DNA from: Ruminococcus flavefaciens | Lineage (GTDB): Bacteria; Bacillota; Clostridia; Oscillospirales; Ruminococcaceae | Reading direction: 5' to 3' | NCBI GenBank assembly: GCA_902762855.1 | Contig: CACWPR010000014.1 | Coordinates: forward strand, 1-47,295 | DNA length: 47,295 bases | Shown: positions 1 through 47,295 of the stretch, piece by piece | How positions within the stretch are numbered: the first letter of the stretch is position 1 | Layout of the letters: every line of letters begins with the position of its first letter | The notes under the pieces: model-generated | The model's database searches: none | What the model was told of the DNA's origin: nothing | The model's input: the letters and a program-made list of their open reading frames with translations, nothing else | Made by a program: the position numbers and the translations under genes

Positions 1-1644
1 TACCTTGAGGTAGAGAGTAGCGGACTTTGCACCCTGAGGAGCGAACTCTGCGAAGTTGTTGATACCGCCGTCTGATCCCTTCTCTGTATCAACGTTCATA
101 TCAGAAGGAAGGAGAACGATGTCTCCGGTATCGGGAGTTACAGTTGTGGTGGTAGTTGTGTTGTTATAGGGGTCGTTGTATGTAGTTGTAGTAGTTGTTC
201 CGGTATTTATGCTTGAAGAACCGGAGTATATTTTGGTTACGCCGTCGATCTTGCTTACAGTGGAACCGGTGCCGTACTTGGAATAGAGACCGGCAGCAGC
301 GCCTACGAGACCTGCGTTGTAGTCAAGAGCAACTTCGTTGCAGACATAGTCCTTGATGGAATCCTGATATGTGCCGTTTGAGTCGGAAGGTCCGCCTACG
401 AGAGCACCGATAAGTGTAGGACTGCCGGACTTAGCCTGTGTTGTATCACCCATTTCAGCATAGCTGCTGTAGCCGGATGCTGCTCTGTGGTGAGCGTTCT
501 GAGGGTACTTGCTGCCGATACCTACAACAAAGCTGTAGCCGGAGGGGTTATTGCCTGTGATGTAGTCCATCTGGCCCTTTGCCCATGTGGTGTGGTCAGC
601 GTTGGAGTGCTTGGACGCTACGAGAGCTGTGAACTGCATTGAGCAGTTGAGACGTGCACTGCCCCACTTGTCGAGGAAGTAGTATCCGTTCTGAGTTTTC
701 TGCTGAGTAGTAGATGTTATCCAGTTGTTTACCTTGCCCCAGTTGTTTGTAGCTTCTGCGATAAGGCAGGCAGCACCGAGGTCGGAGTTCTCCCAGCCGT
801 GTACCCAGCCGAGGTACTGAGTTACCTTGCTCTGAGCGTCGCTGAGGTAGCTCTGGTTATTGGTAGCGAGGTAGAGAGCTGCTGCTGCCCAAGCCTGCTC
901 GTCCTGGCAGGAGCTGTTCTTATAGAACCAGTCTCCGGTCCTGGACTGAAGGCCTTCTGTAGCTACCTGGTTGTACTGTGTTGAGAACTTGTAGAGAGCC
1001 TCAGCGTAAGTAAGGTCCTCCTTGTTGCCGAAGTTCATGTAGTTGAATGCGAGAGCTGCGGCATACTGAGCAGCAATATCGCTGGCGCCGTTGTTGGACC
1101 AGTACATACGTCTGCTGCCTGTCTGGTTCTCAGGAGCGCCCCAGTAGTCGTGGTCATCGTCGCCGTTGCCCTTCTGGTAGAGAAGGCTTGTAACGGTGCC
1201 GCCGCTCATCTTTGTGGAACGCTTGAAGAAGTCACAGAAGTGGTCTGTGATGAGCTTGAGGTGGTCGCCCTGACCAGTAGCAAGATATGCGTCCTTGAAT
1301 TCGTAGTAGCTCCAGCCGAGGGTAGAGGCAGTGTAGCCCTGAGGGAGACCGAACATAGCGTGGTCACCGGCATCGTGGAAACCGCCGGTAACCTCGTCGC
1401 TGGTATGGCAGTTGCCTCTCCATGAGAGACCGGTCTTGGAACTGATGTTGCCGCACATATTGGCGTCATAGAAATAGAGAGAGTATTGAAGGAGCTTAGC
1501 GTAGTCGTCGGTGCCTCCTGCTGCATTTGCTGTGAGGGAGGGAGCTACAGTAGCTGTCGGAGCAGCTAAAGGAGCGGCAAATGCGGAAACAGCCACGATA
1601 CCGCTAAGGATCGTGGATTTGATTCTTGTCAATGTTTTATGCAT
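1..1644 (-). CDS. Secreted GH9 endoglucanase, C-terminus cut by window edge
   Basis: Family 9 glycoside hydrolase expected to cleave beta-1,4-glucan outside the cell. The frame is open from an ATG at 1644 to the window edge (548 codons seen). Residues 1-42 form a signal peptide (basic start, hydrophobic core, end near TANAA). The catalytic domain covers about 44-465 and shows DAGDH at 91-95 (catalytic Asp pair), HHR at 385-387 and NEVALDYN with Glu437 as likely proton donor. A Thr/Asn/Pro linker follows (about 475-505), then the start of another domain (ending SATLYLKV) that could be a carbohydrate-binding module. Whether a dockerin follows is outside the window. The ribosome site is weak (AGAAG). 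The next gene upstream is a second GH9, but a terminator and a separate promoter region lie between them. Confidence 0.93.
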   Translation of the reverse strand, partial: MHKTLTRIKSTILSGIVAVSAFAAPLAAPTATVAPSLTANAAGGTDDYAKLLQYSLYFYDANMCGNISSKTGLSWRGNCHTSDEVTGGFHDAGDHAMFGLPQGYTASTLGWSYYEFKDAYLATGQGDHLKLITDHFCDFFKRSTKMSGGTVTSLLYQKGNGDDDHDYWGAPENQTGSRRMYWSNNGASDIAAQYAAALAFNYMNFGNKEDLTYAEALYKFSTQYNQVATEGLQSRTGDWFYKNSSCQDEQAWAAAALYLATNNQSYLSDAQSKVTQYLGWVHGWENSDLGAACLIAEATNNWGKVNNWITSTTQQKTQNGYYFLDKWGSARLNCSMQFTALVASKHSNADHTTWAKGQMDYITGNNPSGYSFVVGIGSKYPQNAHHRAASGYSSYAEMGDTTQAKSGSPTLIGALVGGPSDSNGTYQDSIKDYVCNEVALDYNAGLVGAAAGLYSKYGTGSTVSKIDGVTKIYSGSSSINTGTTTTTTYNDPYNNTTTTTTVTPDTGDIVLLPSDMNVDTEKGSDGGINNFAEFAPQGAKSATLYLKV

Positions 1645-1693
1645 ATTATCACACTTCTTTCAAGAAAGTCTGCCTATAATATGTCTTAACATC

Positions 1694-1748
1694 ATTATAC
1701 AGGGTTTTTTCGGAAAAATAGTTACATTTTGATTACAATATTATTACA
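1694..1748 (-). promoter_or_regulatory. Promoter region of first GH9 gene with three 11-bp-spaced TGTAA repeats
   Basis: On the minus strand a TATAAT -10 box lies at 1699-1694, but no good -35 box is found 16-18 bp upstream. Instead TGTAA occurs three times with exact 11-bp spacing (plus-strand TTACA at 1722-1726, 1733-1737 and 1744-1748), starting where the -35 box should be. A fourth TTACA is at 1784-1788 but out of register. The layout suggests activator-dependent transcription; the regulator is unknown. Confidence 0.5.
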
Positions 1749-1862
1749 ATATGGTGAATATCGCCTCTGAATTCACACTTTTGTTACATTATCCAAAAGA
1801 ATGGTTAACAATTATTGCGGCTTTGTGCTGTTTTTCACCATTAATGTTGCCTGATGTTAACA

Positions 1863-1886
1863 AAAGGCTCCCCGAAGGGAGCCTTT
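1863..1886 (-). terminator. Intrinsic terminator after GH9-dockerin gene
   Basis: The stem AAAGGCTCCC / GGGAGCCTTT closes on a 4-nt TTCG tetraloop (minus strand), a few bases past the stop codon at 1894. The T-run after it is short (stem T's, then TG), so efficiency is uncertain. Confidence 0.75.
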
Positions 1887-1893
1887 ATCATTT

Positions 1894-3810
1894 TTACTTT
1901 ACAAAGTCAGCAGGGTCGAGTGAGGGGACAAGTTCAAGGAGATACTTCTGTATCTGGAGCGCATCGTTTACTGTAAGACCACTGGTCTCGTGCTCGTAAA
2001 CATTTGCGTAGAACTGGCCCTTCTCAGTGATGTGGTCCTTGTCGCTGCCATTAAGTCCGTACTTGTCCTGGTCAGCCATTGACTGCATTACAAGTACAAC
2101 GTCGTTCATTTTGACCTCTTCATCGCCGTCAGCGTCACCCCATACACCTGTCTCAGGGTCTGTTGGAGTTGTGGGAGGTTCTGTAGTCGTCGTTGTAGTT
2201 GTAGTGGTGGTAGTTGTGGTGGTTGTGGTAGTTGTCGTAGTTGTAGTTGTGGTAGTTCCTGCATTGCTTGCAAACTGGAAATTCTCGTTTATCTCGGAAG
2301 CACTTGCTTCAACAGCCTTTGCACCGGAGCTGTCACCGCCGTACTGGCTTACAAGCGGAGCGCAGGCCAGAACGAAGCATCCGTTGTAGTCAAGAGCAGG
2401 CTCTGTACAGCTATAGGAATTCTGGTGGTCCTCATAGCCGCCGCTGCTGTCAGGACCGCCCAGGAGTGCTCCGTAGAGGATGTACTTTGCAGCGGTATTG
2501 TCAGAGGGATTTCCCGTGCCGGGGTTAGCAGCTCTGTGGTGGTAGTGTGTGGGGTAGCTGTCACCGTAGCCAACGAGATAGCTCTTATATGCAGTGCTGG
2601 AATTGAGGATGCAGTCCATCTGATGCTTTGCTGCGGCCTGGAGGTTCGAGTCGCCGCTTCTCCATGCGATGCCCTGGAGAGCGCAGTTGTATCTTGCAGA
2701 GCCCCAGCCCCAGTTAGCAGCGTAGCTTCCTGTGGAGAATGAGCTTCCGCCGGTGTCTCTTACTTCGAGAGCAGCCTCGTTCTGGTACTTGGTGCCGTCA
2801 AAGCCAAGCTCGCCCAGGAGTGCGGAGTAGCCGCTGTATACCTTGCCCCAGCAGTAGAGCCAGCCGTCATAATCGCCGTTGCTGAATGCCTTGTTGCCTG
2901 TCAGTGTGATAGGAGGCTTGTAGCCTGAGGGCAGTGTGCCGCCGTTTTCAGCCAGGTCGCACCAGAGCTGGCCCCATGCTATATCGTCTCCAAGGGAACT
3001 GCCTCCGCCGTACATATTGCCACGGCCTGTAGCCTTGTATGAGGGATACTTAGCTCCGAATGCAGCTAAAGCCTTGCCGTATTTCAGGCACTCGGCAGCA
3101 TAGGCAGGGTCAGAGTCCTTGAATGCCAGTGCACTTGAACCCAGAGCTGCTGCCATTTCTCCTGCGGAGTCAGCAATAGGTGTAGAGGGACTTGCCCAGT
3201 ATACAGTTCTCTTCATTGTCTGAGTCTCAGGGGCGGTCCATATGCTGTGGTCCTCACCCTCGGAGGCTATCTGGTCAACATAGGCGATTACATTTCCGCT
3301 GTCGTCCAGGAAGGTTACCTTCATGAAATAGTCGCACATATTTCTGAGTATGTACATAAGGTGGTCGGTGCAGTCAGCCTTCTCGAAAGCTTCTGGGTAA
3401 GAGAAGTATGACCATGCCAGTGAGGTGGCGGCGAATCCCATGGTCATTGAGAACTTGATGTGGTCTCCGGCGTCGTGGTAGCCTCCGGATGCATCAACGG
3501 TATCAGAACCGCCGTTTGCAGCCTTCAGAGCGGCTTTTTCGCCGGATGAGAGGCCTTCACCGGCATCAATGCTTGCCTGGCCGTCGTAGGTATGGCAGTC
3601 CTGTCTCCAGGTGAGGGGACCGCCGGTGATGTTTTCGCCGCAGGCATTTGCGTCGAAGAAGTAAAGTGAGAGTGCCAGTGCCTGAGTGTAGTCAGGGTCA
3701 GAGGCGGCATTTGAGGTCACGGATACGCTGGCCGAAGGTATGGAAGCTGCTGTCAGTGCGGCAGCCATTACACCTGTCACGGCTTTTTTGATTTTAGATT
3801 TGAGTGACAT
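1894..3810 (-). CDS. Secreted GH9 cellulase with Thr linker and C-terminal dockerin
   Basis: Cellulosomal family 9 glycoside hydrolase of 638 aa. Start chosen at 3810 because AAAGGAG precedes it and it opens directly into a signal peptide (MSLKSKIKK, hydrophobic core, end near SNAA at 36); the frame stays open 25 codons upstream but that part lies in the 5' UTR. The catalytic domain is about 38-505: DAGDH 113-117, HHR 424-426, EPALDYN with Glu470 as likely acid. A near-pure Thr linker of about 25 residues and a short PT stretch lead to a type I dockerin at 555-638. Its first calcium repeat (GDADGDEEVKMND) is normal; the second (NVYEHETSGLTVND) lacks the usual Asp/Asn ligands. Dockerin binding to a cohesin scaffoldin would place the enzyme on a cellulosome. 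No CBM is visible. Confidence 0.95.
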   Translation of the reverse strand: MSLKSKIKKAVTGVMAAALTAASIPSASVSVTSNAASDPDYTQALALSLYFFDANACGENITGGPLTWRQDCHTYDGQASIDAGEGLSSGEKAALKAANGGSDTVDASGGYHDAGDHIKFSMTMGFAATSLAWSYFSYPEAFEKADCTDHLMYILRNMCDYFMKVTFLDDSGNVIAYVDQIASEGEDHSIWTAPETQTMKRTVYWASPSTPIADSAGEMAAALGSSALAFKDSDPAYAAECLKYGKALAAFGAKYPSYKATGRGNMYGGGSSLGDDIAWGQLWCDLAENGGTLPSGYKPPITLTGNKAFSNGDYDGWLYCWGKVYSGYSALLGELGFDGTKYQNEAALEVRDTGGSSFSTGSYAANWGWGSARYNCALQGIAWRSGDSNLQAAAKHQMDCILNSSTAYKSYLVGYGDSYPTHYHHRAANPGTGNPSDNTAAKYILYGALLGGPDSSGGYEDHQNSYSCTEPALDYNGCFVLACAPLVSQYGGDSSGAKAVEASASEINENFQFASNAGTTTTTTTTTTTTTTTTTTTTTTTTTEPPTTPTDPETGVWGDADGDEEVKMNDVVLVMQSMADQDKYGLNGSDKDHITEKGQFYANVYEHETSGLTVNDALQIQKYLLELVPSLDPADFVK

Positions 3811-3896
3811 AGTATTAACTCCTTTCATTCTGGGCATTAGCCCTTTATCAGTGTCATCCTCCCGCAAAGATACACAGATATTCATTTTACACTTTA

Positions 3897-3927
3897 ATTA
3901 TAGCAGACTTTGCCAATAATTTGTTAA
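3897..3927 (-). promoter_or_regulatory. Promoter of GH9-dockerin gene
   Basis: Extended -10 TGCTATAAT (TATAAT at 3902-3897) with a possible -35 TTAACA at 3927-3922, spacer 19 bp. It gives a 5' UTR of about 80 nt before the start at 3810. Confidence 0.55.
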
Positions 3928-4000
3928 TAAAGTGTGTACTTTTTGTGATTTCCGCAAAATTTCGGCAGTTAGTTCAAAATTACATACCTCCTATTGTACG

Positions 4001-4033
4001 AAATACCCTAAGCAGTTACTGCTCAGGGTATTT
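4001..4033 (-). terminator. Possible terminator hairpin overlapping the GGDEF gene stop
   Basis: AAATACCCT and AGGGTATTT arms enclose an inner AGCAGT/CTGCT stem and span the stop codon at 4016. There is no T-run beyond ATTT, so it could be a weak terminator or an mRNA 3'-end stabiliser. Confidence 0.45.
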
Positions 4034-5899
4034 CCGTGCTTTTTTCTTCAGCCGCTTTTCGGCATACATTATTTCGTCAGAGCGTTTTATAAGTGTTTCT
4101 ATGTTCATGTCCCTGCGGTCAGAAGATGTGAATACACCTACGCTGGCAGATATGCTGTATGGACTTCCGGCACTGTGTTCTTCAAGATAGGACCTTATCT
4201 TGCTGCGGATGCTTTCCTCTGAGACCTTTCCGTCCATTACGGCGAGCATCTCATCACCGCCAAGCCTTACCAGAAGTGCGTCCTCCGGGCAGGCGGACTT
4301 CAGAGCGTCAGCCACCATGCGGATAGCACGGTCTCCTGCAACGTGTCCATGAATATCGTTGATGCCTTTCAGGTCGTCAAGGTCGGCAAGTGCAGCCGTT
4401 ATAGTCCTGCCCGGAACGGCATCCCCGAACCTTTTCTCGTACTCCTCCATGAAACTGATACGGTTGCAGAGTCCGGTAAGGCCGTCAATGCGGTATATCT
4501 CCTCCAGACGCTTCATAAGGTAACGCTGGCACTGGTTGTTGACATAGCCGCCGATAGCGTTGTTCACTGCGTTTATCACTATCGGGATGCGGCAGTAGAA
4601 GAGGGAGTCCTCAAAGGGACAGTGAAAGACTGCGTATCCAAGGGGGACGTTCAGATAGTCTATCAGGGAGAAAACTATGGGGCAGTTCTTGTTAAGAAGC
4701 CTTTTTATATCTGGGACCATATTCCTGCGCCAGAGGGATTTCGGCTTGTATTCCACGTCGGAGCCGAAGTCCTCTACAACACACATCTCATCGTCGAAAA
4801 CATCTGTGTCCTTTTCACGGAATGGGTCCGCAGAGGGTATGGTGCAGCTCTTGTTGATAACACAGGTCATGTCGGCAAAGACATAGCTGTCGAAGAGGGC
4901 AGATACCTCCTCTATGCTGCGGCAGTTCTGTATTTTCTCGGACCTTCTTGAAAGCGCCTGATTGTCTCCCTGTATACGGGATATCCTGTTGTTCAGGATA
5001 TGCATTATGGATGGGATGTTCACAGTCACATCATCCCGGCATCCGCATGAACCTGCTATTATAGGCTCAGGTTCAACGAAGGGGGAGCCGGTGAACTTCC
5101 GGGTGCGGAATATCTCATCAGCGGCCTCAGCTACCTTGGCTCCCATGAGGGTGTAGCTGCAATTGGATGAGGTTATTTTCGGTGCGGAGACATATATATC
5201 CTCTATGCCGTCAAATCCGGTGACGGCGGTGTCCTCCGGAACTTTTATGCCGTGGTCCTGCAAGACCCTGCATACGGTTATGGCCATGGTGTCGTTGGCG
5301 CATATTATAGCTCTGGGAACTCGGTTTTCTGCGATGAGCTTTTCGGTAGCCTCTTTTGCGGGGCCGTCCCAGAAGTCGCCGTAGCTTATCATGGAGTCAT
5401 TGAAGTCTATGCCTTTTTCTGCAAGGACCTTCTTTATGACATTCCCTCTTTCCTCTGAGAACTCATTTCCCTTTAGTCCGGCCATATAGTGGATGTCAGT
5501 GATGCCGTGGAAGTCTGTGATATGGCGGACTATCCTTTCAAATCCACTGGTGAAATCAAATCCTAAATTGATACATCCGGGGAAAGCTCCGTCAATAGTC
5601 ATTACCGGGACACCATATCCCGATGCTCTGGCGATGAGCTCCTCGACGGTGCCACGGTGTTTAATTGTCTCTACAGCAATTACGAGAACGTCTATCAGAC
5701 CGAAGTCGATGAGGTCGAAGAGGTGGACTTCCGCAGTATTTCTGGTGTCAAGATAATAGAGGTCAGAGCATAGGTTGTAAACAAAAAGACTGTGTCCCTT
5801 CCGGACTGCCTCTCTGTTGAGGGATATGACAAGGTCATAGTTGGTCACTTCACTGAGGTGTGAAAGACACAGTGCTATTATCTTTCTTCCGTTTATCAT
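4016..5899 (-). CDS. LacI/periplasmic-binding-like sensor fused to GGDEF diguanylate cyclase
   Basis: 627-aa cytoplasmic protein. Residues about 5-285 match the ligand-binding fold of LacI-family regulators (for example RAIICANDTMAI and VTGFDGIEDI) but have no helix-turn-helix in front and no signal peptide, so it is probably an intracellular ligand sensor. A middle region (290-450) is unassigned. The C-terminus (about 455-627) is a GGDEF domain with signature GGDEM at 547-551 (canonical GGDEF), preceded by DLDDLKGIND. The allosteric RxxD I-site five residues before GGDE is absent (PEDA there). It should make cyclic-di-GMP in response to a small ligand, possibly a sugar. Start chosen on GGAG six bases upstream; the promoter is at 5942-5970. 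Divergent from the DUF11-like gene. Confidence 0.85.
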   Translation of the reverse strand: MINGRKIIALCLSHLSEVTNYDLVISLNREAVRKGHSLFVYNLCSDLYYLDTRNTAEVHLFDLIDFGLIDVLVIAVETIKHRGTVEELIARASGYGVPVMTIDGAFPGCINLGFDFTSGFERIVRHITDFHGITDIHYMAGLKGNEFSEERGNVIKKVLAEKGIDFNDSMISYGDFWDGPAKEATEKLIAENRVPRAIICANDTMAITVCRVLQDHGIKVPEDTAVTGFDGIEDIYVSAPKITSSNCSYTLMGAKVAEAADEIFRTRKFTGSPFVEPEPIIAGSCGCRDDVTVNIPSIMHILNNRISRIQGDNQALSRRSEKIQNCRSIEEVSALFDSYVFADMTCVINKSCTIPSADPFREKDTDVFDDEMCVVEDFGSDVEYKPKSLWRRNMVPDIKRLLNKNCPIVFSLIDYLNVPLGYAVFHCPFEDSLFYCRIPIVINAVNNAIGGYVNNQCQRYLMKRLEEIYRIDGLTGLCNRISFMEEYEKRFGDAVPGRTITAALADLDDLKGINDIHGHVAGDRAIRMVADALKSACPEDALLVRLGGDEMLAVMDGKVSEESIRSKIRSYLEEHSAGSPYSISASVGVFTSSDRRDMNIETLIKRSDEIMYAEKRLKKKARKYPEQ

Positions 5900-5941
5900 A
5901 TTAAACTCCTGTTGTTTAAAGCGGATAAATTCTTTCCTTTT

Positions 5942-5970
5942 ATCATAACATATTTATCACTTTTTGTCAA
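5942..5970 (-). promoter_or_regulatory. Sigma-A-type promoter of GGDEF gene
   Basis: TTGACA (5970-5965), 17-bp spacer and TATGAT (5947-5942) on the minus strand, about 45 bp before the start codon at 5899. Confidence 0.8.
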
Positions 5971-5971
5971 G

Positions 5972-5986
5972 CCAGTGTGACACTGG
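5972..5986. promoter_or_regulatory. 15-bp perfect palindrome next to GGDEF promoter
   Basis: CCAGTGTGACACTGG has 7-bp arms around one central base and begins 1 bp upstream of the -35 box of the GGDEF gene promoter. Its position suits a dimeric regulator. It is also on the 5' side of the opposing DUF11-like gene, so it might serve both. Confidence 0.5.
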
Positions 5987-6072
5987 ACCCGGCCACGCTG
6001 GCGCTTGCTCTGCTCGCTAACTTTGTACGCAGGACCTACTCTGCTTTCGCTTACGTGAACAATTACTATTTT

Positions 6073-6190
6073 ATGGATGTGTTCAGGTAAGGGGGAAGCT
6101 GACAGAAACAGCATTCACATCCATGGGCGCCGGGGAATATAATGGAGCGAGGGAGGGAAAGGCTCCCTCCCGAAATCGGGCGCCATGCGC
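6073..6190 (+). other. Structured 5' leader of DUF11-like gene
   Basis: Plus strand before the start at 6208. ATGGATGTG (6073-6081) pairs with CACATCCAT (6116-6124). GGGAGGGA (6151-6158) pairs with TCCCTCCC (6164-6171). Two self-complementary GGCGCC copies flank the second hairpin and could close an outer stem. I do not recognise a riboswitch class and see no terminator before the gene. The rest of the 308-bp gap (5900-6207) holds the GGDEF promoter and palindrome; 5987-6072 holds nothing I can name. Confidence 0.45.
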
Positions 6191-6207
6191 CTTATGGAGG
6201 AATTATT

Positions 6208-7065
6208 ATGGCTGCTTTCTACAATCAGGCTACGCTCTCTTACAACGGGACCGTTACCTCTTCTAATATAACAACAGGTGAGATACTGGAGGTCCTTTCT
6301 GCGGAAAAGACTGCTGTCACTGACTCCTATACCACTGGCGACGAGATAGTTTTTGCTGTTAGCATGGTCAACAGCGGTACCTCCGCCCTGACCGGTCTCA
6401 CTCTCTCCGACGACCTGGGTGCTTACAGCTTCGGGGAACCGCCTGCACAGGCTGTGCCCCTCACTTATGTCCCGGACTCCCTGAAGTACTTCATCAACGG
6501 AGTGCTCCAGCCTTCTCCGGCAGCTCCCAGAGTCTCACCCCTTACAGTTTCCGGTATTGAAGTCCCGGCAGGCGGCAATTCAATGGTGATGTATGCTGCA
6601 AGAGTAAATGAGTTCGCACCTCTCGGTGAGGATTCTTCTATCACCAATACTGCTGAGATAACCGGCGCAGGCATAACCGGCGTTTCCGCACAGGAGACCA
6701 TAGCCTCTGCTGACGGTGCTGTGCTGACTATCAGCAAGTCCCTCAGCCCTGTTGCTGTGGAGGAAAACGGCTCTGTGACTTACACCTTCACTATCCAGAA
6801 TTCCGGCAATGCCGAAGCCTCTGCGTCTGACGACATCATATTCACTGACACCTTTGACCCCATTCTCACAAACCTCACAGCAGAGTTCAACGATACTCCA
6901 TGGACTGCTGCAAACTACACCTATGACCAGTCTACCGGAACATTCACAAGTCTTGCCGGCCAGATAACAGTGCCTGCGGCCACATTCTCACAGGACCCTC
7001 AGTCCGGAGTATGGAGCGTTCAGCCTGGTATCAGCACGCTGACTATCACCGGAAATATAAGCTGA
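6208..7065 (+). CDS. DUF11-like repeat protein
   Basis: 285-aa protein of unknown role and the only plus-strand gene here. Start chosen at 6208 (MAAFYNQ) because GGAGG lies just before it; an in-frame ATG at 6142 lies within the structured leader. There is no signal peptide, membrane helix or anchor. The sequence is rich in Thr, Ser, Ala and Gly and looks all-beta, with two related segments: about 25-165 (TAVTDSYTTGDEIVFAVSMV) and about 170-285 (LSPVAVEENGSVTYTFTIQN), each like the DUF11 Ig-like fold with a xTYTxxxxNxG pattern. Similar short leaderless DUF11 proteins occur in clostridia with unknown function. Followed by a strong terminator. Confidence 0.8.
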   Translation: MAAFYNQATLSYNGTVTSSNITTGEILEVLSAEKTAVTDSYTTGDEIVFAVSMVNSGTSALTGLTLSDDLGAYSFGEPPAQAVPLTYVPDSLKYFINGVLQPSPAAPRVSPLTVSGIEVPAGGNSMVMYAARVNEFAPLGEDSSITNTAEITGAGITGVSAQETIASADGAVLTISKSLSPVAVEENGSVTYTFTIQNSGNAEASASDDIIFTDTFDPILTNLTAEFNDTPWTAANYTYDQSTGTFTSLAGQITVPAATFSQDPQSGVWSVQPGISTLTITGNIS

Positions 7066-7077
7066 ATATAAACGTTC

Positions 7078-7107
7078 GGGGCGCCTGAGAAGGCGCCCCT
7101 TTTATTT
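7078..7107 (+). terminator. Intrinsic terminator of DUF11-like gene
   Basis: GGGGCGCCT / AGGCGCCCC 9-bp stem with GAGA loop (7078-7099), followed by TTTTATTT. The first base of the stem lies 13 nt past the stop codon. Confidence 0.9.
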
Positions 7108-7114
7108 AACTATA

Positions 7115-7171
7115 TCATGTTTTACAGACGTCACTTATCTTCATCATGTTTTACAGACGTCCCTTATCTTC
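7115..7171. repeat. Two-copy tandem repeat, 29-nt period
   Basis: Copies at 7115-7142 and 7144-7171 match at 27 of 28 positions (one A/C difference). They sit between the converging DUF11-like and permease genes; the second copy covers the stop codon of the out-of-frame permease tail (7164-7166). Confidence 0.9.
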
Positions 7172-7306
7172 GTCTGTTTCTTATTATCGAGCGTCCGCTC
7201 AGATAGGTCAGTACAAAATACCCTCCGTATATCAGTATTATCACTGCCGCCGTCATGATTATGGAGGGCAGCATATTCTGTGATGTGAAGAGCTCAGGGG
7301 AAGGAA
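7164..7306 (-). pseudogene. Out-of-frame C-terminal tail of BceB-type permease
   Basis: In another reading frame, past the point where the permease frame degenerates, the minus strand encodes ELFTSQNMLPSIIM, then a hydrophobic helix with IYGGYF and a basic end SIIRNRRR before TAA at 7164. This is what the last membrane helix and tail of a Bce-type permease should look like. It has no start or ribosome site, so it is a broken-off 3' part of the adjacent gene. Confidence 0.75.
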
Positions 7307-9208
7307 GAAGAACACTGCCGTCTGGATGAACAGTGACTTTGAGATAGACTTCTCCTCTGCACCTATCCTTCTGAGCATCTCGTATCTCTCATAGCTGTCT
7401 GTACAGTCTGAGAGCTGTTTAAGTGCGATTATAGCCGCACAGGTGATGATAAAGGTGAGTCCCAGGTAGAGTCCCACGAAAATTATCATTGCTCCGATGC
7501 CTATGCACATATCGGCTATTGCCAGTCTTGTGGTAACATAGGAGAAAACGTAGCTGTAGCTTTCAGGACCGTAAGTGTCCTCCTGCCATTGGAGTATAGT
7601 TTTTACCACTTCGGTATCTGTACTGCGCTTTTCATCCTTGCCGGCGGCTTTATAATTGCCGTAGAAGGAGCGCTGTTTTGGGATCTCACCTTCGAGGACG
7701 CTGTCGTCAACTACCATTACGCAGACAGTCTCGTGAGTTGCAGTCATCTCGATAGAGTTGTACAGGGCTTTGCCGAAGGCCGGGTGGAGCTCATGGCCTG
7801 AGTAGTTTATAGTGATGCCGTCTGCGGCGGCCTTGCTGAAACCGTCTGAGAAAAACTGAGCATCAGAGAGTATGAAGTACTCGTCAGGAGAGATAGACTC
7901 TGTCTCCTTGCCGAAGAGCTCCATCAGTGCGTTGTAGTCGCTTATTTTTAAGGTCCGCACACCGATATTGTCGATACCGTCGATAAAGGCACCGTGGTCC
8001 TCATGGGCTTTTATCACTTCGCTGAGGTGGTCCCCTAAAAGGTCTGCAACTGTTGTCCTTCCCTCGGTTTTTTTGTCCTGCAAAAAGACATCTATGCTCA
8101 CTGTATCATCGAAAACATCAGCGATGCCGGCCTTTTCTATGAGCTCCTCAGGAGTTTCCTTTGCGTACTCCTCCTTGTGCTGGTTATCCTCGGAAAGACC
8201 TTCGTAGTTCATCATAGTGAGCTGAAAGTCTGCCGGACAGCACTCCCGGAATTCTTTATTGAGTGCGCTCCGGAATGCAAAGCAGGTGGAGAGAGTGCAT
8301 ATCGTCAGAAAGAGTATGAGACTGATTATAGTCATGGATAGCACCGTGGTATTGACCTTACTGCTTATCTGCCTGAATGTAAAGCTGTTGAGGTCCTTGA
8401 AGTAGACTTTTTTCACGGACATGAACAGTTTCAGCATAAGTCCGGATATGGACCAGAATACCAGCAGAGTGCAGATGCCTCCGAGAGCAATGGAGAGCAG
8501 CAGCTTTTTGTTGGTAAGGTCCCTTTGATTTATCGCAGCGGTATAGTAGGCATAGGCCAGTCCGCAGACTGCTGCGATGAATATGGCTATGCAGAGCCAT
8601 GGATTCTTTATTTTCAGCTTTTCAGACTTCTTTCCTGCCTGTAAGAGGTCCAGCAGCCTGCACCTGCTTATCATCATGCTGTTGAAGAGCATCACTACCA
8701 GGTAGGCTATGCCGAAGTTGATGACAGTGTGTCGTACAGCTTTTGTTGAGATGATGAATTCATATGAGCTGACGTCTGCCTCGAAAAGGTCCGAGACAAG
8801 GGCACTCATGAACTGTGAAAGTCCTATGCCAATGGCAAGGCCTGCAAAGAGGGAGCCGATACCTATCAGCAGAGTCTCCACCAGGAGTATGGCTGATATT
8901 TTTCGCTTGCTCATTCCAAGGACAAGATATATGGCGAACTCCTTGTTTCTCTTCTTCATAAGAAAACGGCTTGCGTAGATTATGAGGAGCCCAAGGACTA
9001 CCGAGACAAAGGCACTCATGCTTTTCAGGAGAGTCTTTATGACATTGCCTACCTCAGGAGCGTGTGAAAGAAACTGTATGAAGGCCTTCTGCTCCTCGAC
9101 GGAGTTGAAGAGGTAGAATATAGACACACCGATGACAAGTGTGAAAAAGTAAACGGCATAGTCCTTGATACTCTTGCGGATGTTGCTGACTGATAGCTTA
9201 AAGAGCAT
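7259..9208 (-). CDS. BceB-type ABC transporter permease, frame broken near 3' end
   Basis: FtsX-like permease (649 aa as read) of the Bce type that detects and removes cell-wall-active peptides such as bacitracin. Start at 9208 ([13 protein letters not shown]) has GGAGG upstream and overlaps the ATPase stop by 11 bp. It shows the usual plan: one N-terminal helix, groups of helices near 60-250, a large extracellular domain about 330-560, and helices after about 575. The reading frame stays family-like to FFFLP (about 634) and then turns to SSSHHRICCPP and stops. The missing last helix continues in another frame (7164-7306), and family members have about 20 further residues between those parts, so an out-of-frame deletion is likely. 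The product probably lacks its final helices and may be inactive. Confidence 0.85.
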   Translation of the reverse strand: MLFKLSVSNIRKSIKDYAVYFFTLVIGVSIFYLFNSVEEQKAFIQFLSHAPEVGNVIKTLLKSMSAFVSVVLGLLIIYASRFLMKKRNKEFAIYLVLGMSKRKISAILLVETLLIGIGSLFAGLAIGIGLSQFMSALVSDLFEADVSSYEFIISTKAVRHTVINFGIAYLVVMLFNSMMISRCRLLDLLQAGKKSEKLKIKNPWLCIAIFIAAVCGLAYAYYTAAINQRDLTNKKLLLSIALGGICTLLVFWSISGLMLKLFMSVKKVYFKDLNSFTFRQISSKVNTTVLSMTIISLILFLTICTLSTCFAFRSALNKEFRECCPADFQLTMMNYEGLSEDNQHKEEYAKETPEELIEKAGIADVFDDTVSIDVFLQDKKTEGRTTVADLLGDHLSEVIKAHEDHGAFIDGIDNIGVRTLKISDYNALMELFGKETESISPDEYFILSDAQFFSDGFSKAAADGITINYSGHELHPAFGKALYNSIEMTATHETVCVMVVDDSVLEGEIPKQRSFYGNYKAAGKDEKRSTDTEVVKTILQWQEDTYGPESYSYVFSYVTTRLAIADMCIGIGAMIIFVGLYLGLTFIITCAAIIALKQLSDCTDSYERYEMLRRIGAEEKSISKSLFIQTAVFFFLPLSSSHHRICCPP

Positions 9209-9962
9209 CGCTGACGTCACCTCCAAGCAGGGTAACAACGTCTATTATCCTGTCAAAGAACTGCTTGCGGCTGTTGTCACCCCGGCTGAGCTCGCTGAAC
9301 AGCTTTCCGTCCTTGATGAATATGACCCTTGATGCATAGCTTGCAGTGAAGGAGTCGTGAGTTACCATCATTATGGTAGCGTCCTGCTCACGGTTGAGGT
9401 AGTTGAAACGTTCAAGGAGCAGCTTTGCAGATTTTGAATCCAGAGCACCTGTAGGCTCGTCGGCCAGTATTATCTTAGGCTCAGTTATGATAGCTCTTGC
9501 AGATGCCACACGCTGCTTCTGTCCGCCTGACATCTGATAGGGATACTTCTCCAGCACGTCAGTTATGCCGAGCTGCTCTGCAACACGCTTTACAGCCGGG
9601 TCTATCTGCTTTGCAGGGTAGTTCTTTATGGAAAGAGCAAGTGCGATATTCTCGTAGGCTGTGAGTGTGTCGAGAAGGTTGAAGTCCTGGAATATGAACC
9701 CCAGCTTTTCGCTGCGGAAACGGTTGAGCTGTCTGCCCTTCAGACGGGTTATATCAGTATCCTCCAGAAATATCTGCCCGGCAGTCACTCTGTCGATAGT
9801 GGAGATGCAGTTGAGAAGAGTGGTCTTTCCGCTGCCTGATGCTCCCATTATCGCAACGAACTCTCCCTGCTCTACGGAGAAGGAGATGTCGTCTATAGCC
9901 TTTGTCAGATTTGACCTGCTGCCGTAGTATTTTTCTATGTTGCGTATTTTTAGCAGTTCCAT
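9198..9962 (-). CDS. BceA-type ABC transporter ATP-binding protein
   Basis: 254-aa ATPase partner of the downstream permease. Start at 9962 follows AGGAGG; an upstream in-frame ATG at 10001 is ignored because it lies at the promoter -10 region. Walker A GASGSGKT at 40-47, Q-loop near 91-93, signature SGGQ at 145-148, Walker B IILADE ending at Glu169, and H-loop in MMVTHD. All catalytic motifs are intact. The MacB/BceA class energises FtsX-like permeases. Expression is probably controlled from the operator and -10 box at 9993-10055. Confidence 0.93.
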
Positions 9963-9992
9963 ATGCGGCCTCCTGTGTTGTTTTCTGTATCT

Positions 9993-10055
9993 ATTATACA
10001 TCGTATTTTGCGGCGGGTCGTTAGTTTATTGTTACGGAAGATTACAATTTTGTAA
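9993..10055 (-). promoter_or_regulatory. BceR-type operator and -10 box before bceAB-like genes
   Basis: TTACA-N4-TGTAA (10042-10055) matches the known binding pattern of BceR-like regulators (TnACA-N4-TGTAA). A TATAAT box lies at 9998-9993 with no recognisable -35, as expected for an activated promoter. The operator centre is about 50 bp upstream of the -10 box. A small CTGCGG/CCGCAG hairpin at 10065-10078, without T-run, separates it from the kinase gene. Confidence 0.75.
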
Positions 10056-10088
10056 GGTGAAAGGCTGCGGAGCCGCAGTATGGCCGGC

Positions 10089-11096
10089 TCAGGTCATGTA
10101 AAGGTCATTCCTGCCGAAGGTGAGTATTATTTCAGTGTACTCTCCCTGCACTGACTCGGCTCTGACGCTGTGTCCCAGTCTCTGGCACAGGCTGCGGACT
10201 ATGTAAAGGCCCATTCCCGTGGACCTTGCTCTTTCACGGCCATTCTGGCCGGTATAGGACTTCCCGAAGATGTAAGGCAGGTCCGATGCGGCTATGCCGA
10301 TGCCGTTGTCCCGGAAATGCAGTGTTGTACTGTCGCTGTTCTCCTCCGCCCAGACGTTCAGCTCAGGCGTGCGGTCAGGGGAGAAGTACTTCATGCTGTT
10401 GCCTATGAGCTGACCAAATATGTACTCCAGCCACTTGCCGTCAGTCATCACTTTAAGCTCAAGGCCGGATGTGTTTATGACAGTTCCTCTCTGCTGGAGC
10501 TCATCCCTGTTCCTGTTGGCAGCAGCTCCAAAGGCCTTTCCAAGGGCGGTCTCCTTTATTATGTAGTCCTTTTCAGCATTCTCGCTTCGTGCATAGAAAA
10601 GGACGTTTTCGATGCAGTCGTCCATGCGCTTTATCAGCGGCAGATACTTTCCGCCGCTTTTACCGTCATTGTGGCACATTAGCATCATTCCTGCCACAGG
10701 CAGCTTTACTTCGTGTACCCACAGTTCTATGAATTCCCGGAATTCGCCGGAGCTGCGCCTGCATTCTGCGACGGTCTCGTACATGGACCGGCAGGCCTCT
10801 GACATTACCCTGCAAAGTATCTCTTCCTCGGCAAATTCCGGTGCTTCCATTACCTCGGATATAAGATATTTCTTTTCCAGGCCTTCAATTGCCGCATTGA
10901 CCTCGCAGTAGAACCTCCGCTTCCTGAGAAAGTCCCAGAAGAATATGCAGAGCCCTGCTGTGATGAATATTACTGTTACCGCAGCTGCTGAGGTCCGGCA
11001 GCCGTCAGCTATAATGAATATCATGACCATTGCCCAGGCCAGCGTGTACAGTCCTATGGCCGGCAGCCTGTCACGGAAGAATCTCATGAAGCTCAT
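10089..11096 (-). CDS. BceS-like intramembrane-sensing histidine kinase
   Basis: 335-aa kinase. Two helices (about 14-31 and 37-54) are separated by only a few residues, so there is no extracellular sensor; this is the hallmark of kinases that sense through their ABC transporter. The phospho-acceptor is His128 in WVHEVKLPVA. The ATPase part has the N box (GNSMKYF), DNGIGI and a glycine lid ending GMGLYIV. Its start overlaps the regulator stop (ATGA at 11093-11096). With a truncated permease, signal input may be affected. Confidence 0.92.
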   Translation of the reverse strand: MSFMRFFRDRLPAIGLYTLAWAMVMIFIIADGCRTSAAAVTVIFITAGLCIFFWDFLRKRRFYCEVNAAIEGLEKKYLISEVMEAPEFAEEEILCRVMSEACRSMYETVAECRRSSGEFREFIELWVHEVKLPVAGMMLMCHNDGKSGGKYLPLIKRMDDCIENVLFYARSENAEKDYIIKETALGKAFGAAANRNRDELQQRGTVINTSGLELKVMTDGKWLEYIFGQLIGNSMKYFSPDRTPELNVWAEENSDSTTLHFRDNGIGIAASDLPYIFGKSYTGQNGRERARSTGMGLYIVRSLCQRLGHSVRAESVQGEYTEIILTFGRNDLYMT

Positions 11097-11755
11097 GTCA
11101 GCACGTACCCCTGTTTCTTTCTGGTCTCGATAGCTCCTCCGCAGCCGAAGTCTGCCAGCTTTGAACGGAGCCGGCTGATATTCACGGTGAGGGCATTGTC
11201 GTTTATGTATTCCTCATTGTCCCAGAGGGCAGTCATAAGCTCATCCCTTGAGACTATCTGTCCCTGACGGTCCAGCAGCAGGCGGAAGATTATCATTTCA
11301 TTCTTGGTGAGTATGAGCTCCCTTCCGCTGCCGGAGAGGGTGCCCTTTGCGGTGTCAACAGAGCATCCACGGTATGTGAGGGTATGTACCTGACTGCAGC
11401 TCCTTTTCAGTACTGCGGATATCCTCAGCAGGAGTATGGTGGGATTGTAGGGCTTGGTTATGTAGTCGTCTGCTCCGTAGCTCATAGAAAGCAGCTCGTC
11501 AAGCTCTGAGGTCCGGCTGGTCACCATTATCACGGGAATGTCCATATCCTGCCGCAGCTCCTTCAGGAGCTGCTCTCCGTTGGTGCCGGGGAGATTTATG
11601 TCCAGAAGTACAAGGTCTGGGGAATATCCGGCTATACTTCCGGCAATATTGTCGAAGTTCTCTGCATAGCCTGCCTGATAGCCTGCGTTTTTCAGCAGCT
11701 CGACCAGCTCATTCCTTATTGGTATGTCGTCCTCCACTATGAATATCCTGCTCAC
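11093..11755 (-). CDS. BceR-like OmpR-family response regulator
   Basis: 220-aa regulator starting with GTG at 11755 behind AAAGGAG. The receiver domain (1-115) has the acidic pair ED(8-9)D, phospho-acceptor Asp52 in LLDINLPG, and a KPYNP lysine. A winged-helix DNA-binding domain (about 125-220) follows (RDELMTALWDN, VNISRLRSKL). It is expected to be phosphorylated by the adjacent kinase and to activate the transporter genes through the TTACA-N4-TGTAA site. Confidence 0.94.
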   Translation of the reverse strand: MSRIFIVEDDIPIRNELVELLKNAGYQAGYAENFDNIAGSIAGYSPDLVLLDINLPGTNGEQLLKELRQDMDIPVIMVTSRTSELDELLSMSYGADDYITKPYNPTILLLRISAVLKRSCSQVHTLTYRGCSVDTAKGTLSGSGRELILTKNEMIIFRLLLDRQGQIVSRDELMTALWDNEEYINDNALTVNISRLRSKLADFGCGGAIETRKKQGYVLT

Positions 11756-11787
11756 TATAATGCTCCTTTCAGTTTCAAGTTATAAAC

Positions 11788-11816
11788 ATTATACCACGGC
11801 CCTGATAAAATTACAA
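11788..11816 (-). promoter_or_regulatory. Promoter of two-component genes
   Basis: TTGTAA (11816-11811), 17-bp spacer and TATAAT (11793-11788), about 33 bp before the GTG start at 11755. Confidence 0.75.
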
Positions 11817-11837
11817 CCTCAGTCCGGGAGAACAGAA

Positions 11838-11877
11838 ATGCCTCCGGAGAGGGAAGTTCCCTGTTATCCGGAGGCAT
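11838..11877 (-). terminator. Terminator hairpin at end of polysaccharide operon
   Basis: ATGCCTCCGGA (11838-11848) pairs with TCCGGAGGCAT (11867-11877); an inner AGGGAA/TTCCCT hairpin sits in the loop. The following T-run is short (TTT), so it may stop or only reduce readthrough. Confidence 0.7.
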
Positions 11878-11891
11878 GATTTATTTTGTTA

Positions 11892-12836
11892 TTATGTACT
11901 GCTCATTTCGCTCTCAGGCTGTTTCGCTCTCTGGTACAGCTTTCCTATGGCAAATGCTGCAACGTCAGCGATAACTGAGCTCACTCGCATCACAAGCACA
12001 TAGAGCACCACCTTGTCGGTAAAGCTGTCTCCGCAGACAAAGAGCATGACTCCTTCACGGATGCCTATACCGCCGGGAGCTCCGGGGGTCACGAATCCGA
12101 TTATCCAGGCAAACATAAAGGCTCCTGTCATTGCGACGAGCTCCTTTGCCGAGGCACTGCCGTCCATTACCAGTGTAAGGCACAGGAAGTACATACCGGC
12201 TGTGAGGATGTTGTGGGCCAGATAGTAGAATATGCCTCCCATGAGCTGAGGACGGTTCTTCTTCTCGAAGGCCTTTGAGTAGCGTGAGAGGTAGGCTCCC
12301 ACCTTGTCACGGAATTTAAGCCTCACAACGGCCGCAAGTATCAGCAGGAGCGCTATCCCTCCGCAGCCGGCAAGTATGAGGTTCCTGCCGTATTTTTCCA
12401 GCAGCTCCGCTATCCTTCCGCCCAGAAGGACTACAGATATGACTCCTGTCCAGAACACGCAGAACAGAACGTCAAGGACTGTGGCGCAGGCTACGTCAAC
12501 GTGGCTTATGTGCATATCAGCCGCAAGCTGGTTCCGGCCGACGTACTGGAAAACGTTGCCGGGGAGGTACTTGTAGATGTTGGACCGGGTATATACCGGC
12601 ATTGCTGCCGAGAAGGGTATCCCGACTCCCGAGAGAGACCGGGTGAACAGCAGCCAGGGGATACAAGAGATGATTATGACTCCCGTTTGCAGAATTGCTC
12701 CGGCTGCCAGAGCTCCGATGACGTTGGGGGAGCTGAACTGTGAGGGCTTGATGTCCATGTCCAGCAGTTTTTTCACCACGAAGGCCAGAGCGGCTATCAT
12801 CAGGATGTTTCCGGCTATTTTTATGGCTTTTTTCAT
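11892..12836 (-). CDS. Flippase-like membrane protein (UPF0104 / LPG synthase TM family)
   Basis: 314-aa integral membrane protein with about eight helices, of the lysylphosphatidylglycerol-synthase transmembrane (UPF0104) family, seen in the pattern GxPGGIGIREG near 250 and an N-terminal pair of helices. Only the membrane part is present; the catalytic aminoacyl-transfer domain of MprF is missing. In glycan loci such proteins are suspected to move lipid-linked sugars across the membrane. Last gene of the polysaccharide operon; it begins one base after the preceding stop. Role inferred from context. Confidence 0.75.
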   Translation of the reverse strand: MKKAIKIAGNILMIAALAFVVKKLLDMDIKPSQFSSPNVIGALAAGAILQTGVIIISCIPWLLFTRSLSGVGIPFSAAMPVYTRSNIYKYLPGNVFQYVGRNQLAADMHISHVDVACATVLDVLFCVFWTGVISVVLLGGRIAELLEKYGRNLILAGCGGIALLLILAAVVRLKFRDKVGAYLSRYSKAFEKKNRPQLMGGIFYYLAHNILTAGMYFLCLTLVMDGSASAKELVAMTGAFMFAWIIGFVTPGAPGGIGIREGVMLFVCGDSFTDKVVLYVLVMRVSSVIADVAAFAIGKLYQRAKQPESEMSST

Positions 12837-12837
12837 A

Positions 12838-13812
12838 TCAGGAACTCTGCCCCTTTATTTTCAGTATGAGTTCGGCAAGAGCCTGGGGGTCGCCCATTTT
12901 GCAGAAGTACACGCTTTCGCCGTCCTCACGGAACAGCTCGTGGTTTGCAGGACCGTCGCCCAGTATCATAGGCTTGCCCATTGCGTGGTAGATGTAGGCT
13001 TTGCCGGGGATAGTGCGCTTTGCCTTCATTATGCTGCTGCTGAAATGTCCGGCAAGGCAGAGGTCGGCGGAGGCTATCTTTTCAGCCAGCTCGTCCTGTG
13101 AGAGCCAGCTTATGTACTCAGTGATATTCTCTCCGGCGGGGACATTGTCCTTGCCGAGAGGCCCTACAAATATGAACCGGAGCCCCTCCTCGTCCTTCAG
13201 AAGGTCAATGGCCTTCAGTATGACGTCAACTCCCTGAAGAGGGAGCACACTGCCGAAGTAGAGCACTGTGAAGTCCTTGTGCTCGGGAGTCTCACGGGGG
13301 TAGTAGATGCTTGTGTCAGCCTCAAGGTAGAGGACCTTCATCTTATCGTCAGGGCAGCCGAACTCTCCGCAGAAGTACCGGCCGTGGGCCTTTGTATCGC
13401 ATATTGCCATGTCTGCGGCGGCGAGAGTCTTTTTGTCGATGTATCTCAGTATCCTTCCGGGAATGCTCCCGGGGCGGAACTTCTTTCTGTCAAAGCAGAG
13501 AGTGTCGTACATGGATATGAAGAAGTCGATGACCAGTGGCTTTTTCCGGAGCTTCCGCCTGAACAGCGGTATCACGAGCTGAGGTGCGAATCCGGCAAAT
13601 ACCATGTCATATCCGGAAATATCCGTAAAGAGCAGCCTGCGGTATACGTACATCAGCCTTTTGGGGTAGCTCTTTGATGAGGAGACTATCTCTGTGACCT
13701 CGTTTCCCTGTTCACGGAGCATCCTTATCTCCTGGGTAAGACGGAGGTAGTCGCTGTTCTTGGTGGCTATGTAGAGTATCTTCTTGTCTCTTATGTCTCT
13801 GAAACCTTTCAT
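12838..13812 (-). CDS. Glycosyltransferase, GT-B fold (family 4-like)
   Basis: 324 aa. The N-terminal half (KILYIATKNSDYLRLTQEIRMLREQGNEV) looks like an acceptor-binding Rossmann half; the second half has LYFGSVLPLQGVDVILKAI and a degenerate nucleotide-sugar site around 285-300 (KAYIYHAMGKPMILGD) in place of the usual ExxxxxxxE. Substrate unknown. Overlaps the GT2 gene by 4 bp (ATGA), so it is translationally coupled. Confidence 0.8.
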   Translation of the reverse strand: MKGFRDIRDKKILYIATKNSDYLRLTQEIRMLREQGNEVTEIVSSSKSYPKRLMYVYRRLLFTDISGYDMVFAGFAPQLVIPLFRRKLRKKPLVIDFFISMYDTLCFDRKKFRPGSIPGRILRYIDKKTLAAADMAICDTKAHGRYFCGEFGCPDDKMKVLYLEADTSIYYPRETPEHKDFTVLYFGSVLPLQGVDVILKAIDLLKDEEGLRFIFVGPLGKDNVPAGENITEYISWLSQDELAEKIASADLCLAGHFSSSIMKAKRTIPGKAYIYHAMGKPMILGDGPANHELFREDGESVYFCKMGDPQALAELILKIKGQSS

Positions 13813-14813
13813 TCTGCCTTCTCCTGTGTATCAGCGCCTGCAGGACGGCTCTCGATGAGGTCACAGGCCTCACAGGTCCCGCATTCCATTTTTCTTACAC
13901 GGTACTGAACGTCCTCCAGTATCTTTCTGTTGGAGGCTATGGTGTCACCTAAAAGTCCTATAGTTATGGTCTGGAAGCCCATCATGATGAATATGGCGGT
14001 GAGTATCAGGGACTGGATGTGTCCGTCGCCCTCGCCCATGCCAAGGAGTATGAGGAACCTTATGCCCAGTGCAGCGCCTGCCAGCATGAGTATGGTGCCT
14101 ATGGCCATGAAGAACTTCAAAGGCTTATACATAACGAAGGAACGGGTGATAACTGTTGAGGAGCGCTTCATGTACCTCCACATACTTGAGAAGAGTCTGG
14201 AGGGACGGGTCTCAGGGTTGGTCCTTATAGGTACAGAGGTCATGGCAGTCTTGTTGTTGCCGGCCTGAATGATAGTTTCAAGAGTGTAGGTGTACTCGTT
14301 GACAACGTTCAGACGGAGAGCCGCCTCTCTTGAATAGGCTCTGAATCCGCTGGGTGCGTCCGGGATGTCGGTGCCTGAGGCTACACGTACTACCCAGCTT
14401 CCGAGGTGCTGGAACTTCTTTTTCTTCCATGAGAAATGCTCTGTTGTGTCGATAGGTCTTTCACCGATGACAATGTCGGCCTTTCGGTCGATAATGGGGC
14501 GGACTATCTTTTCGATGTCAGCTCCGCAGTACTGGTTGTCAGCATCAGTGTTGACTATTATGTCAGCGCCAAGGTGGAGGCAGGCATCTATGCCGGCCAT
14601 GAATCCCTTTGCGAGTCCCTTGTTCTGCTTGAAGGAGACTATGTGGTGGAATCCGAGCTCCTTTGCACGGCGGACAGTATTGTCCTTGCTTCCGTCATTA
14701 ATGATAAGGTACTCGATAGTGTCGATGCCGTCGATATGTCTGGGAAGGTCGTTGTAGGCCAGTTCAAGGGTCTCCTCCTCATTGTAGCAGGGTATCTGGA
14801 TGATGAGTTTCAT
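13809..14813 (-). CDS. GT2 polyprenyl-phosphate sugar synthase-like protein
   Basis: 334 aa. An N-terminal GT-A domain of the dolichyl-phosphate mannose synthase type (about 1-220) carries IPCYNEEETL, INDGSKDNT and the metal site NTDADNQ near 89-95. Two C-terminal helices (about 229-255 and 266-290) anchor it in the membrane, then a cytoplasmic tail with CGTCEACD. Likely charges undecaprenyl-phosphate with one sugar on the inner face, for use by the adjacent GT-C-like protein after flipping (GtrB-like role). Ribosome site GGAGG. Confidence 0.85.
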   Translation of the reverse strand: MKLIIQIPCYNEEETLELAYNDLPRHIDGIDTIEYLIINDGSKDNTVRRAKELGFHHIVSFKQNKGLAKGFMAGIDACLHLGADIIVNTDADNQYCGADIEKIVRPIIDRKADIVIGERPIDTTEHFSWKKKKFQHLGSWVVRVASGTDIPDAPSGFRAYSREAALRLNVVNEYTYTLETIIQAGNNKTAMTSVPIRTNPETRPSRLFSSMWRYMKRSSTVITRSFVMYKPLKFFMAIGTILMLAGAALGIRFLILLGMGEGDGHIQSLILTAIFIMMGFQTITIGLLGDTIASNRKILEDVQYRVRKMECGTCEACDLIESRPAGADTQEKAE

Positions 14814-14816
14814 TTG

Positions 14817-16970
14817 TTAATCCTCCGTGTTTACTTCTATTGAATTGAGATACATAGTTACTGCGCCGGGGTCGTAAAGGAATACTACTATCTCCATATC
14901 GTTTACAGGTATGCCGACATTTGCACCAAGGTCGAGCCTGAGTTCCCCGTTCTTGTCGAGCATATCCGCAGTTATCTCTTCGTGAGCGTAGACTGTGCTG
15001 ACGGAATTGCTCTTTACCTCAGCAAAGCCTATGGCCTCAGAACCGGAGCCGTTGTCGGCTACGGACATATCAAGTGTGAAGGTGTATTTGTCTGCATCAA
15101 GGTGCATATAGGGTCCGTAGCAGACAAATCCGCTGTCACTGCTTACGATGGCATCCTCCTCAGGGAGGTAGCACTCAGCGTCGAAAACGTTCATGAATTC
15201 CAGCGGGATGTTATCGGAGCCCTCCTCTGAGACCTCTGCGGAATAGAGGATATGGCGGTCTGAGGAATCTATTATCTCATGTCCGAGGAAATCCACAAAT
15301 CCGCCTCTGTTGGCAAATATGTATCCGCTGTCGGGGAGCTCGTCCTGGGAATAGATGAGGTCTACCTTCACGTCGTTCATCTCATATTGCAGGAATGATA
15401 TGAATGTACCTGTATCTACCATAACTGATACCTGTTCGTCTCCAAGCTGGTCCCTGACTCTTTCAATAAGATCACGGTCACCCTCATAGGCATTCTGATT
15501 GGCAGTTATCGCCTTGACAGCCGAGGGAGTGTTCTCGTGAAAGTTATATATGCATATGAGTGAGAGAGCACAGATACTAAGTTTTTTCTTCTTTAATGCA
15601 TAGGCTATGAAAGCCATTATGAAGAAGAATCCCACTGAGTATGAAAGGTAGGCGTGGAAATTCTGACCATTCTCCTCATAGAGCTTGCATACTCCCGGAG
15701 AGCATATCTTGTTGAATACCGGGTTGCTGAGCTGAGGCATCATTACCTTTGCTCTGGTTGCTCCGACCTTCATTATCACAGGTACGAGCATTACTATGCC
15801 GAGGTCAAACTTGTCCATCTGGCAGAGATAGCAGATGCCGGTCATTATGAGAAGTCCCACTGTTATGTCGAAATAGCGGGTGTAGAGGATGTGGTCTATC
15901 CTGGTGCAGTCGTACATGAACACACTGCTTATGAGCCAGCTCGAAATGAAAGCACAGAATATGAAGAGAACTATCAGCAGCTTTCCGTCAACGGCCTCGC
16001 CGGGAGCCTTCTTTTCTCTTATGGCCTTCACTGTCTTTATGAGTGCAGTTATTATGTGACGTCCCATTACAAGGACTGCAAAGAGCACAATGCACATTGT
16101 TCCTGCGGAGACTGCAAAGCCCTGTCCGGCCATTATGGAGAGGAGCTTTTTGATACCGGCAGTTGAAGAGCAGGCGGTCTTTATCTTTGTGACCATGCTG
16201 CCGGCATCGTTTCCGCCTGCCTTTCCGGAGGGCCAGAGAGCTGTTTCAAGGTACTTCTTTATGAGCTTGTTGGCAATGAATCCCACTGCCAGTGCGCCGG
16301 CAAAGGCTCCGGACTTCTTCCAGGAGACCTTTTTCAGCAGAGCGCTGAGTCCTACGATGAGCACAGCCGATGCGACTATTCCTATCGTCCGGTTATGAAC
16401 CATGAAGAGGTAGGCACAGAAAAGTCCCAGGAGAGTCATATTGACGTAGGTAGGCTTCTGGACCATCCTGACTATGAGGAAGGTGACGAGTGTTGTGACA
16501 AAGAGCAGTGCCGTTTCAGAGAAGGCGATGCCTGCATTCATCTGGTAGGATGTGTAGAGTATGGCTGCTGCTGACGCAAAGCTGGAGGGCAGTCTGCCCA
16601 GCTCCGGGAATATCCTCCGGAGTATGTAGATGAACAGGAAGTAGCAGACAAGCTCCATGGCTATGTTCAGCATCAGCGCTGAACGGTACAGGGCTACGGT
16701 ATCTGATATGAGCATCATCAGCGGAGCCAGCATGAAGCTGTAGCCGAAGGAGTACCAGGCAAGAGTCTTTGAGACTCCGGTCCAGTCCATGCCTGCCAGC
16801 TTTGCCGCATGGGTCCAGTAGCCCATTTCGTCGTTGTATACAAATGGATTGAAGCACTTGCCTACGATGCCGATGTTGAAATACACTATAAGTCCGGCAA
16901 AGAGCAGAGTTACTATATCAAATGGTGAAAATTCAGGAAGTGAGAATTTCTTTTTAGCCTTTTCGCTCAT
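14817..16970 (-). CDS. Large membrane protein, GT-C glycosyltransferase-like
   Basis: 717 aa with about 11-13 helices in residues 15-500 followed by a soluble, probably extracellular domain (about 500-717). The first outside loop contains YNDEMGYW, an acidic pair in the place where GT-C enzymes (families 39/83) keep catalytic Asp/Glu. This suggests transfer of a sugar from a lipid-phosphate donor to the exported glycan. The C-terminal beta-rich part may bind glycan. No closer family is recognised. Overlaps the upstream GT4 gene by 4 bp. Confidence 0.65.
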   Translation of the reverse strand: MSEKAKKKFSLPEFSPFDIVTLLFAGLIVYFNIGIVGKCFNPFVYNDEMGYWTHAAKLAGMDWTGVSKTLAWYSFGYSFMLAPLMMLISDTVALYRSALMLNIAMELVCYFLFIYILRRIFPELGRLPSSFASAAAILYTSYQMNAGIAFSETALLFVTTLVTFLIVRMVQKPTYVNMTLLGLFCAYLFMVHNRTIGIVASAVLIVGLSALLKKVSWKKSGAFAGALAVGFIANKLIKKYLETALWPSGKAGGNDAGSMVTKIKTACSSTAGIKKLLSIMAGQGFAVSAGTMCIVLFAVLVMGRHIITALIKTVKAIREKKAPGEAVDGKLLIVLFIFCAFISSWLISSVFMYDCTRIDHILYTRYFDITVGLLIMTGICYLCQMDKFDLGIVMLVPVIMKVGATRAKVMMPQLSNPVFNKICSPGVCKLYEENGQNFHAYLSYSVGFFFIMAFIAYALKKKKLSICALSLICIYNFHENTPSAVKAITANQNAYEGDRDLIERVRDQLGDEQVSVMVDTGTFISFLQYEMNDVKVDLIYSQDELPDSGYIFANRGGFVDFLGHEIIDSSDRHILYSAEVSEEGSDNIPLEFMNVFDAECYLPEEDAIVSSDSGFVCYGPYMHLDADKYTFTLDMSVADNGSGSEAIGFAEVKSNSVSTVYAHEEITADMLDKNGELRLDLGANVGIPVNDMEIVVFLYDPGAVTMYLNSIEVNTED

Positions 16971-18145
16971 ATGCTGTCTATGACCTCCTTGAAGTTCTTC
17001 ATTATTACTTCCCAGCGGTAATTCCGGTGGATGTAGTCAAGGGCATTCTCACGCATTGCGGCATACTCCTCCGGGTGGGAGAAGATGTAGTCCAGGATGC
17101 CCTCGAACTCGAAGTAGTTCATATAGTAGAGGCCGCCGTTGCTCTTTATGCAGTGTCCCTTGAGGACCTCGCAGATACCGTTGACTATAACAGGCACGGA
17201 GAGCGTCATGGCTTCAAGTACAGAAATGGAAAGACTCTCGAACTTTGAGGGGAGTATCAGCGCCTTTGCTCCGGAGATGCCGCTGAACTTGTCCTCCTCG
17301 CTTACAAATCCCAGGCTGAGGATGTCGGGGTGTCTGGGTATTTCGCAGACAGCCTTGCCCATGAGGACCAGCTTCAGGGGACTTTCCGGGCGGCGCTTCT
17401 TGTACTCTGTGAAGTAGCGGAACATCATGGGGCAGTCCTTGCCCTCGTCGATGCGTCCTACGTAGATGATGTAGTCGCCTTCGATGCCGAACTTCTCACG
17501 GAAGGCCTTTTCGTCAGGCTGACAGGGGACGTCAACTCCGGTGCCCATTACCCTGCAGGGGATGTCCTGGGTGCCGAAGAGACCCTGTACAAGGGCTTTT
17601 TCCTCGTCGGTGAGGAAGATGTAGGCCTTTGGCAGGCGGAATATCCGCTCAAAGCTCCTGAAATGTATGAATGGCTCCTCGTGGGCTGTGGGGATGAATA
17701 TGGACTTCTCAGCTACCTCCGGCATACCCGTTACTGTAAGGTAGTAGAGGTAGGTGACGAATATGAATGCGTCGTAATCATCCTTGTGGCAGCGAATGTA
17801 CTCAACTGCGGCAGGGGAATAGGGTCCCTGCTTCTCGAACCAGACCTTCTCTGCGGACTCATCCGGCTGTCCTGCTGACAGCTTTGCAAGATAGGCTCCG
17901 TTGTACTCGTTGAAGTCCTTTGCACGGCACTTTTCCACGGGGAATCTCCGCACATGGACGCCGTTAATATCCTCTTCGTCAGCGGTGTACTTGTTCTCCC
18001 AGGTGGTGTAGTCCATGGCCTTGGTGGTGATGACGTCCACCTGATATTCGCCGGTGAGCCTTTCGGCAATGAGCCGGGTGTAATATTCCGAGCCGCCGTT
18101 GACTTCAAGTCCGTAGCGCTGATTTACCAATGCAATTCTCTTCAT
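16967..18145 (-). CDS. Family 4 glycosyltransferase
   Basis: 392-aa GT-B enzyme. Gly-rich acceptor loop near the start (RYGLEVNGGSEYYTRLIAERL), donor domain YVGRIDEGKD at about 227-236, and KFESLSISVLEAM carrying the two Glu of the nucleotide-sugar site. It shares layout and spacing with the next gene upstream (18145-19356), including the SNGGLYYxNYFEFEG segment, so the two are probably paralogs. Starts on the last base of the previous stop (TAATG). Confidence 0.9.
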   Translation of the reverse strand: MKRIALVNQRYGLEVNGGSEYYTRLIAERLTGEYQVDVITTKAMDYTTWENKYTADEEDINGVHVRRFPVEKCRAKDFNEYNGAYLAKLSAGQPDESAEKVWFEKQGPYSPAAVEYIRCHKDDYDAFIFVTYLYYLTVTGMPEVAEKSIFIPTAHEEPFIHFRSFERIFRLPKAYIFLTDEEKALVQGLFGTQDIPCRVMGTGVDVPCQPDEKAFREKFGIEGDYIIYVGRIDEGKDCPMMFRYFTEYKKRRPESPLKLVLMGKAVCEIPRHPDILSLGFVSEEDKFSGISGAKALILPSKFESLSISVLEAMTLSVPVIVNGICEVLKGHCIKSNGGLYYMNYFEFEGILDYIFSHPEEYAAMRENALDYIHRNYRWEVIMKNFKEVIDSI

Positions 18146-19356
18146 TATATCTTCTCTCCGGATATTTCCTCAAAAAATCGTTTATACTTGTCCACGATAA
18201 CGTCCCAGTCGAAGTTCTTTCTGACGTAGTCACGGCCGTTGCTGCCCATTTTCCAGGCGGTGTCCTTGTTGCTTATGATGTAGTCGGTGCAGCCTTCAAA
18301 TTCAAAGTAATTCCCGAAATACAGGCCTCCGTTGGACTCAGAGGCGAAGTTCCTCGTCACGGCGCAGTCCTCATGCACCAGTACGGGACGTCCGCATAGC
18401 CAGCTCTCCATGATCACCAGCGAGAAGCTCTCGTTTTTTGAGGGCTGACAGAGGAACTCTGCCGCACCCTGGGCATTGTACTTGTCCTGCCTGTCCACGA
18501 ATCCCAGGTCAACGATGCGTCCGCTCCGGACCAGCTCCTGGGGGAGGGCTATCTCACCGCCGCCGATGAGGACCAGTCTCAGGTCAGTGTCCTCGTGCCG
18601 CCTGAGGTACTCTGCGAAGTACTTCACAAGGGTATGGACGTTCTTGCCCTCGTCCTTTCGGCCTGCATAGAGTATGAACTGCTCCTTTATGCCGAATTTT
18701 TCACGGAAAGCCGCAGGGTCCGGGACAATGTCCGTGTCCATGCCGATGCCCATTACTATGGTCCTGGTGCCGCTTTTTGAAAAGCCGTAGAGCCTTTCGG
18801 CAAGCTCTGATTCCGGACGGGCATTGAAAACCATTCCGGCAGTCTGCGGGAAGAGCTCCTTGAACCGGCTCATGTAGGCATAGGCCTCGTCGTGGAAGCA
18901 GGGGATGAGCACGGATTTATGGGGCAGGAGCTTTGCTCCGTTGTATGTGGTGCCGAACATATAGGGTATGAACACGAAGAGGGAGTACTCCTCGGTATGG
19001 GCGCTCATGTACTCATAGAGGTCGGGACTGTTGACCATTTCTGAGAGAAATACGTCCTCCTCCTCCGGTGTGACGGGAGTCCTGCTCATGAGCTTGGCAT
19101 TTACTGCATCAAAGGCGGCAGTGTCTCTTTTGCGTGCCTTGAAGCGTCTTATAGTGATGCCGTTGACAGTTTTGTCAAGGCCTTCCTTGTAGTAGTTGCG
19201 GCTCCAGTCAGAGCCGAATTCCTTTACGCAGGTAGTGAGTATCTCCAGCGGCACACCTGCGCTGTGGAGGTGACCGGCGACTTCCCGGAGCTCCATTTCA
19301 GCACCTCCGGGGATGCCGTCTGCATACCAGGGGATGACGAATCCGATTTTTTTCAT
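18145..19356 (-). CDS. Family 4 glycosyltransferase (paralog of the next gene)
   Basis: 403-aa GT-B enzyme with PGGAEMELREVAGHL at the acceptor side, LYAGRKDEGKN in the donor domain and KNESFSLVIMES for the nucleotide-sugar site. ESNGGLYFGNYFEFEG near 350 is shared with the neighbour. Probably adds another residue of the same repeat unit. 41 bp separate it from the preceding gene. Confidence 0.9.
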   Translation of the reverse strand: MKKIGFVIPWYADGIPGGAEMELREVAGHLHSAGVPLEILTTCVKEFGSDWSRNYYKEGLDKTVNGITIRRFKARKRDTAAFDAVNAKLMSRTPVTPEEEDVFLSEMVNSPDLYEYMSAHTEEYSLFVFIPYMFGTTYNGAKLLPHKSVLIPCFHDEAYAYMSRFKELFPQTAGMVFNARPESELAERLYGFSKSGTRTIVMGIGMDTDIVPDPAAFREKFGIKEQFILYAGRKDEGKNVHTLVKYFAEYLRRHEDTDLRLVLIGGGEIALPQELVRSGRIVDLGFVDRQDKYNAQGAAEFLCQPSKNESFSLVIMESWLCGRPVLVHEDCAVTRNFASESNGGLYFGNYFEFEGCTDYIISNKDTAWKMGSNGRDYVRKNFDWDVIVDKYKRFFEEISGEKI

Positions 19357-19397
19357 TGTGCTATCTCTTTTCTGTTATTATTTGCTGAGCTTTTCTG

Positions 19398-20468
19398 TTA
19401 CTTTTCTATGAATCCCTTTATCTGCTTTTCAAATACAGCTTTGATGCGCTCATAAGAAAAGTCCTCCAGACGCCTGCGCTGGCCGGATATTATCTGCTCC
19501 TTCAGAGTACTGTCCTTCAGCACCCTGTCTATGACCCTTGATACGAATACCGGGTCATTGTCGTCCAGCAATACTCCGCTGCCGCCGAGGGTGTCGGATA
19601 TGGCACTGGTGTCATAGGCGATTATGGGCACATCAAAGAACATGGCCTCCACAAGGGGGACACAGAATCCCTCGTGTTCGCTCATACAGACGAATGCGTC
19701 TGCTATGGTGTACCAGGCAAGTATCTCGCTGAACTTTATATGTCCTGTGAATATGACGTCATCTGCTATGCCGAGGGCGGCAGCGTACTTCACCAGCCGC
19801 TGATGATAGTTCTCCATGCCTGTCCAGGAGCCTACAAGTATCAGCCTTGACTCAGGCTCCATGCGGTGATACTGGTAGAATGCACGTATCACGTTCTCCT
19901 GCTTCTTGTTGGGAGCTATCCTTCCTACGAATATCAGGTTCTTCTTTCCGCCGCTGTACTTTTTCATAAGCGCCTTGTCGGGAGCCTGTCTGTAGTCCTC
20001 GAATTTTATAAGTATGGGCCTTACGTCTATGGGACAACCATACCCCATGCGTATGAGCTCGTTTTTGTTGTAGGATGAGTCGGCAAGGCAGTATTCAACC
20101 TTGTCTTTCAGAAAGTCCACACCCTTGTATCCGTACTCTGTCAGAGCTGTGGCCGCTGTGCTGTATGGCCGGAAGAACTCCGGAGGGGTTATGTTATGGT
20201 AGACCATTATCTTGCGGCACTTGTACTCGTCAAGCCGGAAGGTAAGGTCTGTGCCGGTTGACTTGTGGTAGAGGATGATGTCATCCGGTCTGAGCCCGCG
20301 GAGCTTGTCTATGCCCTTGGCTATATCTGAGGGCAGGCGCTTGTCGATGTTCTCTGCGTATATCTCTGAGGTGTACCCCATGTCTGCTATGGCTCCTCTG
20401 AGCGCTATGGTGTCATTGCCTATGGCGTCTCCGAAGGAGAGTGTTGGCAGGAGCTGTATTATCCTCAT
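19398..20468 (-). CDS. Family 4 glycosyltransferase
   Basis: 356 aa. The donor domain begins FVGRIAPNKKQENVIRAF (about 184-201) and carries SEHEGFCVPLVEAM (about 267-280), the classic ExxxxxxxE site. The N-terminal half (HNITPPEFFRPY) resembles the mannosyltransferases of cell-wall and O-antigen polysaccharides. Starts behind GGAGGA and overlaps the upstream gene by 4 bp. Confidence 0.9.
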   Translation of the reverse strand: MRIIQLLPTLSFGDAIGNDTIALRGAIADMGYTSEIYAENIDKRLPSDIAKGIDKLRGLRPDDIILYHKSTGTDLTFRLDEYKCRKIMVYHNITPPEFFRPYSTAATALTEYGYKGVDFLKDKVEYCLADSSYNKNELIRMGYGCPIDVRPILIKFEDYRQAPDKALMKKYSGGKKNLIFVGRIAPNKKQENVIRAFYQYHRMEPESRLILVGSWTGMENYHQRLVKYAAALGIADDVIFTGHIKFSEILAWYTIADAFVCMSEHEGFCVPLVEAMFFDVPIIAYDTSAISDTLGGSGVLLDDNDPVFVSRVIDRVLKDSTLKEQIISGQRRRLEDFSYERIKAVFEKQIKGFIEK

Positions 20469-20962
20469 GACTCCTCCTGCTCTTCCAGTGCACTGCGGAG
20501 GGCGGCATTCTCACGCTCAAGTCCGTCCAGCCTGGTGAGGAGAGCCTTCTGAGCAAGCTCCAGAGCCTCTATTCTGTCGGCAAGTCCGCTGTCCTCCTTG
20601 GAGGCCTGTCCCTCTATAGCACCACGGAAGGTGTTGAGCACACTGACTGTATTTGCGTTGAATTCATTCTGCTCGAAAACTACAGGCTCTACATAGAACT
20701 TTGTGAGCTTTCGGATGACCTTCTTGATGAACACCTTCAGCGGATTGCCTGCTATCGGCTTGTAGGGCTGAACGTAGTAATGAGCGTTCATGTGGGCAAG
20801 GGCGTCGTCGGCATCTGCAAGGGAGGAGCCTCCCTCTCTTGTTACCTGTACAGGCTTGCTGTAGGGTACGTCCTCAAAGCTGAGCATATCGGGGGTGAGT
20901 CCTTTTTCCTTTATCTCACGCTTTATCTGCGCCATTATCTCTTCGATGTTGATGTTCTCCAT
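20465..20962 (-). CDS. Small coiled-coil protein of polysaccharide operon
   Basis: 165 aa, not assigned to a family. An acidic/basic N-terminal helix (IEEIMAQIKREIKEKGLT), then LSFEDVPYS, a basic amphipathic segment (VFIKKVIRKLTKFYVEPVV, about 83-101) that could lie on the membrane, and a C-terminal coiled coil (about 130-160). I recall the N-terminal motif as the front part of larger glycosyl- or methyltransferases in clostridial polysaccharide loci; here it stands alone next to a methyltransferase. It may scaffold the synthesis complex at the membrane (inference). Confidence 0.6.
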   Translation of the reverse strand: MENINIEEIMAQIKREIKEKGLTPDMLSFEDVPYSKPVQVTREGGSSLADADDALAHMNAHYYVQPYKPIAGNPLKVFIKKVIRKLTKFYVEPVVFEQNEFNANTVSVLNTFRGAIEGQASKEDSGLADRIEALELAQKALLTRLDGLERENAALRSALEEQEES

Positions 20963-20966
20963 TTCA

Positions 20967-22103
20967 TTATCCTTTCACGGCCACAACAGCGTAGTCCTGA
21001 CTTCCGTAGAGAAGGGCGGAGACCTGTTTCATGGCCTTGTTGAATTCCTCTGTATTCTCGCCGCCGCTGAGCCTGAGCTCCGGTATTTCATAGGGGGGAC
21101 GGCTTGCCTCTGTGTATATTATCTCAATATCCCGGAAACCGGCTTTTTCCAGATAGTATTTCATAGTCAGTGGATGTACCGGCTTGATATGAGAGGGGTC
21201 GATATAAAATGCGTTGGTATATATCGCAAGGGATGTGGGATTGGGAGTCTCCATGATGACACAGCCTCCCACTTCAAGCACCTCATATGCGGTGTTGCAG
21301 AGCCTGATTATCTCATGGGGCTGGAGGTGCTCGACTACCTGTCCCACGAAGATGCCGTCAACATTTTTCTGGCAGGCAAGGAATTCCGAGCCGTCGCCGC
21401 AGACCGCTTTAAGTCCCTGCATATTGCAGTATTCGGCATAGGGCTCATAGATGTCTACTCCGCAGGCCGGGATGCCGTTGTCCTTCATCAGTGAGAGGAA
21501 CTCTCCACGGCCGCAGCCGATGTCCACAACGTTCTTTTTGCCGCTGAAATATTTCAGATAGAAGGCCTGAGCCTTCTTTATGCTCTCTATGGAGCCGCGG
21601 AAGTGGTTCTCAAAGTCGAAGTAGTCTATGCTCTCGTAGTCAGACTCGTCCGTTTTTGGAGCTGCCGCAGGTACGGCTGCTGTGCTTTCTGCGTGAGCCT
21701 GTACTGCTGCCGGAGCAGAAGGTGCATTTTTCAGCTTCTTTTCAAGACCGGCGGCTTTGAGCTTCAGAAACTCGCTGTCAGCGGAGAGCTTTTCCAGAGC
21801 CGCATTGTTGTTGCGGAGGTTGATGCTTGCATTTTCAAGGTCAGTACGCAGAGCGGAGACTGTCTCTCTGTCCGCTGATGCAGCCGACTCTGCCTGGTCT
21901 ATACGCTGGCGGAGAACGTCTATCTCTCCCTGCATAGCATCCATGTCAGTGCGGATGCTGTCTATCTGGGACTGCTTTTCATTGAGGTCGGCATCAACTG
22001 CGCTGAAACCGTCCAGCATTGCAGCGAAGAGCCGGTTTTTCAGCTTTGCCCTGAACCCGGTCTGTTCCTTGATATTACTTAAAAACTGTCCGATATTGCT
22101 CAT
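20967..22103 (-). CDS. Coiled-coil SAM-dependent methyltransferase
   Basis: 378 aa. Start set at 22103 (MSNIGQ) because GAGGG ends six bases before it, while the in-frame ATG at 22109 touches the ribosome site. A long coiled coil (about 33-128), an Ala/Pro linker, then a class I methyltransferase (about 160-345) with the SAM motif VDIGCGRGE (193-201), DGIFVGQVVEHL and METPNP. It sits directly after wzt. In some ABC-exported O-antigens a methyltransferase with a coiled-coil ruler (WbdD) caps the chain and sets its length; a similar role is possible here, but the coil precedes the enzyme and no kinase domain is seen. Confidence 0.85.
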   Translation of the reverse strand: MSNIGQFLSNIKEQTGFRAKLKNRLFAAMLDGFSAVDADLNEKQSQIDSIRTDMDAMQGEIDVLRQRIDQAESAASADRETVSALRTDLENASINLRNNNAALEKLSADSEFLKLKAAGLEKKLKNAPSAPAAVQAHAESTAAVPAAAPKTDESDYESIDYFDFENHFRGSIESIKKAQAFYLKYFSGKKNVVDIGCGRGEFLSLMKDNGIPACGVDIYEPYAEYCNMQGLKAVCGDGSEFLACQKNVDGIFVGQVVEHLQPHEIIRLCNTAYEVLEVGGCVIMETPNPTSLAIYTNAFYIDPSHIKPVHPLTMKYYLEKAGFRDIEIIYTEASRPPYEIPELRLSGGENTEEFNKAMKQVSALLYGSQDYAVVAVKG

Positions 22104-22115
22104 TTTCATCCCTCT

Positions 22116-23381
22116 TTAAAAATTCCACTTGTGGGCTATCCTGGCGACTCCCACGTCGCCTGTATTTGATATCATCTCTATCTTGTATGCCTCCCGGAAA
22201 TAGTCAACGGGTATGCCGTCGCCTGTCTCTATGGCAAAGTCTATGAGGTATTCTCCCGGCAGGAGCTCAACTCTGTCGAGGCTTATCTCTGCTGTACCGC
22301 TTTTTTCAAGGCTGAACTCCGGGAGCTTGTCTATCCTTGTGTTGGTGCCGTAGCACTGTACTCCGTCACGGTTGAAAATTCCTATTCCGAAAACTGCGTC
22401 CGGGACCTTCTCCTTTACGGAGTAGTCCAGACGGAACAGGATGCTCTCTCCGGTGCGGAATATCCTCTGCTCGGCGCCGTCGGAGGCATAGGCCTTTATC
22501 CGCTTTATCCTTGCGGCACCGCTTCCCCAGCGCTTTTTCTCCTCCGGGGACTCCTCCTCTTCCGGCTCGTTCTCAGCTCCGGAATCCTCCTGCTCCTCAG
22601 GCTGCTTTTCCTCCAGTTCCTTTCTGGTGGACTCCTGGAGCTTCTGGCCCATGAAGTCGAGGTACTCCAGGTCTATCTCCTTGGGAGGTCCCTCAGCACG
22701 GATGAGTCCCTCATGTATCCAGATGGAGCGGTCACATATCTGCTCTATCTGACCGAGAGAGTGGGAGACGATGACTATAGTCGTGCCGTGTGCCTTTATC
22801 TCCCGGAGCTTGTTGAAGCACTTTGCCTGGAAGTTTGCGTCGCCAACTGCGAGTATCTCGTCGATGAGGAGTATGTCAGCATCAACGTTTATTGCTACCG
22901 AGAATGCAAGTCTCATGTACATTCCTGATGAGTAGGTGCGGACGGGGTTGTCGATGAATTCCTCCAGCTCTGAGAAGGATACGATGTCGTTCAGTCTTGC
23001 ATCTATCTCTTTCTTGGTGAGTCCGAAAATGGAGGCGTTGGTGTAGATGTTCTCTCTGCCGCTCATATCCGGGTGGAAGCCTGCGCCCAGCTCGATAAGG
23101 CTGGAAACTCTGCCCTTCATGGTTATGGTGCCGCTGTCGGGGTACATTATCTTGGTCAGGAGCTTCAGAGTGGTGCTCTTTCCGCATCCGTTATGGCCTA
23201 TAAGGCCTATGGCCTCGCCCTTTTTCACCTGAAAGCTGATGCCCCTGAGGACCTTTCTCTCCTCGTATCTGCTGCGCTTGCGGAAGAGGAGCCTTTCCTT
23301 GAGCTGTGAGCCCTTGTCCAGGAACACCTTGAAGCTCTTGGTTATATTGTTTACGTCTATCGCTATTTCATTCTGAGCCAT
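22116..23381 (-). CDS. wzt: Polysaccharide ABC exporter ATPase with C-terminal glycan-binding domain
   Basis: 421 aa. ABC domain about 1-245: Walker A GHNGCGKST, signature SSGMYMRLAFS, Walker B ILLIDEILAVGD. A highly acidic linker (about 255-290) leads to a beta-rich domain (about 290-421) of the Wzt C-terminal type, which in O9a-like systems recognises the capped end of the glycan. Pairs with the permease gene, whose stop it overlaps by one base. Presence of the C-terminal domain and a neighbouring methyltransferase suggests export coupled to a modified chain end. Confidence 0.9.
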   Translation of the reverse strand: MAQNEIAIDVNNITKSFKVFLDKGSQLKERLLFRKRSRYEERKVLRGISFQVKKGEAIGLIGHNGCGKSTTLKLLTKIMYPDSGTITMKGRVSSLIELGAGFHPDMSGRENIYTNASIFGLTKKEIDARLNDIVSFSELEEFIDNPVRTYSSGMYMRLAFSVAINVDADILLIDEILAVGDANFQAKCFNKLREIKAHGTTIVIVSHSLGQIEQICDRSIWIHEGLIRAEGPPKEIDLEYLDFMGQKLQESTRKELEEKQPEEQEDSGAENEPEEEESPEEKKRWGSGAARIKRIKAYASDGAEQRIFRTGESILFRLDYSVKEKVPDAVFGIGIFNRDGVQCYGTNTRIDKLPEFSLEKSGTAEISLDRVELLPGEYLIDFAIETGDGIPVDYFREAYKIEMISNTGDVGVARIAHKWNF

Positions 23382-24157
23382 TACAGTTCCTCCGCAAAGT
23401 GCCTCTGGAGCTTATTGAACACAAGGCATCCCACAACGAGAAGTGCAGCTCCCAGTCCTGCTGCGAAGAGAAGTGTGGAAAGGTCAGGGACGGCCTTGTT
23501 GTAGAGCACTGTCCTGTAGCACTCGATAACGTGGGTCATGGGGTTGAGGTTGAATACGGGCAGAAGTCTCTCAGGGACTATGGACTTGTCGTACATGATA
23601 GGAGTCATGTACATCCACATCATCGAGATGATGCCCAGTATGTGTTCAAGGTCACGGAAGTATACCGTCACTGCCGAGGCTATCAGGGCGATGCCCAGAG
23701 CCATGACGTACTCCACCGCCATTACTATGGGCAGAGTCAGCAGGGCCAGGGGATTCAGGCCTGCGCCGGTGAAGAGTATGACTGCAAATATGACTATGAA
23801 GCACAGCAGCATATTCACAAAGCAGCTTGTGACGTAGGAAATGGGTATGACCATTCTTGGAAAGTATATCTTCTTGATAAGGTCCTTCTGAGCTACCACC
23901 GAGGACGCTCCCACGGTCAGGGCCGAGGAGAAGAATATCCAGGGTATGAGGGCTACGAAGAGGTAGAGGTAGTACCGGTCGATATTGGCTTTCAGGATAT
24001 ACGAGAAGACCACGGTGTAGACTACCAGTTGCAGAAGCGGGTTGATGAAGGTCCAGAGGAATCCCAGTACTGAGCCCTTATACCTTCCACGCAGGTCCTT
24101 CTTTACGAGACTTGCTATCATTTGTCTGTATGCATACAACTCTTTTATTGTATTCAT
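23381..24157 (-). CDS. wzm: Polysaccharide ABC exporter permease
   Basis: 258 aa, six membrane helices of the ABC-2 / Wzm type, N-terminal amphipathic stretch with LRGRYKGSVLGFLWTFINPL typical of TagG/Wzm/RfbD permeases. First gene of the operon; AAGGAG before the start and a consensus promoter 45 bp upstream. Moves an undecaprenyl-linked polysaccharide to the outer face of the membrane with the Wzt ATPase. Confidence 0.92.
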   Translation of the reverse strand: MNTIKELYAYRQMIASLVKKDLRGRYKGSVLGFLWTFINPLLQLVVYTVVFSYILKANIDRYYLYLFVALIPWIFFSSALTVGASSVVAQKDLIKKIYFPRMVIPISYVTSCFVNMLLCFIVIFAVILFTGAGLNPLALLTLPIVMAVEYVMALGIALIASAVTVYFRDLEHILGIISMMWMYMTPIMYDKSIVPERLLPVFNLNPMTHVIECYRTVLYNKAVPDLSTLLFAAGLGAALLVVGCLVFNKLQRHFAEEL

Positions 24158-24201
24158 TTATATCTCCTTCATGTACGCACAATTTTCCATTGTATCTTTT
24201 A

Positions 24202-24230
24202 ATTATATCACAGGAGGGTGATAGTGTCAA
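24202..24230 (-). promoter_or_regulatory. Consensus promoter of polysaccharide operon
   Basis: TTGACA (24230-24225), 17-bp spacer and TATAAT (24207-24202): both boxes match the sigma-A consensus exactly. Confidence 0.9.
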
Positions 24231-24354
24231 TCGTGATATTGCCGAAAAATCACGACATTCCGGCGAAAAACTGGCATTTGTACTTAGAATTGCTGACCTT
24301 GGATGCAGAATTGAGAAATGAGCCGGAGTTTTTTCGGCATGACCGGGGCTGCAC

Positions 24355-24380
24355 AAAAAAGACGCACCTCTGGTGCGTCT
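24355..24380 (-). terminator. Intrinsic terminator after rlmH
   Basis: AGACGCACC / GGTGCGTCT 9-bp stem with AGA loop, followed on the minus strand by TTTTTT. One base separates it from the rlmH stop codon at 24382. Confidence 0.93.
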
Positions 24381-24381
24381 G

Positions 24382-24855
24382 TCACTTATGATATTTTCCT
24401 CCGGATGTTATCTGGAACGCTCTGTATATCTGCTCCAGCAGCATTACTCTTGCGAGCTGGTGGGGAAAGGTCATTTTTGACATGGACAGTTTAAGGCTGC
24501 CCATAGCTTTTATCTCCGGGTCAAGTCCGAATGAGCTTCCGATTATGAAGGTGACGGTGCTGGTGCCCTCCACTCCGGCAGAGCTTATTTTCTCTGCCAG
24601 CTCAGGGCTTGTGAGCTGTTTTCCCTCTATGCACATGGGGACTATCATCCCCTTTGCATACTTCTTTATCTGCTCGGACTCCTTTTTAAGTGCGGAGGCT
24701 ATCTCTTTTTCCGAAGGGGCGTCGCTGAGCCGACACTCGTCAAGCTCGTGGAGCTCAAAGGTGCAGAATCTTGAAAGTCTCTTTATGTATTCGGCACAGG
24801 CGCTGCGGAGGTAGTCCTCTTTCAGCTTTCCTATGACTATGAGATTGATGTTCAT
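24382..24855 (-). CDS. rlmH: 23S rRNA pseudouridine-1915 N3-methyltransferase
   Basis: 157 aa, normal length for this SPOUT-class enzyme, which methylates the pseudouridine at position 1915 of 23S rRNA on 70S ribosomes. The family signature is clear: FIIGSSFGLDPE, LSMSKMTFPHQLARVMLLEQ and the C-terminal GGKYHK. Start overlaps the previous stop by one base (TGATG). Last gene of the cysE operon. Confidence 0.97.
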   Translation of the reverse strand: MNINLIVIGKLKEDYLRSACAEYIKRLSRFCTFELHELDECRLSDAPSEKEIASALKKESEQIKKYAKGMIVPMCIEGKQLTSPELAEKISSAGVEGTSTVTFIIGSSFGLDPEIKAMGSLKLSMSKMTFPHQLARVMLLEQIYRAFQITSGGKYHK

Positions 24856-25640
24856 CAGAATATCACTGCTCCTCCTCTGGTCTCTACGGGAGCTACTCCC
24901 AGCAGATAGTCTCTGCCCCGGACGTACCGTGAGAGCCGGGTCTCTGTGGTGTAGTCTGCGATGCGTGGGTGGTTGTTGTCCTGGCTGAGATGCCCCAGGA
25001 GGATGTGGGTAGTTCCCTGCTCAATGAGCTTTTCTGCCTGAGCGGCACAGTCCTCATTGGAGAGGTGGCCGTTGGGGGAGAGTATGCGCTCTTTCAGGTA
25101 CAGGGGATACGGCCCTGTACGGAGCATATTCTCGTCATAGTTTGACTCCAGCAGAACCATGCGGCAGCCTTTCAGAGCCTGGTCCACCTCCGGGGTGATA
25201 TATCCGAGGTCTGTGCATACGGCACAGTACTTGTCATCGGATGTGTGTATCCTGTAGCCGCAGCTCTGTATGGTGTCATGAGGTGTGTTGAAGCAGGTGA
25301 CCTCCGAGCCTGCACAGGCTATGGCCTTGCCGGTCATATCTATAACATGGGAGGACGGTGCTATCTTTCCGGCATCACAGAGTCTCTGGAGAGTCCTTTT
25401 CTGGCCGTATACCGGGATGCTGGTCTTTTTGGTGAGCATTGCCAGTCCTGCAACGTGGTCCGAGTGCTCGTGGGTTATGAATACTGCCTGTACGGCAGCA
25501 AGCGGTATATTGTTGATTTCAAGAGCTGCGGAGAGCCTTTTGAAGCTGACTCCGCAGTCTATGAGAATACCGCCCTGTTCAGTTCCGATGAAGGAGGAAT
25601 TTCCCTTGCTGGAGCTGAACAGCGGATATATCCTTGCCAT
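24855..25640 (-). CDS. walJ: Metallo-beta-lactamase-fold hydrolase, WalJ/YycJ type
   Basis: 261 aa. Begins ARIYPLFSSSKGNSSFIG, typical of the YycJ/WalJ group, with zinc motif THEHSDH at 55-61 and a further His in LLGHLSQDNNHP. The family is thought to act as a cytoplasmic phosphodiesterase or exonuclease linked to cell-wall and DNA metabolism. Being next to rlmH is common in Firmicutes. GGAGGG precedes the start. No walRK genes are in the window. Confidence 0.88.
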   Translation of the reverse strand: MARIYPLFSSSKGNSSFIGTEQGGILIDCGVSFKRLSAALEINNIPLAAVQAVFITHEHSDHVAGLAMLTKKTSIPVYGQKRTLQRLCDAGKIAPSSHVIDMTGKAIACAGSEVTCFNTPHDTIQSCGYRIHTSDDKYCAVCTDLGYITPEVDQALKGCRMVLLESNYDENMLRTGPYPLYLKERILSPNGHLSNEDCAAQAEKLIEQGTTHILLGHLSQDNNHPRIADYTTETRLSRYVRGRDYLLGVAPVETRGGAVIF

Positions 25641-25656
25641 TTTTTCCCTCCGGAGC

Positions 25657-27075
25657 TCAGAGCTTGTTTATCTCTGTTCCCTGACGGGTCTCCTTGACTT
25701 CATATCCGAGTGCAGTTATCTTGTCACGGAGCTCATCAGCGAGGGCGAAGTTCTTTTCCTTACGTGCAGCCTTGCGCTGTTCAACGAGTTCAAGTACCTC
25801 AGCAGGGATGTCAGCGGCAGAGTTCTCTGCGGCATCAGCCTTTTCCTGCGCCTTCTTTATAAGGTCAAGACCCAGTACAGTGTCGAAGTCCCTGAGAAGA
25901 GCCAGCTTTGTAGAGGCGTTTGCACCGGATTTCAGTACGTCGTAAACTGCTGTTACAGCAAGTGATGTGTTCATGTCATTGCCAAGAGCGTCGTCGAAGG
26001 ACTTGCGGAGGCGGTCGTACTCAGTCTGGTCGATGTCTCCGGCAGCTTCCTTTGTCAGCGGAACTATCCTGTCGATGAGCTTATTGAAGGAAACAGCGGC
26101 ATTGTCCAGGTTCTCCCATGAGAACACCAGTGACTTCCTGTAGTGTGAGTTCAGGCAGAAGAAGCGGTATACCAGCGGGTCATAGCCCTTCTCTTCAAGG
26201 AGGGATACTGTCAGGAACTCTCCCTTGCTCTTGCTCATCTTGCCGGATGTGGTGTTCAGGTGGTGTACGTGGAACCAGTAATTGCACCATTTATGTCCCA
26301 GATAGGCCTCAGACTGAGCTATCTCGTTGGTGTGGTGGGGGAATGCGTTGTCTATTCCGCCGCAGTGGAGGTCCAGGTATTCGCCAAGATTCTTCATGCT
26401 GATGCATGAGCACTCGATGTGCCAGCCGGGGTAGCCGACACCCCAGGGAGACTCCCATTTGAGCTCCTGGTCATCGAATTTGGACTTTGTGAACCAGAGT
26501 ACGAAGTCTGCCTTATTGCGCTTGTTGCCGTCGGCCTCTACGCCTTCACGGACGCCGACTTCGAGGTCCTCCTCGCTGAGGTCACCGAAAACGTAGTACT
26601 TATCCAGCTTTGAAGTATCGAAGTAGATATTTCCGCCGGCCTCGTATGCGTAGCCCTTCTCCATGAGTGATGAGATGACCTTGATGAACTCGTCGATATA
26701 GGTAGTAGCAGGTACTACAACGTCGGGAGTCTTTATGTTGAGCTTAGCGCAGTCTGCAAAGAAAGCGTCGGTGTAGAACTTTGCTATCTCCATAACTGTC
26801 TTGTGCTCACGCTTTGCGCCCTTGAGCATCTTGTCGTCGCCGGTATCGCCGTCGCTGGTGAGGTGGCCTACGTCAGTGATGTTCATTACACGCTTTACGT
26901 CAAGTCCTGTGAAGCGGAGGTACTTTTCCAGTATATCCTCCATGATATAGCTGCGGAGGTTTCCGATGTGTGCATAGTGGTAGACAGTAGGGCCGCAGGT
27001 GTACATACCTACCTTGCCGGCCTCTCTGGGGATGAAGTCCTCTTTTTTATGTGAAAGGGAATTGTATAACTGCAT
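25657..27075 (-). CDS. cysS: Cysteinyl-tRNA synthetase
   Basis: 472 aa class I synthetase that charges tRNA-Cys. Start at 27075 (MQLYNS) follows AAAGGAG; the frame is open 12 codons upstream without a ribosome site. Zinc ligand and HIGH-type motif in TCGPTVYHYAHIGN (26-39), a Cys/His zinc site including GWHIECSCIS, and KMSKS near 270. The C-terminus holds the DALR and anticodon region. Third gene of a Cys T-box operon, where rising uncharged tRNA-Cys would raise its expression. Confidence 0.98.
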   Translation of the reverse strand: MQLYNSLSHKKEDFIPREAGKVGMYTCGPTVYHYAHIGNLRSYIMEDILEKYLRFTGLDVKRVMNITDVGHLTSDGDTGDDKMLKGAKREHKTVMEIAKFYTDAFFADCAKLNIKTPDVVVPATTYIDEFIKVISSLMEKGYAYEAGGNIYFDTSKLDKYYVFGDLSEEDLEVGVREGVEADGNKRNKADFVLWFTKSKFDDQELKWESPWGVGYPGWHIECSCISMKNLGEYLDLHCGGIDNAFPHHTNEIAQSEAYLGHKWCNYWFHVHHLNTTSGKMSKSKGEFLTVSLLEEKGYDPLVYRFFCLNSHYRKSLVFSWENLDNAAVSFNKLIDRIVPLTKEAAGDIDQTEYDRLRKSFDDALGNDMNTSLAVTAVYDVLKSGANASTKLALLRDFDTVLGLDLIKKAQEKADAAENSAADIPAEVLELVEQRKAARKEKNFALADELRDKITALGYEVKETRQGTEINKL

Positions 27076-27098
27076 GATATTTCTCCTTTTGTCGTTTT

Positions 27099-27482
27099 TC
27101 AGAAGTCCCATATATCCGGGGGGGCGTTTTTGATATTCAGCTTTGAGAAGTAGCCGAACATTACAAGAAATTCAGGTATTGTCCTGAGTCCGTCGCTGTA
27201 GTAGGCGGAGAGCCTTTTGCTGCTGTCGGGGATGTCCTTGTACTCAGGAGGACAGCCAAAGTGCCAGTCAGCGGTGAGGCTGTTGAAGCTGATGCGGAAG
27301 AAGTCCCGGACGTCCATGCCAGGAAGTCCTGTGAGAGCCAGGAGCATACTATGCTCTCCGGCCTCTTCAAGCGGAGCCACTACAGCGGTAAAGCCGTCGT
27401 GGGAAATGGCAGCTATCAGCGGCTTGTCGCTGCGTACTGCATCATCCACCACCTTGTCAGAGGGGTATCTTATCATGTCCAT
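27099..27482 (-). CDS. Unknown protein between cysE and cysS
   Basis: 127-aa soluble protein that I do not recognise. No signal peptide, helix or metal motif. The sequence begins MDMIRYPSDKVVDDA and ends KNAPPDIWDF; the middle (LIAAISHDGFTAVVAPLEEAGEHSMLL) looks like a beta-alpha-beta element, and there is no cysteine except one in FGCPPEY. AAGGAG precedes the start. It is only 10 bp after cysE and 23 bp before cysS, so it is co-expressed under the T-box and may act in cysteine or sulfur use (context only). Confidence 0.75.
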   Translation of the reverse strand: MDMIRYPSDKVVDDAVRSDKPLIAAISHDGFTAVVAPLEEAGEHSMLLALTGLPGMDVRDFFRISFNSLTADWHFGCPPEYKDIPDSSKRLSAYYSDGLRTIPEFLVMFGYFSKLNIKNAPPDIWDF

Positions 27483-27492
27483 AGGCTGCTCC

Positions 27493-28158
27493 TTATATGC
27501 CTGAGCCCTGGGTCAGGTCGGCTATCTCCTTCTTGAGCTCTGCTATTTCAAGCTGCATACGGCAGAACTCCAGGGAGACAGGGTCCGGAATGTGTATCTG
27601 GTCGATGTCCTGGGTAACGGTGTGCTCCGGGAGCTTTTTGCCGTTCATACGGACTACTCTTGCCGGAACTCCCACAGCAGTGGAGTTGTCGGGGATAGCA
27701 TTGAGGACAACTGCATTTGCGGCTATCTTAACGTTGTTGCCCACCTTGAACGGTCCCAGCACTCTTGCTCCGGCGCCTACGAGGACGTTGTTGCCGAGTG
27801 TGGGGTGACGCTTGCCTTTTTCCTTACCGGTACCGCCGAGGGTAGCGCCCTGATAGATAAGGCAGTTATCTCCTATGACGGTAGTTTCACCTATAACCAC
27901 GCCCATGCCGTGGTCGATGAAGAGACCCTTGCCTATTTTAGCGCCGGGGTGTATCTCGATACCGGTCTTGTGCCTTGACCTCTGTGATATCATCCTGGCT
28001 ATGGTGAACATCCTGCGCTTATAGAACCAGTGAGCTATACGGTAGCTGCGTATAGCCGAAAGGCTGGGATAGGTCAGAAGTATCTCAAAGGCATTTCTTG
28101 CCGCAGGGTCACGCTCTTTGATAAGTCTGATGTCCCGTCGTAACTGTTTAAAAAACAT
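27493..28158 (-). CDS. cysE: Serine O-acetyltransferase
   Basis: 221 aa. Makes O-acetyl-L-serine from serine and acetyl-CoA, the first step of cysteine synthesis. Helical N-terminal part (1-65), then left-handed beta-helix hexapeptide repeats (about 68-170) with HPGAKIGKGLFIDHGMG, including the catalytic His pair, and GATLGGTGKEKGKRHPTLG. A further C-terminal helix (about 190-221) is more than in the shortest forms. First gene after the T-box leader. No cysK is in the window. Confidence 0.96.
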   Translation of the reverse strand: MFFKQLRRDIRLIKERDPAARNAFEILLTYPSLSAIRSYRIAHWFYKRRMFTIARMISQRSRHKTGIEIHPGAKIGKGLFIDHGMGVVIGETTVIGDNCLIYQGATLGGTGKEKGKRHPTLGNNVLVGAGARVLGPFKVGNNVKIAANAVVLNAIPDNSTAVGVPARVVRMNGKKLPEHTVTQDIDQIHIPDPVSLEFCRMQLEIAELKKEIADLTQGSGI

Positions 28159-28188
28159 AGTCTGCTCCTTTTCTTGTAGAAGGGGATG

Positions 28189-28431
28189 AAAAAACCTCCG
28201 GAGAACAAAGTCTCCGGAGGCGCAGTAAGCACGGTCCCACTCCGATTTATAGCTCGATGCCCGTAACGAGGGAAAACGTCGGAGAATACTTTAAGGCAGA
28301 AGCCCTGTTCCTCCCCGAAGCTGACAGCCGCACTTCACTATCTCCGCCTGTACCGTCACACCTGCCCGGCACTCTCTGAAAGGCTGCGAAAAAGCTACTC
28401 TGACTGCTACGCTTTTTATCATCATATTCTA
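28189..28431 (-). promoter_or_regulatory. T-box leader (probably tRNA-Cys) of cysE operon
   Basis: Minus strand, between the promoter and cysE. Stem I features near AGAGAGTGCC and GGCAGGTGTGACGG; a candidate specifier TGC (Cys) in GTGAAGTGCGG; T-box element GGAGTGGGACCGTG around 28232-28246; and a terminator with 10-bp stem CCTCCGGAGA / TCTCCGGAGG plus six T's (28220-28189). Cys identity is supported by the genes controlled. The tRNA-end-binding bulge reads TGGG instead of the TGGA that would pair perfectly with U73 of tRNA-Cys (G-U possible). With the promoter and the terminator at 28523 it fills the 436-bp gap 28159-28594. Confidence 0.88.
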
Positions 28432-28437
28432 TAAGAT

Positions 28438-28467
28438 ATTATATACCAAAGCTATGGGTTTTGTCAA
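28438..28467 (-). promoter_or_regulatory. Promoter of cysE operon
   Basis: TTGACA (28467-28462), 18-bp spacer, TATAAT (28443-28438); transcription would start just before the T-box stem I. Confidence 0.85.
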
Positions 28468-28522
28468 GAGCTATTTCATAGTGAATGTCTGAACGAGCCG
28501 GAGGTTTTCTGTAAGTCCGCAC

Positions 28523-28551
28523 AAAAAAAGCGGGAGGCCCTGAGGCCTCCC
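28523..28551 (-). terminator. Terminator after Thr/Ala-rich surface protein gene
   Basis: GGGAGGCC / GGCCTCCC stem (28551-28532) with 4-nt loop, then GC and seven T's on the minus strand. Confidence 0.92.
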
Positions 28552-28594
28552 TTTATTATGTCATTTCCGATGATGTCCGATGATAGAGCAGTTA

Positions 28595-29107
28595 TCAGTC
28601 TCTCTTCTTTCTTACAGCGAGACCTGTGATGCCTGCAGCTCCTGCGATAGCTGTAAGTACAGCAGCCGGGAATGTGTCGCCGGTCTTAGGGGAATTCTTG
28701 CCGGACTTTGCAGTTGTAGTTGTTGCCTTTGCTGCTGTTGTTGTCTTGCCTGTTGTTGTGGAAGCCTTTGCTGCGGCAGTTGTTGCAGCGGTGGTTGCTG
28801 CTGTAGTTGCAGTTGTCGCAGATGCTGTTGTGATGTCGCTGTCAGAGTAGCCTGTAGCTGTAACTGTAGTTGTTATAGCTGTTGTTGAGGTGGTGATGTC
28901 AGCGTCAGAGTAGCCGGTAGTGGTCATAGTTGTTACAGCAGGCTGTTCCTCAGCAGGTGTTTCCTCAGAAGCAGCAGCGGGCTCAGCGGCAGCAGCGGGA
29001 GCTTCCTCGGCGTTTGCAGTGAACTGGTTATTAACTGCGGCATTGCCTCCGGCTAATACGAGTACTGCTGCAAGTGCAGCGATGAATGTTCTTGAATTCT
29101 TTTTCAT
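28595..29107 (-). CDS. Sortase-anchored Thr/Ala-rich surface protein
   Basis: 170 aa. Start at 29107 (MKKNSRTF) has GGAG upstream and gives a signal peptide ending near TANAEE (about 33). The mature part is low-complexity: Ala/Glu/Pro, then two copies of GYSDxDITT with Thr spacers, then Thr/Ala/Lys repeats. The C-terminus has a cell-wall sorting signal: SPKTG at 139-143, a hydrophobic stretch and RKKRD. A class-B-like NPKTG-type sorting signal is close. The Thr-rich part is probably O-glycosylated and may be a stalk or spacer. It has its own terminator; no clear promoter was found in the 174-bp gap upstream (29108-29281), which holds a terminator and a CAGGC/GCCTG hairpin. Confidence 0.82.
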   Translation of the reverse strand: MKKNSRTFIAALAAVLVLAGGNAAVNNQFTANAEEAPAAAAEPAAASEETPAEEQPAVTTMTTTGYSDADITTSTTAITTTVTATGYSDSDITTASATTATTAATTAATTAAAKASTTTGKTTTAAKATTTTAKSGKNSPKTGDTFPAAVLTAIAGAAGITGLAVRKKRD

Positions 29108-29209
29108 ATTTGTCACTCCTGTAAAGTTGATATTACAGGCTTTTGGCCTGTTCAATAAGTACACTCGAAGCCTTCGGAGGAAATCGGACATGATCTTGAA
29201 AAATTTTTT

Positions 29210-29246
29210 CAAAAAAATTTTCCAGGGTCTTAAAGGCCCCGGAAAA
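29210..29246 (-). terminator. Intrinsic terminator after esterase gene
   Basis: TTTTCC...GGAAAA outer stem, a G-U pair and GGG/CCC inner stem (29246-29218) with a 9-nt loop, followed by seven T's. Confidence 0.88.
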
Positions 29247-29281
29247 CAGGCAGATTTCAGCAATTATTTTTTTCTCTGGAG

Positions 29282-30787
29282 TCATATCTCCGCTCTGAAT
29301 GAGGCTACTGGCAGATCGTTCTTTCCGAAAAGCGGCACCCCTGCATAGTTGGTCCACAGCCAGCGGACCTCACGGAAGGGACGTTCTGCGGCGGCAGTCA
29401 GGAGGATAGTGTTTCCCTGAACCTCTGCACTTGCCGGGACTGTTTTGCCGTCAGCACCTGATAGCTCGAATCCGGTGAGCTCACCACGTACCTCAAAGCC
29501 TGTGCAGTTATCGAAGAAAAGCCGCAGGCCGTCTTTTTCATGTACTGCACATCTGAACAGAGGAGGAAGGGTCTCACTGCGGTCAGCAAGGCCGTACACC
29601 TCTGAAAGTGCCTGCAAATAGAGCCTGTAGGCTACTGCAGACTTGTCACGGGGATGTATCTCGTTGAACTCTCCGCAGTCAAGGGCAGAGGCAAGTCCGG
29701 TATTCTTCACGGTCCTGAAAACGTCGTACTGAGCCTGACGTATCACCGGCCAGTTCTTGTAGTCCGGGTCGGCGGCATAGCGGTGCATGGGGAGCTGTAC
29801 CAAAAGGAAGGGCAGCTCCTTGTCCTTCCAGTCGCTGCGCCACTGGTCTATCAGCGCTTTCAGCAGAACCTCGTATGTATCCGGGCGGTGGTCGTCGGAC
29901 TCACCCTGGTAGTAGAGGACTCCGCCAAGTGTATATGGAGCCACACGGCTTATCATAGTCTCGTGGAGCCCGCAGGGACGCATGGGGTTCATTATGCCGG
30001 GAGGTCCGGGATAGAGGTTCTCACCGCACTTTTCAAGTACCTGGTCCCAGGAGATGTCCGGGTCCTCGGCATAGCATTTGTTCTTCCTCTGTTCCCATTC
30101 CCACTGGCAGCGGCCGTACTCCTCGTACTCCGCTATCATCTCGCTGTCGGACTTCCCTTTTATTGCCTGGTCATATTCGTCGATATATATGCGGATACGG
30201 CTGTCCTGGAGGAGCCTTTCCCTGGAAATCCATGCAGATGCTGAGGTACCTCCCCAGTTGCAGCCGATGACTCCCACTGTGACTCCCAGCCTGCGGCTGA
30301 GGTGCTTTGCGAAGTAGTATCCGACTGCTGACCAGGCTCTGGAGTTTTCCGGTGAGGGAGCCTGCCATGAGGACTCGGCCTCAGCTTTGATGAGCTTGTC
30401 GTCTGACATCTCACACTTTGGAGTGTAATAGAATCTGACGTTCTCACTGCCGCACTCCGCAAGAGCCTGTGAGCCGTTCAGCTCGTTCTGTAATTCGTAC
30501 TCCATATTTGACTGGCCGCCAGCCAGCCATACCTCGCCTACTGCCACGTTCCGGAACTGTTTTTTAACAGCTCCTGAGATTATCTCAAGGGTGCAGACCG
30601 GACAGGCCTCCATAGGGGGCAGGACTGCCTCCCAGCGGCCTCCGGAAACTATAGCCTCTCCGGAAGTGCCGAGCTCCGGGACTCTGACTGTTATCGGCCC
30701 CTGCCCTTCGCCGCAGGTACCAAATATCCTTACGGGGCGGCGGCGCTGAAGGACCATGTTATCGCTGAATACTGCTGCTGCCTTCAT
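29282..30787 (-). CDS. SGNH esterase, sialate O-acetylesterase family
   Basis: 501 aa with no signal peptide, so probably cytoplasmic. Beta-rich N-terminal domain (1-82), then an SGNH-hydrolase domain with nucleophile Ser93 in GGQSNME, GCNWGGTSASAWIS (oxyanion Gly/Asn), YYQGESD and the catalytic His in EIHPRDKSAVAYRL; a C-terminal beta domain follows. The family removes acetyl groups from sialic acids or, in plant-degrading bacteria, from xylan oligosaccharides; the latter suits this organism (inference). AAAGGAG precedes the start. Last gene of the long minus-strand train, followed by a terminator. Confidence 0.88.
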   Translation of the reverse strand: MKAAAVFSDNMVLQRRRPVRIFGTCGEGQGPITVRVPELGTSGEAIVSGGRWEAVLPPMEACPVCTLEIISGAVKKQFRNVAVGEVWLAGGQSNMEYELQNELNGSQALAECGSENVRFYYTPKCEMSDDKLIKAEAESSWQAPSPENSRAWSAVGYYFAKHLSRRLGVTVGVIGCNWGGTSASAWISRERLLQDSRIRIYIDEYDQAIKGKSDSEMIAEYEEYGRCQWEWEQRKNKCYAEDPDISWDQVLEKCGENLYPGPPGIMNPMRPCGLHETMISRVAPYTLGGVLYYQGESDDHRPDTYEVLLKALIDQWRSDWKDKELPFLLVQLPMHRYAADPDYKNWPVIRQAQYDVFRTVKNTGLASALDCGEFNEIHPRDKSAVAYRLYLQALSEVYGLADRSETLPPLFRCAVHEKDGLRLFFDNCTGFEVRGELTGFELSGADGKTVPASAEVQGNTILLTAAAERPFREVRWLWTNYAGVPLFGKNDLPVASFRAEI

Positions 30788-30820
30788 TTAAGACTCCTTT
30801 CGGACGTTCTGACAGAGGGG

Positions 30821-31780
30821 TCAGAAGGACGTCCTTACCACGTTATTTTTCTGTAAGCGGAAATAGAGGTCAAGTCTGGCCTCGTCACGGCATTCCGGCT
30901 TTATCATGTAGTACATATAGTGCTCGATGAGGTTGAAGAGCTCGATAGTACGGCCCTCTATCTTGAACTGGCTGAATCCCATCGGGATGTACTTTCCCCA
31001 GATGTCGTCGGGACTTATATGAGAGCTCAGCCCCTTTATCTGGAATACGGACCTGCTCATGCACTTGCATCTGAGTATGTCCTCATTTATGTAGTCCTTG
31101 TACTTTACGGCTTTACGGAAGTCGAATTCGCCGTTGGGGTTCCTTTTCAGGTGCTCTGCATAGGCGAGCTGTTCTGCACCTATGGAGCGGTAGTGCTCGG
31201 ACCTGAGCCTGCATCCGGGGTTGCAGCAGGCATTTACCAGCAGCTCGCACTTTTCCTTGTCCGGTATCTTTTCAAGGACGTCGAACTTGTTGTTGAGGTC
31301 ATAGTCGATAACGACTATGTGGTAGTCCTTGTCCACCTCTTCGTAGAGCTTGTCCGGGTCTGTGATGCGCTTGCAGGTGGAGCTTGTCAGCTTGTAGCTG
31401 GGGTAGTTCTTTCTGATGTAGTCCTCCAGTACAGGTGATGCAACGATGACCTCATTGAGGCCGTTGTCTGCAAGGTGCATTATCATGTTGCAGTACTCGT
31501 CATGGACGTGCTTTTTCTCCAGCACCGGATTGGTGAAGGTGAATCTCAGGGGGATACCTCTGTTGTTGAATTCCTTGATGACCTGCTTTATGAAGCCTTT
31601 GTCGCACTGTCCGTACTGGAAGCGTCCGCCGTTCCAGATAGCGGGGGGAAAGGTGCCGTAGACAGAGGCTATCTCCACTCCCTCCCGGAAGTAGTCCGGG
31701 CATTCCTTGAGGAACTCAGCAAAGACGATGTTGAACATGAAGTGCTTGGTGAAGTCCGGAAGGTGAAAACGTGCTCTCAT
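30821..31780 (-). CDS. U32-like Cys-rich protein, copy A
   Basis: 319-aa cytoplasmic protein. I cannot name the family. The sequence reads like a beta/alpha barrel (repeating strands such as GVEIASVYG, PLRFTFTN, EVIVASP, HIVVIDYD, ELLVNACC). Cysteines conserved with copy B are C97, C136, C185, C186, C190 (NACCNPGC) and C238. U32-family proteins such as UbiU/UbiV hold a 4Fe-4S cluster on four cysteines of a comparable barrel, so an Fe-S cluster is plausible. It lies 11 bp downstream of copy B and 33 bp before the esterase gene. Function unknown. Confidence 0.75.
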   Translation of the reverse strand: MRARFHLPDFTKHFMFNIVFAEFLKECPDYFREGVEIASVYGTFPPAIWNGGRFQYGQCDKGFIKQVIKEFNNRGIPLRFTFTNPVLEKKHVHDEYCNMIMHLADNGLNEVIVASPVLEDYIRKNYPSYKLTSSTCKRITDPDKLYEEVDKDYHIVVIDYDLNNKFDVLEKIPDKEKCELLVNACCNPGCRLRSEHYRSIGAEQLAYAEHLKRNPNGEFDFRKAVKYKDYINEDILRCKCMSRSVFQIKGLSSHISPDDIWGKYIPMGFSQFKIEGRTIELFNLIEHYMYYMIKPECRDEARLDLYFRLQKNNVVRTSF

Positions 31781-31791
31781 GGCGTACCTCC

Positions 31792-32730
31792 TTAGCTGAA
31801 TGTGAGGGCACGGGAGCTCTCCATGCCTTTGAGGAGGGTGAAGCGGGCCTCGTCACGGCGCTCCGGCTTGGCCATGTAGTACATATAGGTCTCAAGGACG
31901 TTCAGGGGACTTGCGGTGCGTCCCTCTATCTTGAACTGCTCGAAGCCCATAGGCACGTACTTCTCCCAGATGTCGTCAGGGGAGATGTGAGTGCTCAGGT
32001 CTCTTATCTCGAATATGCCTCTCTGTGAGAACGGACATGAGCGGAAGTTCTGGGGGTCGTACTTCTCAACGTTGAATGGAGCGTTGGGGTACTTCTTTAT
32101 GTGCTCGCAGTAGGCTATCTGCTGCTGACCAATGGACTTGTAGTGCTCCAGTCTTCTGGGACATCCGGGCTCACAGCAGGCATTTACCAGGAACTCTATG
32201 TCCTTTTTTCTGGGGAGCTTTTCAAGGACGTCGAACTTGTTGTTGAAGTCATAGTCTATAACGACGATATGGTAGTCCTTTTCCAGCTCTGCAAGGAGAG
32301 CCTCTTCGGTGTCAAGGCGCTTGCAGGTGGAGGAGGTCAGCTTGAACTTTGGATAGTTCCTGCGGAGGTAGTCCTCCAGTATGGGAGAAGCCACGATAGC
32401 CTCGTTGAGACCATTGTTGGAGAGGTTCAGTATCATATTGCAGCGGTCATCGCTGAGGTGCTTTTTCTCCAGCATCATATTGGTGAAGGTATATCTCAGA
32501 GGGATGCCCTTGTCGTTGAATACCTTTATCACGTTTTTGATGAAGTTCTTGTCAGTCATACCGCCCTGAGTTCTTCCTCCGTTCCAGATGCAGGGAGGGA
32601 AAACTCCGTAGAAGGACGCTATCTCAACGCCCTCACGGAAGAGGTCCGGACGGCGGCTGAGCAGTTCTGAGAACATGAAGTTGAGCTTGAAATTTCCCGA
32701 AAAGTCGGGCAGGTGGAATCTTACTCTCAT
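31792..32730 (-). CDS. U32-like Cys-rich protein, copy B
   Basis: 312 aa. Start at 32730 (MRVRFHLPDF) is chosen because AAGGAG precedes it and it aligns with copy A; the frame is open 29 codons upstream but this includes a hairpin region. It shares long runs with copy A (for example DYLRRNYP, LTSSTCKR, HIVVIDYDFNNKFDVLEKLP, THISPDDIW) and the NACCEPGC motif plus a later Cys (FRSC). Tandem duplication followed by divergence is the simplest origin. Keeping the cysteines in both argues for a bound metal cluster. Function unknown. Confidence 0.75.
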   Translation of the reverse strand: MRVRFHLPDFSGNFKLNFMFSELLSRRPDLFREGVEIASFYGVFPPCIWNGGRTQGGMTDKNFIKNVIKVFNDKGIPLRYTFTNMMLEKKHLSDDRCNMILNLSNNGLNEAIVASPILEDYLRRNYPKFKLTSSTCKRLDTEEALLAELEKDYHIVVIDYDFNNKFDVLEKLPRKKDIEFLVNACCEPGCPRRLEHYKSIGQQQIAYCEHIKKYPNAPFNVEKYDPQNFRSCPFSQRGIFEIRDLSTHISPDDIWEKYVPMGFEQFKIEGRTASPLNVLETYMYYMAKPERRDEARFTLLKGMESSRALTFS

Positions 32731-32749
32731 AGTTTTCTCCTTATGTCTT

Positions 32750-32783
32750 GGACAGTGCCGCACAGCTCTGAGCGGTACTGTCC
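32750..32783 (-). other. Hairpin in 5' region of U32-like gene pair
   Basis: GGACAGT-A-CCGC and GCGG-C-ACTGTCC form an 11-pair stem with one mismatch and a 10-nt loop, 20 bp before the start of copy B. No T-run follows, so it is not an intrinsic terminator. Confidence 0.6.
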
Positions 32784-32804
32784 TTGTTGGTATTCTTGAG
32801 TGTT

Positions 32805-32832
32805 CATATAGGGTCACGGGAGCTTTTGTCAG
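32805..32832 (-). promoter_or_regulatory. Possible promoter before U32-like gene pair
   Basis: CTGACA (32832-32827), 16-bp spacer, TATATG (32810-32805). Both boxes depart from consensus, so this is weak; it lies just after the hydE stop. Confidence 0.3.
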
Positions 32833-33872
32833 GCATTATCAACACAGTCGCCGCGCTCGTTTGCCACAGTATAACCTGCGGACTCTATCCTTCTCTGCAA
32901 GCAGCCGCGGCACTCCGCAGCCTCTTCTCCGGTGCATATCTTGTTGTCGTAAAGGTCGTACTTCTTCCTTACCTTTACCGGCGAAAGGTTAGGCATGACC
33001 ACGTTGCAGCCGGTCATCAGACCGAGCTCACGGCCGTTGGGAGCGATAGTACCCAGTGCAGTAGTAGCCGGCAGGAGCACCATTGGAAAGAGGAGCCTGA
33101 GTATCCCTAAGAGTCTCAGGGTAAGCTCCAGTGTACCGCCCTTTTCCTCTGCAAATGGAGTGCTGTGGTGGGGGATGAACGGGCCTATGCCTATCATCTG
33201 GGGCCGGAGCTCCTGAAGGAAGCGCAGGTCCTCGATAAGGTGAGAGGTGGTCTGGAAGGGAGCTCCCACCATGAATCCTGCACCTACCTGATAGCCAAGC
33301 TCACGGAGAGCAAAGAGACATTCCTTTCGCCTGCTGAGACTCATGTGCTCAGGATGGAGCTTTGAGTAGAGCTCCTCTGATGCTGCCTCATGGCGGAGCA
33401 GATAGCGGTCAGCGCCGGCATCCTTCATACGTCTGTAGCTCTCATAGGAGCGCTCTCCGAGGGAGAGGGTCACGGCGCAGTCGGGGTACTTCTTCTTTAT
33501 CTCAGCGATGAGGGGCACCATTACATCGTCGGTGAAGAAGGGGTCCTCGCCTCCCTGCATGACGAATGTCCTGAAACCAAGGCTGTAGCCGTTTTTGCAG
33601 CAGGAGAGGATGTCCTCCCTGCTGAGGCGGTAGCGGTCAGCGTCGGAGCTGCTCCTGCGTATACCGCAGTAAAGGCAGTCGTTCTTGCAGTAGGAGGATA
33701 TTTCGATGAGACCTCTGAGAAAGACCTTTGTACCGTAGTACTTCCGGCGGGTCTCGTCGGCATATTTTTTCAGCAGCTCTGCGGCATCGCTGTCATCGGA
33801 GGTGATAAGCGCAGAGAGTTCCTCATCGGAGAGGTCGCCGGAGGTGTACAGCTTTTCGACTATATCCCTCAT
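32829..33872 (-). CDS. hydE: [FeFe]-hydrogenase maturase HydE (radical SAM)
   Basis: 347 aa. Radical SAM barrel with C62-x3-C66-x2-C69 (CKNDCLYCG) binding the catalytic 4Fe-4S cluster, GGEDPF, and a C-terminal cysteine set (CTGEEAAECRGC) that matches the accessory cluster site of HydE. HydE helps build the dithiomethylamine and di-iron part of the H-cluster. Biotin synthase is less likely given these features. It starts one base after the nadA stop. HydF, HydG and the hydrogenase are not in the window. Confidence 0.88.
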   Translation of the reverse strand: MRDIVEKLYTSGDLSDEELSALITSDDSDAAELLKKYADETRRKYYGTKVFLRGLIEISSYCKNDCLYCGIRRSSSDADRYRLSREDILSCCKNGYSLGFRTFVMQGGEDPFFTDDVMVPLIAEIKKKYPDCAVTLSLGERSYESYRRMKDAGADRYLLRHEAASEELYSKLHPEHMSLSRRKECLFALRELGYQVGAGFMVGAPFQTTSHLIEDLRFLQELRPQMIGIGPFIPHHSTPFAEEKGGTLELTLRLLGILRLLFPMVLLPATTALGTIAPNGRELGLMTGCNVVMPNLSPVKVRKKYDLYDNKICTGEEAAECRGCLQRRIESAGYTVANERGDCVDNA

Positions 33873-33873
33873 A

Positions 33874-34806
33874 TCAGCCGCCGAGCCTTATCATCTCGTC
33901 GATGCACTTCCTTGCCTGTGTGATGAGCTCATCATCCATGAGTATCTCAAAGGCATCGCCGCCCTTTCCTGCTATACCCAGCAGCGAGCGGTATACATCG
34001 GGGAGGGTGGTTATCTTCATATTGTGGCACATTATGTCCTTTGTCACCGGATAGAAGCTCTTCTCAGGACATTCGTACTGGAGATGCTCTGCGATAGAGG
34101 TCTCGGTGCCGATAATGAACTCCTTTGCGTCGGACTTCCTTGCAAAGTCCATTATGCCGGAGGTGGAGCCCACGTAGTCTGCAAGAGCAACTACCTTAGG
34201 CTGACATTCCGGGTGTACCAGGAAGAGAGCATCAGGATGCTGGGCCTTTGCCTTCTGGACCTCTGCCACAGTTACCTTAGCATGGGTGGGACATCCGCCC
34301 TGGAGGAGCTTTATGTCCTTATCGGGGCAGTTTCTTTTTACGAAGTCTCCCAGGTTGCAGTCAGGGATGAAGAGTATCTTTTCTGCGTCGAGGGCCTTGA
34401 CTATTTTAAGCGCACTGGATGATGTTACGCAGACGTCGCAGACAGTTTTGAGCGAGGCAGTAGTATTGATATAGGCAACTACTGTGCGGTCTGGCTCGGC
34501 CTGGCGGAGAGCAGCTATCATCTCCTTGTCCATCTGCTCGGCCATGGGACAGCCTGCCTCCTTATTGGCGAGGAATACTCTTTTCTGAGGGGAGAGCATC
34601 TTTGCTGTCTCAGCCATGAAGTGTACTCCGCAGAAGAGTATGTTCTCGGCATCTGTTTTGGTAGCATCAACACTGAGCTTGTAGCTGTCACCGGTGAAGT
34701 CGGCTATCTCCACTATCTCCCTTGCCTGATAGCTGTGTGCAAGGATAGCGGTGTTGGTCTCTTTTTTCAGTTTCAGGACTGCGTCCTGCAATTCACGTAG
34801 CTCCAT
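33874..34806 (-). CDS. nadA: Quinolinate synthase
   Basis: 310 aa. Condenses iminoaspartate with dihydroxyacetone phosphate to quinolinate for NAD synthesis, using a 4Fe-4S cluster. Start at 34806 (MELREL) follows AGGAGG. Family signatures: AHSYQAREIVEIADFTGDSYKLS, GVHFMAETAKML, VYIN-like AYINTTASLK, CVTSSSALKI, PDCNLGDFV, GGCPTHAKVT, HPECQPKV and CHNMKITT, including cluster cysteines. nadB and nadC are not in the window. Tightly coupled to hydE, another Fe-S protein. Confidence 0.96.
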   Translation of the reverse strand: MELRELQDAVLKLKKETNTAILAHSYQAREIVEIADFTGDSYKLSVDATKTDAENILFCGVHFMAETAKMLSPQKRVFLANKEAGCPMAEQMDKEMIAALRQAEPDRTVVAYINTTASLKTVCDVCVTSSSALKIVKALDAEKILFIPDCNLGDFVKRNCPDKDIKLLQGGCPTHAKVTVAEVQKAKAQHPDALFLVHPECQPKVVALADYVGSTSGIMDFARKSDAKEFIIGTETSIAEHLQYECPEKSFYPVTKDIMCHNMKITTLPDVYRSLLGIAGKGGDAFEILMDDELITQARKCIDEMIRLGG

Positions 34807-34820
34807 TATTTTCCTCCTGT

Positions 34821-35198
34821 TCAAAGACTGCTCTCAGCTATTACCTCTACCTCTACAAGCACGTTCTTGGGGAGAGTCTTTACAGCAACACAGCTCCTTG
34901 CCGGAAGTCCTGTGAAGTATCTGCCGTATATCTCGTTGAAAGCAGCAAAGTCGTTCATATCAGCCAGGTAGCAGGTAGTTTTTACAGCCTTCTCAAAGGA
35001 AGAGCCTGCTGTCAGGAGAATATGTCCCAGATTCTTCATTACCTGCTCTGTCTGGTCCTCTATAGTTTCAGCTCTTACGGAGTTTGTGGCGGGATCGATA
35101 GCTATCTGTCCGCTGGTGTATACCATTCCTCCGGAAACTACTGCCTGTGAATACGGTCCCACTGCTGCGGGAGCCTTTTCTGTGTGTATTTTTATCAT
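34821..35198 (-). CDS. ridA: RidA family enamine/imine deaminase
   Basis: 125 aa, normal length. Trimeric RidA proteins hydrolyse reactive 2-aminoacrylate and 2-aminocrotonate released by PLP enzymes such as threonine dehydratase. Motifs: APAAVGPYSQAVVSGGMVYTSGQIAIDP and, near the C-terminus, RSCVAVKTLPKNVLVEVEVIA with the substrate-binding Arg. Its nearness to ilvA, whose product intermediate it clears, fits this role. Confidence 0.95.
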   Translation of the reverse strand: MIKIHTEKAPAAVGPYSQAVVSGGMVYTSGQIAIDPATNSVRAETIEDQTEQVMKNLGHILLTAGSSFEKAVKTTCYLADMNDFAAFNEIYGRYFTGLPARSCVAVKTLPKNVLVEVEVIAESSL

Positions 35199-35225
35199 GG
35201 TATATCTTTCCTTTCTGAATATAGA

Positions 35226-35864
35226 TCAATAAAGATCGGGTGAATTGATTTTATCTTCAAAGTAGCTGAAATCAGCATCGTCGTCATCGTCTTCGGTAAC
35301 GGGGGTCATGGATATTGCCCCATATGAGTCTGAGACGTTTTCAAATGCGAAGTATATCGAAACGAATATCATAGGGGTATCCTCGCCGTTTATAGTAGCG
35401 TGGCTGACCTCGTATTTTACGGCTGCGGGTCCGTCATAGTCCTTGGATGCGCTGATGCCGTTCCTCTTGAACTCCTTCAGATTAAAGCCGCTGCCTTCAA
35501 CGCTGAGAGTGGCAGTTTCGTCCTTGAGCTCCTCCGGGATGAGCTGGTAGTCAGCACCGTCATAGTGGAGCACTCCCTCGCCGGATATGGTGATAGGGTC
35601 ACTTTCAAACTTCTCGTTCAGACCGTCGATAGTGAGGTCCTCGAATTCCTGCGGAACATTGGAGCCTATCCTTGTAGTTCCGTTTACTGTGTAAGTTCCG
35701 GCCACAAGTCCCAGGATAGTCGAAGCCTCATCACTGCTGACGCTGCTTCCGGTATCGGATGCTGATGAGCTTGTGTCCTTGGATGAACTGCTGTCCTTGC
35801 TTCCGCAGGCTGCAAGGGGAACTGTGAGTGTCAGTGCAGTAAGTGCTGCCAATAATCTTTTCAT
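35226..35864 (-). CDS. Lipoprotein of unknown function
   Basis: 212 aa. Start at 35864 (MKRLLAALT) follows GGAGGG; lipobox LAAC with Cys20 gives a membrane-anchored extracellular protein. After a Ser-rich spacer (about 22-50) comes a beta-rich domain (about 53-205) ending in an acidic stretch (TEDDDDDADF). No family recognised; similar Ser-linker lipoproteins are common in Ruminococcus. 27 bp before ridA and 16 bp after ilvA. Confidence 0.82.
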   Translation of the reverse strand: MKRLLAALTALTLTVPLAACGSKDSSSSKDTSSSASDTGSSVSSDEASTILGLVAGTYTVNGTTRIGSNVPQEFEDLTIDGLNEKFESDPITISGEGVLHYDGADYQLIPEELKDETATLSVEGSGFNLKEFKRNGISASKDYDGPAAVKYEVSHATINGEDTPMIFVSIYFAFENVSDSYGAISMTPVTEDDDDDADFSYFEDKINSPDLY

Positions 35865-35880
35865 GTTAGCCCTCCGTATA

Positions 35881-37086
35881 TCATGCGTTAAAGTTGAGCA
35901 CCTTGAATCCCTCAGCGGCAAGAGCCTGCTTTATCATTTCGATGTGCTCATAGTTTCGTGTCTCAAGAACTATCCTCAGGTAGCAGCCGTTGACTGCAGA
36001 GCCCTCGTTAGCTCTTTCGTGGTGTATGGATGTGACGTTTCCGCCCATCTGTGCGATTATCCGTGATACGTCCATGAGCTGGCCGGGCTTGTCGATGAGC
36101 TCTATCATCATAGAGTAGGACCTGCCGGACATGAGGAGGCCACGCTTTATCACACGGGAGAGGATGGTTACGTCGATATTTCCGCCTGAGAGCAGGCAGA
36201 CAGCCTTTTTGCCCTTTATGGGCACCTTGTTGAACATTGCCGCTGCCACCGATACGGCGCCTGCACCCTCAGTGACCAGCTTCTGCTGTTCCATAAGTGC
36301 GAGTATAGCGGCTGATATTTCGTCGTCACTGACGGTCACTATGTCGTCCACGTACTCTGAGATTATCCGGAATGTGTTCTCGCCCGGCTCCTTTACGGCT
36401 ATGCCGTCAGCGATAGTGGAGACCTGGTCAAGACGCTCAATGTGGTTGTCACGGATGGAGTTGAACATACTCGGCGCTCCGGCGGCCTGTACTCCGTATA
36501 CCTTTATATTGGGGTCAAGGTTCTTTATGGCATAAGCCACACCGGAAATGAGTCCGCCTCCTCCAATGGGGACGATGACAGCTTCAAGGTCCGGTATCTG
36601 CTCCAGGAGCTCCAGACCGATAGTGCCCTGTCCGGCAATGACATTCTCGTCGTCGAAGGGGTGGATAAAGGTATAGCCGGATTCGTCACGCTGCCTGAGA
36701 GCCTCGGCATAGGCATCGTCATAGACTCCGTCAACAAGGCAGACTTCAGCGCCGTAGCTCTTTGTGGCTTCGACCTTTGAAATTGGAGCACTGTCCGGCA
36801 GGCAGATAATGGACTTTATGCCGTTCTTTGCTGCTGCAAGGGCAACTCCCTGAGCGTGGTTGCCTGCTGAACAGGCTATTACTCCGCGTGACTTCTCCTC
36901 CTCTGAGAGCTGAGACATCTTGTAATATGCTCCTCTTACCTTGAAGGAGCCTGTTATCTGAAGATTCTCGGTCTTGAGGAATATCTCTGAATCCGGGTTT
37001 ATCTTTGGTGCGTGTATTACGTCAGTCTCCCTGATGACATTTTTAAGTATATACCTTGCATGGTATATTTTATCAAGAGTAAGCAT
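35881..37086 (-). CDS. ilvA: Threonine ammonia-lyase with one ACT domain
   Basis: 401 aa. Converts threonine to 2-oxobutanoate and ammonia, the entry to isoleucine. PLP lysine K49 in GSFKVRGA, SAGNHAQGVA, GGGGLISG phosphate loop and a Ser/Cys-site LLSGGNID. C-terminal ACT domain (about 325-401: YSMMIELIDKPGQLMDVSRII). This is the single-ACT type of many anaerobes, shorter than the double-ACT E. coli IlvA; the short form can be biosynthetic or catabolic, and the context favours biosynthesis. Confidence 0.94.
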   Translation of the reverse strand: MLTLDKIYHARYILKNVIRETDVIHAPKINPDSEIFLKTENLQITGSFKVRGAYYKMSQLSEEEKSRGVIACSAGNHAQGVALAAAKNGIKSIICLPDSAPISKVEATKSYGAEVCLVDGVYDDAYAEALRQRDESGYTFIHPFDDENVIAGQGTIGLELLEQIPDLEAVIVPIGGGGLISGVAYAIKNLDPNIKVYGVQAAGAPSMFNSIRDNHIERLDQVSTIADGIAVKEPGENTFRIISEYVDDIVTVSDDEISAAILALMEQQKLVTEGAGAVSVAAAMFNKVPIKGKKAVCLLSGGNIDVTILSRVIKRGLLMSGRSYSMMIELIDKPGQLMDVSRIIAQMGGNVTSIHHERANEGSAVNGCYLRIVLETRNYEHIEMIKQALAAEGFKVLNFNA

Positions 37087-37098
37087 ATTTTTCTCCTT

Positions 37099-38313
37099 TT
37101 AGCCTTTGGCCGAAAGCTCCATATCGCTTCTGAGCTGGTCCACGAACTGCTTTGCAGTCCTGGGGGACCTGCCGTTTCCGGAGGATATGGCGAACTGCTC
37201 AGCTTTCAGAACTATCTCTTCCTCAGGCAGGTCTATGCCATGACTTCTGGCAAGCTCTGCGGCAATGGCGGTATAAGCCTTTTTGTCAGGACGGCTGAAA
37301 TTTACTCTCAGTCCGAAACGAGCCGAAAGTGAAAGAGTCTCCTGCATAGTATCGTTGCGGTGTATGTCGTCGCCCTCACGGTCCGAGAAGGATTCACGGA
37401 CAAGGTGGCGGCGGTTGCTGGTGGCATAAATGACCGTATTTCTTGCCCTTGCGGACACTGAGCCTTCCAGAGTTGCCTTCAGTGCACCGAAGCAGTCCTC
37501 ACCTGAGGTGAAAGAAAGGTCATCTATGAATATTATGAATTTCAGCGGATTTCCGCTTATCTCGTCGATTATTGCCGGGATGTCCCTGAGCTGGTCCTTG
37601 GTTATCTCTATGAGCCTGAGTCCCTGGCCGGAGTACTCGTTGACCAGAGCCTTGACTGTGGAGGACTTTCCTGTGCCCGCATCTCCGTAGAGGAGAGCGT
37701 TAAGAGCCGGCCTGCCCTCTACAAGAGCAAGGGTATTGTCCATGACAGCCTTCCTCTGTGTCTCATAGCCGTAGAGCTCAGAGAGCTTCTGCTCGTCCGG
37801 GTATCTTACCGGGACTATGCTGCCGTCACGGAATATGAACATACTGTTCCCGGCGTATTTTCCGTAGCCGTACTGTCCGATAAGGCGGACTCTTTCCATA
37901 TAGCTCCCGATAATATCCGCCGGAGAGTTCTCCCAGCGTGGGATGTAGCCGTCGTAGTCCATATCCTCTATAAAGTCATCAGGTGTGAGCTCTGAGAGCT
38001 CCTGTATGAACTGGAGCTCATGGAGGAGACACTCCTGTACCAGCAGGGGAGGCTTCTTATCCTTTGCGGTCTTGACGATGAAGAAGTTCTCATCCTCAAG
38101 GGTTATCCTGAGCAGATGCTCAGTTATATCAACGGTGCCGCTCTCGTAAAGTGCAGAGACGAAGTCTGCGTAGTCTGCGATAAAGTTTGCCTGGTCCTCA
38201 CAGTCTGAGCCCAGCAGCACCATAAGTCTGCGGAAAGCCTCGTCCTGTGCGAGACCTCTGAATATTACCAGAAGGTCACGTTTTTTGCAAAGAGCGGATA
38301 TTTTGCTGTTCAT
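37099..38313 (-). CDS. DUF815-family AAA-type ATPase
   Basis: 404 aa. An N-terminal helical region (1-185), then an ATPase core with Walker A GDAGTGKSS (about 212-220), Walker B FIIFIDDLSF and a sensor region YATSNRRHL, matching the DUF815 family, whose role is unknown (a moderate resemblance to helicase-loader-type AAA proteins is known). It starts immediately after the leuB stop (TAA-ATG) with AGAGGTG inside leuB, so it is coupled to leuB. No link to amino-acid synthesis is known. Confidence 0.85.
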   Translation of the reverse strand: MNSKISALCKKRDLLVIFRGLAQDEAFRRLMVLLGSDCEDQANFIADYADFVSALYESGTVDITEHLLRITLEDENFFIVKTAKDKKPPLLVQECLLHELQFIQELSELTPDDFIEDMDYDGYIPRWENSPADIIGSYMERVRLIGQYGYGKYAGNSMFIFRDGSIVPVRYPDEQKLSELYGYETQRKAVMDNTLALVEGRPALNALLYGDAGTGKSSTVKALVNEYSGQGLRLIEITKDQLRDIPAIIDEISGNPLKFIIFIDDLSFTSGEDCFGALKATLEGSVSARARNTVIYATSNRRHLVRESFSDREGDDIHRNDTMQETLSLSARFGLRVNFSRPDKKAYTAIAAELARSHGIDLPEEEIVLKAEQFAISSGNGRSPRTAKQFVDQLRSDMELSAKG

Positions 38314-39387
38314 TTAAAGCACCTCTGCGATTTTTTCTGTCATTTCAGTGCAGGTCAGAGGATTTCCCTCTGTACTGCCCATAAGGTCAGCAGTGCGGCA
38401 GCCTGCTTCCAGCACCTTGTCTACTGCGTTTTCTATAGCGTCCGCCTCGGCTGAAAGACCGAAGGAATAGCGGAGCATCATTGCGCCTGAGAGTATGGTG
38501 GCAATGGGGTTTGCCTTGTTCTGGCCTGCAATATCGGGAGCAGAGCCGTGTATAGGCTCATACATACCCCTTGATGTTTCTCCCAGTGAAGCGGAAGCAA
38601 GCATACCTATAGAGCCGGTTATCTGTGAGGCCTCATCGGAGAGGATGTCTCCGAACATATTTGATGTGACGATAACGTCGAACTGTTTGGGGTCACGGAC
38701 GAGCTGCATTGCGGCATTGTCCACGAACATATCGCTGTATTCCACCTCCGGGTACTCCTCTGCAAGGCTGTGCATGGTCTTTCTCCAGAGCCGTGAGGAT
38801 TCCAGGACGTTTGCCTTGTCGATGCTGCAAACACGCTTGCTGCGCTTCATAGCGGTATCGAAGGCCACACGGCCTATGCGCTCTATCTCAGTGACGCTGT
38901 AGGCCTCTGTGTCGAAGGCTTCCTGACCGTATTTACCCTCACGGTATCCACGGTCTCCGAAGTAGATGCCGCCTGTGAGCTCCCTGACTATCATGATGTC
39001 AAAGCCCTTGCCGACTATCTCGTCCTTCAGGGGAGATGCGGCTCTCAGAGCCGGATAGAGCTTTGCGGGGCGGAGGTTAGTGAAGAGTCCGAGTGCTGAG
39101 CGTATGCCCAGAAGGGCCTTTTCCGGACGGTTGCTGCCGGGCTGGTCATCCCACTTGGGACCGCCTACTGCTCCGAGAAGAACACTGTCGCTGGCGAGGC
39201 AGCCGTCAATGGTCTCCTGAGGGAGGGGGATGCCGGTCTCGTCAATGGCACATCCTCCGATGAGGTAGGGGGTGAAGCTGAATTTATGTCCGAACTTAGC
39301 TGCCGTTTTTTCAAGTACTGCAACGGCACTGTCCACTATCTCAGGACCTATGCCGTCACCTCTCAGTAAGGCTATATTGAATTCCAT
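38314..39387 (-). CDS. leuB: 3-isopropylmalate dehydrogenase
   Basis: 357 aa, normal length. Oxidises and decarboxylates 3-isopropylmalate to the keto acid precursor of leucine (NAD-dependent). Clear signatures: [44 protein letters not shown], catalytic Lys in IDKANVL, and [24 protein letters not shown]. 12 bp after leuD. Confidence 0.97.
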
Positions 39388-39399
39388 AAAAGCACCTCT

Positions 39400-39894
39400 T
39401 TACTTTATAACGCCTCTGGCTATTGACTCCATAAGTCCGCCGTTTTCGATTATTTTCTGCACGAACTCCGGGAAGGGAGCGGTCCTGAACTCCTGACCTG
39501 TTGTGAGGTCACGGATGATGCCGTTATCCAGGTCTGCTTCGACCTTATCACCCTCGGCAATGGCCTCGGCTGCTTCGGGACACTCCACGATAGCCAGACC
39601 GATATTTATGGAGTTGCGGTAGAAAATACGGGCAAAGCTCTTGGCTATGACCAGTGAAACTCCGCTTGCCTTTATGGCTATGGGAGCGTGTTCACGGGAT
39701 GAGCCGCAGCCGAAATTCCAGCCGGCAGCAATGATGTCACCCGGCTGTACACGGCTGATAAAGGACTTGTCCAGGTCCTCCATGCAGTGTGAAGCCAGCT
39801 CTTTGTGGTCACTGGTATTGAGGTATCTTGCAGGTATTATAACGTCGGTGTCGATGTTGTCTCCGTATTTGATTATATTTCCGGTGTATCTCAT
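39400..39894 (-). CDS. leuD: 3-isopropylmalate dehydratase small subunit
   Basis: 164 aa. Start at 39894 (MRYTGNI) overlaps the leuC stop (ATGA); upstream in-frame codons belong to leuC. Motifs [30 protein letters not shown] and a C-terminal [12 protein letters not shown]. Works with LeuC to isomerise 2- to 3-isopropylmalate. The short form is typical of the LeuC2/LeuD2 group of clostridia and archaea. Confidence 0.96.
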
Positions 39895-41159
39895 TTCTCC
39901 ATTACCTCCCACGGACTTGTTATCTTGCCGGTCAGAGCGCTTGCGGCGGCAGTGGCAGGACTTGCCAGATAAACTTCCGAATCAACGTGGCCCATACGTC
40001 CCACGAAGTTGCGGTTGGTGGTGGTGACGGCCCTTTCTCCGGCGGCAAGGATGCCCATATATCCGCCCAGACAGGGGCCGCAGGTGGGAGTTGAAACGAC
40101 AGCTCCGGCCTCAATGAAGGTTCTGAGCAGTCCCTCCTCCATAGCTTCAAGGTAGATGCGCTGTGTGGCCGGGATGACGATGACTCTTACATTTTTGGCG
40201 ACTTTGCGTCCTCTGAGTATCTCAGCGGCAGTGCGGAGGTCCTCGATGCGTCCGTTAGTGCAGGAGCCTATGACTACCTGGTCTATCTTCACGTCGCCTA
40301 TCTCGCTGAAAGTCTTTGCATTTTCGGGCAGGTGAGGGAAGGCAACTGTAGGCTCTATCTCAGAGAGGTCGATATTTATGACCTCATCGTACTCAGCATC
40401 CGGGTCAGCGGAGTATATTTCAGGCTCTGCACCGCCGTGTTCACGGATGTAGCTGAGAGTCTTTTCGTCCACCTCGAATATACCGTTCTTTGCTCCGGCC
40501 TCAATGGCCATATTCGCAATGCAGAGACGGTCGTCCATAGAAAGTGAGGAAAGTCCCTCACCGGTGAACTCCATGGACTTGTACAGTGCTCCGTCAACGC
40601 CTATTTTTCCGATGATGTGGAGTATGACGTCCTTTCCGGAGACATATTTTCTGAGCTTTCCTGTGAGCACGAACTTTATAGCAGAGGGAACCTTGAACCA
40701 CGCCTTGCCGACAGCCATTCCGCAGGCCATGTCAGTGGAGCCTACACCGGTGGAGAAAGCTCCCAGAGCTCCGTAGGTACAGGTATGAGAATCTGCGCCT
40801 ATCACGGCATTTCCGGCTGTGACCAGACCTTTTTCCGGCAGGAGGGCGTGTTCGATTCCCATTTCACCCACGTCGTAGAAATGGGTAATGTCCTTCTCAC
40901 CGCAGAAGTCACGGCACATACGGCACTGTTCAGCGGCTTTTATGTCTTTATTCGGAGCAAAGTGGTCCATTACCATTGTGACTTTATTATTGTCGAACAC
41001 GCTGTCTTTACCGAGCTTTGCGAACTCCTTGATAGCTACCGGGGAGGTAATATCGTTGCCGAGGACGAGGTCCAGGTCAGCGAGGATGAGCTGTCCTGCC
41101 TGAACGGAGCCAAGTCCTGCATGAGCCGCAAGTATCTTCTGGGTCATTGTCATTGCCAT
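39891..41159 (-). CDS. leuC: 3-isopropylmalate dehydratase large subunit
   Basis: 422 aa aconitase-family enzyme holding a 4Fe-4S cluster. Start at 41159 ([13 protein letters not shown]), with AAGGA upstream; a further ATG at 41168 touches the ribosome site. Cluster cysteines appear in [11 protein letters not shown] and [34 protein letters not shown] is also clear. The 420-residue length fits the LeuC2 type. 58 bp after the GNAT gene. Confidence 0.96.
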
Positions 41160-41217
41160 GTTTATCATTCCTTTTGGTGAAATAGTGGGAGGCTGTCTGG
41201 TGATGTCAGCCTGCCTG

Positions 41218-41793
41218 TTATTTATTTTTTATATCATTATAGTTCACAACATCCGGCTGATTGCTGAAATGGTTCCCTATTATCTTTTCTGCCCATATCA
41301 CATCGTACCACCTGCCGAACTTATATCCGCATTTGTGGAACTGTCCGACGCTTTCATAGCCCATGTGCCTGTGGAAGCCTATGCTGTTCCGGTCAAGGTA
41401 CTGGTCATTTTCTTCCTCCGGCACTGCTATGCAGGCATAGAGATTTGTGACTCCCATTCTGCTGAGGATGTCCTCCAGCTCTGTGTACAGGAGCTTTCCT
41501 ATGCCGCAGTTCTGGTAATTCTTATCGGTGTAGACAGTGAGCTCCGCAGACCAGTCATAGGCTCTGCGGCCGTTGTTGAAGGGCCCAGCACAGGCATAGC
41601 CTACGGGGACTCCCTCGGTTTCCGCAATGACAAAGGGGTACTTTTCAAGGGTATCGCTGATGCGCTTCCTGAACTCCTCCTCTGACGGCACCTCATATTC
41701 AAAGGTAACAGCGGTATTCTTAACATAATAGGCATATATTTTCAGCAGGGCAGCGGCATCCTCCGGGGAGGCCTTTCTTATCAGCACTTTCAT
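41218..41793 (-). CDS. GNAT family N-acetyltransferase
   Basis: 191 aa. GNAT fold with [12 protein letters not shown] at the start, the acetyl-CoA loop [16 protein letters not shown] (Q/RxxGxG/A-like) and NxxxxxFxxxxGYE-like ([12 protein letters not shown]) near 142-153. It resembles phosphinothricin acetyltransferase-like proteins ([17 protein letters not shown]), which acetylate small amines. Substrate unknown. It sits inside the BCAA gene set between ilvD and leuC. Confidence 0.88.
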
Positions 41794-41811
41794 AATGTCA
41801 GTTCCTCCGGC

Positions 41812-43476
41812 TCATCTCTTGTTGATTATAGCACCCTTATCCGCAGATGATACCTGCTGTGCGTAGCGTCTGAGGTAGCCGGTGATGTTCTCCTTGCGCT
41901 TGATAGGCATAGTCTTTCTGCGCTCTTCAAGCTCCTCGTCGGAGACTTCAAGGGTAATTGAGTAATTGGGGATGTCGATAGAGATGATGTCTCCGTCCTT
42001 GACATAGGCGATAGTACCGCCGTTTACAGCCTCAGGGGAAACGTGGCCGATAGCGGCTCCACGGGTAGCGCCTGAGAATCTGCCGTCAGTGATGAGGGCA
42101 ACTGTTGAGCCGAGGCCTGCGCCCTGTATAGCGGAGGTAGGCGAGAGCATCTCTCTCATTCCGGGACCGCCTGCGGGGCCCTCGTAGCGGATGACTACAA
42201 CATCGCCTGCCTTGATGCCGCCTTCGTAGATGACCTTGATAGCTTCTTCCTCGCTGTCGAATACACGGGCAGGGCCACGGTGTACCAGCATTTCGGGAGC
42301 GACTGCGCTTCTCTTGACAACGCATCTGTCGGGGGCAAGGTTGCCTTTGAGGACTGCGATGCCGCCTGTCTCGCTGTAGGGATTATCAATTGGACGGATT
42401 ATCTCAGGGTCTCGGTTCACGCATCCCTCGATGTTCTCGCCCACGGTCTTTCCTGTGCAGGTCATGCAGTCTGTGTTGATGAGTCCCTTTTTATTGAGCT
42501 CGTTCAGAACAGCGTAAACACCTCCGGCCTCGTTGAGGTCCTCCATATAAGTGTGGCCTGCGGGAGCAAGGTGACAGAGATTAGGAGTTCTGGCACTTAT
42601 CTCGTTTGCCATGTCAAGATTTATGGATATCCCGCACTCGTTTGCTATAGCAGGCAGGTGGAGCATACTGTTAGTTGAGCATCCCAGAGCCATGTCGGCA
42701 GTAAGTGCGTTCTGGAATGCCTTTTCGGTCATTATGTCAAGAGGGCGGATGTTCTTCCTGTAGAGCTCCATTACCTGCATACCGGCCTGTTTAGCCAGCT
42801 TAATGCGCTCGGAGTATACAGCAGGGATAGTTCCGTTGCCCTTGAGTCCCATGCCCAGTACCTCTGTAAGGCAGTTCATGGAGTTAGCGGTGTACATACC
42901 TGAGCAGGAGCCGCAGGTAGGACAGGCCTTGTTCTCGAACTCCTCCACATCCTCAGCGGACATCTTTCCGGCAGTATATGCGCCTACAGCCTCGAACATA
43001 GAGGAAAGGCTGGTCTTTTTGCCCTTTACGTGACCGGCCAGCATGGGGCCGCCGCTTACGAAAACAGTGGGGACATTGATACGTGCAGCCGCCATAAGGA
43101 GTCCGGGGACGTTCTTATCGCAGTTGGGCACCATTACAAGTGCGTCGAAATGGTGTGCAAGAGCCATACATTCAGTTGAATCGGCAATGAGGTCACGGGT
43201 GACCAGTGAGTACTTCATTCCTTTATGCCCCATAGCGATGCCGTCGCAGACAGCGATAGCCGGGAAAACAACGGGCGTGCCGCCGCCCATGGCAACACCG
43301 AGCTTGACAGCCTCGACCAGCTTGTCGATGTTCATATGTCCGGGAACGATCTCGTTATAGGAAGAAACGATACCTACGAGAGGACGCTTCATTTCCTCCT
43401 TTGTAAAGCCGAGAGCGTTGAAAAGTGAACGCTGAGGTGCCTTGTCAGCACCTTCACAGAAGAAATTGTCGCTCAT
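41812..43476 (-). CDS. ilvD: Dihydroxy-acid dehydratase
   Basis: 554 aa. Dehydrates dihydroxy-acids to the keto acids of valine and isoleucine; Fe-S enzyme with PNCDKNVPG and [16 protein letters not shown], plus [19 protein letters not shown]. Length and motifs are normal. AGGTG precedes the start. A 157-bp gap with hairpins separates it from ilvC. Confidence 0.97.
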
Positions 43477-43507
43477 ATCTATTCACCTCATAATTATTTC
43501 TGAGTAA

Positions 43508-43555
43508 GTGCGGATAATATCCGCCTGTGTCCGTGGATACGGATATTATCCGCAC
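43508..43555. repeat. Perfect 16-bp inverted repeat between ilvC and ilvD
   Basis: GTGCGGATAATATCCG (43508-43523) and its exact reverse complement (43540-43555), with a 16-nt loop. No T-run on either strand, so it is not a normal terminator. Confidence 0.9.
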
Positions 43556-43573
43556 CTGCTCGTATGTGTATAT

Positions 43574-43633
43574 ACTTCATTCCCCGCCCGGACTGGGCGG
43601 GGAGAAGTATGCGTATTATAATACCGGGTATTA

Positions 43634-43634
<1 letters not shown>
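43574..43634 (-). other. Two further hairpins after ilvC
   Basis: CCCCGCCC / GGGCGGGG (43582-43589 / 43595-43602), extended by ACTTC / GAAGT outside it (43574-43608), and ATAATACC / GGTATTAT (43618-43634) touching the ilvC stop codon. Neither is followed by a T-run. Confidence 0.8.
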
Positions 43635-44674
<1,040 letters not shown>

Positions 44675-44709
44675 TTACTCCTTTTCAGAATAAGATTTTA
44701 TATTAATTT

Positions 44710-44733
44710 GGAACCGGGGATCACCCCTATTCC
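44710..44733 (-). other. Hairpin between ilvN and ilvC
   Basis: GGAATAGGGG / CCCCGGTTCC arms (GGGG/CCCC inner and GGAA/TTCC outer, two mismatched positions) with a TGAT loop. No T-run; probably a processing or stability element. Confidence 0.55.
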
Positions 44734-44736
44734 GAA

Positions 44737-45237
44737 TTATTTAACGGTTTTGAGACAATTCTCGCCTCTCTCGATGGCGACTATGCCGGTACGGCACATC
44801 TCCATGATGCCGTAGGGCTTGAGGAGCTCGATGAAAGCGTCTATCTTTGAGGTCTCGCCGGTGAGCTCGCATACGAGTGCTGTAGGGGAGTAGTCCACTA
44901 TTTTGGAGCGGAATATCTCAACAGCGGTCATGATGTCCTGGCGGTATTCAGCCTTGTTCCTCACCTTTATAAGAAGGAGCTCACGGATGACGGTCTCATT
45001 CTTGTTGAGGACCTCCACCTCACGGACATCGTGGAGCTTCTGGAGCTGCTGGACTATACGGTCCTTTATCTCGTCATCGCCCCGGAAGGCAACGGTGATG
45101 CGTGAGAATCCGCTGGACTCAGTTTCTCCCACAGTGAGACAGTCAATGTTGAAACCTCTTCGGGTGAACATTCCTGACACTCTGGAGAGAACGCCTGAAA
45201 CGTTGGATACTATGACTCCGATAACATACTGATCCAT
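44737..45237 (-). CDS. ilvN: Acetolactate synthase small (regulatory) subunit
   Basis: 166 aa. N-terminal ACT domain (YVIGVIVSNVSGVLSRVSGMFTRRGFNIDCL) that binds valine in this family, and a C-terminal ACT-like half (about 80-160). Typical IlvH/IlvN length. Activates and confers feedback inhibition on the adjacent catalytic subunit. 9 bp after ilvB. Confidence 0.96.
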   Translation of the reverse strand: MDQYVIGVIVSNVSGVLSRVSGMFTRRGFNIDCLTVGETESSGFSRITVAFRGDDEIKDRIVQQLQKLHDVREVEVLNKNETVIRELLLIKVRNKAEYRQDIMTAVEIFRSKIVDYSPTALVCELTGETSKIDAFIELLKPYGIMEMCRTGIVAIERGENCLKTVK

Positions 45238-45246
45238 AATGTCACC

Positions 45247-46980
45247 TCACTTTATCTCTGTGATTATGTCGTCTATAGAGCCGCCGGGCGGGAGCATAGG
45301 AAGCACGAACTCATCGCAGTCCACAACGCAGTCAAGAACGAAGGGACCCTTGTGAGCAAAGGCTTCCTTAGCAGCCTCCTCAAGCTGCTCAGCGGTAAAG
45401 CAGCGTCTGCCCTCGGCTCCGAAGGCCTCAGCCAGCTTTACGAAGTCGGTCTTTCTGCTGAGTGTGGTGTTTGAGTAATGCTTGTCGAAGAAGAGAGTCT
45501 GCCACTGACGGACCATGCCCAGAACACCGTTGTTCATGATAACTATAACAAGGGGAGTTTCCTGGGTAACGGCAGTAGCCAGCTCGTTGAGGTTCATGCC
45601 GAAGCTGCCGTCTCCTGTGAAGAGGACGGTGTGCTTTCCGGCAGCGGAAGCGCCTATGGCAGCGCCCATGCCGTAGCCCATAGTTCCCAGACCTCCGCTT
45701 GTGAGGAAGGTACGGGGCTTTTTGAGGGGGTATCTCTGAGCTGCCCACATCTGATGCTGACCTACGTCGGTGACTACAACAGCGTCTCCGGCATGGCTGC
45801 TGATGATGTCCACTATGTCATAAGGGCGGAGCCTCTGGTCGGCAGGGAGACCTGTCTTGTCACAGGGAGCGCTGCAATTTCCGCAGTCCTTGCCATAGGA
45901 CTTGCTGAGAGCCTGTTCGGTGCGGAGCCTTTCCTCCTCACGGAGCCCTGCGATGCGCTTCTGCCATTCCGGACGTTCCTTTTTGGTGACAAGTTCAGTG
46001 AGTCTTGCAGCAGCGTCCTTTATATCGCCCTTGACAGCCAGGTCTGCGGGGATGTTTTTGTGGAGCTCAGCTCCGTCTATATCAATGTGTATCAGCTTGA
46101 AATTCTGAGCAAAGCGGTTTTTGTTTCCGGTAGCTCTGTCGCTGAACCTTGCGCCCAGAGTGATTACCAGGTCAGCCTCGTCCTCTGCAACGGAGGATGC
46201 GTAGTGGCCGTGCATACCCTGCATACCCAGGAATTTTGGATGTGCGGAGGGAACTGCGGAGAGTCCCATGAGTGAGCATCCCATAGGTGCGTCTATTTTT
46301 TCGGCCAGGGCGATGAGCTCATCGGAGGCTTTTCCGGCGATGATGCCGCCGCCAAAGTAGATATACGGCCTTTCAGCCTTGTCGATGAGAGCGGCAGCCT
46401 GTTCCAGCTTGTCATCAGAGGCGAAGGGCAGAGGATAGGGTATCACGGGCTGAGCCTTTGGCTCAAACTCGCACTTTGCCACCTGAACGTCCTTGGGGAT
46501 ATCCACCAGGACAGGTCCGGGACGGCCGGATTTTGCTATCTTGAAGGCCATGCGGAGGGTATCCGCAAGTTCTCTTATATCCTTGACTATGAAGTTGTGC
46601 TTGGTGATAGGCATAGTCACACCGACTATATCCACCTCCTGGAAGCTGTCTCTTCCGATGAGGCCGCAGGGAACGTTTCCGGTAATAGCCACCATGGGGA
46701 CTGAGTCCAGAAAAGCGGTAGCGATGCCGGTAACAAGATTAGTAGCACCGGGTCCGGATGTAGCGATGACCACACCCACCTTGCCGGTAGCTCTTGCGTA
46801 GCCGTCGGCAGCGTGAGCGGCGCCCTGTTCATGAGCGGTGAGGATATGGTCGATTCGGTCACGGCAGAGGTAGAGCTCATCGAAGAGGTTTATCACCTGT
46901 CCGCCGGGGTAACCGAAAACAGTGTCGCAGCCCTGTTCTATCAGGGTCTCGACAACGATTTTAGCTCCTGAAATCAACAT
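45247..46980 (-). CDS. ilvB: Acetolactate synthase catalytic subunit
   Basis: 577 aa. TPP enzyme that joins two pyruvates, or pyruvate and 2-oxobutanoate. Catalytic Glu in LTAHEQGAAHAADGYARATG, FAD/central domain, and the TPP motif GDGSFGMNLNEL with NNGVLGMVRQWQ. Unusual: a Cys cluster C366-x2-C369-x3-C373 (CGNCSAPC) just before the C-terminal TPP domain, not a standard feature of the family. Preceded by a leader peptide and attenuator. Confidence 0.97.
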   Translation of the reverse strand: MLISGAKIVVETLIEQGCDTVFGYPGGQVINLFDELYLCRDRIDHILTAHEQGAAHAADGYARATGKVGVVIATSGPGATNLVTGIATAFLDSVPMVAITGNVPCGLIGRDSFQEVDIVGVTMPITKHNFIVKDIRELADTLRMAFKIAKSGRPGPVLVDIPKDVQVAKCEFEPKAQPVIPYPLPFASDDKLEQAAALIDKAERPYIYFGGGIIAGKASDELIALAEKIDAPMGCSLMGLSAVPSAHPKFLGMQGMHGHYASSVAEDEADLVITLGARFSDRATGNKNRFAQNFKLIHIDIDGAELHKNIPADLAVKGDIKDAAARLTELVTKKERPEWQKRIAGLREEERLRTEQALSKSYGKDCGNCSAPCDKTGLPADQRLRPYDIVDIISSHAGDAVVVTDVGQHQMWAAQRYPLKKPRTFLTSGGLGTMGYGMGAAIGASAAGKHTVLFTGDGSFGMNLNELATAVTQETPLVIVIMNNGVLGMVRQWQTLFFDKHYSNTTLSRKTDFVKLAEAFGAEGRRCFTAEQLEEAAKEAFAHKGPFVLDCVVDCDEFVLPMLPPGGSIDDIITEIK

Positions 46981-47040
46981 AGTATCATTGTCCTTTATGT
47001 ATTATTATTCTGTGTCATCCTGATTTACGTCTCTGACAAA

Positions 47041-47070
47041 TAAAAAACCTCCGGGCATTCCGCCGGAGGT
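47041..47070 (-). terminator. Attenuator terminator before ilvB
   Basis: ACCTCCGG (47070-47063) pairs with CCGGAGGT (47054-47047), 8-nt loop, then six T's. It lies after the leader peptide stop and 60 nt before ilvB, so it would end transcription unless an antiterminator forms. Confidence 0.92.
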
Positions 47071-47135
47071 AAAACTTCGTTGCCAATAGTTGCAGAAATA
47101 CAATCATCAGGCAAGAGAGCCATTCGGGCAGAATG
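47056..47135 (-). promoter_or_regulatory. Antiterminator pairing of ilv attenuator
   Basis: On the RNA, CATTCTGCC (47135-47127, inside the leader reading frame) is complementary to GGCGGAATG (47064-47056, end of the terminator 5' arm plus loop): 9 pairs, one of them G-U. Forming it would unmake the terminator. Confidence 0.7.
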
Positions 47136-47214
47136 AAAAGAGACTGCAGTCAGAGACGTTAATGACTGCGCCTATGATAATGACGATACCGGAAGAAATG
47201 TAGACCGATCTCAT
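47107..47214 (-). CDS. ilv leader peptide (35 aa)
   Basis: ATG at 47214 with AAGGAG nine bases before, stop TGA at 47109-47107 followed by a second TGA. Starts MRSVYISSGIVIIIGAV. Ile at 6, 10, 12, 13, 14 and 18; Val at 4, 11, 17 and 20; Leu at 25 and 34. Ten branched-chain codons fall within 17 positions. A ribosome waiting at these codons would leave the antiterminator half in codons about 27-30 uncovered, while one reaching the stop would cover it. Low Ile or Val would thus raise ilv expression. No start-overlapping gene is disturbed. Confidence 0.85.
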   Translation of the reverse strand: MRSVYISSGIVIIIGAVINVSDCSLFSFCPNGSLA

Positions 47215-47246
47215 TATGCTTAGCTCCTTACTGATAATATATAGTT

Positions 47247-47275
47247 ATTGTATCACTTTATCGAAATAAAATCAA
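47247..47275 (-). promoter_or_regulatory. Promoter of the ilv leader and BCAA genes
   Basis: TTGATT (47275-47270), 17-bp spacer, extended -10 TGATACAAT (TACAAT 47252-47247). Transcription would start about 25 nt before the leader ATG. Confidence 0.8.
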
Positions 47276-47295
47276 TAAGGAGCGCTGCTTTTTGT

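Follow-up and report, generated by a model that had tools for sequence, protein, structure and literature searches.

The window analysed here is a whole stretch of 47,295 nucleotides from Ruminococcus flavefaciens (contig CACWPR010000014.1 of assembly GCA_902762855.1), whose minus strand carries a row of branched-chain amino acid (BCAA) biosynthesis genes that begins with ilvB. The genes of that row are as follows, in window coordinates.

45247–46980, minus strand: ilvB, acetolactate synthase large subunit, proposed as the first gene controlled (TIGR00118, 677 bits; cutoff 538)
44737–45237, minus strand: ilvN, acetolactate synthase small subunit
43634–44668, minus strand: ilvC, ketol-acid reductoisomerase
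41812–43476, minus strand: ilvD, dihydroxy-acid dehydratase, separated from ilvC by a 157-nt gap
38314–41168, minus strand: leuC, leuD and leuB, on the same strand as ilvB
35881–37086, minus strand: ilvA, threonine ammonia-lyase, on the same strand as ilvB

We infer that ilvD, leuCDB and ilvA are co-transcribed with ilvBNC. Terminator-like sites between 35800 and 47000 number nine, which is only the level found in shuffles (mean 9.1). Two other genes stand within the ilv-leu row: an ArsN1/phosphinothricin-type acetyltransferase-like gene (41218–41793, minus strand; below the NCBIfam cutoffs) and a gene at 37099–38313 (minus strand), the product of which has weak AAA/DnaA-like family matches.

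Upstream of ilvB, near the end of the contig, lies a short open reading frame with its own expression signals; the genome contains no second close copy of ilvB.

47247–47275, minus strand: candidate promoter, TTGATT-17-TACAAT with a TG ahead of the −10 element (9/12 promoter-like match)
47224–47229, minus strand: Shine-Dalgarno (SD) sequence of the leader, AAGGAG
47107–47214, minus strand: leader peptide ORF of 35 codons, translated as MRSVYISSGIVIIIGAVINVSDCSLFSFCPNGSLA, with its TGA stop codon at 47109–47107

An earlier note, made from the letters of this DNA alone, had described a 35-codon frame with an AAGGAG site and a promoter of its own, containing six Ile and four Val codons within residues 4–20 and followed by an intrinsic terminator. 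Each of these elements is present, on the minus strand (the note had left the strand unstated), and the translation MRSVYISSGIVIIIGAVINVSDCSLFSFCPNGSLA contains exactly that number of Ile and Val residues in that interval. When the 315-nt stretch upstream of ilvB was shuffled with preservation of its dinucleotides, only 1 of 20,000 shuffles yielded an ORF of at least 20 amino acids with an SD site and an equal number of Ile and Val codons (within 17 residues); the Ile/Val content of the leader is not a product of chance. Promoter-like sites occur within 90 nt upstream of the leader in 72 of 79 relatives, versus 12 of 79 single shuffles, a count made without the window's own leader, as fewer than 90 nt of the stretch lie upstream of it. 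An SD-like core (broad pattern) precedes 79 of 80 leaders, of which 78 start with ATG and two with GTG. The predicted fold of the window's leader also pairs its SD region (approximately 47238–47223) with a stretch at the end of the ORF (approximately 47124–47104, minus strand), a modelled pairing that could shut off re-initiation on the leader.

Conservation of the leader frame across the genus

We identified ilvB, at the cut-off used, in 119 of 125 genomes of the genus. Two of these (G031 and G106) were left out because the match lacked the beginning of ilvB, and one genome (G097) contributed two loci, giving 118 upstream regions that represent 117 genomes. Of these regions, 81 carry a leader and 37 do not. 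A terminator follows 80 of the 81 leaders; that of L014 was missed by the terminator finder, yet the region was matched by our covariance model (E 1.5e-17). The first selection of leaders used a peptide pattern demanding Ile or Val near codons 11–18 (after manual correction of L031 and L027 and removal of L079), and 74 of 80 leaders were then aligned (alignment A1), leaving out two duplicates (L006 and L052) and four divergent sequences (L076, L100, L114 and L118). Since the peptide pattern itself asks for Ile and Val, the frame and codon counts were repeated on relatives selected by a covariance model, R1, that covers the RNA only from the end of codon 14 onward. Forty of the 74 A1 sequences, picked by eye for diversity, served to build R1, which so descends from leader-bearing sequences.

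At E ≤ 1e-5, R1 matches 79 of the 118 regions (52 of 58 plus 27 of 60), comprising 78 of the 81 leaders and one further locus, L101; the divergent leaders L100, L114 and L118 fall below the threshold. The L101 match (L101:738–867, 55 bits) lies before ilvB and includes a terminator and the hairpin termed P1 below, with no open frame having a start codon and SD site; it is possibly a decayed or re-coded leader. A search of 297 genomes of the family with R1, in which 11 candidates were scored per genome under strict filters, returned 24 matches at E ≤ 0.01. Strong matches (at least 46 bits) were restricted to five genomes, all of the genus, and the others scored approximately 27 bits or less; we take these weak matches for bare terminators, except for one located directly upstream of ilvB in G129.

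Among the 79 relatives selected by R1, the leader frame is open, with a start codon and ribosome binding site, in 78, as compared to none and one of 79 for the other two frames. Codons 10–14 encode Ile or Val at 314 of 395 positions (79.5%) when read in the leader frame versus 2 and 3 of 395 when read in the others, and codons 11, 12 and 13 do so in 76, 77 and 75 of the 79 sequences, respectively. The Ile/Val run and its frame, which the earlier note had expected to find kept in close relatives, are therefore conserved. The distance from the start codon to codon 17 is divisible by three in every one of the 74 A1 sequences, a result due in part to how the leaders were picked; it ranges from 36 to 66 nt and is 51 nt in 63 of them. 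The 36-nt case is L064 as read from an inner ATG, and an in-frame ATG is present upstream of it.

The substitutions point in the same direction. In codons 10–14 of A1, pairs of codons differing by one base are synonymous in 2263 cases, exchange Ile, Leu and Val codons for one another in 592 and are of other kinds in 674, while the corresponding figures for codons 5–9 are 1589, 145 and 2927; these figures count pairs of related sequences rather than events, and the selection of A1 leans towards an Ile/Val reading. Up to the end of P1, Ile and Val make up 21.1% and 16.2% of residues in A1 and Leu only 2.2%; the rarity of Leu indicates a sensor for Ile and Val.

Conservation of the first half of a hydrophobic peptide would also be expected if the ORF encoded a small functional protein (such as a membrane protein) and the terminator were unrelated to it. 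We consider this very unlikely. The second half of the peptide shifts frame in 12 of 74 A1 sequences, where the segment termed region 2 below is read in another frame while its letters, and thus the RNA, are kept; a terminator stands behind 80 of 81 leaders; and the peptide has no match in Pfam (E up to 10) or in NCBIfam and PHROGs (E up to 1).

Alternative helices and a proposed attenuation mechanism

The RNA of the leader contains the following elements.

47141–47173, minus strand: hairpin P1 over codons 15–23/24 (A1 columns 94–103 with 116–126), proposed RNA polymerase pause hairpin
47127–47135, minus strand: region 2, CATTCTGCC, 5' strand of the antiterminator, codons 26–29
47080–47114, minus strand: small stem TTGCC/GGCAA, situated in the antiterminator loop immediately ahead of the leader stop codon
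47056–47064, minus strand: region 3, GGCGGAATG, 3' strand of the antiterminator, overlapping the 5' arm and loop of the terminator
47047–47070, minus strand: intrinsic terminator, ACCTCCGG-CGGAATGC-CCGGAGGT, followed by a U tract at 47046–47038

The terminator in the window is a hairpin of eight pairs (47070–47047) followed by TTTTTATTT. Across A1, 93.8% of its cells are paired, with both-side changes at 7 of 10 pairs; for P1 the corresponding values are 91.2% and 6 of 10. The antiterminator, taken together with the small inner stem, is paired in 91.4% of cells, and its seven-pair core in 96.5%, with both-side changes at 4 of 7 pairs. Support for the small stem is weaker (82.8% of cells paired and both-side changes at one of four pairs, in a four-pair version). 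For P1, the antiterminator and the terminator, none of 500 shuffles reached the observed paired fraction, number of doubly changed cells or covariation score, although such shuffles do not remove the relatedness of the sequences; versions of the three helices slid out of register were 24–59% paired. By other measures the signal is less distinct: P1 is not unusual in its doubly changed pairs (95 of 500 shuffles as high) or pair types (359 of 500), nor is the antiterminator in its pair types (130 of 500), and slid versions of the antiterminator contain up to 19 doubly changed cells versus the 20 observed.

The antiterminator and terminator share A1 columns 226–228 and 238 and are therefore mutually exclusive. 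In an alignment-free duplex search, the best partner of the 5' half of the terminator was region 2 in most of the 80 leaders. The best antiterminator duplex was equalled by at most 10 of 100 shuffles in 65 of the 80, and by more than 10 of 100 in the other 15; in L009, L011 and a clade comprising L017, L018, L022, L024 and L026, the antiterminator uses a segment around codon 21 instead. For RNA ending before the 3' arm of the terminator, forced folding placed the antiterminator within 0.5 kcal/mol of the minimum energy in 53 of 74 leaders. In the complete RNA the terminator was the more stable by a median of 4.3 kcal/mol (range −17.0 to 14.3 over 74 leaders); the window's own forced terminator energy used 7 of 10 pairs, its register being different, and the weight is placed on the set. 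In one clade, the SD sequence of ilvB can pair over 5–8 bp with a ‘TCCTT’ of P1.

Covarying helices are also a property of riboswitches, and a motif upstream of Corynebacterium ilvB (ilvB-II) was, according to PMC10272879, first considered a candidate ppGpp riboswitch. We nevertheless judge it highly improbable that the leader is a metabolite- or ppGpp-sensing riboswitch with an incidental short ORF. The frame and the Ile/Val identity of its codons are kept upstream of P1, where an aptamer would not need them, and no large, conserved aptamer-like core is seen. The comparison with Rfam suggested by the earlier note gave no family at its gathering score within the window, and the matches at the leader itself are poor and to unrelated families; if the ilvB-OMG and ilvB-II motifs are among the Rfam models, this result extends to them.

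The placement of the coding and structural elements relative to each other was also measured across A1. Between the end of the last Ile or Val codon and region 2 there are 10–28 nt, the distance being 19 nt in 44 of 74 leaders. In all 74, the stop codon of the leader frame falls within an interval that opens 15 nt ahead of region 2 and closes at region 3, as compared to 108 of 148 cases for the other two frames, and it follows region 2 in all but L086 and L087. The distance from the last well-kept pair of P1 to column 136 is 11 nt in 64 sequences and 10 nt in the remaining 10. Spacings of 10–11 nt resemble those of hairpin-stabilised RNA polymerase pauses. This spacing suggests that P1 acts as a pause hairpin rather than as one that competes with the antiterminator; there is no overlap between P1 and region 2 that would point to the classical 1:2 role.

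The region thus comprises a translatable ORF with a ribosome binding site ahead of a biosynthetic operon, conserved control codons, a terminator before ilvB, and an antiterminator that excludes the terminator and is weak or shifted in part of the set. We believe the best explanation for this arrangement, with a probability of roughly 0.9, is a ribosome-mediated transcription attenuator that responds to charged tRNA-Ile and tRNA-Val and controls the ilvB operon. As judged by comparison of the relatives, the coding frame, control codons, alternative helices and stop codon position on which that reading depends are all conserved.

Such an attenuator would operate as follows. As RNA polymerase transcribes the leader, P1 would probably make it pause close to region 2 until the arrival of a ribosome. 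Under a shortage of Ile or Val, that ribosome would stall on codons 4–20 and melt P1, leaving region 2 (codons 26–29) free to pair with region 3 as it emerges; the terminator would then not form, and ilvBN and ilvC would be transcribed, with readthrough probably extending to the downstream ilvD-leuCDB-ilvA genes. If Ile and Val are plentiful, the ribosome would reach the stop codon, between regions 2 and 3, where it would either cover region 2 or occupy the antiterminator loop, allowing the terminator to form. A terminating ribosome positioned in the loop would presumably block antiterminator pairing by its bulk, as judged from the general dimensions of ribosome footprints.

A long-range pairing beyond the terminator

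Inspection of the sequence following the U tract revealed a segment, GTCAGAGACGT, that is the exact complement of the leader letters ACGTCTCTGAC. We term this potential pairing P4.

47149–47159, minus strand: 5' strand of P4, ACGTCTCTGAC, codons 18–22, in the loop and 3' arm of P1
47027–47037, minus strand: 3' strand of P4, GTCAGAGACGT, immediately after the U tract

Among the 80 leaders, 24 have a P4 score of at least 23 when each sequence is paired with itself, a level attained by cross-pairing in 0.3% of cases among the other 56 leaders and in 1.8% among all dissimilar pairs. In fourteen of the 24 the helix is almost the same (CGTCTCTGAC and its complement); these prove little on their own, since cross-pairing among them scores equally. 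The helix is changed in L023 (17 bp), L029, L091, L100, L114 and L118, for each of which its own pairing is the best of the group, and L009 and L011 possess their own 15-bp form; these differences between the sequences indicate compensatory changes in some relatives. In A1, P4 accompanies a long P1 loop in 20 of 48 sequences and a short P1 loop in none of 26.

Because the 3' segment of P4 is transcribed only after readthrough, the pairing should not participate in the termination decision. We regard as possible, though unlikely, a reading in which the leader carries a second, post-termination switch acting through P4 on the readthrough mRNA. The leader codons in P4 (18–22) would be those that a stalled ribosome covers or neighbours. 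With plentiful Ile and Val, P4 would close a domain containing the attenuator, leading to decay, RNase processing or lower translation of ilvB; with Ile or Val scarce, a stalled ribosome would hold that domain open. If this were correct, P4 would superimpose post-termination control on a classical attenuator and might make the leader a variant of that class.

The possibility that the leader RNA acts in trans through P4 was considered separately and rejected. Searching the genome of the window with the P4 pattern, allowing up to two mismatches, gave 41 forward and 35 reverse matches, fewer than the 74 and 69 obtained with a reversed-pattern control, and thus no sign of other P4 targets.

T-box leaders and comparison with known systems

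T-box leaders are present in all 125 genomes of the genus at E ≤ 0.001, with 123 genomes exceeding the family cut-off. In the genome examined here leuA lies on a different contig (C125:35–1570, minus strand) and has a T-box just upstream (C125:1752–2016, minus strand). Despite this abundance, and the presence of T-boxes before ilvB in 10 of 40 loci from other genera, there is next to no chance that the leader is itself a T-box reading tRNA-Ile or tRNA-Val directly: the only match in the window (RF00230) lies at 28213–28418, before cysE, with none at the leader; none reaches the gathering score in 40 loci of the genus (36 leaderless and four with leaders); and the T-box core pattern is absent within 600 nt upstream of ilvB in 118 of 118 regions. 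The element at 28213–28418 (minus strand) is upstream of cysE (27493–28158), with cysS nearby (25657–27111); with 82.9 bits it falls short of the gathering score set by Rfam (93), and it is presumably a cysteine T-box.

No Rfam family reached its gathering score in 36 of the 37 leaderless upstream regions (L110 being the one outside the scan). Up to 3.6 kb further upstream was viewed in 20 of the 37, and in 18 of these an ORF with a LeuA-type C-terminus lies upstream on the ilvB strand, directly or with genes between; the naming as leuA was tested with profiles for two (L318 and L334), and that of leuC and leuD for L331. A T-box at the gathering score is found on the ilvB strand in 12 of the 20, and a thirteenth match (L333) is on the other strand. 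In L322, L326, L327, L330 and L331, the leuA-type ORF is at or near the edge of the stretch, so that a T-box before leuA would not be visible. Within the genus, the choice of sensor therefore seems to follow gene order, a view that rests on 20 leaderless relatives. In the present genome this suggests a division of labour between an Ile/Val peptide attenuator for ilvBNC and its neighbours and a T-box for leuA; if the link to gene order holds, the genus offers a good natural series for the study of RNA-sensor swapping.

In other genera of the family, ilvB was found at the cut-off in 75 of 197 genomes. Three of these belong to the genus and were left out, and 67 of the remaining 72 loci were examined for leader ORFs, and 40 of these 67 were scanned for T-boxes (the 10 with a T-box before ilvB at the gathering score are those mentioned above). 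Five of the 67 (L167, L169, L180, L181 and L220, picked by eye) have an ORF rich in Ile, Leu and Val together with an SD site and a terminator-like hairpin; since 37 of the 67 have a terminator-like site within 450 nt, the hairpin by itself is weak evidence. L181 is similar to L100 and L118, two of the divergent leaders. The remaining four, which come from four other genera, look unrelated and are candidate independent peptide attenuators; the peptide of L167, for example, includes MFYNSLCLAGLVLLVIILVGIIVITGG.

Leader-peptide attenuators of BCAA operons are classical, with those before the BCAA genes of E. coli and Salmonella (ilvGMEDA and ilvBN) among them. The leader described here has in common with those a short ORF rich in codons for the pathway products, mutually exclusive antiterminator and terminator, and the BCAA genes that follow. 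Unlike them, its conserved control codons are hardly ever Leu, region 2 forms part of the ORF, the stop codon falling in the antiterminator loop, and the peptide has no Pfam match. In its control codons, which are those of Ile and Val and not Leu, the present leader departs from the E. coli ilvGMEDA leader to which the earlier note had compared it.

Peptide attenuators have also been described or predicted outside E. coli and Salmonella. The ilvBNC and ilvB-II leaders of Corynebacterium likewise have a BCAA-codon uORF before ilvB, a terminator and an antiterminator (PMC10272879, PMC11857589). They differ in belonging to a different phylum and in having a uORF usually of 15–17 residues, as compared to 35 codons here; furthermore, their first hairpin is described as an anti-antiterminator that competes with the antiterminator, whereas P1 and region 2 of the present leader have no overlap (PMC10272879, PMC11857589). 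The ilvD attenuator of S. aureus likewise controls a BCAA operon in a Firmicute by means of a leader peptide, with no T-box, but is Leu-responsive, precedes ilvD and acts with CodY, while the present leader is Ile/Val-rich and precedes ilvB (PMC5794164). PMC9413887 predicts peptide attenuators of his genes in Eubacteriales and Bacillus, and PMC2965389 does so for hisS-type genes in bacilli. The his leaders of Eubacteriales, Erysipelotrichales and Bacillus are also predictions in T-box-rich Firmicutes, though with histidine codons before his or hisS-type genes rather than Ile and Val codons before ilvB (PMC9413887, PMC2965389).

The earlier note had considered a peptide attenuator notable in a Firmicute. 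This holds only in part, as peptide attenuators are supported in S. aureus and predicted elsewhere in Firmicutes; T-boxes do occur throughout the genus. Among the open-licence literature matches listed, none describes a leader peptide for BCAA genes in Ruminococcus. The kind of regulator is already known, also in Firmicutes, and this instance of it matches no Rfam, Pfam or NCBIfam model; its significance is that Ruminococcus, where T-boxes abound, would also possess a peptide attenuator of the classical amino-acid type.
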